Counted from the first letter of the stretch, positions 1 to 35,206 are shown. The stretch is 35,206 bases of DNA from an uncultured Anaeroplasma sp. (GCA_945919465.1 CAMEJG010000020.1:1-35206), one strand, 5' to 3'. The notes: generated by a model not told the origin, from the letters alone. Numbers and translations are program-made.

Positions 1-119
1 ATTATCCTTAAATAATTTGATAATTATGCCCTGAAATAAAGTGCTGTTCTATACATTGCAAATTAATAAGTGATTAGATTATAATACAGCAATTAATATA
101 CTAATTATGACAAATTTCA

Positions 120-248
120 TAATTAGCATATTATTAGTACGGTAGGGACTACTGGAATTAACGCTCACTGAGTCCATGTAAGAGACCTTACGGCCCAAAG
201 GATGTTGAAGTTGGAATCTTATGAATTAAGGCATGGGAGGTTCAAATC
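120..248 (+). mobile_element. IS605-type right end: decayed tnpB 3' tail and omega-RNA-like scaffold
   Basis: Reading from 139 in frame gives TVGTTGINAH, a TGA stop, then VHVRDLTAQ and further residues up to a TAA at 250. The first part matches the C-terminal tail typical of IS605/IS1341 TnpB proteins (VGTTGINACGDDVRP type). The stretch ends in GGCATGGGAGGTTCAAAT, like the right end of these elements, which in active TnpB systems forms the 3' end of the omega (guide) RNA. Nothing upstream reads as TnpB, so only the right end is left. It abuts a fruR fragment at about 246. Family assignment is from recalled motifs; the exact element boundary is inferred. Confidence 0.6.
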
Positions 249-350
249 ATAAGTGCAGTTAAATTTTATAAATTAGAAAATGTAGAAATAATTACAAACA
301 AAATACCAGATAAAAAATTTAATAAAAATAGTATTAAAGAGGTGAGATAA
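249..350 (+). pseudogene. C-terminal fragment of a DeoR-family fructose repressor (fruR-like)
   Basis: An open frame ending in TAA at 348-350 reads SAVKFYKLENVEIITNK near its start, resembling the last segment of DeoR-type sugar repressors, where a phenylalanine/tyrosine-rich strand precedes an IITD motif. The stop overlaps the fruK start as TAATG, the coupling expected in a fruR-fruK-fruA operon. Everything N-terminal, including the helix-turn-helix, is missing and replaced by the IS605-type right end. The fragment cannot work as a repressor. The call rests on a short match plus gene order. Confidence 0.5.
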
Positions 351-1249
351 TGATTTATACTGTAACATTTTCTCCAGCGATTGATTATGTAATGAATTTA
401 GATAATTTTAATATTGGAGACATTAATAGAAGTATTAGTGAAAGCTTTCTTCCAGGAGGAAAGGGAATAAATGTGTCAATTGTATTATCAAATTTAGGAG
501 CAAAAACTGTAGCTACTGGATTTTTAGGTGGCTTTGTTGGTGAATATATTAAGTCAGAACTAAATAAGCTTAATATAACTTCTGATTTTATTGATGTCGA
601 TGGAATAACAAGAATAAATGTTAAAATTAGATCAAATGAAGAAACAGCTATTAATGGACAAGGTCCTCATATTTCTGATGAAGATGTTGAAAAGTTAATT
701 AATAAGCTACAAAATATTAAGGAAAATGACTTTTTAGTAATATCAGGAGCAATTCCAAAAACATTACCTTCAGATACATATGAAAAGATTTTAAGTAGAT
801 TAAAAAATAAAAATATTAAAATTGTAGTTGATTGTACAAAGGAAACATTATTAAAAACGTTATCATATAATCCATTTATGATAAAGCCAAACAAGGAAGA
901 ACTTGAAGAGGTTCTAAATTGTAAAATTAATGATGATATTGAGCTTGAAAGACAAGTTACAAAATTAATTGAGCTTGGGGCAGAAAATGTAATAGTTTCA
1001 TTAGGAAAAGATGGAGCCTTTATAAAAGGAGAAAATATTCAGGCTCTAAAAATTAAAGCACCAAAGGGTAAGGTAGTTAATACTGTTGGTGCAGGGGATT
1101 CTCTTGTAGCGGGTTTTTTATATGAATACGAGAGAACAGGAAACTTAATAGATGCTCTTAAGGTTGGTGTTGCAACAGGAAGTGCATCAGCTTATTCAGA
1201 AAATTTAGCAACAAAGGAAGAAGTATTAAATTTATTAAGTAAAATGTAA
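350..1249 (+). CDS. fruK: 1-phosphofructokinase (PfkB family)
   Basis: This 299-residue cytoplasmic ribokinase-fold sugar kinase phosphorylates fructose 1-phosphate to fructose 1,6-bisphosphate after PTS uptake. It opens MIYTVTFSPAIDYVM, has the substrate-binding GGKGINVSIVLSNLG segment near residues 37-51, and ends with the NTVGAGDSLVAGF signature, where D250 is the expected catalytic base. Length is normal for FruK (about 300), and no lesion is visible. The ATG follows GAGGTGAGATA and overlaps the TAA of the fruR fragment. Normally fruA follows, but here only its first codons survive, so the kinase has lost its regulator and its transporter at this locus. It may still act on fructose 1-phosphate made elsewhere, or be a recently orphaned gene. 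Confidence 0.9.
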   Translation: MIYTVTFSPAIDYVMNLDNFNIGDINRSISESFLPGGKGINVSIVLSNLGAKTVATGFLGGFVGEYIKSELNKLNITSDFIDVDGITRINVKIRSNEETAINGQGPHISDEDVEKLINKLQNIKENDFLVISGAIPKTLPSDTYEKILSRLKNKNIKIVVDCTKETLLKTLSYNPFMIKPNKEELEEVLNCKINDDIELERQVTKLIELGAENVIVSLGKDGAFIKGENIQALKIKAPKGKVVNTVGAGDSLVAGFLYEYERTGNLIDALKVGVATGSASAYSENLATKEEVLNLLSKM

Positions 1250-1260
1250 AGGAGAAAAAG

Positions 1261-1333
1261 ATAAAAATAACTGATTTATTAAGTATTAATACTATTTTTA
1301 TCGATAACAAATCTTCAACAAAGGAAGAAGTTA
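1261..1333 (+). pseudogene. N-terminal fragment of PTS fructose transporter (fruA EIIA domain)
   Basis: Eleven bases after fruK, behind AGGAGAAAAAG, the frame reads (I)KITDLLSINTIFIDNKSST followed by KEEV, which is how fructose-specific EIIA domains begin. The expected ATG is ATA here. The match stops around 1333, where the sequence becomes the end of a tnpA remnant on the opposite strand. A full FruA is 450-650 residues, so about 24 codons remain. The strong ribosome-binding site and the fruK context make the identification fairly firm. Confidence 0.65.
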
Positions 1334-1738
1334 ATCAACGATGATTTACCTTTGAGATATCCCATGAAATTTGATACTGCAATTTTTGGTGGAATTCTTA
1401 CAAGCATATGAATATGATCAATACATGCATGTGCCTCAATTATTTCCACTCCTTTATATTCACATAACTGACGTAGGATTACTCCTATATCTTTTCTTAA
1501 TTTACCATATATTTCTTTTCTCCTATATTTGGTGATAAATACAATATGGTACTTACAATTTTAGCGTGTATGTGATAAACTAGAATCGTCATTGGTTTTT
1601 CTTGCCATTGATACTACCTCCTGATATTTTGTTTACGGTTGCCAGACCAATTAACATTATATCATGAGGATTTTTATTTTTAGAAACGCAAGAAGCTATT
1701 TCTATTCACACTGTAGTTTTTTTGTGAGTCTAACGACT
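1331..1738 (-). mobile_element. IS200/IS605 remnant with broken Y1 transposase gene (tnpA)
   Basis: On the minus strand an ATG at 1608, behind AGGAGGTAGTATCA, starts MARKTNDDSSLSHTR, then a TAA where family members have Trp, then NCKYHIVFITKYRRKE. The frame continues through the HUH motif in DHIHMLVRIPP and to GYLKGKSSL near 1337. The C-terminal half with the catalytic tyrosine is gone. Upstream of the ATG lies a leader resembling that of the copy at 32.7 kb, with a TATAAT and a possible end hairpin (AGTC, TAAC, GACT at 1727-1738). The protein-coding part is 1331-1608. It is inactive and directly joins the fruA fragment. Confidence 0.75.
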
Positions 1739-1753
1739 AACAAAATAAAAATT

Positions 1754-1793
1754 AAAAGAAGTTAAATCAATGCCTAAAGATCTAACTTCTTTT
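1754..1793. terminator. Bidirectional hairpin terminator after rlmI
   Basis: An 11-bp perfect inverted repeat, AAAAGAAGTTA at 1754-1764 and TAACTTCTTTT at 1783-1793, has A and T runs on both outer sides. It lies 10 bp past the rlmI stop and also faces the decayed fru locus. Confidence 0.7.
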
Positions 1794-1802
1794 TTAATAT
1801 AT

Positions 1803-2966
1803 TTATTTAACTCTTAAAATAATACATTTTAAATATAATTGCTCTTCAGATTGTAATAATGCCGGATGATCAGGTGCCTGAATTCTAAAATCTAAAAACT
1901 GAACGGTTCTTTTCGCATCATGTGCTGCTTCATTAATCATCTGCATAAATAAATCAGGAGTCATATGCTGAGAACAACTAAAAGTTAACAAATAACCGCC
2001 TTCTTTAATAATCTTCATAGCAGTCATATTTATTTCTTTGTAGCCACGATATGCCTTTTTTAAAGAATCTTTACTCTTCGAAAATGCAGGAGGATCTAAA
2101 ATTATCACATCAAATGCTTGATTTGCTTCTTCACTATGTAAAAAATCAAATACATCAACACATTTTGCTTCAAGTTGAGTATATCCATTAAGTATGGCAT
2201 TATTAGTTATTTCATCACATGCTCTTTGAGATATATCACAAGCAACTACAGATTTAGCTCCATATTTACATGCATGAAGTGCAAATCCCCCTACATTTGA
2301 AAATGCATCTAATACATTCTTGTCTTTTGCATATAGTCTTAAAATATCTCTATTAAGCTTTTGATCAAGAAAATATCCTGTTTTTTGACCGTTTTCTATA
2401 TCTACTATCATCTTGATATCATCTTCAACAATCTCAACTCTAGGGTCAAATTCACCATATAAGAAGCCTTTTACTTGTTCTAATCCTTCTTTTTCTCTTA
2501 CTGGCATATCACTTCTTTCATAGATTCCCTTACAATGAGTTAATTCAACCAAGATATCAACAATATCATTTTTTATCATATCCATTCCAAGTGACATAAA
2601 TTGTACTGATAAATAATCACCATATTTATCAACAACAAGACCCGGCAAGAAATCAGCTTCACTAAATACTAATCTTGTTGCATTCCAACCAAGATTATTT
2701 CTATGTTCAATTGCATATTGAATTCTTTTCTTAAAGAATTCTTTATCAATTATTTCATTTTCATTTAATGATAATATTCTAACCATAATTTTAGAATTAG
2801 TATTTAAAAAACCATATGCTATAAACTTATTATCATATGTATAAACACTACATACCTTACCATTTTCAATATTACCTATAAAATTATTAACTTCATTATT
2901 AAAAACCCAGGGATATCCATTTAAAATGTTATCTTCTTCTTTTTTATTTAAAATTACCTTAAGCAT
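1803..2966 (-). CDS. rlmI: Class I SAM-dependent rRNA (cytosine-C5) methyltransferase, RlmI family
   Basis: The product is a soluble methyltransferase of the RlmI/YwbD group, which methylates a cytosine of 23S rRNA. The N-terminal 75 residues form a PUA-like RNA-binding domain (GYPWVFNNEV). A linker domain follows, with SEADFLPGLVVDKYG. The Rossmann domain carries VLDAFSNVGGFALHA (SAM motif I), DVIILDPPAFSKSK (motif IV) and LLTFSCSQHM. Length is about 387 residues, normal for the family. An upstream in-frame ATG at 2978 exists, but GGAGG sits between the two ATGs, 5 bases before the second, so 2966 is the better start. It is monocistronic, ends at a terminator, and has lost nothing visible. 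The exact target base is inferred from the family. Confidence 0.88.
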   Translation of the reverse strand: MLKVILNKKEEDNILNGYPWVFNNEVNNFIGNIENGKVCSVYTYDNKFIAYGFLNTNSKIMVRILSLNENEIIDKEFFKKRIQYAIEHRNNLGWNATRLVFSEADFLPGLVVDKYGDYLSVQFMSLGMDMIKNDIVDILVELTHCKGIYERSDMPVREKEGLEQVKGFLYGEFDPRVEIVEDDIKMIVDIENGQKTGYFLDQKLNRDILRLYAKDKNVLDAFSNVGGFALHACKYGAKSVVACDISQRACDEITNNAILNGYTQLEAKCVDVFDFLHSEEANQAFDVIILDPPAFSKSKDSLKKAYRGYKEINMTAMKIIKEGGYLLTFSCSQHMTPDLFMQMINEAAHDAKRTVQFLDFRIQAPDHPALLQSEEQLYLKCIILRVK

Positions 2967-3077
2967 ATAATCCTCCATAATATCACATAAATTAGATATA
3001 TTTTTACATAAAAAATAAATAATATTACGTGATTCTTTTTCTAAAATTAAAGTGTAAAAAATTTAAGAAAGGAGAAG

Positions 3078-3156
3078 AAAGGATAGTATTCAATCTCCCT
3101 AAACCAAAAAGCATAACCAATAAAATAACGTAAAACAATATAGAATACTATCCTTT
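3078..3156. repeat. 14-bp perfect inverted repeat enclosing a 51-nt loop
   Basis: AAAGGATAGTATTC at 3078-3091 is the exact reverse complement of GAATACTATCCTTT at 3143-3156. The right arm runs into TTTTT. The enclosed 51 nt are A/C-rich on the plus strand and contain no convincing ORF. It lies between rlmI and serS, beside but separate from the serS terminator. It could be a large terminator, a small-RNA gene or a small mobile repeat; the sequence alone does not decide. Confidence 0.6.
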
Positions 3157-3162
3157 TTAAAA

Positions 3163-3193
3163 AGCCTTCATTCATCTTTATTGAATGAAGGCT
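3163..3193 (-). terminator. serS terminator
   Basis: A perfect 12-bp stem, AGCCTTCATTCA at 3163-3174 and TGAATGAAGGCT at 3182-3193, begins 4 bp past the serS stop. On the minus strand it is followed by TTTTTAAAAA, and on the plus strand by ATTTTT, so it may work both ways. Confidence 0.85.
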
Positions 3194-3197
3194 ATTT

Positions 3198-4484
3198 TTA
3201 ATTCTTTGGCTTAATTACTTCGATTCCACCCATATATGGCTGTAAAGCCTTAGGGATAGAAATAGAGCCATCCTCATTATAATTATTTTCAATAAACGCA
3301 ATTAATCCACGTGGAGTTGCTAAAACAGTATTATTTAAAGTATGAACTAAATAAGTACCATCCTCACCCTTTGTACGAATACCTAATCTTCTAGCCTGCG
3401 CATCTCCTAAAGTTGAACAAGAACCAACCTCAAAATACTTCTTTTGTCTTGGAGACCAAGCCTCAACATCACATGATTTAACCTTTAAATCAGCTAAATC
3501 ACCTGTACAGCATTCTAAAGTACGAACAGGAATATCTAGACTTCTAAAGAATTCAACAGTAAATTGCCACATCTTATTATACCAATTCATAGAATCCTCT
3601 GGCTTACATAAAACAACCATTTCTTGTTTTTCAAATTGATGAACACGATAAATTCCTCTTTCTTCAATACCATGAGCACCAACCTCCTTACGGAAGCATG
3701 GAGAATAACTAGTTAATGTAATAGGTAATTCCTTTTCATTAACAATTTGATTTTTAAATCTACCAATCATTGAATGCTCAGAAGTACCAATTAAATACAA
3801 ATCCTCACCTTCAATTTTATACATCATATTTTCCATTTCAGCAAAGCTCATTACACCCTCAACAACATCACCATGAATCATAAATGGAGGAATGCAATAG
3901 GTAAAGCCCTTATTAATCATAAAATCTCTAGCATAAGATAGCATAGCAGAATGAACTCTAGCGATATCTCCAATTAAATAATAAAAGCCATTACCACTAG
4001 TTCTTCCTGATGCATCCTTATCTAAACCATTAAATCTAGCTATAATATCAGCATGATATGGAATTTCATAGCTTGGAACAAAAGGCTCTCCATATTTTTG
4101 ATTTTCTACATTTTCGCTATCATCCTTACCAACTGGTACTGATGCATCAACAATATTAGGAATTACCATCATTCTTTTTGTTAATTCCTTAGTTAAATTT
4201 TCAATTTCAGGTTCAATTTCTTGAATTCTAACATTATTATTAGAAACAGTTTCTTTAATCTGATTAGCTTCTTCTATTTTCTTTTCTCTCATTAAAGCAC
4301 CAATTTGTCTACTTAATTCATTTCTTTGTGCTCTTAATGATTCAGCTTCTTGTTTTAATGCTCTAATTTTCTTATCATATTCAATTACTTCATCAACATA
4401 CTTGATCTTTTCAAATTGAAATTTTTTCTTAATATTTTCCTTTACTATTTCTGGATTTTCTCTTAAAAATTTAATATCTAACAT
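3198..4484 (-). CDS. serS: Seryl-tRNA synthetase, archaeal/eukaryotic-like subtype
   Basis: The 428-residue class II synthetase charges tRNA-Ser in the cytoplasm. It opens MLDIKFLRENPEIVKENIKK, and residues about 30-110 form the long coiled-coil arm that grips the tRNA variable arm. The catalytic core has motif 2 as CFRKEVGAHGIEERG followed by IYRVHQFEKQE, and motif 3 as HTLNNTVLATPRGLIAF. Typical bacterial enzymes read CFR-EAG-AGRDTRG and HTLNGSGLAVGR, so both motifs here are closer to the archaeal/eukaryotic pattern. The ATG at 4484 follows AAAGGAGAGGATAAA. A T-box leader lies directly upstream. Function is secure; the subtype is my reading of the motifs. Confidence 0.93.
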   Translation of the reverse strand: MLDIKFLRENPEIVKENIKKKFQFEKIKYVDEVIEYDKKIRALKQEAESLRAQRNELSRQIGALMREKKIEEANQIKETVSNNNVRIQEIEPEIENLTKELTKRMMVIPNIVDASVPVGKDDSENVENQKYGEPFVPSYEIPYHADIIARFNGLDKDASGRTSGNGFYYLIGDIARVHSAMLSYARDFMINKGFTYCIPPFMIHGDVVEGVMSFAEMENMMYKIEGEDLYLIGTSEHSMIGRFKNQIVNEKELPITLTSYSPCFRKEVGAHGIEERGIYRVHQFEKQEMVVLCKPEDSMNWYNKMWQFTVEFFRSLDIPVRTLECCTGDLADLKVKSCDVEAWSPRQKKYFEVGSCSTLGDAQARRLGIRTKGEDGTYLVHTLNNTVLATPRGLIAFIENNYNEDGSISIPKALQPYMGGIEVIKPKN

Positions 4485-4504
4485 TTTATCCTCTCCTTTA
4501 AAAT

Positions 4505-4705
4505 AAAAAATCCTTAGAATAATCTAAGGACGAATAACCGTGGTGCCACCTTAATTCTAGCAATGCTAGCACTTAATTCTCTTAACGCGAGTAACGATTC
4601 TCATCAGAGGTAGATTCACTTATTCATCCTTACTATATCGCACCAAACTATAGCTCTCTTAAAGGAATTTAATAAATTACTATGTCTCGTCATTTGAGAT
4701 TACGT
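4505..4705 (-). promoter_or_regulatory. T-box riboswitch controlling serS
   Basis: Read on the minus strand, the leader has the T-box core AAGGTGGCACCACGG (4538-4552) with its tRNA-acceptor-binding TGG. Then comes a terminator of TCCTTAGA, a 4-nt loop and TCTAAGGA (4511-4530) followed by TTTTTTATTT. Stem I starts near 4690 with GACGAGACATAG. A candidate specifier loop at 4609-4618 reads GAATCTACC, giving UCU, a serine codon, which agrees with the downstream gene. Uncharged tRNA-Ser would stabilise the antiterminator and switch serS on. The specifier choice was made by eye. Confidence 0.9.
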
Positions 4706-4710
4706 TTAAT

Positions 4711-4739
4711 ATTATATCAAATATATAGATATTTTAAAA
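4711..4739 (-). promoter_or_regulatory. Putative sigma-A promoter of the serS T-box leader
   Basis: The minus strand carries a perfect TATAAT (4716-4711). A weak TTTTAA lies 17 bp upstream. The start site implied, near 4704, coincides with the beginning of T-box Stem I. Confidence 0.5.
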
Positions 4740-4772
4740 GTATTATTTTAATATTAAATCAATAAAATCAAT

Positions 4773-4794
4773 AAAGAGGAGCTTACTCCTCTTT
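4773..4794 (-). terminator. Terminator of the PepSY/two-component operon
   Basis: A 9-bp stem, AAAGAGGAG at 4773-4781 and CTCCTCTTT at 4786-4794, with a 4-nt loop, overlaps the last codons and stop of the small membrane-protein gene. It is followed on the minus strand by ATTGATTTTATTG, a weak U tract. Confidence 0.65.
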
Positions 4795-5028
4795 ATTCTC
4801 TAATTTTTCTTTTTCTATTTTTGCTTTATTTTCACTTTTAATATAAAAATAACCTATAGTAATACCAATAGAAATAATAACAATAATTGTTATCATATTA
4901 ACAAACCATAAATGCCACATAGAATCAAACCATACAACATATACTGCACAAGCAATAATGATATATGCTAAAACTAATAATATATTTTTATTATTATTCT
5001 TAATATAATCTAATATTTTATCCTTCAT
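4783..5028 (-). CDS. Small two-helix membrane protein of unknown function
   Basis: I do not recognise this 81-residue protein. It opens MKDKILDYIKNNNKNILL, has two hydrophobic helices at about residues 14-33 and 42-62, and ends in a charged Lys/Glu tail. The start at 5028 is chosen because AGGTGAGAAT precedes it; a longer frame to 5124 would run into the histidine-kinase gene and lacks such a site. It is the last gene of the PepSY lipoprotein-regulator-kinase operon, 49 bp after the kinase, and ends inside a terminator. A role in the same envelope pathway, perhaps modulating the kinase, is inference from position only. Confidence 0.6.
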   Translation of the reverse strand: MKDKILDYIKNNNKNILLVLAYIIIACAVYVVWFDSMWHLWFVNMITIIVIISIGITIGYFYIKSENKAKIEKEKLENKEE

Positions 5029-5077
5029 ATTCTCACCTATAAAAATTATATCATTATTTTTATAAAAGAAAAATAAA

Positions 5078-6364
5078 TTATTTATTAAACTTAATAATAA
5101 ATTTACTACCTTTTGTAAATTCACTTTCTACTTCAATAGTAAAATTATGTAATTTAGCAATTTGATTAACAAAGGCAAGACCTAATCCTAAACTATTTTT
5201 ATTAGTTCTTGATTTATCAACCTGATAAAATCTCATGAATATTTTATTTAAATCCTCTTTTTTAATACCAATACCATCATCACTAACAATTATTTCATTA
5301 TCAGTTAATTCTAATATTGTAGTACCATTTTCTTTACCATATTTAGAAGCATTATCTAATAAATTTTGAATCATTTCAATAAATAATGTTTCATTAATAT
5401 CTAAATAAATATTAGGCTTAATTCTTTTTATTAATTTTATATTCTTTTCATTAATAATATTCATTTCTTCTAAAATCATAGAAATATTTAAATTTTCTTT
5501 AGAAATATTATCATGATTTTTCATTCTTTGAAATTCTAATAGCTCTTTAGTTATTCTAATCATTTGATTAGATTCTTTTAAAATAACTTTTAAGCTTTCA
5601 ATAATTTCCTTTTCATCATTACACTCAAGTGCATACTCAGTTTCACCTAAAATAACTGAAAGTGGTGTCCTAAGCTCATGAGAAATATCAGAGGTTAATT
5701 CCTCTTCAGATTCAAATAAATTCTTTAATCTAATAAGCATTTTATTAAAACTAGTTTCTAATTGCTTCACATCTGGATCATTTGAAGTAATCTTTATTTC
5801 TTTAGAGAAATCTATAGATGAAGTAATTAAATTTACTTCATTATTTAATTCATTTATTGGAGATAAAGCTCTTTTAATTAAAAAGTAATTTAATATTATT
5901 GCTGCAATAGTTAATAAAGGTACAATAATCGCAAGAAAAATTAAAACAATTGAACTTAAAGAAGTATTATTAGGAATAATACCTCTTAAATATCTTACAC
6001 CTTTACTCTTTAATGATAATTTTAAATCATAATAGTAATATCCATCAACCTCAGTTAATTCTCTATCACTTAATGGGGTTTCAATATAATTATCTGGCAT
6101 ACTACCAGTAATATAAGTACCATCCTCTTTATGAACACTAATATAAATATTATCATAAAAATAATCAATATTAGCTGAATAATCAATATTACCATTAGGA
6201 TCTACTAATTGTTCTGAAACAGATAATACTCTTTGTAAAAGCTCATTCTTTAAGCTTTCCTTTTGAGATACAGTTGTAACATAAATAAGTAAAAATGAAC
6301 AAACAAATACTAAAAAAGCTAATAAAGCGGCATCAATAATTAATAGCCTTTTTTTAATAGACAT
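5078..6364 (-). CDS. Two-component sensor histidine kinase (HAMP-HisKA-HATPase)
   Basis: The product has 428 residues. Helix 1 is at about 9-30, followed by an extracellular sensor region of about 105 residues and helix 2 at about 138-162. Then come a HAMP segment and the HisKA box SDISHELRTPLS, with phospho-accepting H229. The ATPase domain has the N box NLLDNASKYG, G1 DDGIGI and G2 SLGLGLAFV. It therefore autophosphorylates and passes phosphate to the response regulator encoded just upstream: the regulator stop and this ATG are 2 bp apart, so the two are translationally coupled. The extracellular part resembles no sensor domain I recognise. The neighbouring PepSY lipoprotein is a candidate partner, since PepSY proteins often accompany such kinases. 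The stimulus is unknown. Confidence 0.9.
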   Translation of the reverse strand: MSIKKRLLIIDAALLAFLVFVCSFLLIYVTTVSQKESLKNELLQRVLSVSEQLVDPNGNIDYSANIDYFYDNIYISVHKEDGTYITGSMPDNYIETPLSDRELTEVDGYYYYDLKLSLKSKGVRYLRGIIPNNTSLSSIVLIFLAIIVPLLTIAAIILNYFLIKRALSPINELNNEVNLITSSIDFSKEIKITSNDPDVKQLETSFNKMLIRLKNLFESEEELTSDISHELRTPLSVILGETEYALECNDEKEIIESLKVILKESNQMIRITKELLEFQRMKNHDNISKENLNISMILEEMNIINEKNIKLIKRIKPNIYLDINETLFIEMIQNLLDNASKYGKENGTTILELTDNEIIVSDDGIGIKKEDLNKIFMRFYQVDKSRTNKNSLGLGLAFVNQIAKLHNFTIEVESEFTKGSKFIIKFNK

Positions 6365-6366
6365 AA

Positions 6367-7032
6367 TTATTCCTTAACTACATATCCAACTCCACGAATA
6401 GTTTCGATAATTGGAGTATCCTTTTCAATTTTCTTTCTTAAATTTCTAATATGTACATCTATTACATTACTTTCATTAAAAGAATCAATACCATAGATAC
6501 TTTCTTCAATTTTGATTCTAGATAATACAATATTTTTATTTCTAGCAAATAACAATAATAATTCAAATTCTTTATTAGATAAAACAATTTCTTCATTATC
6601 TCTTTTTACACTATGTAATGCTTCATCAATTACTAAATCTTTTATTTTATAAGTTGTACCAACAACACTAGCATTACCACGTCTAGCTAGTACCTTAATT
6701 CTAGCTAATAATACAGAATAATTAAATGGCTTTACTAAATAATCATCTGCACCAATATCTAAACCTCTAACAATATCTAAATCAGTATCCTTTGCAGATA
6801 AAAATAATACTGGAGTATTAATTTGTCTTTTTCTAATTTCCTGAACACATTCAAATCCATTTAATTTAGGCATCATAATATCCATAATAATTACATCAAA
6901 GGAATATTGTTCTAAATAATCTAAAGCCTCTAAACCATTAAATGCTTGAGATACATGAATTTTTTCTAATCCTAATCTTTTTCTTAACATGTTATTTAAT
7001 TCAAGATCATCTTCTACTACTAAAACATTCAT
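6367..7032 (-). CDS. OmpR/PhoB-family response regulator
   Basis: This 221-residue DNA-binding regulator has a receiver domain at residues 1-115 with acidic E8/D9/D10, phosphorylation site D51 (IIMDIMMPKLNG), S79 and K101 (YLVKPF). The winged helix at about 125-220 has the usual NVIDVHIRNLRKKIE recognition-helix region and GVGYVVKE end. All switch residues are present. The ATG follows a GGAGG. It lies 13 bp after the lipoprotein gene and 2 bp before the kinase gene. Self-regulation of the operon from a promoter near 8770-8795 is likely for such systems but no direct-repeat operator was clear. Confidence 0.93.
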   Translation of the reverse strand: MNVLVVEDDLELNNMLRKRLGLEKIHVSQAFNGLEALDYLEQYSFDVIIMDIMMPKLNGFECVQEIRKRQINTPVLFLSAKDTDLDIVRGLDIGADDYLVKPFNYSVLLARIKVLARRGNASVVGTTYKIKDLVIDEALHSVKRDNEEIVLSNKEFELLLLFARNKNIVLSRIKIEESIYGIDSFNESNVIDVHIRNLRKKIEKDTPIIETIRGVGYVVKE

Positions 7033-7045
7033 AATTTTTCCTCCA

Positions 7046-8740
7046 TTAATCTAAATATTTTATTCTATAATTTAATAATTTACCTGTATAAACATCTATT
7101 TCAATTTCATAGGTAACATCAATTCTTCTAAAGCTAACAATATAAGCATTATGAATATTATAATCATTTAATTTTACCTTTATTGATGAAACATCATCAA
7201 TAGTTAATAAACAATAATTCAATGCTTGAATTAATGCTTTATCTTTAGTAATAAAGCATTTATTAATATTATCCTCATAATTCTTTTCAATAATTAAATA
7301 ATCTTTTGTTTCATCATCTATTCTAACAATAAATGAATAGCATTGACTCATTCCATATACATAATAATATAATTTATTATCAATAAATTCAAAGTCTATA
7401 CTATAAAATGATGATGATTTTGTTTGAACATTAATTGCATTTCTTGTTATAGTAACTAATTCATCTATATTAGTATAATGCTCACTAATAATATTACCAT
7501 TATAAGCATCAATATAAAAATAAAAGAAATTAACCTCATCATTACCATAAATAATATAAGCTAAGCTATTATTAATAATATCAAGCTTAATACATAAATA
7601 GTTTGTGTTAAAATTAATATTTTTATTATTAATAATATCAAGAACATTATTTTCAGAAATAATATTAGTAAATTTTATATTATTATAGCCATTATTATAT
7701 TTTTCTTGTGCTATACTTTCAAATTCTCCATCATTTTTATCCTGATAATTATAAGCCCAATAAATAAAATCATAATAATTATGAATATATTTTTCCTTAG
7801 CTATAATAGTACCATTTAATCCATTAATTTCTAATCTATAAGTGAAATAATCAGTATCCACATATGCTCTATAAACAAAATTAGTTCTATTAAAACCTTG
7901 AACTAAAGAAATATAATTTATATTAATATTATCAATAATATTTTGATAAACTATATTAGTAATACTTTTTTCATCTATTATATTTTTATTAATAAATATT
8001 TTTTTACTATTAATACTTCTTTGTTCTTCTTTAATAATATCTCCTGTTAAAGCATTAATAGATATTTCATATTTTTTATTTAAATCATATAAAGAAATAA
8101 TATATACTTTATTACCCCTAAGCTTTTCATCTCTTATCTCTTCAAGCTCTACTTCACTACCTATATAATCCTTAGCTCTTGTAATCGCATCAATCATTGA
8201 GATATAAGCACTATTTTCACTATCATAATCAATTAAAGAGATTCTATAATTTAATATTTCATTTGTATCTTTATTAAATGAATAATAATATTTCATATTA
8301 GCAGTATATAAAGAAACATCAATAGCCTTTGTATTAAATGAAGCTAAAGATGATATTTTAGCTTTTAAAATATCATTTTCATCTAATTGAGCTTTTTCTA
8401 AAGCCTGATAATAATATGTATCTAATGTATAACTAAAAGTACTTATTTCATTAGAATTTACTAAATCTAAATTTTCAATACTTCTATCATTTAAATTTGC
8501 TCTAATATAATATTCATTATCATTAGAAATTAATGTAACAATATACTCATTTTCCCATAATCTTTCATATGAAGAATAACTAATATCCTCTTTATTTAAA
8601 TTAAGCTCATTTAATACAAATGAATGAATATCATTATTTTCTGTATATAGATTAGAGCTTAAATCAGTTGTTTTTTCACCACAGGAGGTTAGTAAAAAAA
8701 TACATATTAAAATAAATATATACATATATTTTCTTTTCAT
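7046..8740 (-). CDS. Multi-PepSY surface lipoprotein
   Basis: This 564-residue protein begins with a type II signal peptide ending in the lipobox LLTSC (C20), so it should be lipid-anchored outside the membrane. After that I count about seven modules of PepSY type. Each is a short helix then strands ending in a Y-x-I-x-I-D-x-x-T-G-x-I-L-like line; examples are KKYEISINALTGDIIKEE, TYRLEINGLNGTIIAKE, YFYIDAYNGNIISEH and TYEIEIDVYTGKLLNYR at the C-terminus. PepSY domains are linked to inhibition or folding of secreted proteases and to signalling by adjacent kinases. It is the first gene of an operon with a regulator and a kinase. The module count was made by eye, and the middle ones are weak. 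Confidence 0.75.
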   Translation of the reverse strand: MKRKYMYIFILICIFLLTSCGEKTTDLSSNLYTENNDIHSFVLNELNLNKEDISYSSYERLWENEYIVTLISNDNEYYIRANLNDRSIENLDLVNSNEISTFSYTLDTYYYQALEKAQLDENDILKAKISSLASFNTKAIDVSLYTANMKYYYSFNKDTNEILNYRISLIDYDSENSAYISMIDAITRAKDYIGSEVELEEIRDEKLRGNKVYIISLYDLNKKYEISINALTGDIIKEEQRSINSKKIFINKNIIDEKSITNIVYQNIIDNININYISLVQGFNRTNFVYRAYVDTDYFTYRLEINGLNGTIIAKEKYIHNYYDFIYWAYNYQDKNDGEFESIAQEKYNNGYNNIKFTNIISENNVLDIINNKNINFNTNYLCIKLDIINNSLAYIIYGNDEVNFFYFYIDAYNGNIISEHYTNIDELVTITRNAINVQTKSSSFYSIDFEFIDNKLYYYVYGMSQCYSFIVRIDDETKDYLIIEKNYEDNINKCFITKDKALIQALNYCLLTIDDVSSIKVKLNDYNIHNAYIVSFRRIDVTYEIEIDVYTGKLLNYRIKYLD

Positions 8741-8766
8741 TGTATCTACCTCCTTGTATTTTTAAA

Positions 8767-8795
8767 ATTATAAATAAACATAATTAAATTGTAAT
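8767..8795 (-). promoter_or_regulatory. Putative promoter of the PepSY/two-component operon
   Basis: On the minus strand, ATTACA (8795-8790), a 17-bp spacer and TATAAT (8772-8767) lie about 27 bp before the AAGGAGGTAGATACA ribosome-binding site of the lipoprotein gene. The -35 match is modest. A 14-bp AT-only palindrome further upstream, near 8845, could be a regulator site but is not distinctive in this composition. Confidence 0.4.
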
Positions 8796-8890
8796 TAAGA
8801 ATTAATTATCTTTTTTCCTAATTTTTAGTATATCTTAACATATTTAATTTTAAAATTAAATATAAATTAAAAATGAATATGCTTTTAATT

Positions 8891-8915
8891 AAAAAAACCC
8901 TGAATTAATCAGAGT
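8891..8915 (-). terminator. Terminator after the ispE operon
   Basis: On the minus strand a 7-bp stem, ACTCTGA and TCAGGGT (one U-G pair), with a 5-nt loop is followed by seven T. It overlaps the last codons of the frameshifted membrane-protein gene, whose stop lies in the loop. Confidence 0.65.
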
Positions 8916-9335
8916 AACTACTTATAGAAATATAAATATGACAAATTCCAAAAATAATAGAAAAAACAATTAATAAAAAATATCCTAATAATATTCCAGA
9001 TATTAAAAATATTAATGTTGGAATAATAGATAAAGAATAGGATTTGAATAAATTATATTTATTTTGAAAAATTATCCAAATAATTAAATATAAAAATAAT
9101 AATATTCCATTAATAATTAAATAAAATAAAAGTGCATTATTAAAATAAAAGTTTATATATGTATAGGGAATATTAAATATCATTAAAATAAAACAACCAT
9201 ATCTTCCTATTTGTTCAAATAATTCTATAATTTTATTGTTTTTTTTGTTATATTTTTATTTTTTATAGAATAAATAATATTAGGTATCATTATAATAGTC
9301 ATAATGATTAATCCATAATAATTAAACCAATCCAT
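8905..9335 (-). pseudogene. Membrane protein gene split by a -1 frameshift at an A8 run
   Basis: From ATG at 9335, behind AGGTGATATT, the frame reads MDWFNYYGLIIMTIIMIPN and more, then stops at a TAG just after a run of eight A (9239-9246 on the plus strand as T). A -1 shift at that run opens a second frame, KIIELFEQIGRYGCFILMIF, continuing without break to the stop at 8905. The joined product would be about 143 residues with four hydrophobic helices; it resembles a small uncharacterised membrane-protein family I recall with the same IEQIGRYGCF pattern. The site fits A-AAA-AAA slippage exactly, so a sequencing error, decay, transcript slippage or programmed frameshifting are all possible. The ispE stop sits in its ribosome-binding site, so it is in that operon. 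Confidence 0.7.
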
Positions 9336-9343
9336 AATATCAC

Positions 9344-10165
9344 CTATAATAATGTTGTTAATTTAATATAAGTATCTTCTGGAAGAATATCTTTAATATT
9401 ATTAATATCCTCATTAGAAGGATTTAAAATAAACATTGTAGGACCACTACCACTAATATGAACTTTATTATTAATAGATAATCTAGTATATAAATATCTT
9501 AATTCACTACTTAATAATAAAGAAGCTTTATTTAAATCATTAAAAATATTATTATTTAATAGTTCAATATCATTATTTTCTAAAGCATTAATAATATTTT
9601 CTTCATTATTATGTCTATCCTTAAATTCATATTCATAATTTTCATAAACCTTTTTTGTTGATAAACCAAATGAAGGCTTAATTAATAATAATTTTATTTT
9701 ATTAATATTAATATTTAATGGATTAACAATTTCTCCATAATGACTACATTTTGCTATTTTTGTTTTAATAAAAAAAGCTACATCACTGCCTAAAAAGCTA
9801 CATAAATGTTCAAGTTCGCTATCAGATATTTCAGGTTTATATAATTTTCTTAAACCTCGTAATACTGCAGCAGCATCGCTACTACCACCTGCAAGTCCTG
9901 CTTCTAAAGGAATGTTTTTTTTATATTTTATTTTTACTCCACCATTAATATTATAAGTAGAAAAGAATAAAGAGGCAGCTTTATACATAATATTATCTTT
10001 AATATTATTATCAACTATTAATATTTCATGATATTTTTCTAATTCAATTTCATCATAAATATTAATAGGTACCATTATCGTATTTACAATATGATAATTT
10101 CTTTCATCCTTATTTAAAACCTCAAGTGTTAAATTAATTTTTGCATAAGCTTTCTCTAATACCAT
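9344..10165 (-). CDS. ispE: 4-diphosphocytidyl-2-C-methyl-D-erythritol kinase
   Basis: This 273-residue GHMP kinase performs the ATP-dependent phosphorylation step of the methylerythritol phosphate route to isoprenoids. It opens with KAYAKINLTLEV, has the ATP-binding PLEAGLAGGSSDAAAV at residues 86-101 and the C-terminal HISGSGPTMFIL motif. Length is normal. The ATG lies 3 bp after the yabG TAG, and that stop is part of the GAGGTAG ribosome-binding site, indicating coupled translation. The order rnmV-rsmA-yabG-ispE matches the Bacillus arrangement minus veg and sspF. Its presence implies the MEP rather than the mevalonate route in this organism. Confidence 0.94.
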   Translation of the reverse strand: MVLEKAYAKINLTLEVLNKDERNYHIVNTIMVPINIYDEIELEKYHEILIVDNNIKDNIMYKAASLFFSTYNINGGVKIKYKKNIPLEAGLAGGSSDAAAVLRGLRKLYKPEISDSELEHLCSFLGSDVAFFIKTKIAKCSHYGEIVNPLNININKIKLLLIKPSFGLSTKKVYENYEYEFKDRHNNEENIINALENNDIELLNNNIFNDLNKASLLLSSELRYLYTRLSINNKVHISGSGPTMFILNPSNEDINNIKDILPEDTYIKLTTLL

Positions 10166-10168
10166 AAA

Positions 10169-10936
10169 CTACCTCACTAATAATCGCATCTTTCCATAAC
10201 TTTCAACACCACCAATATTAACCTTTTTAATTTTTGAAACTCTACTAATTGATAAAATATCAATTATTTGATTTATTGGTGTTATCGCAGCTAAAATAGC
10301 TACTAATGCAGGATCATATGCTTCTATTTTTTCTCTATTTATTGATGAAGCTGAATTAGCACCAGAAGCAATTATTGCTTCTAAATTACTACTACACGCT
10401 CCAGCAAATACATAAATATCATCTAAAGAATATTTTTCTCTTATTTTTAATACTGAATTCATAAAATGAATTGAATTTTTATAATTATTTAAATCTTTTT
10501 TATCTTTTCCATTAAAAGAATCATGTCCCGTTATTATTACTATATTAGGTCTATATTTATTAATATCTTTTAATACTCTATCTTTTATTAATTCTTCTTT
10601 TGATAATATTCCATTTGCATAAATACCTATAGATTTATATAAATCTAAGCATTTATTTAAATATTCATTATCACTATCATAATGTAATATTTTACCTGTA
10701 ATATGATCTATTTTACCTTTATATTGTTCTACTATTCTATTTTTATAATTTATTTCTTCTAAAGAATTCTTTTCAAATTCAGAATTTAATACCTCATTTA
10801 AATCAGAAATTGGAGCATCTGCAATAATTCTTATAAATACTCCTGATAGTAATGCAATATTATTATTAATATTTAATATTTTAAAAATAATATCACCATT
10901 ATATTTTTTTCTAATAACAATAGAACCAATATCCAT
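10169..10936 (-). CDS. yabG: YabG-type sporulation protease
   Basis: The 255-residue protein matches YabG, the protease that processes spore coat proteins in Bacillota. Recognisable blocks are GSIVIRKKYNGDIIFKI at the start, LHYDSDNEYLNKCLDLYKSI, PNIVIITGHDSFNGK, the cysteine-containing FAGACSSNLEAIIASGANSA, and IGGVESYGKMRL near the end. It is somewhat shorter than Bacillus YabG (about 290) but keeps all the blocks. It sits between rsmA and ispE as in Bacillus. Its survival suggests the organism sporulates or descends from a recent sporeformer; no other spore gene is in the window. No separate promoter was seen; it follows rsmA by 25 bp with an AGGTGATATA ribosome-binding site. Confidence 0.85.
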   Translation of the reverse strand: MDIGSIVIRKKYNGDIIFKILNINNNIALLSGVFIRIIADAPISDLNEVLNSEFEKNSLEEINYKNRIVEQYKGKIDHITGKILHYDSDNEYLNKCLDLYKSIGIYANGILSKEELIKDRVLKDINKYRPNIVIITGHDSFNGKDKKDLNNYKNSIHFMNSVLKIREKYSLDDIYVFAGACSSNLEAIIASGANSASSINREKIEAYDPALVAILAAITPINQIIDILSISRVSKIKKVNIGGVESYGKMRLLVR

Positions 10937-10961
10937 TATATCACCTAAGGTAATATATGAA

Positions 10962-11828
10962 TTATAAATTATAATTATGAATTATATAATTATCTAATAA
11001 AACAAAATCATTAATCGATAATTCTTCAGCTCTAACAGTAGTCTTTATATTATTATCATTAAGCATTTTTAATATAAATTCTTTATTATAATATGTAGAT
11101 AAATTATTAATTAATGTTTTTCTTCTTTGACTAAAAGCTTCTCTAATAAATTTAAAGAAATGTTCTTCATTTATAGCATTATATAAAGGATTTTCATATA
11201 AATCTAATCTAATAACTGCACTATCTACATTTGGAGAAGGAATAAATACTGTTCTTGGTACCTTAAACATTTTTTTAGCATTACATCTATAGCCTACCGC
11301 TATAGATAATGCATTATAATCCTTAGTTTTAGGTTTTCCACAAATTCTATCAGCTACTTCTAATTGCATCATTAATACATATCTAGTTATTAATTTAGTT
11401 TTACTTAATAATCCTAAAATAATTGGAGTAGTAATATAATATGGTAAATTAGCAACTACATATATTTTTTTATAATCCTTTAAATATTTATTAATATCTT
11501 CATTAATATCTATATCTAAAATATCTTCATTTATTACTAAATAATTATTATATTCCTTTAAATTATCATTTAATATAGGAATTAAATCCTTATCTATTTC
11601 ATAGCATAAAACAAATCCAGCTTTATTACATAAATGCTCAGTTAAGCTACCTAAGCCAGGACCTATTTCTATTACTGCAGTTTCTTTATCTAATTCAGAA
11701 GCATCACATATTGACAAAAGGATATTTTGATCTGTTAAGAAATTTTGACCAAATTTCTTTTTTGCATCTAAATTATTATTTTTTAAAATATTATTAATAA
11801 AATTTTGATTTCCTATGTTAGCTGACAT
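10962..11828 (-). CDS. rsmA: 16S rRNA dimethyladenosine transferase
   Basis: The enzyme (also called KsgA) dimethylates the two adjacent adenines near the 3' end of 16S rRNA during small-subunit maturation. The 288-residue protein has KKFGQNFLTD, the SAM motif VIEIGPGLGSLTEHL, and NLPYYITTPIILGLL (motif IV, N-L-P-Y). The C-terminal helical domain contains FSQRRKTLINNL. All are in place and the length is normal. It overlaps rnmV by 16 bp in a different frame, so the two are read from one transcript. The ribosome-binding site is poor (GGATTTAG, some distance upstream), consistent with coupling to rnmV. Confidence 0.94.
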   Translation of the reverse strand: MSANIGNQNFINNILKNNNLDAKKKFGQNFLTDQNILLSICDASELDKETAVIEIGPGLGSLTEHLCNKAGFVLCYEIDKDLIPILNDNLKEYNNYLVINEDILDIDINEDINKYLKDYKKIYVVANLPYYITTPIILGLLSKTKLITRYVLMMQLEVADRICGKPKTKDYNALSIAVGYRCNAKKMFKVPRTVFIPSPNVDSAVIRLDLYENPLYNAINEEHFFKFIREAFSQRRKTLINNLSTYYNKEFILKMLNDNNIKTTVRAEELSINDFVLLDNYIIHNYNL

Positions 11829-12346
11829 ATTATTTTTTCTAAATCCTTTTTTGTTATTTGTAATATATTTAATCTTTTTAAAAATGTTTTTGAATTTGGT
11901 TTACCTATATTTAAATAATCTGATATTTTATCTCTTAATTCACTACTATTTTCTTTTCCTATAAGATTTAAACTATATAGTTCATTAACTGTAATTGTAT
12001 TAACATTATTACAAGAAGTATATACATTATTTAATGCATCAATTATAGCTTCTATTGATGCATGTTCTATACCTACTTTTTTATGATTATTACTGATACA
12101 ATCTTTTTTTCTTAAAAAGGCATGTTTACAATTACTAATATTTTCATCTATTGTTTTTCTTATTTTTTCACCTGGTGAATCAGGATCTGTAAATACGATA
12201 ATATTATTATTTTTAGACAATTCCTTTAAATAATTAATAGTTTCCTTACTTATTTCACTACCATTTGTAATTACACAATTGGCATCAGGTATTGCTTTTA
12301 AAACTTTATCTACATCATGTATTCCTTCAACCACAATAATATCCAT
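11813..12346 (-). CDS. rnmV: Ribonuclease M5
   Basis: This Toprim-family nuclease of 177 residues matures 5S rRNA in Bacillota. It begins MDIIVVEGIHDVDKV with the catalytic glutamate in VEG, and carries the DPDSPGEKIR motif with the metal-binding aspartates. The C-terminal third (GKPNSKTFLKRLN) is typical. An in-frame TTG at 12361 precedes it, but that TTG lies within the TTGGAG ribosome-binding site, so the ATG at 12346 is the start. It is the first gene of the rnmV-rsmA-yabG-ispE operon, with an extended -10 promoter just upstream. Confidence 0.9.
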   Translation of the reverse strand: MDIIVVEGIHDVDKVLKAIPDANCVITNGSEISKETINYLKELSKNNNIIVFTDPDSPGEKIRKTIDENISNCKHAFLRKKDCISNNHKKVGIEHASIEAIIDALNNVYTSCNNVNTITVNELYSLNLIGKENSSELRDKISDYLNIGKPNSKTFLKRLNILQITKKDLEKIICQLT

Positions 12347-12370
12347 AATAATCAACTCCAAGCGTGAATA

Positions 12371-12379
12371 ATTATAGCA
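12371..12379 (-). promoter_or_regulatory. Extended -10 promoter of the rnmV operon
   Basis: The minus strand reads TGCTATAAT, a perfect -10 with the TGn extension, 24 bp before the rnmV start codon. No good -35 is present, which is usual for extended -10 promoters. Confidence 0.6.
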
Positions 12380-12438
12380 TAATTATAAATAAAATAAAAT
12401 TTATTAATAACGTTTTATTCACAATAAAAAAATCTAAA

Positions 12439-12526
12439 TAATATAGAAATGTTTTTTAATTTCTTCTATATTATATTTTCTAAGCTTTATTTATACAAAA
12501 TATGGAATACATTTTGCATTCCATAT
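12439..12526 (-). terminator. Two hairpins after the HD-protein gene
   Basis: The first in transcription order is ATATGGAAT (12500-12508) with ATTCCATAT (12518-12526), 9 bp, followed on the minus strand by TTTTGTAT. The second is TAATATAGAA (12439-12448) with TTCTATATTA (12464-12473), 10 bp, with a T7 run starting about 7 nt later. Together they separate the HD gene from the rnmV operon. Confidence 0.5.
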
Positions 12527-12530
12527 CATT

Positions 12531-13742
12531 TTAATCTTCAAAATAATAAATTCTTTCTATTTCTTTATAACTTGAGGTTCTTAATCCTTTTATTATTGGA
12601 GAATATTGATCTAATGATTTTATATCACCATTAGGTAATAACACCTTTATATCATTTATATCACTCTTTTTGCTATGCATATAAGCAACTCCACTTACCT
12701 TAGAATGCTTATAAAAATATTTTCCATTAGTATTATTATATTTTTCATTTATTCTATTTAATTCTTCTATAGTTGGCTCATTAGCAAGCTCAATAAAATT
12801 GAATAAATGTCTATCTAAAAAAGCATTAGCTAATGTATTTAATATTTTATCCTTTGATCTTGTTAATTGTTTAATAAAACCATTAACATAAGAATCATCC
12901 AAATTAATATATTCTAATATATTATCATTATTTTTTAATACAGAAATAAATGAATCTATTGATGCATCTATTTCTTTATTATCTAATGCTAAATCCTTTA
13001 ATCTAGCATAAATTCCTTCTAAAATACATTCATAGCTTCTAGCAACAGGATGATAATATACTTGAAAATACATATGATATCTACTCATAAGATAGGATTC
13101 TATAGAATGAACACCACTAGCTCTAACCATAACCTGATTATCTTTAATTAGCATACTTCTTAAAATTCTAAAATAATCAATATGACCATAAGCTGCTCCT
13201 GTGAAATAAGCATCTCTTGATAAATAATCCATTCTATCTACATCTAGTTGAGAAGAAACTAATGATTCTATTAATGGAAATTTTCCACTATGAGATATTA
13301 CAGATGCAATATCATTAGCTAAATTATCATTAATTGATAATATTTTATTTACATCAGTTAATGGAGATAATATTAACGAAACTGACATGTCCTCATGGCT
13401 TTTTTCCATTACATTTTCAAAAGCATGAGAATATGGTCCATGACCAATATCATGTAACAATGCTGAACATAAAAATACAAGCTTTTCATATTCTGATATT
13501 TCATTCATTCCCATAACATTTGTAATAACTAAATTAGCCATTTGATAGGCTCCTAATGAATGAGTAAATCTTGAATGCTCTGCTGTTTGAAAAACCATAC
13601 TAACTCCACTTAATTGTCTTATTCTTCTTAATCTTTGAATTTCTTTAGAATCAATTAAATCACTAATAAGCTTATAATCAACAGTTATATATCCATATAA
13701 TGGATCTCTAAAAACCTTTGTTCTTTCTAATTTTGTAAACAT
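12531..13742 (-). CDS. HD-superfamily phosphohydrolase (dGTPase-like, YwfO group)
   Basis: This 403-residue soluble HD-domain enzyme has the metal ligands H61 (RFTHSLG), H97-D98 (LLHDIGHGPYSHAFE) and an aspartate in LDVDRMDYLSRDAYFTG, the order seen in dGTP triphosphohydrolase relatives. Family members hydrolyse dNTPs or related phosphoesters. Family length is about 400-440, so this is complete. It is monocistronic, read leftward from a promoter back-to-back with that of the pectate lyase gene. The ATG follows AAGGTGGGATACA. The substrate cannot be told from sequence. Confidence 0.85.
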   Translation of the reverse strand: MFTKLERTKVFRDPLYGYITVDYKLISDLIDSKEIQRLRRIRQLSGVSMVFQTAEHSRFTHSLGAYQMANLVITNVMGMNEISEYEKLVFLCSALLHDIGHGPYSHAFENVMEKSHEDMSVSLILSPLTDVNKILSINDNLANDIASVISHSGKFPLIESLVSSQLDVDRMDYLSRDAYFTGAAYGHIDYFRILRSMLIKDNQVMVRASGVHSIESYLMSRYHMYFQVYYHPVARSYECILEGIYARLKDLALDNKEIDASIDSFISVLKNNDNILEYINLDDSYVNGFIKQLTRSKDKILNTLANAFLDRHLFNFIELANEPTIEELNRINEKYNNTNGKYFYKHSKVSGVAYMHSKKSDINDIKVLLPNGDIKSLDQYSPIIKGLRTSSYKEIERIYYFED

Positions 13743-13761
13743 TGTATCCCACCTTATTACT

Positions 13762-13789
13762 ATTTTAGCATAAATTAATATATTTTCAA
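13762..13789 (-). promoter_or_regulatory. Promoter of the HD phosphohydrolase gene
   Basis: On the minus strand, TTGAAA (13789-13784), a 16-bp spacer and TAAAAT (13767-13762) with a TGC extension lie 19 bp before the start codon. Its -35 is 1 bp from the -35 of the divergent pectate-lyase promoter. Confidence 0.5.
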
Positions 13790-13790
13790 C

Positions 13791-13819
13791 TTTACATAAT
13801 TTAAGAAATGCTTTATCAT
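13791..13819 (+). promoter_or_regulatory. Promoter of the pectate lyase gene
   Basis: TTTACA (13791-13796), a 17-bp spacer and TATCAT (13814-13819) precede the ATAAGGAG ribosome-binding site. A further TATAAT at about 13825 is also available but lacks a -35. No operator palindrome like that upstream of the methylesterase was seen here. Confidence 0.45.
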
Positions 13820-13853
13820 AAATAATATAATTATAAGGAGAAAAAATATTATT

Positions 13854-16028
13854 ATGAAAAAGAAAATAACACCTTATTTATTTTTAGGAATTTCAATTTT
13901 AACTTTAGCTTCGTGTCAACAAATAAATCCATCTATTAATCATAGTGAAAAAACAAAAACTAATATTTCTTCTACTATTTTAGCAGAACCTTCTACAAAT
14001 AATACTTCTCAAGGTAGTTCAACTTCTACACCTTCAAATGAAAGTACTTCTACAAATGTAGCTGTTAGTACACCAACAAGTGTACCTACATCTTTACCAA
14101 CAAGTACGCCAAGTAGTAATCCTACAAGTGCACCAACAAGTACGCCAAGTAATAATCCTACAAGCGCACCTACAAGTACTTCTACTAGTGTACCTACAAG
14201 CACTCCTACAAGTACTCCTACAAGTGTACCTACTAGTACTCCAACAAATACGATAACTAGCAATACTTCTAATCCTTCTACAAGTATAGCTACAAGTAGT
14301 CCTATTACTACAACAATTAAACCTACAAGCACTCCAACTAGTGCACCTACAAGTACTCCTACAACTACAAAAACAAGTAATACATCTAATACAACTACAA
14401 GTACTTTTGTTCCTGTAGAAACAGAAATTAAGCTTGTTGAAAATGGAGATTATGGAAATAGCTGTTATGGAATATTTACTCCAATAATTAATAACGAAAA
14501 CTCTACTGATTATATAGTTAGGTATAAAAAAGAAAATACTAGTAATTTTATCACTATAGATAGTGAGTTAATAAGAAAAGAGGGAGAAAATATTCGTTAT
14601 GATATTGTAGGATTAGAAAAAGGAAATTATACAATTAGAATTGAAGCTTCTAATAGTGTTTATAAGGAATATAATACTACAATAGCTGAATATGATAAAT
14701 CTGGGTATGCACATTTTAATTATACAAATGGTGTAGGAGCATATAAGGATTCTGGATTAATAAAAGATAATACTAATATAGTTTATGTAACTGATTCAAA
14801 TAAAAATACCGTAAAGGCAACAATTAATGGTAAAGAATATACAGGATTAACTAATATATTAGTTGCTCAAAAGGATTCTAAAGTTCCATTAAATATAAGA
14901 ATAATAGGTTCAATAAACACCGCTCAATGGAATAAAAAAACTTATTCAGCTGCAGGAAGTACTGAAGAAAGAAGAAATCAGCTTGAAAGTCATATTAAAG
15001 CTACTACTGATAAAACAAATTGGTCAAGTGGAAAATTAGATCAAAAATATATTATTAGTAAAGGCATTAATAGTATGTCAAATGATATAAATAATGGTAT
15101 TACTGTACTTAATGGATTAACTAATTACATCAAATATAGCTCATCTGATAAGGAATATGATTCTTATTTTAATGATTTAGATGTTAAGGATGCTTCTAAT
15201 ATCACTATAGAAGGTATTGGAAGTGATGCTAAAATCTTCCAATGGGGCTTTACATTTAGCAAATGTAATTCTATAGAGGTTAGAAATATAACATTCAGTG
15301 ATTATACTGAGGATGCAATAGGATTCCAAGGTGGAAGTAACTCTAATATGGATTTTGGAAATTATTGGGTTCATAATTGTGTTTTTAACGTTGGAGTAAA
15401 TAATTGGGATGTAACCTTTGAAAAGGATAAAGGTGATGGTGATGGAGCTACAGATTTAAAATACTGTCATAATGTTACCTTCTCTTATTTAGTATATAAT
15501 AATACTCATAAAACAAATTTGATTGGTGGAAGTGATAGTGCTTATCAATATAATATAACATTACATCATAATTATTATAATAAAGCCTCCTCTAGACTTC
15601 CTTTAGCAAGACAAGCAAATATGCATTTTTATAATAACTATTATAATAACTGTTCTACTGCTCAGGATATTAGAGCAAATGCCTTTGTATTAAGTGAAAA
15701 TAATTATTTCTATAATTGTAAAAATGCTCAAAAAGTAGTAATAAATAATACTTATACTAAAACTGTTATTAAATCTGTAAATGATTACTATGAAGGTACA
15801 TGTAATTCTCAAGCTACTAAAACTACAAGAGATGATTCTTCATTATCTGGAAACTGTAAACCTGATAATGGGGTTACAAATTATACAAATTTTGATACTA
15901 ACTCATCACTATTTTATTATGATTCAGTTAATAAAAAAACTATAGCTGATAATATGCTAGAAGCAAAAGATGTAAAAGCATTTGTTATAAAAAATGCAGG
16001 TATTTGTGGTGGAAAAGTATATAATTAA
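13854..16028 (+). CDS. Surface pectate lyase lipoprotein, PL1-like, with Pro-Thr-Ser linker
   Basis: The 724-residue protein opens with a type II signal peptide (lipobox LTLASC, C21). Residues about 45-185 are a Ser/Thr/Pro-rich linker made of PTSxPTS units that probably spans the cell wall. A short beta-sandwich-like region (about 190-280) precedes the catalytic right-handed beta-helix, about 300-690. That part has the PL1-type calcium-site region with D528, D530 and D534 in DGDGATDLKY, then THKTNLIGGSDS, and LHHNYYNKASSRLPLAR, where R581 aligns with the catalytic arginine of PelC. It would cleave demethylated pectin by beta-elimination outside the cell. The next gene encodes the pectin methylesterase that makes its substrate. 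The PL1 assignment is from motifs; another beta-helix lyase family is possible. Confidence 0.85.
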   Translation: MKKKITPYLFLGISILTLASCQQINPSINHSEKTKTNISSTILAEPSTNNTSQGSSTSTPSNESTSTNVAVSTPTSVPTSLPTSTPSSNPTSAPTSTPSNNPTSAPTSTSTSVPTSTPTSTPTSVPTSTPTNTITSNTSNPSTSIATSSPITTTIKPTSTPTSAPTSTPTTTKTSNTSNTTTSTFVPVETEIKLVENGDYGNSCYGIFTPIINNENSTDYIVRYKKENTSNFITIDSELIRKEGENIRYDIVGLEKGNYTIRIEASNSVYKEYNTTIAEYDKSGYAHFNYTNGVGAYKDSGLIKDNTNIVYVTDSNKNTVKATINGKEYTGLTNILVAQKDSKVPLNIRIIGSINTAQWNKKTYSAAGSTEERRNQLESHIKATTDKTNWSSGKLDQKYIISKGINSMSNDINNGITVLNGLTNYIKYSSSDKEYDSYFNDLDVKDASNITIEGIGSDAKIFQWGFTFSKCNSIEVRNITFSDYTEDAIGFQGGSNSNMDFGNYWVHNCVFNVGVNNWDVTFEKDKGDGDGATDLKYCHNVTFSYLVYNNTHKTNLIGGSDSAYQYNITLHHNYYNKASSRLPLARQANMHFYNNYYNNCSTAQDIRANAFVLSENNYFYNCKNAQKVVINNTYTKTVIKSVNDYYEGTCNSQATKTTRDDSSLSGNCKPDNGVTNYTNFDTNSSLFYYDSVNKKTIADNMLEAKDVKAFVIKNAGICGGKVYN
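14070..14370 (+). repeat. Low-complexity PTS-coding repeat in the pectate lyase gene
   Basis: Irregular tandem units such as CCTACAAGTGCACC and CCAACAAGTACGCC encode Pro-Thr-Ser-x. The unit is less regular than in the neighbouring gene, suggesting an older array. The repeat leaves other frames open on both strands, which are not genes. Confidence 0.8.
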
Positions 16029-16056
16029 ATATAAAAAATAATTTATTATAAAGATT

Positions 16057-16087
16057 GCTTTAGAATTTATTTCTAAAGCTTTTTTTT
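16057..16087 (+). terminator. Terminator of the pectate lyase gene
   Basis: GCTTTAGAA (16057-16065), a 5-nt loop and TTCTAAAGC (16071-16079) form a 9-bp stem followed by eight T. Confidence 0.9.
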
Positions 16088-16143
16088 ATACAAATATATT
16101 GTTTTTCTTCTATTTTTTTACTTAATCTATTTTAATAAAACGC

Positions 16144-16172
16144 TTTACTATTTTTCAAAACAATGTTATAAT
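16144..16172 (+). promoter_or_regulatory. Promoter of the pectin methylesterase gene
   Basis: TTTACT (16144-16149), a 17-bp spacer and a perfect TATAAT (16167-16172) place the start site near 16179, just upstream of the operator palindrome. Eight bases overlapping its -35 (AAAACGCT, 16137-16144) repeat one arm of that operator. Confidence 0.65.
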
Positions 16173-16186
16173 TGAAATATATTTTT

Positions 16187-16208
16187 TAAAAGCGTTTTCA
16201 AAAACGCT
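16187..16208 (+). promoter_or_regulatory. LacI/CcpA-type operator (cre-like) palindrome
   Basis: AGCGTTTTCAAAAACGCT at 16191-16208 is a perfect 18-bp palindrome. The overlapping TAAAAGCGTTTTCA (16187-16200) fits the Bacillota cre consensus TGWAANCGNTNWCA at all but one position. Sitting at about +10 to +30, it would block transcription when bound, as expected for carbon catabolite repression by CcpA or for a pectin-specific LacI-family repressor. Which of the two binds is not decided by the sequence. Confidence 0.65.
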
Positions 16209-16229
16209 AATTGAAAAAAGGAGAATAAA

Positions 16230-19200
16230 ATGAAAAAGAAAACTTTATTAGCTAGTATTGTTCTAGCTTCTGCTGCTTTATCTTTAGCAGCATGTGGACA
16301 ACCAAATCCTACAAGTGCACCTACAAGCACTCCAACTAGTGCTCCTACAAGTGCACCTACAAGCACTCCAACTAGTGCTCCTACAAGCGCACCTACAAGT
16401 ACTCCAACTAGTACTCCTACAAGTGCACCTACAAGTACTCCAACTAGTGCTCCTACAAGTGCACCTACAAGTACTCCAACTAGTACTCCTACAAGCGCAC
16501 CTACAAGTACTCCTACAACAGATCCTGTAAAAGAAACTGTAACTATTACAGCTCACTATAATCCTGGTGATGCTACATATGATAAGACAACTGAATTAGA
16601 TTTAATTGAAGATGTTTTAACTGGTACTAAATTTGCAACATTTACTGAATCTCCAACAGATGATTATAGAAACTTCTTAGGTTGGTATGAGGATGCCGAA
16701 TTTACAACACCTTTAAGATCAGCAATCACTGATGATATTGAAGTCTTTGCTAAATGGGAATCAAAAGGAACAGTGGATAAAGTATTTAGATTTGATGCAA
16801 CAAAATTAACTGATGGTGTTGGTTTAACTGGATCAATTTATAATTTCGTTTCAGCTGATCAAGGTGGTACAAGAAATAAAGCTACAATTAATGCGTTAGG
16901 AGAAGCTGTTAGTGGTAATCAACCAGTTGTTAAAAATGGTAAATTAGAGGTTAAAGCTCCTGCTGATGGAACATTATATATGGTTCTTGAAAATGGTTCA
17001 GGATCTTCTGCATCTCAATATTCTGTAACTTCAAGTGATGGAAAATATACAGATTTTGGAGTTTGTAATTTCGTTGGTAGTTCTGATGCATATACTGCAA
17101 AACGTTTCTCTATTGAATTAAAGAAGGATGTAACTTATACATTCACAAAAACTAATGGTACAATTTATGTATACGATTTATATATGAAGTGTGCTGTTGA
17201 ATTATCACCAGTAAGTAGTATTACATTAACTTCAAATGGTGTTGTCGACTATATTGAAGGATCACAATATGATGGAAGTAAGGTAAATGTTGATTTAGTT
17301 TATGAAAATAAAGCAACAGAAGCTGTAGATATGTCAAAAGTATCTATTGATACAAGTACTTTAGATATGACTAAGCCAGGAGTTCAAAAGGTTACAGTTA
17401 AGTATCCTGTTACTCAAACATTATATGGTACTACATCAACAACTGATTTAACTCAAGAATTAGAAATTAATGTTTATTCATTAGAATCATTAAAACTAGG
17501 CTTCAATTCTGTTTCTAAGGGTGCTCAAACTGTTTTAGGTGGAAATGGTACTTATGTAAATAACACTGTAAAGGTTGTTTATGGTGCTGGTGAGGCTTAT
17601 TCAAGTGCATATTTAACAGTATTTGCAGAATGCTTATTAAATACTGAAAATAAAGAATTCACTTTAGCTTCTAGTGCTTATACAATTGATGATGCTACAT
17701 CATTTACAGGTTCAGAAGTAAAAAGAACAATTACTGTTACATATACAGCTAATGGAAAAACTAAGACTGTTTCATATGATGTATATGTTGTAACTACAGC
17801 TCCAAGTGTAGTTGAGGGTGTTGTTCAAGTTGCAGTAGATCAAAAATATAATGGTACTGTTGGTGCGGTTGTTGATGGATTTAACACATTTACTTCTATC
17901 CAACAAGCTCTAGATTATTTAGAAGCTTACTCTACTTCAATTGAAGGTAAGGATATTACCTTAAAAATTGGTGAAGGTACTTATAAAGAAAAACTAGAAT
18001 TTACTATTCCTAACATGACAGTTGTTGGTGCAGGTAAAGATAAGACTATTATTGAATGGGATTCATTATATGGCTTAAAGGATGAAGGTGGCTTCATTCA
18101 TACTACAGATTCTACTCAAACTGTTGCAGTAAGAGAAAGTGCTGAAAACTTCACTATTAGTGGTGTAACAATTTCAAACTACTGGAATGATAGAACTAAA
18201 TATATTGAATCTGGAATTTATGGCGCTCAAGATGGTAAGAATGCATCTGAACATAGAGCTCTTGCAATTCTAATTCAAGCAGATAAATTCATTATGGATG
18301 ATTGTAAAGTTCTTGGTATGCAAGATACTATTGAATTATTTGCTGGTCGTCAATTAATTAAGAATACTTATATTTGTGGTACAACAGACTTCATCTTTGG
18401 TTCAAATAATACTACATTATTCCAAGGTTGTACAATTGAAGTAAAAGCTTCTGAAGATAATAAAACTGGTGGTTATATCACTGCATTTAAGGGTTGCTCA
18501 AAGGGTGCTGAGGATGCAGTTAGTGTTGGTGTAATTTTCAATGAATGTACATTTAAAGCAGAAGCTGGTGTTCCAGATGAATCAGTAGCTATTGCACGTC
18601 CTTGGGGAATTTATAGCTTTGTTGGTGTTATGAATTCTGAATTAGGTAAGTGTATTGCAAAGGGTACAACAGTAGATACTCAAAAGAACCAATATACTGC
18701 AGTTGATACAACTGTTGTTACAGCTCCAGTAGCTGGCACTACTTACTATGTAGCAGATGGAAATAACTATGTTGTTGCAAATGTTACTGAATGGGCAGCT
18801 GAAACTGTATATTATACAAGAACAGCTACTGCATCTCGTTATTATAATGGTTTAACTAAAAATGCATTTGATTTAAATATTGAACATTTACCTACAGTTA
18901 CATTCTTTGAATACAATAACACTGGTGCTGGTGCTATGACTGATGAGGAATTAGCTAAGATTGTTGCAACATATAATAATGGTACAGAAGATGTTTCTGT
19001 AAGATTAGTTTATACTTTAACTAATGAATTAGCTGAATTATTTATTGATCAACAAATGATTTTTGCTAAAGAATCTCATCCAAATGTTAAATATCAAGAT
19101 AACTGGTCAGGTGATATCGCAACAGATGTTACAGTTAATTTCTATGTAGCTGATGAATTATATACTACAGTTAATGAATGTAGTGGAAATACATTAATTC

Positions 19201-19883
19201 TTCCTGATGACCCAACAGTTGAAGGTTATTTATTTGAAGGTTGGTATGTTGATAGTCTTTATCAAACTAAGTATAATTTAGATTCTGTTCTTGAAGCTGG
19301 TACATTAAATCTATATGCTAACTTTATTGTTGCAACTTCACAAACTGATACATATTCATTAGATTTAACAGCAATTACTGCTACAAAAGATAAAGAAGCT
19401 TTAACTGCTACAACATTTGGTACAAAGAATAGCTTCTTAACAATTGTTGATTCTTCAAAGGTTACTGCAAGAGTAAAAGATGCTGCTACATATTGTATTG
19501 AAAATAAGGATGGTAACCTAAAAGTTACATTCAAGGGTACTGGTACTCTTACAATTTCTTATTGTTCTACTAGTGGTTCAAATAAATCTCGTATTAGATT
19601 AGTAGATGAAAATGGACAATATGCTTCTGCTACAACAATGGATTCTGCATTTACATATGTAGAAGCAGAAAATGCTTATGAAATAGCTGGTAGTACAGCA
19701 AAAGATATTACATTCACTATTACTTCTGCTGGTACATATACAATTGACTGTGTTTCTACAACTACAGGACGTGGTGGTAGAATCTATGCTGTATCAATGA
19801 GTGATACTTATTCAGTTGCTAGTGGAAGCGGTGATGCTGGTGTTATGCCTCTTTCTCTTCTAAAAAAAGAAGACGAAGAATAA
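16230..19883 (+). CDS. Multidomain surface pectin methylesterase lipoprotein (CE8-like)
   Basis: This 1217-residue protein starts with a type II signal (LSLAAC, C22) and a 12-residue repeat linker PTSAPTSTPTSA (about 26-98). Then come an InlB-type repeat (100-175, ending FAKW), a probable carbohydrate-binding beta-sandwich (180-318), and Ig-like domains (325-530). The pectinesterase beta-helix runs from about 534 to 870, with D699 in GMQDTI, D720 in GTTDFIFG and R790 in ARPWG, matching in order and spacing the Asp-Asp-Arg catalytic set of CE8 enzymes. A second InlB-type repeat (about 970-1030) and a C-terminal beta domain resembling 180-318 follow. The ATG follows AAAGGAGAATAAA. It removes methyl groups from pectin for the neighbouring lyase. 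Motif LGRPW is IARPW here, a mild change. Confidence 0.88.
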   Translation: MKKKTLLASIVLASAALSLAACGQPNPTSAPTSTPTSAPTSAPTSTPTSAPTSAPTSTPTSTPTSAPTSTPTSAPTSAPTSTPTSTPTSAPTSTPTTDPVKETVTITAHYNPGDATYDKTTELDLIEDVLTGTKFATFTESPTDDYRNFLGWYEDAEFTTPLRSAITDDIEVFAKWESKGTVDKVFRFDATKLTDGVGLTGSIYNFVSADQGGTRNKATINALGEAVSGNQPVVKNGKLEVKAPADGTLYMVLENGSGSSASQYSVTSSDGKYTDFGVCNFVGSSDAYTAKRFSIELKKDVTYTFTKTNGTIYVYDLYMKCAVELSPVSSITLTSNGVVDYIEGSQYDGSKVNVDLVYENKATEAVDMSKVSIDTSTLDMTKPGVQKVTVKYPVTQTLYGTTSTTDLTQELEINVYSLESLKLGFNSVSKGAQTVLGGNGTYVNNTVKVVYGAGEAYSSAYLTVFAECLLNTENKEFTLASSAYTIDDATSFTGSEVKRTITVTYTANGKTKTVSYDVYVVTTAPSVVEGVVQVAVDQKYNGTVGAVVDGFNTFTSIQQALDYLEAYSTSIEGKDITLKIGEGTYKEKLEFTIPNMTVVGAGKDKTIIEWDSLYGLKDEGGFIHTTDSTQTVAVRESAENFTISGVTISNYWNDRTKYIESGIYGAQDGKNASEHRALAILIQADKFIMDDCKVLGMQDTIELFAGRQLIKNTYICGTTDFIFGSNNTTLFQGCTIEVKASEDNKTGGYITAFKGCSKGAEDAVSVGVIFNECTFKAEAGVPDESVAIARPWGIYSFVGVMNSELGKCIAKGTTVDTQKNQYTAVDTTVVTAPVAGTTYYVADGNNYVVANVTEWAAETVYYTRTATASRYYNGLTKNAFDLNIEHLPTVTFFEYNNTGAGAMTDEELAKIVATYNNGTEDVSVRLVYTLTNELAELFIDQQMIFAKESHPNVKYQDNWSGDIATDVTVNFYVADELYTTVNECSGNTLILPDDPTVEGYLFEGWYVDSLYQTKYNLDSVLEAGTLNLYANFIVATSQTDTYSLDLTAITATKDKEALTATTFGTKNSFLTIVDSSKVTARVKDAATYCIENKDGNLKVTFKGTGTLTISYCSTSGSNKSRIRLVDENGQYASATTMDSAFTYVEAENAYEIAGSTAKDITFTITSAGTYTIDCVSTTTGRGGRIYAVSMSDTYSVASGSGDAGVMPLSLLKKEDEE
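16308..16520 (+). repeat. 36-bp tandem repeat coding PTSAPTSTPTSA
   Basis: Nearly identical 36-bp units, about six in a row with small G/A, C/T or GCT/ACT differences, encode twelve residues each. The near identity at third positions suggests recent expansion, and copy number is likely variable between strains. Related units occur in the preceding pectate lyase gene. Confidence 0.9.
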
Positions 19884-19895
19884 TAATTAAGCAAT

Positions 19896-19925
19896 AAAGA
19901 AGGTCTAAAAAGACCTTCTTTTTCA
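19896..19925 (+). terminator. Terminator of the methylesterase gene
   Basis: AAAGAAGGTCT (19896-19906), an AAAA loop and AGACCTTCTTT (19911-19921) form an 11-bp stem running into T-rich sequence, 13 bp past the stop. Confidence 0.92.
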
Positions 19926-19954
19926 TTTAAAAATATTTAAATATAACATTTATA

Positions 19955-20081
19955 AAAAATAGGAACAAATATTATAATTATAAAATGGCACTAGTAATGC
20001 CCAGTTAATTGACATTTTAATGTCAAATCACTTTCCATTCCTCTAGTACCATTTAATTAATTGATATTTATTCCTATTTTT
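19955..20081 (-). ncRNA. Candidate structured RNA or palindromic element, three nested stems
   Basis: Three nested inverted repeats are present. The outer stem is 19955-19972 with 20064-20081 (18 positions, one non-identity). The middle stem is 19983-19994 with 20043-20054 (AAATGGCACTAG and CTAGTACCATTT, one non-identity). The inner hairpin is TTGACATT and AATGTCAA (20009-20026, perfect). Both non-identities are C-A on the plus strand but U-G wobbles on the minus strand, so the minus-strand RNA pairs without a break. The minus-strand 3' end runs into six T. It follows the lipoprotein gene by about 11 bp. It matches no RNA family I can name. A MITE-like element or an elaborate terminator are alternatives. 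Confidence 0.55.
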
Positions 20082-20092
20082 ATTTATTTTTA

Positions 20093-21139
20093 TTAACCTA
20101 ACATTACCTTTAAGAAATCACTATATTCAGTTGTATCTGGTAAACTAGGTAATTTTTCATTATTAGTTACATTTAAGTTTAAAACTAATTTTGTATCTTT
20201 TACAGTTACTTGATTTGGATAATATGATTGCTTTAAGAAGTTATTTAATGCATTTGAAGCATCAAGTGATAAGCCAACAACCTCTAAAGTTTCAACATTT
20301 ATCTTAGTTTTAACTTCAGCAACAACATTTTCATAGCTTTCCTTAACTGGAGCTAATTCAGCAGGTAATGACTCTAATACTGATTTTAATGCTTCAGAAA
20401 TATCACTTGTAATACTGAATTCAATTTCATTATTAGAAGCAGAAGTAATCTTTAATGAATTTTCTTCACAGAAAGCATCAAATTCATTACTATCAATCAT
20501 TTGTTGAAAATTATCAATATAGCTTGAATTAAAAATATCTTCAAAATTAATTTCAGGTAATAATAAACCTAATTTTTCAAATGAAAAATAATATTTTCCA
20601 TCAGTTCCTAATTTTTGAGTTTCTTGATATTGAGGTAATCCTTGATAATCAAAATATAAGTTTTTATCATCATTAAATAAATTAAACTTGGTATTAAAAC
20701 TATTGTCATCATCAATAGGATTTGAACCAGTATTATATTTTGTTTCATAATCTAGTGATATACCATTTTTAGAATAAATCTTAAATGCAGAAACTAAATC
20801 TGAGAATGTGATATCTTCAACTGGTTCAGCTAATTCTTCCATTGAAATATATGTTTCTGAACTTATTTTTCCATATGCTTTTGAATAATTTGAATCATCA
20901 ATCTTAGTATCATAAGATACTTCAGCTGAAACTGTAACCTTTGATGAAAAAGAAGTTTTAGCTTCTGGTTTTTTCTTACTTAATGCTACAACAACTTCCT
21001 TAATTTTTGCACTATCATCTGTTTCCTCAACAACAAATGTCTCACCTGCTTCATTTGTTAATTCTACTGGTGTACTACTACAACTAGATAAAACTAAAAT
21101 TCCTGATAAACCTATAATAGATAATAATCTTTTTTTCAT
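20093..21139 (-). CDS. Uncharacterised lipoprotein
   Basis: I do not recognise the function of this 348-residue protein. It begins MKKRLLSIIGLSGILVLSSC, a type II signal peptide with the lipobox cysteine at C20, so it should be lipid-anchored on the outer face of the membrane. The rest is rich in Lys, Glu, Ser and Asn, with alternating strands ending in KDTKLVLNLNVTNNEKLP, which suggests a beta-rich sensor or binding fold. An in-frame upstream start at 21187 is rejected because GGAAAGATATT precedes the ATG at 21139 and the signal peptide begins there. It has its own strong promoter and is followed by the structured element at 19955-20081. Confidence 0.75.
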   Translation of the reverse strand: MKKRLLSIIGLSGILVLSSCSSTPVELTNEAGETFVVEETDDSAKIKEVVVALSKKKPEAKTSFSSKVTVSAEVSYDTKIDDSNYSKAYGKISSETYISMEELAEPVEDITFSDLVSAFKIYSKNGISLDYETKYNTGSNPIDDDNSFNTKFNLFNDDKNLYFDYQGLPQYQETQKLGTDGKYYFSFEKLGLLLPEINFEDIFNSSYIDNFQQMIDSNEFDAFCEENSLKITSASNNEIEFSITSDISEALKSVLESLPAELAPVKESYENVVAEVKTKINVETLEVVGLSLDASNALNNFLKQSYYPNQVTVKDTKLVLNLNVTNNEKLPSLPDTTEYSDFLKVMLG

Positions 21140-21169
21140 AATATCTTTCCTTTCCTTTTTATAAAAATA

Positions 21170-21198
21170 ATTATATATTCTTATCATTAATTTATCAA
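21170..21198 (-). promoter_or_regulatory. Strong sigma-A promoter of the lipoprotein gene
   Basis: On the minus strand TTGATA (21198-21193), a 17-bp spacer and TATAAT (21175-21170) lie 30 bp before the start codon. Confidence 0.7.
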
Positions 21199-21216
21199 TA
21201 TAAATATACTTTATTT

Positions 21217-21245
21217 ACAAAAATAATATCATTCTTGACATTATT
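21217..21245 (-). terminator. Terminator of the DUF1538-PII operon
   Basis: On the minus strand AATAATGTC and GATATTATT form a 9-bp stem with one G-U pair and a 6-nt loop, followed by TTTTTG. It overlaps the stop codon of the second PII-like gene. Confidence 0.6.
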
Positions 21246-21567
21246 GTTTACTTATTTTTTTATTATTAAGCAATGCCTCATCAACAGGTAAAGTAAATGC
21301 AATTCCTTGACCTTTTGAATCTAATCCTACCTTCTTATATACTGCATGTAAAATTTGATCTTTAATTGTTTTTTCTACTAATACTAATACTATTTCTTTT
21401 TCAGGATGAATAGTCATATGAATAATTTCCTCAGCTTCCTGTCTTGCTGTACCACGAGCATTAATAATAGTACCACCACGTGCTCCACATTCTCTAGCTG
21501 CAGACATAACCTCTTCAGCAAATCCTGAATTTACAATACATACTATTAATTCATAATCATTTTGCAT
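21241..21567 (-). CDS. PII-like (GlnB-fold) signalling protein, second copy
   Basis: This 108-residue protein has a PII-type beta-alpha-beta core: YELIVCIVNSGFAEEVMSAA, then ECGARGGTIINARGTA, then IHPEKEIVLVLVEKTIKDQI and the strand GIAFTLPVDEAL. The PEKEIV segment and the glycine-rich loop after the first helix are typical of PII-like proteins paired with DUF1538 membrane proteins. The uridylylation-type T-loop tyrosine of classical GlnB is absent. PII proteins usually bind adenine nucleotides and gate a transporter or enzyme. Its ATG overlaps the upstream PII stop (TAATG), so the two are made together. Ligand and partner are inferred. Confidence 0.8.
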   Translation of the reverse strand: MQNDYELIVCIVNSGFAEEVMSAARECGARGGTIINARGTARQEAEEIIHMTIHPEKEIVLVLVEKTIKDQILHAVYKKVGLDSKGQGIAFTLPVDEALLNNKKISKQ

Positions 21568-21941
21568 TATTCAACCTCCATATTAGTTAAAAATTGATAT
21601 ACCATTTTACCAATAACACTAGATAAAGATACCGTAAAAGCAATACCAGAGGCATGCTTTAGCTTAAAATACTTATCCTCAAAAGAATTTAAAATTTCTT
21701 TTATTTTATCTTCCTCAACAATACTTACAATTATCGCTTTTTCAGGATTACTAAAACCTAAAATGCCTTGAATTTCAGAAGGAGCAGTACCCCTTCCATA
21801 TAAAACAGTTTGAAAATTAGTACCAAATCCTTCTAAAACCCCTAAATAAAAATCACATTTATTTCTTTCAACTATAGTAAATAATGCTTTAAGCTTCTTT
21901 GGAGCAGTTAATCTATTCTCTTTTTCCTTTCGATTTGCCAT
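21567..21941 (-). CDS. PII-like (GlnB-fold) signalling protein, first copy
   Basis: The 124-residue protein starts with a charged tail (MANRKEKENRLTAPKKLKAL). It then shows a diverged PII core: LFTIVERNKCDFYLGVLEGF, VLYGRGTAPSEIQGILGF, NPEKAIIVSIVEEDKIKEIL and GIAFTVSLSSVIG. It shares the GRGTA, (P)EKxIVxxIVE and GIAFTV pattern with the next gene, so the pair looks like an old duplication or a heteromeric complex. It sits 8 bp after the DUF1538 gene and overlaps the next gene by one base. A regulatory role on the DUF1538 membrane protein is inferred from the operon. Confidence 0.75.
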   Translation of the reverse strand: MANRKEKENRLTAPKKLKALFTIVERNKCDFYLGVLEGFGTNFQTVLYGRGTAPSEIQGILGFSNPEKAIIVSIVEEDKIKEILNSFEDKYFKLKHASGIAFTVSLSSVIGKMVYQFLTNMEVE

Positions 21942-21949
21942 TATATCAC

Positions 21950-23473
21950 CTAATTAAAATAAATAATTTGTTCATCCATAGCATCAAGAATTTTCTTTTC
22001 TCTAGCTTTAATTCTTAATCTATTAGCTAAAACTGCTTTAAAACCTAATAATTGAATCGTAATCAATGGAGTTAACGCAACCATTGAAACTACACCAAAT
22101 GCATCCTCTAATATTTTAGAATCACCCTGTAATGCTACACAAGCTCCTACCGCAAGAGGAAGAATAAATGTTGAAGTTAAGGGTCCTGAGGCAACACCAC
22201 CTGAATCAAATGCTATTGCTGTATAAACCTTAGGAATAAAAAATGATAACCCTAAAGAAATAAAATATCCTGGGATAATATAATATAAAATTGAAAAGCT
22301 AAATACTATTCTTATCATTGATAAACATATAGAAATACCTACACCAATAGATAATGCAATGAGCATTTGCTTTTTAGTTACACCACCCATTGTAACCTCT
22401 TCAACCTGATGAGTTAATACATGTACTGCAGGCTCTGCAAGTACTACAACTAATCCTAAAACAAAACCAATTATAATTAACCAAATTGGAGAAATATTAG
22501 CTAAGCTTTCACCAATTTTAAAACCAACTGGCATATAACCAATCTGGGCTGCTGTTAAAAATAATACTAAACCAACTAATGTATATAAAATACCAATACC
22601 AATAGTTAATAGCTTTTGCTTAGGTAGATGAATAAATATAAAATTAATAATTATAAAGCATCCCACTATTAATGCTAATGCTAAAGATACTTCCTTTAAT
22701 GAATGTAATAATTTATTGAATATTGCATTTACTAATGGTTCTGTTATTTCATAATTAATTTCTGGAAAAATATTACCATTAATTCCCAAAGATAATAATA
22801 AAACAACAATAATTGGACCAATTGAACATAATGCAATCAAACCAAAGCTATTTTCCTTTGATTCTCTACCACCAATTGTTTGTGCAATACCTAAGCCTAA
22901 TGCCATAATAAAAGGAACAGTAATTGGTCCTGTAGTAACACCACCAGAATCATAAGAAAGTGCTAAAAAACCGCCATTTCCATTATTTATAGCTAATGCT
23001 GATAATGCAAACATAATTAAATAAAAAAATAATAATCTTGAAGATAAATCTTTTTTAAAAATAATTTTCATTACACCTAGTAATAAAAATATTCCTACTC
23101 CTACTCCAACACATATTATTAATATTGTTGGATTAATAACTGATGATACCTGTGTTGCAAGAACTGATAAATCAGGCTCCGCAACTGTAATAAGTAATCC
23201 CATAATAAAACATATTATGAGAACTATTTTTATTTTTTTAGTTTTTATTAAGGAAGATCCTATTTTTTCTCCCATTGGCCCCATAGCCATATCAGCACCT
23301 AGGCTAAATAAAGCTATACCTAAAATTAAAACAACAGCAGAAATAGAAAATGTAACTATTTCTGTTGTTGTTAAATTTAATAACGGAGTGAATGATAATA
23401 TAATTACTATTAATGTAATTGGTAAAACTGAAAAAATTGCTTCCTTTAATTTTTGCCATAATTCATTTAACAT
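21950..23473 (-). CDS. DUF1538 integral membrane protein with internal duplication
   Basis: The 507-residue protein has about 12 hydrophobic helices and belongs to the DUF1538 family by recalled features. The two halves repeat the same landmarks: AEPDLSVLATQV and AEPAVHVLTHQV, then DSGGVTTGPITVPFI (from D175) and DSGGVASGPLTSTFI (from D423). This is the sort of two-fold repeat seen in secondary transporters, with conserved acid and Ser-Gly-Gly groups lining a likely path. The substrate is unknown. Translation starts at an ATG behind TGGAGGGATTAT, 35 bp after gyrA. Two PII-like genes follow in the operon and probably gate it. A weak -10 (TATAAT) lies in the gyrA-DUF1538 gap. Confidence 0.8.
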   Translation of the reverse strand: MLNELWQKLKEAIFSVLPITLIVIILSFTPLLNLTTTEIVTFSISAVVLILGIALFSLGADMAMGPMGEKIGSSLIKTKKIKIVLIICFIMGLLITVAEPDLSVLATQVSSVINPTILIICVGVGVGIFLLLGVMKIIFKKDLSSRLLFFYLIMFALSALAINNGNGGFLALSYDSGGVTTGPITVPFIMALGLGIAQTIGGRESKENSFGLIALCSIGPIIVVLLLSLGINGNIFPEINYEITEPLVNAIFNKLLHSLKEVSLALALIVGCFIIINFIFIHLPKQKLLTIGIGILYTLVGLVLFLTAAQIGYMPVGFKIGESLANISPIWLIIIGFVLGLVVVLAEPAVHVLTHQVEEVTMGGVTKKQMLIALSIGVGISICLSMIRIVFSFSILYYIIPGYFISLGLSFFIPKVYTAIAFDSGGVASGPLTSTFILPLAVGACVALQGDSKILEDAFGVVSMVALTPLITIQLLGFKAVLANRLRIKAREKKILDAMDEQIIYFN

Positions 23474-23508
23474 ATAATCCCTCCATTAAATATATTATAT
23501 GAATTATT

Positions 23509-26046
23509 TTATTCAGTTTTCTCTTCTATAGTAGTTTCACTAATAGGTTCTTCATTTTCTACTATATTTTCTTCATTTTCTCTTTCAACTACAGCAACAG
23601 TAACAATATTTTGATTTTCTCTTAATCTAATTAAAATTACTCCCTGAGTATTTCTTCCTGTTTGACTAATATCACTAACATGCATTCTAATAACAACACC
23701 CTTATCAGTAGTTATTAATAAATCATCATTAATAGTAGCTGCTGTTAAACATTGTAATTTACCATTCTTTTCAGTAATATTTAAAGCTTTAACACCAGAA
23801 CCACCTCTAGTTTGTAGACGATATTCATCAATCTTAGAACGTTTACCAAAGCCCTTTGTTGTTACTACAATAATTTCTGAATTTTCATCTGAAATTACAG
23901 CATCACCAATGATATGATCTTCTTTATCCATCATCATACCACGAACACCAGCACCTGATCTACCTATGGCACGAATATCTGATTCATGGAAATGAATAGC
24001 CTTACCATTAGAAGAACCTAATACAATTTCACTATTTCCATCTGTTAATCTAACAGATACAAGCTCATCATCCTCATCTAAGGTAATTGCGATAATACCA
24101 TTTACTCTTATATTTTTAAATTGTGATAACATTGTTCTTTTTACAGTACCATTTTTTGTAATAAAGAATAAATATGAATTATCATCTTCTAATGTTTTTA
24201 CAGGTGTAACAACTGCAAGCTTTTCATCTGGCTGAAGTGATAATAAATTTACTAATGGCGTACCCTTTGAGGCCTTTGAACCCTCTGGTACCTCATATGC
24301 CTTTAAAGCATAAACTCTACCCTTATTAGTAAAGAATAATAAATAATTATGAGAATGAGTAGGTATTATTCTAGATACATCATCATCACCATGTGTTTTA
24401 ATTCCACTAACACCAACTCCACCTCTTGTTTGGGCTTTATATTCTTCTTGCTTCATTCTCTTTACATAACCAAGCTTTGTTACAGTAATCATAACCTCTT
24501 CCTTAGGAATAAGATCTTCATTAGTAATACTTAAATCAATATGTAAAGCTATTTCACTCTTTCTATTATCATTATATTTATCTTTAATTTCTAATAATTC
24601 TTTAGTAAGAACTTCCTTTTTCTTATCCTCAGAATCTAAAATTGCTTGTAACTCAATTGCTAGATTTTCTAATGTATTCTTTTCTTCAACAATCTTATCA
24701 TAATTTAATCCTGATAATCTTTGAAGACGCATATCTAATATAGCCTGAGCTTGAACATCATCTAAATTAAAGCGATCCATTAATTTTTCTTTTTCACTAC
24801 CATCTTTAGTAGAACGAATTAAATGAATTATTTCATCTAAATTATCAAATGCTATTAAGAATCCTTTTAAAATATGAATTCTATCTAATGTTTTCTTTAA
24901 ATCAAATTGAGTTCTTCTAGTAATGACATTTAGTTGATGTTTTAAATATACATCAATCGCATCATGTAATGTTATAGCTACAGGTCTATTATCAACTAAG
25001 CATACCATATTCATTCCATAGCTTGTTTGAAGTGGTGTATATTTATATAACATATTTCTAACTACCTCAGGATTTACATCCTTACGTAATTCAATAACAA
25101 TCTTTAAACCTGCCATTGATGATTCATCACGTAAATCTGTAATACCATCAATAATTTTATCCTTTGCAACCTCTGCAATTCTTTGAACAATTCTTGTTTT
25201 ATTAATTGCATATGGAATTTCTGTAACTACAATTTCATATTTACCATTATCAGTTTCTTCTATATGTGATTTACTTCTAATAGTAATAGAACCATTACCA
25301 GTAGTATAAGCATTTCTTAATCCTTCACGACCTAAAATTAAGCCTCCTGTAGGAAAATCTGGACCTTTAACATATTCCATTAAATCCTCACTAGTTAATT
25401 CAGGATTATGAAGTAGGGCAACACAACCATCAATAACCTCACCTAAATTATGAGGTGGAATATTTGTAGCCATACCTACTGCGATACCTGTAGTACCATT
25501 AACAAGTAAATTAGGGAATCTTGCTGGAAGTAAATTTGGTTCTATTTCAGTTGCATCATAATTCTCAACAAAATCAACTGTATTTTTATCAATATCTCTT
25601 AGCATTTCCATAGCTATTTTTGATAATCTAGCCTCAGTATAACGCATTGCTGCAGCACCATCACCATCAATATTACCAAAATTACCATGTCCATCTACTA
25701 ATGGATATCTAAAACTAAAATCCTGAGCCATACGTACCATTGCCTCATAAATAGAAGAGTCACCATGTGGATGGTACTTACCCATTACATCACCAACAAT
25801 ACGAGCTGATTTTTTATGCTGAACATTAGAGAAAATCTTTAATTCATGCATACCATATAAAATTCTTCTTTGAACAGGCTTTAATCCATCTCTTGCATCA
25901 GGTAATGCTCTTGCGATAATAACTGACATTGCATAATTTAAGAAGGATGATTTCATTTTATGGTTTACATCTAATTGTTCAATAGAAAGATCTTTTCTTT
26001 CCTCTAGAGCTTGTTCAAACTCTAAATCCTTTGCGTTCATAGCCAT
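23509..26046 (-). CDS. gyrA: DNA gyrase subunit A
   Basis: The 845-residue breakage-reunion subunit of gyrase has its catalytic tyrosine at Y136 ([10 protein letters not shown]). The quinolone-determining region reads [12 protein letters not shown] with S97 and E101, the usual drug-sensitive residues. The C-terminal six-bladed domain has a GyrA-box-like QTRGGVG and a second QTRGGSG; the classical box is QRRGGKG, so it is relaxed here. It ends in an acidic tail of about 25 residues. The start ATG (first of two close Met codons) follows AGGAGGATATAGCA, 12 bp after gyrB. It is the last gene of the dna-gyr block before DUF1538. Confidence 0.96.
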
Positions 26047-26058
26047 TGCTATATCCTC

Positions 26059-28119
<2,061 letters not shown>

Positions 28120-29151
28120 TTAATTAGAGATTCTAATTACTAATGCTTCCTTTAATATTTCATCTGGTATTTCTAAAATTGATGTTGTTGTTATAAAACA
28201 TTGTTTAGAATTCTTAACATAAGAAATTAATCCTTCTATTCTATCTTTATCTAATGCCATAAATACATCATCTAATAATAATACTGGTTCATTACCAGTT
28301 ATTATTTTTATATATTCCTTTAATGTTAACATAATAGCTATACAAATTGTTCTTTTTTGTCCTTCACTAGCATATTCTTTAGCAGATTTATCATTTATTA
28401 ATATTTGAAAATCATCTCGATGAGTACCTATACTAGTAGATTTCAATAATATATCTTGTTTTTTCTTTTGAGAAAAATTATTTGATATATTATCAATACT
28501 ATAGCTTGGAATATAATTTATTCTTATATTTTCAATATTAATATCTTTACAAATATTTGTTAATATTTCATTTATATTATTGATAAAATCTATTCTATAT
28601 TTATAAATAATTTTAATTTGTGAAATTAAATCTTCAGTATAAATATTTAATAATATTTCATCAATATCATTATTTTTTAAAAGATCATTTCTTTCAGATA
28701 ATATTTTTTTATATCTAGAAGATACCTTTAAATATTCTTTATTAAGAATAGATAATTCTAAATCAAGAAATTTTCTTCTTTCAGAGGGACTACCATTAAT
28801 TAGTGATAATTGAGATGGAGAAAATAAAACAACCTCTAAATTACCAATAAATTCACTAACCTTTGATATTTGAACTTTATTTATAAAAAGATATTTATTT
28901 TCTTTATCTAATATTATTTTAAATCTTTTATTTTCTTTTATTTCTATAATAGCTTGATTATTATCATTTTTAATTATAGAAGAAATATCATTTGTTCTGT
29001 GACTTTTTGATGTAGCTATCAAATAAATAGCTTCTAAAATAGAAGTTTTACCTACAGCATTTTTGCCACTAAAAATAACTAATTTATGATTACAATCTAT
29101 ATCTAGTTTTGAAAATATTCTAAAATTTTCTAAATGAATTGATGTTATCAT
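28120..29151 (-). CDS. recF: DNA replication and repair protein RecF
   Basis: The 343-residue SMC-like ATPase loads recombinase at gaps and stalled forks. It has the Walker A GKNAVGKTSILEA (residues 29-41), the signature region SEGQKRT and Walker B EPVLLLDDVFMALD. Length is slightly below the usual 360-370 but all motifs are there. Its ATG overlaps the S4-protein stop as ATGA, and it leads into gyrB 18 bp on, in the classic Bacillota order. Confidence 0.95.
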   Translation of the reverse strand: MITSIHLENFRIFSKLDIDCNHKLVIFSGKNAVGKTSILEAIYLIATSKSHRTNDISSIIKNDNNQAIIEIKENKRFKIILDKENKYLFINKVQISKVSEFIGNLEVVLFSPSQLSLINGSPSERRKFLDLELSILNKEYLKVSSRYKKILSERNDLLKNNDIDEILLNIYTEDLISQIKIIYKYRIDFINNINEILTNICKDINIENIRINYIPSYSIDNISNNFSQKKKQDILLKSTSIGTHRDDFQILINDKSAKEYASEGQKRTICIAIMLTLKEYIKIITGNEPVLLLDDVFMALDKDRIEGLISYVKNSKQCFITTTSILEIPDEILKEALVIRISN

Positions 29152-29354
29152 GAAATAACAAATTCTTCCTCACCAACAACAATAATATCATTTGGATATA
29201 ATTTTCTTCCCCTTCTATTTTCTGTTTTATTATTAACTAAAACAAGATTATCTGCTAAATAAAATTTTGCTTCACCACCAGAAGAAATAATATTTTCCAT
29301 CTTTAATAATTGTTGAAGTGTTATATATTCAGTATTAATTTTTACTAATTTCAC
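29148..29354 (-). CDS. yaaA: S4-domain RNA-binding protein (YaaA group)
   Basis: This 68-residue S4-type protein is regularly found between dnaN and recF in Bacillota. The S4 core is seen in ITLQQLLKMENIISSGGEAK and NNKTENRRGRKLYPND. It starts at GTG, behind GGTGGTGTTTTT, with no better start. Its TGA is the only intact-gene stop of that type in the window, and the very next codon in frame is TAA. It is the first gene of the S4-recF-gyrB-gyrA transcript, from the promoter just upstream. Confidence 0.85.
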   Translation of the reverse strand: MKLVKINTEYITLQQLLKMENIISSGGEAKFYLADNLVLVNNKTENRRGRKLYPNDIIVVGEEEFVIS

Positions 29355-29383
29355 AAAAACACCACCAATCGAAATTCTATATG

Positions 29384-29412
29384 ATTATATCATATAGAGG
29401 AAAAAAATTCAA
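29384..29412 (-). promoter_or_regulatory. Promoter of the S4-recF-gyrB-gyrA transcript
   Basis: On the minus strand TTGAAT (29412-29407), a 17-bp spacer and perfect TATAAT (29389-29384) lie 29 bp before the GTG start. The remaining 29413-29589 is A/T homopolymer-rich with nothing else recognisable. Confidence 0.75.
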
Positions 29413-29589
29413 TAAAAATACCCTTTTTTTGAGTTTTTTTTTAAGAGATGTATATTTATATACCCTATTATATAAAAATAAAAAAAATAAGTATTTTTAT
29501 AAAAAAAATATTATATGAATACATAATTCGTAATTTATTAGAAAAATTAATAAAATTCTATTTTTTACTACATATATTTATTTTTTAAA

Positions 29590-29633
29590 ATAAAAAAAGA
29601 ATATTAAATTCTTATTTAGAAAATAATATTCTT
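29590..29633 (-). terminator. dnaN terminator
   Basis: TAATATTCTT and AAGAATATTA (29624-29633 and 29597-29606) form a 10-bp stem, followed on the minus strand by a run of T and TTTTAAAA, 11 bp after the dnaN stop. Confidence 0.7.
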
Positions 29634-29644
29634 TATATTAATTA

Positions 29645-30784
29645 TTAATCCATTCTTACAGGAAGAATTAATTGAGTTAAATTTTCATCCTTTTCTCCGC
29701 GAATAATAAATGGTCTAATTTCACCTGAGAAATTAATTGAAATTTCAGTAGAAATAAAGCTTCTTAATGCTTCAATTAAATATCTAGCAGAAAAACCAAT
29801 AATCAATTGAGAGGTTACATCTAATCCTGTAGGAATTAATTCTTCCTTTGCATCACCTACTGAAGCATTTGTAGTAGAAATTTCAATAATTCTATCTGTA
29901 TTAATTGCAAGCTTAATAATGCTATAAGTTAATTCCTTTTCTTTTTCTTTATCTCTTGGAGATAGTAAAGATACACGTTCAACTGCATCAATTAATTCAT
30001 CTTTATTAAATTTTAATACATTTGAAAATTCTCTAGGAATTAATCTTGATGTATCAGGATAATTACCATCTAATAATCTTGTTTGGAAACAAACATTTTT
30101 AAATTGGAATAATAATTTATTATTACTTAAATATAAATTAATAATTTCAATATCGTTATCTATTACTTTTGTTAATTCCTCTAATGATTTAGAAGGAACA
30201 GTAATATTAAAATCATTATATTCAGGAATAGAAATTTTCTTTTGTGCTAGACGGAAGGAATCTGTAGCAGTAGCTATTAAATCTCCATTTTCATTTTTAA
30301 AATTTACTCCTGTTAAAATAGGCTTTTTTTCTTGTGATGATGCAGCAAATACTGTCTCTTTAATTATATTAGAAAATTTATTTGCATCTAATGTTAATGG
30401 ATTTTCTAATGATATTAAATCTATTTGAGGATAATCTAATGGATCCATAATATGAAGCTTATATTCTCCTCTATCTGCTCTTATTACTAAAATTTTATCA
30501 TCACTTAAATAAAGATTAATTATTTTAGAATTAATTTTTCTAATAATATCAATAAAGAATTTACCTGGTACAACTGTTTGACCTGGTTCTGTAATTATTA
30601 ATGAAGCATCTGTTATATCTACTTCTACTGAAATATCAGAATTAGATGAAGTCATGAATAAATCTGTTTCAGTAGCATATAATTTAATACCAGTTAAAAT
30701 TGGTAATGGAGTTTTAGAAGGTAAACCACGAGATACAGTATTTAGATTACTTAATAAAACTTCACGATTAATTGTTAAATTCAT
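29645..30784 (-). CDS. dnaN: DNA polymerase III beta subunit (sliding clamp)
   Basis: The 379-residue clamp encircles DNA and tethers the replicative polymerase. It begins MNLTINREVLLSNLNTVSRG and shows the three-domain repeat pattern; FKNENGDLIATATDSFRLA and the C-terminal LTQLILPVRMD are typical. A longer frame could start with TTG at 30796, but that TTG overlaps the TTGGAGGG ribosome-binding site, so ATG at 30784 is right. It has its own likely promoter (TATAAT at 30888-30883, weak -35) within the gap to dnaA, and a terminator after it. Confidence 0.96.
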   Translation of the reverse strand: MNLTINREVLLSNLNTVSRGLPSKTPLPILTGIKLYATETDLFMTSSNSDISVEVDITDASLIITEPGQTVVPGKFFIDIIRKINSKIINLYLSDDKILVIRADRGEYKLHIMDPLDYPQIDLISLENPLTLDANKFSNIIKETVFAASSQEKKPILTGVNFKNENGDLIATATDSFRLAQKKISIPEYNDFNITVPSKSLEELTKVIDNDIEIINLYLSNNKLLFQFKNVCFQTRLLDGNYPDTSRLIPREFSNVLKFNKDELIDAVERVSLLSPRDKEKEKELTYSIIKLAINTDRIIEISTTNASVGDAKEELIPTGLDVTSQLIIGFSARYLIEALRSFISTEISINFSGEIRPFIIRGEKDENLTQLILPVRMD

Positions 30785-30836
30785 TTTTCCCTCCAAAAAA
30801 ATATAAATAATAATATTTATTATAATAATAATTTAA

Positions 30837-30934
30837 TGTGGATATGTGGATAACTCGAAAAATCCTTGTTATTATTGACTTAATTATATCATAAACTATG
30901 TGGAAAAAAAAGAAATTATCCACTTTTATCTACA
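30837..30934. promoter_or_regulatory. DnaA-box cluster between dnaA and dnaN
   Basis: DnaA boxes (consensus TTATCCACA) occur as TGTGGATAT (30837-30845), TGTGGATAA (30845-30853), TTATCCACT (30916-30924) and TTATCTACA (30926-30934); the last overlaps the dnaA stop. Placed downstream of dnaA, with the other cluster upstream, they give the bipartite origin arrangement known in Bacillota. A dnaN -10 (30883-30888) lies between them, so DnaA may also repress dnaN. Confidence 0.7.
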
Positions 30935-32245
30935 TTTTTTTAGTATTGTATCTATTGCTATTTTAAGATCTTCATTAGTTTCTAACTCATTAGATATTTT
31001 TTTACATCCATTTAAAATAGTAGTATGATCTTTATTATTTAATATTTTAGCAATTTGAGTACATTTTAAATTATAATGATTTTTTAATATATACATTGCT
31101 ATATGTCTTGGTAAAACAAATTTTGATAATCTTGAGTTTCCTAATATATCTGCTACAGTTATATTATACATATTTGCAATAACACTTAAGGCATCTTCAT
31201 AATTAGGATTATCATCAATTGGTTTTTTAGCTTTTATTAATACTTCTAAGGCATCTCTTGCCATAGACAAAGTAGGACTTGTATTATATAAATCAGCATA
31301 TAATATAACTCTATTTAATGCTCCTTCAAGCTCTCTTACATTATCTGTAAAGCTTTCTGCTATATATAATATAATATCATCGTCTAGTTTCTTATTACTT
31401 GATTCCTCAAGTTTTTTCTTAATAATATTTATTCTTTGTTGTAAATCTGGTTGATTAATATTTACAGATAAACCCATTTGAAATCTAGATGTTAAACGAT
31501 CCATAAATCCATTTAATTTTGATGCAGCACAATCTGATGTAATAATTATTTGTTTTTCATGATTACTCATATCATTAAATAATTTAAAGAATTGCTGTTG
31601 TGTTCCATTTTTTTCTGTTAACATTTGAATATCATCAATTAAAAATACATCTATATTTTCATATTTTTCTTCAAAAGCTTTCATATTATTATCACGTGTT
31701 GCCTTTGTATAATCATGTAAATAATCATTTGCTTGTACATATACAAGCTTAGTTTCTGGATTATTTTCAATAATATAATTACCTATTGCTTGCATTAAAT
31801 GAGTCTTACCTAGACCTACACCACCAAAAATATATAGTGGATTAACAAAAATACCTGGTTGTTCTGCAACTTTTTCAGCTGTTAAATATGCAAATCTATT
31901 AGATTCACCAACTACAAATGAAGAAAATGAATAATTTGGATTTAAATTATTATTAGATAATTTTGAATAGGTTGGTATTTGAGTTTGTTTTATTTCTGAT
32001 TCTAATACAAATTTGAATGAAATATTTTTATTTGATATTTTTTTAGTTAATTGTTGAATATTATTAATAAATATATGATTTAATTTCTTCTTGATTAAAT
32101 CATTTGGTACAATTACATATCCTATATTATTTTCAACCTTTCCAACATATTTAACTTCTGAAAAGGTTTGTTCATATGTTTGAGGAGCTAATTGTTCCTG
32201 CAATTTAGACTTTACTTGATTCCATAAGTACTGAAAGTCTTCCAT
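30926..32245 (-). CDS. dnaA: Chromosomal replication initiator protein DnaA
   Basis: The 439-residue AAA+ initiator has an N-terminal helicase-interaction domain (1-80), Walker A GGVGLGKTH (141-149, K147), Walker B VFLIDDIQML, and arginine/box VII region FMDRLTSRFQMG. The C-terminal DnaA-box-binding domain carries CTQIAKILNNKDHTTIL. Length is normal for a short-linker DnaA. The ATG follows AGCGGGTGATGTT. It binds the box clusters on both sides of its own gene. A possible promoter is TTGCTT, 16 bp, TATTAT (32315-32288, minus), adjacent to the first boxes. Confidence 0.97.
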   Translation of the reverse strand: MEDFQYLWNQVKSKLQEQLAPQTYEQTFSEVKYVGKVENNIGYVIVPNDLIKKKLNHIFINNIQQLTKKISNKNISFKFVLESEIKQTQIPTYSKLSNNNLNPNYSFSSFVVGESNRFAYLTAEKVAEQPGIFVNPLYIFGGVGLGKTHLMQAIGNYIIENNPETKLVYVQANDYLHDYTKATRDNNMKAFEEKYENIDVFLIDDIQMLTEKNGTQQQFFKLFNDMSNHEKQIIITSDCAASKLNGFMDRLTSRFQMGLSVNINQPDLQQRINIIKKKLEESSNKKLDDDIILYIAESFTDNVRELEGALNRVILYADLYNTSPTLSMARDALEVLIKAKKPIDDNPNYEDALSVIANMYNITVADILGNSRLSKFVLPRHIAMYILKNHYNLKCTQIAKILNNKDHTTILNGCKKISNELETNEDLKIAIDTILKKCR

Positions 32246-32287
32246 AACATCACCCGCTTATAAATAAAACTTAAAAAGAATAATTGA

Positions 32288-32520
32288 ATAATAACATATA
32301 AAAAAAATAAAGCAATAGAAAGTTATTCACATTTTTTGTGGATAACTTTGCTTATTTATAATTAATTATTCACTAATTTTGTGGATAACTTGACAAAAAA
32401 AGCTAGATTTCATAATGTTTTTTTCAATTATTAACAAATTCACACGATAAAAATATTGTTAATAAGTTATTCACATTTATGATATATATTTATTAACATT
32501 TTTTTAAAAATAGATAGATT
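32288..32520. other. Replication origin (oriC) region upstream of dnaA
   Basis: Five DnaA boxes lie within 153 bp: TTATTCACA (32323-32331), TGTGGATAA (32337-32345), TTATTCACT (32366-32374), TGTGGATAA (32380-32388) and TTATTCACA (32467-32475). They are followed by an almost pure A/T stretch (32476-32508) that could be the unwinding element. Boxes in both orientations plus a second cluster behind dnaA support an origin. The usual rpmH-rnpA genes do not adjoin it; instead mobile DNA starts about 65 bp away. Confidence 0.85.
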
Positions 32521-32585
32521 GCAATAATAAATTTTACATTTAGGGGAATTATGCAGTGGATGAATCCATTTTTGTTTTATAAACA

Positions 32586-33252
32586 CCCAGCTAGGCTGGG
32601 GAGTTCAAAAATGTTATAGCTATGCGTAGAATATAAAAAAACTTGTTATATAATTTAAGTGTAGTCCGCCAACTGCACAAAAATTAATAACAAGGAGTGA
32701 TATCAAATGAATGATACCGTTAATAGTTTAGCACATACAAGCTGGAATTGTAAGTACCATATTGTATTTGCCCCAAAATATAGAAGACAAGTGTTCTATA
32801 AAAGTAAGAGATTGGAAATAGGGCAAATATTGAGAAAACTTTGTGAATTCAAAGGAGTTGAAATACTTGAAGCAGAAGTTTGTCCTGATCACATTCATAT
32901 GTTAGAAATACCATTAAAGGTAGCAGTTTCAGAATTTGTTGGATATTTGAAAGGAAAATCAAGTATCATGATACAATGAGGAAATGCAAAGTTTAAATAT
33001 CGAAACCGAGAGTTTTGGTGTTGTGGATACTATGTTGATACAGTAGGAAAAAATACCAAAAAAATTGCAGAATACATTCAAAATCAAATAGAAGAAAATA
33101 AAAAATTTACACAATTGAATTTTGATTTCGAAGGAGACCCGTTCACTGGTAGCAGGTAATAGATGCAAGCGGTGGACTCAAAATGAACTTTGGTAAGTGA
33201 TGCTAGTAACAGAGGGCTATGTCAGAAAAGGAAAAAACACCAGCTTGTGGAT
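32586..33252 (+). mobile_element. IS200-type insertion sequence, tnpA only
   Basis: The left end has a perfect 6-bp hairpin, CCCAGC, TAG, GCTGGG (32586-32600), typical of IS200 ends recognised as single-stranded DNA. A promoter -10 (TATAAT, about 32648) and AAGGAGTG precede tnpA. Past the transposase the sequence through AGAGGGCTATG to about 33252 (CACCAGCTTGTGG) looks like a decayed right-end hairpin. No tnpB is present. The outer edges are approximate because IS200 makes no target duplication. Confidence 0.7.
32707..33159 (+). pseudogene. tnpA: IS200 Y1 transposase gene interrupted by TGA
   Basis: The frame runs 150 codons from ATG to TAA at 33157 with one TGA at codon 91 (32977-32979). 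Before it are SLAHTSWNCKYHIVFAPKY and the HUH motif CPDHIHML; after it GNAKFKYRNREFWCCGYYV and EYIQNQ with the nucleophilic tyrosine, ending DPFTGSR. Relatives read MIYEQWGN where this has MIQ-TGA-GN, so a Trp codon has become TGA and two residues are missing. All catalytic residues otherwise survive. With standard decoding the product is a 90-residue stub lacking the tyrosine, so it should be inactive unless the stop is read through. Confidence 0.85.
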
Positions 33253-33283
33253 AATTATTAATTGTTAATTGAAATTTAAGTAA

Positions 33284-33424
33284 TTTGAAGCTAAACTTAA
33301 TAAGTTTATTGATGATGAATATGATAAACTATCAGAAGAAGTTAAAACAAATGGTGTATTATTGTTACATGCTTTAATCGAATTAAAAAAAAATTTATGG
33401 ATAATTATAATAAATAAGATTTAA
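33284..33424 (+). other. Possible gene fragment between IS200 and the AlbA_2 gene
   Basis: A 46-codon open stretch without a start codon reads FEAKLNKFIDDEYDKLSEEV and continues LLLHALIELKKNL before TAA. Its amphipathic, protein-like composition suggests the C-terminus of a gene whose front was lost next to the IS. I do not recognise the family, and chance coding in AT-rich DNA is possible. The rest of 33253-33471 shows TTGACA at 33428 but no well-spaced -10. Confidence 0.25.
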
Positions 33425-33471
33425 ATTTGACATAAAAATATGTTAAAATTCTATCAAGGAGTGATGAGAAC

Positions 33472-34857
33472 ATGAATTTAAATTTAATTAAAGGATTAAT
33501 TAAAAATGGTGAGGGAATTAACGTCGAATTTAAATCGTCACAAGAAGAATTAACTCAATCTGGATTTGAAACAGTTGTGAGCTTTTTAAATACAATTGGA
33601 GGATACCTATTCTTGGGAATTAATGATGATGGTAAAGTTGCTGGTGTAAATGAAGAATTAGCTTCAACTATTAAAATTAACTTTGCTAATGCAGTTAATA
33701 ACAGAGAAAAAATTAATCCTCCTATGCCATTAATGTTTCAAGAAGCCTATATAGATAATTTCCTTATTTTGTATGTTTATGTTCCTGAAAGCTCAGAAGT
33801 ACACAAACTTAACAATCAGTTGATTTTTGAAAGAACTGATGAGGGTGATAGAAATATTACTGATAATAGTTATGCTGTGAAACGACTTTATAATCGTAAA
33901 AGTGGATATAAAACAGAAGATATAATTCTTCCTAATATTACCTTTGATGATTTTAATAGAGAAACAATCGCAAAAGCAAGAAAGCTAACTACAATTTATA
34001 GCCCATCTAATAATTGGAAGGAATTAAGTGATGAAGAAATATTAACTCAAAGATATTTCTATAAAACAGATAAATTGACTGGTAAACAAGGCTATACATT
34101 ATCAGCTTTATTACTATTTGGTAAGAAGGATGTAATTTGCGGTGAATTATCTTGGTATAAGGTAGATGTATTAAAAAAGATAAGAGATGTTGAACGATTT
34201 GATGATAGATTTATTTGTGAAGAAAATCTTATTGATAGTTATGATGCATTACTTAAATATATTGAAAATAATATTGAAATGCCTTTTTATTTGAATAATC
34301 AAGGAATTACATATAATGCAGTTGGAGTTATTGTCAGAGAAATAGTATCTAATATATTAATTCATAGGGAGTTTATGGATAAAACTCCTGCAAGAATATT
34401 AATATATAAAGATAGAATTGTAAGTGAAAATGCCAATACACCAAAGTTATTTACAAAAGTAGATTTAGATAATAGTGAACCTTTTTCTAAGAATTCTACA
34501 ATAGCTAGAGTATTTAGAATGATAGGATATGCTGATGAGGTTGGATCAGGATTTGAAAAGATTAAGAATGCATGTAATGATTATTTTAATTCAAAGCCTA
34601 TCATTGAAGATAAAGATACATTTAAAGCTAATATTAGTTTAGTTAGTACAGATATTGTTACATCTGCTAAAGTGACACAAAAAGATATTGTTCTTAAGTT
34701 TATTGCTGAAAATGGCAAGATAACTAGTGAACAATGTAAAAATATACTAAATCTTGAAAAAAGTAGAGTTAATGAGATTATAAATGAATTACTGAATTTA
34801 AATAAAATTTATAGACATGGAAAAGGAAAAGCAACTTATTATGATTTTAATAATTAA
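33472..34857 (+). CDS. AlbA_2 (Schlafen-type) DNA-binding and GHKL ATPase-like regulator
   Basis: The 461-residue protein has an N-terminal AlbA_2 domain (about 10-130) marked by EFKSSQEEL and FLNTIGGYLFLGINDDGKVAG. A central region ends in a GHKL-like ATP-binding domain (about 275-375) with NAVGVIVREIVSNILIHREF, the N-box type helix, and VGSGFEKI. A C-terminal winged helix follows (about 398-458, ILNLEKSRVNEIINELLNLN). This is the architecture of the RecG-like putative transcriptional regulators (COG2865 group), which are common in accessory DNA; some AlbA_2 proteins act in defence or as toxin/regulator. The ATG follows AAGGAGTGATGAGAAC. Two GC-rich tandem repeats begin 4 bp after its stop. 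The biological role is unknown. Confidence 0.75.
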   Translation: MNLNLIKGLIKNGEGINVEFKSSQEELTQSGFETVVSFLNTIGGYLFLGINDDGKVAGVNEELASTIKINFANAVNNREKINPPMPLMFQEAYIDNFLILYVYVPESSEVHKLNNQLIFERTDEGDRNITDNSYAVKRLYNRKSGYKTEDIILPNITFDDFNRETIAKARKLTTIYSPSNNWKELSDEEILTQRYFYKTDKLTGKQGYTLSALLLFGKKDVICGELSWYKVDVLKKIRDVERFDDRFICEENLIDSYDALLKYIENNIEMPFYLNNQGITYNAVGVIVREIVSNILIHREFMDKTPARILIYKDRIVSENANTPKLFTKVDLDNSEPFSKNSTIARVFRMIGYADEVGSGFEKIKNACNDYFNSKPIIEDKDTFKANISLVSTDIVTSAKVTQKDIVLKFIAENGKITSEQCKNILNLEKSRVNEIINELLNLNKIYRHGKGKATYYDFNN

Positions 34858-34860
34858 GCT

Positions 34861-34957
34861 TGAATCGACCGGTCAATCGTCCGTTCTTCCGGTTTTAGTA
34901 TAAAAAAGGTGTGAATCGACCGGTCAATCGTCCGTTCTTCCGGTCTTAGTATAAAAA
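34861..34957 (+). repeat. Two 51-bp GC-rich tandem repeats with nested 12-bp units
   Basis: Copies at 34861-34911 and 34912-34957 match over 46 bases with one difference (GGTTTTAG versus GGTCTTAG). Inside each, AATCGACCGGTC is followed by AATCGTCCGTTC (10 of 12 identical), GACCGGTC is an 8-bp palindrome, and ACCGG pairs with a later CCGGT. The block is far richer in G and C than its surroundings and lies just past the AlbA_2 stop. Possible roles are operator sites, tandem terminators or an expanding repeat. Nothing here identifies the binder. Confidence 0.85.
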
Positions 34958-35050
34958 TAAAACACTTTGTTATAAAACCTGATTTTGCTTGAAAATTATG
35001 TACGTATATTTATATAACTACTTGAAAATTTTAGTGACCACAAATTTTAA

Positions 35051-35098
35051 CACCCCCTATATTTTTGGGTGCGACACCCCTAGGGGTGTTTCTTTCTT
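35051..35098 (+). promoter_or_regulatory. Alternating CACCC/GGGTG arms ending in a terminator-like hairpin
   Basis: Four arms follow one another: CACCCC (35051), GGGTG (35067-35071), ACACCCC (35074-35080) and GGGGTGT (35083-35089). The last two are in a perfect 16-bp palindrome followed by TTTCTTTCTT, a terminator shape. The second arm can pair with the first or the third, so two exclusive folds exist. The direction and the gene controlled are not visible. The surrounding 34958-35206 has no convincing gene; two CTTGAAAATT copies lie 33 bp apart (34988, 35021). Confidence 0.5.
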
Positions 35099-35171
35099 AT
35101 ATGAATCTTAGTACTAATAAGTGCCAATTTATATTTTACAACTTATATTTTTTTAGGGCTTTCGCAAAGTC

Positions 35172-35204
35172 AAAAAAGTGAGTGATGATGCAGATATCAT
35201 CACT
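35172..35204 (-). terminator. Terminator of a gene beyond the right edge
   Basis: AGTGATGAT (35181-35189) and ATCATCACT (35196-35204) form a 9-bp stem with a 6-nt loop. On the minus strand CAC and then six T follow. It may also work on the plus strand, but that side is cut by the window end. Confidence 0.55.
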
Positions 35205-35206
35205 TA

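Follow-up and report, generated by a model that had tools for sequence, protein, structure and literature searches.

PII proteins have been studied mostly with regard to nitrogen and carbon. Among the described systems closest to the locus reported here, GlnK docks in AmtB, and the PII-like protein SbtB, which binds adenyl nucleotides, docks on the inverted-repeat transporter SbtA by inserting its T-loop into the transporter's cleft (PMC8352866). The PII-NG gene has moreover been placed beside the proton-driven cation antiporter CzcABC (PMC7726332, citing Sant'Anna 2009). The DUF1538 membrane proteins are represented in the literature that we found by one assayed pair, UmpAB of Halomonas zhaodongensis, which as a heterodimer acts as a Na+(Li+,K+)/H+ antiporter in E. 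coli KNabc and confers alkali resistance on this strain; the paper describing it is silent on topology and inversion, and does not mention PII (PMC5484666). DUF1538 and UmpAB are thus already known, and databases label the neighbouring genes "P-II family nitrogen regulator"; in the open-access literature, to which our search was confined, we found no paper linking DUF1538 and PII. The DUF1538-PII module described below adds to a known kind of system, the PII-transporter pair.

The stretch of DNA analysed here (the window) comprises 35,206 nucleotides from an uncultured Anaeroplasma sp. (GCA_945919465.1, CAMEJG010000020.1:1-35206). The open reading frames on its minus strand bear out the gene order given in the initial annotation, that is, a DUF1538 gene followed by two overlapping genes for PII-like proteins, here called PII-A and PII-B (Table 1). 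The DUF1538 and PII-A genes are separated by 8 bases, the two PII genes overlap by 1 base, and 35 bases lie between the end of gyrA and the start of the DUF1538 gene; the wider surroundings hold dnaA, dnaN, recF, gyrB and gyrA (the last two identified by eye from translations). On the 3' side of the PII genes, also on the minus strand, lies a 364-aa lipoprotein-like ORF (20093-21187) with no Pfam match above cut-off and with a strong promoter-like TTGATA-17-TATAAT near its start. Both immediate neighbours, gyrA and this ORF, are uninformative, and the gene context of the window gave no hint of a substrate. At 13854-19883 a pectin-degrading pair adjoins the replication genes; it consists of a pectate lyase-like protein and a pectinesterase lipoprotein of 1217 aa, the linker of which is a long PTSTPTSAP repeat. 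A profile search of the window's own genome returned no second DUF1538 and no further P-II match at E <= 1; since PII-A itself escaped this search, another very diverged PII could have been missed.

Table 1. Features of the DUF1538-PII module (positions counted from the first nucleotide of the window).
Feature	Position	Strand	Basis and remarks
PII-B, PII-like protein	21241..21567	-	108 aa; PF00543 (P-II) 31.6 bits, above the 25-bit cut-off
PII-B T-loop region GTARQEAEEIIHMTIHPEK	21397..21453	-	no tyrosine; alignment to E. coli GlnB
PII-A, diverged PII-like protein	21567..21941	-	124 aa; PF00543 17.7 bits, below the 25-bit cut-off
PII-A T-loop region GTAPSEIQGILGFSNPEK	21738..21791	-	no tyrosine; alignment to E. 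coli GlnB
DUF1538 tandem-repeat membrane protein	21950..23473	-	507 aa; predicted cation/proton antiporter; PF07556 415 bits (cut-off 22.6), two stretches
C-terminal DUF1538 half	22040..22669	-	PF07556 223.4 bits; counterpart of second gene in split pairs; K/R mainly in odd loops, predicted inverted
DSGGVASGP motif, C-half	22181..22207	-	D423 invariant (51 sequences)
AEPAVHVLTHQV motif, C-half	22403..22438	-	51-sequence alignment
N-terminal DUF1538 half	22787..23419	-	PF07556 204.6 bits; counterpart of first gene in split pairs; K/R mainly in even loops
DSGGVTTGP motif, N-half	22925..22951	-	helix break in model
AEPDLSVLATQV motif, N-half	23147..23182	-	short half-helix in model, residues 100-108
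Shine-Dalgarno-like GGAGGG ahead of DUF1538 gene	23479..23484	-	sequence

The locus resembles SbtA-SbtB in that a (here predicted) inverted-repeat transporter shares an operon with a PII-like protein (PMC8352866), but the transporter belongs to another family, the neighbour of the window PIIs is DUF1538 and not an SbtA-type bicarbonate transporter, and the CGPxGC C-terminus is missing from the window PIIs. It resembles PII-NG in that a non-nitrogen PII gene adjoins what would be a proton-driven cation antiporter; however, PII-NG accompanies heavy-metal RND pumps of Proteobacteria (PMC7726332), whereas the window type accompanies DUF1538 in bacteria and archaea, and no RND pump of the CzcABC/CusA type stands beside the window genes, the neighbours of which are gyrA and the lipoprotein-like ORF. 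PII-B matches the PG0541-type NCBIfam profile weakly (E = 0.089, 12.8 bits). UmpAB falls into the same Pfam family as the window protein, and each of its two proteins has a counterpart in one half of that protein; unlike UmpAB, the window has one fused chain and two PII genes. We consider it probable, by analogy with the control of SbtA by SbtB and with GlnK in AmtB, that the module is a UmpAB-type cation/proton antiporter with dedicated PII-like sensors gating transport.

The mirrored AEP and DSGGV motifs reported for the two halves of the DUF1538 protein are indeed present (AEPDLSVLATQV and AEPAVHVLTHQV; DSGGVTTGP and DSGGVASGP). In an alignment of 51 sequences, E99, P100 and Q108 of the N-half AEP motif and D175 of DSGGVTTGP are invariant, as are A346, E347, P348 and A349 of the C-half AEP motif, where Q356 is kept in at least 90% of sequences; D175 is a candidate ion or proton site. 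An AlphaFold2 model built from this alignment (mean pLDDT 91.5, pTM 0.89) places the invariant E-P and D residues in or beside an AEP half-helix and a broken D-S-G-G helix in each half, and this arrangement would, if the model is right, be typical of ion-coupled transporters. The model and the charge pattern are better fitted by a predicted topology in which each half has seven membrane segments, with a break at DSGG in one of them, and a re-entrant AEP helix, than by the 12 plain helices counted earlier. Fold searches with the full-length 507-residue model, both halves together, gave no Foldseek match in the PDB at E <= 0.001 and no VIA-align Z >= 5 among 997 Foldseek-ranked chains, and sequence comparison found no convincing relative of DUF1538 in the PDB; for so long a model these results fall short of proof that the fold is new.

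The earlier statement that the substrate is undescribed proved too strong, since Na+(Li+,K+)/H+ antiport has been demonstrated for UmpAB, a DUF1538 pair (PMC5484666). The window protein scores 167.9 and 128.9 bits with the NCBIfam profiles for UmpA and UmpB (NF041627 and NF041628; cut-offs 490 and 500), and by these scores it belongs to the same family as UmpA and UmpB but is not an equivalog; as it lies far below both cut-offs, its substrate may differ. The module could then be a PII-gated transporter of bicarbonate, ammonium or an organic anion, with UmpAB as a side branch, a reading that draws on this distance, on the single assayed pair and on the bicarbonate (SbtA) and ammonium (Amt) carriers among the known PII partners. 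We regard it as fairly unlikely, because fused and split lineages alike carry the AEP and D-S/A-G-G elements in each half, and because a potassium/proton antiporter gene was found to be followed by a related PII. This PII belongs to the same group and lies 33 bp behind the antiporter gene, without DUF1538 (L302:274-2106, G1254 contig 293). The antiporter is of the CPA1 type with a TrkA_C domain (PF00999 199 bits, NCBIfam 601 bits), and the genome also holds DUF1538-PII loci; the case is an independent pointer to cation/proton antiport, albeit a single one.

The two halves differ in the distribution of positive charges (K+R bias, counted over loops with borders taken from the AlphaFold2 model). 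In all 123 fused homologues, the N-half carries K/R mainly in even loops (mean bias +8.55) and the C-half mainly in odd loops (mean bias -9.95). In split pairs the first genes show a mean bias of +3.64 (98% positive, range -1 to 12) and the second genes one of -7.68 (100% negative, range -20 to -2), whereas six solitary DUF1538 proteins centre near zero, with a range (-4 to +2) that overlaps the edges of both. Hence, the halves are predicted to be antiparallel, so that different loops would face the cytosol, and the near-absence of bias in the solitary genes suggests a dual-topology origin of the family. The DUF606, EmrE and Fluc proteins are smaller than the DUF1538 proteins, and to our knowledge they have no PII partner. 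Like DUF1538, they form a series of solitary, oppositely paired and fused proteins with matching charge bias (PMC3962082, PMC3755343), and for DUF606 the matching signature of a dual-topology ancestor has been described (PMC3962082). The DUF1538 series would be a new case in which to study the origins of inverted-repeat transporters.

The association of DUF1538 with PII was followed in loci sampled from the window's relatives, its phylum and its class, from plasmids, from named genomes (scanned by profile search with the C-half alignment), from Pseudomonadota, and from one phylum of methanogens and one of Clostridia. The window genes were the starting point of the detection profiles, and part of the loci are the top-scoring ones; since the sample is not strictly random, divergent DUF1538 proteins were added, and these carry PII too. 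In this large but not strictly random sample, cleared of duplicates and of loci truncated at a contig end, 259 of 262 distinct DUF1538 loci have a PII gene as same-strand neighbour, in nearly every case immediately downstream. The loci span Bacilli, Clostridia, Pseudomonadota, methanogens and other phyla; the DUF1538 pairs of the Pseudomonadota sample have a single PII in this downstream position. An arrangement conserved across phyla is not a matter of chance, and the functional coupling proposed in the initial annotation, which frequent DUF1538 loci devoid of PII would have contradicted, is thus upheld. Of the three loci that deviate, L218 holds only a fragment of DUF1538, and L250 has its PII about 2.7 kb off with a TnpB-like ORF in between (a DUF1538 pair so separated from its PII is given as L299:3757-8280); the sole clear absence is L200, a DUF1538 pair without PII. 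At L298:8764-10297 a clear DUF1538 pair stands without PII, in a genome whose second pair, with PII (L201), could serve it. No natural DUF1538-PII fusion occurs among the sampled loci.

The same association was seen at the level of genomes. Among 199 genomes of the Clostridia phylum, a DUF1538-type PII is present in 66 of the 67 with DUF1538 and in none of the 132 without, at a threshold (E < 1e-20) chosen post hoc within a gap in the scores between 1.3e-24 and 1.9e-18; the 67th genome holds merely a stop-riddled DUF1538 remnant. Fisher's test gives p = 1.4e-52, a value uncorrected for the relatedness of the genomes and hence merely illustrative. PIIs of this type are also met apart from DUF1538. 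At L300:420-3550 a pntB-like transhydrogenase ORF has downstream of it a PII very near the DUF1538 type (155.7 bits with the A5 profile), which may be a copy of the PII from a DUF1538 locus elsewhere in its genome, and at L301 a DUF1538-type PII without a DUF1538 neighbour lies near an ArsP permease. On a Lachnospiraceae MAG contig (L104:5730-7666) both DUF1538 and PII-PII are apparently frameshifted, by sequencing error or decay.

The two window PIIs are only 22% identical to each other, and in fused PII-PII proteins it is the first domain that is the homologue of PII-A. The GRGTA motif, described as common to both, is carried by PII-A alone, PII-B reading NARGTA, while the claim that the T-loop tyrosine is lacking was confirmed by alignment to E. 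coli GlnB, in which the equivalent of Y51 is missing from both proteins. The assumed PII fold finds support in the fused PII-PII homologue L113, for which the model shows a pair of ferredoxin-like domains (pLDDT 80, pTM 0.78, loops of low confidence) with GlnK structures as the best PDB matches (probability 1.00); GlnB and GlnK, the partners of AmtB, share this fold, and beyond general PII proteins the PDB holds no solved close relatives of the DUF1538-linked PIIs. In GlnB, residues K90, R101, R103 and Q39 bind ATP and 2-oxoglutarate. When 311 PII domains (single, A and B) were aligned with E. coli GlnB, K90 was found replaced by I, V or L (mostly I), R101 by G and Q39 by G or A, and R103 had no consensus. 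Thus, unlike GlnB and GlnK, the window PIIs have lost the phosphate-binding K90, R101 and R103, together with Q39 and the T-loop tyrosine, and classical sensing of MgATP and 2-oxoglutarate by them appears unlikely from sequence.

The loss of the nucleotide phosphate site and the degeneracy of PII-A could also mean that the PIIs serve assembly or stability, or act in signalling to other targets, their adjacency to DUF1538 reflecting merely co-expression. UmpAB transports in E. coli without PII, so PII is not needed for activity; this would suit such a role and fits a regulator as well, although it shows no regulation. We deem non-gating PIIs improbable given the near-obligate pairing across bacteria and archaea, a T-loop that is only a little shorter than that of GlnB (21-22 versus 25 residues), and the direct binding by which well-studied PII-transporter neighbours work (PMC8352866 and general knowledge).

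If the PIIs do gate the antiporter, the identity of their ligand is the next question. The equivalents of T29, G37, G87 and G89 are retained in most single and B PIIs. Because the single, A and B sets share one list with some wrong labels, the percentages are approximate: T29 is kept in 98% of single PIIs, 94% of B domains and 53% of A domains, and G37 in 83% of B domains and throughout the single and A domains. Among the mislabelled rows, the window PII-A appears once as a single PII, since L002 is this locus cut shorter, and L082_A probably does not belong to the DUF1538-type PIIs. Opposite K58 of GlnB most domains have K or R, but this column adjoins an alignment gap and was given no weight. 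A variant of the gating model, differing in the ligand alone, has the PIIs sense a metal or a cyclic dinucleotide, like CutA or PstA, as the loss of K90, R101 and R103 and a histidine after the last strand of many single PIIs might indicate; it seems to us rather unlikely, for this histidine is missing from both window PIIs, and the retained T29, G37, G87 and G89 speak against it.

With regard to the relation between the two sensors, the A domains at 113 loci are less conserved than the B domains (mean identity approximately 25% versus 36%), and B is closer than A to the single PIIs in roughly 96.5% of these loci. Hence, the original sensor appears to be represented by PII-B, with PII-A as its diverged partner. 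In a PII tree with long branches (118 columns), built on the list with the mislabelled rows, the single, A and B labels cluster strongly (14 changes versus a shuffled mean of 45.7) but do not form the three clades expected of a single clean A/B duplication; at this resolution A and B may have split once or several times.

In the gating model that we favour, the two antiparallel DUF1538 halves would jointly form the transport path, with the AEP half-helix and the D-S/A-G-G helix break of each half as the likely ion and proton sites. The soluble PII-like sensors would dock on the cytosolic face, probably via the T-loop, and their small-ligand state would turn transport down or up; the ligand would more likely be an adenyl nucleotide, bound at the retained T29/G37/G87/G89 site, than MgATP with 2-oxoglutarate. 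The linkage suggests that many bacteria and archaea control a DUF1538 ion pump via a seemingly undescribed PII-like sensor. With a dedicated PII beside nearly all sampled DUF1538 loci, of bacteria as well as methanogens, the reach of PII control would widen to cell pH and Na+/K+ balance, and the gap left by the UmpAB study of 2017 with regard to control of the antiporter would be filled. Only tentatively do we go further and propose a widespread, unrecognised PII class that senses adenylates and directly gates Na+/K+-proton antiport in bacteria and archaea, through an antiporter whose fold is absent from the PDB and which arose from a dual-topology homodimer via duplication and fusion, a degenerate second PII in Bacillota having created a two-input regulator.

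The initial annotation had read the match of two halves and two PIIs as a sign that each PII binds, and would control, one half. The pairing of two halves with two PII domains, often both fused, in Bacilli and mostly also in Clostridia agrees with this idea. In raw counts by locus, some of them redundant and some cut by the locus end, fused DUF1538 is accompanied by fused PII-PII at 84 loci (the commonest architecture), by two separate PII genes, as in the window, at 59 and by a single PII at 16. For pairs of DUF1538 genes the corresponding counts are 21, 10 and 77, the last of these being the second commonest architecture. Solitary DUF1538 has one PII in each of its six cases (L232 and L233 from the methanogen-phylum sample; L282, L292, L293 and L294 from the Clostridia sample). 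A 2:2 count is therefore one variant and no rule, and the idea loses its main support; antiparallel halves would moreover present different loops, and we consider one PII per half very improbable. In the gating model the sensor would instead have been duplicated in the window's lineage, with PII-B keeping ancestral features and PII-A diverging. Given this divergence, the two probably act together, either as a mixed oligomer or as two inputs on one antiporter.

We had also entertained the rule that fused DUF1538 always comes with two PII domains, which is wrong, as L162, L171, L191, L194 and others have one. Two DUF1538-PII systems lie side by side at L190, and at L283 and L288 (G1238 and G1204) the genes form tandem arrays in the order DUF1538-DUF1538-PII-DUF1538-DUF1538-PII, which is a possible route for multiplying PII copies.
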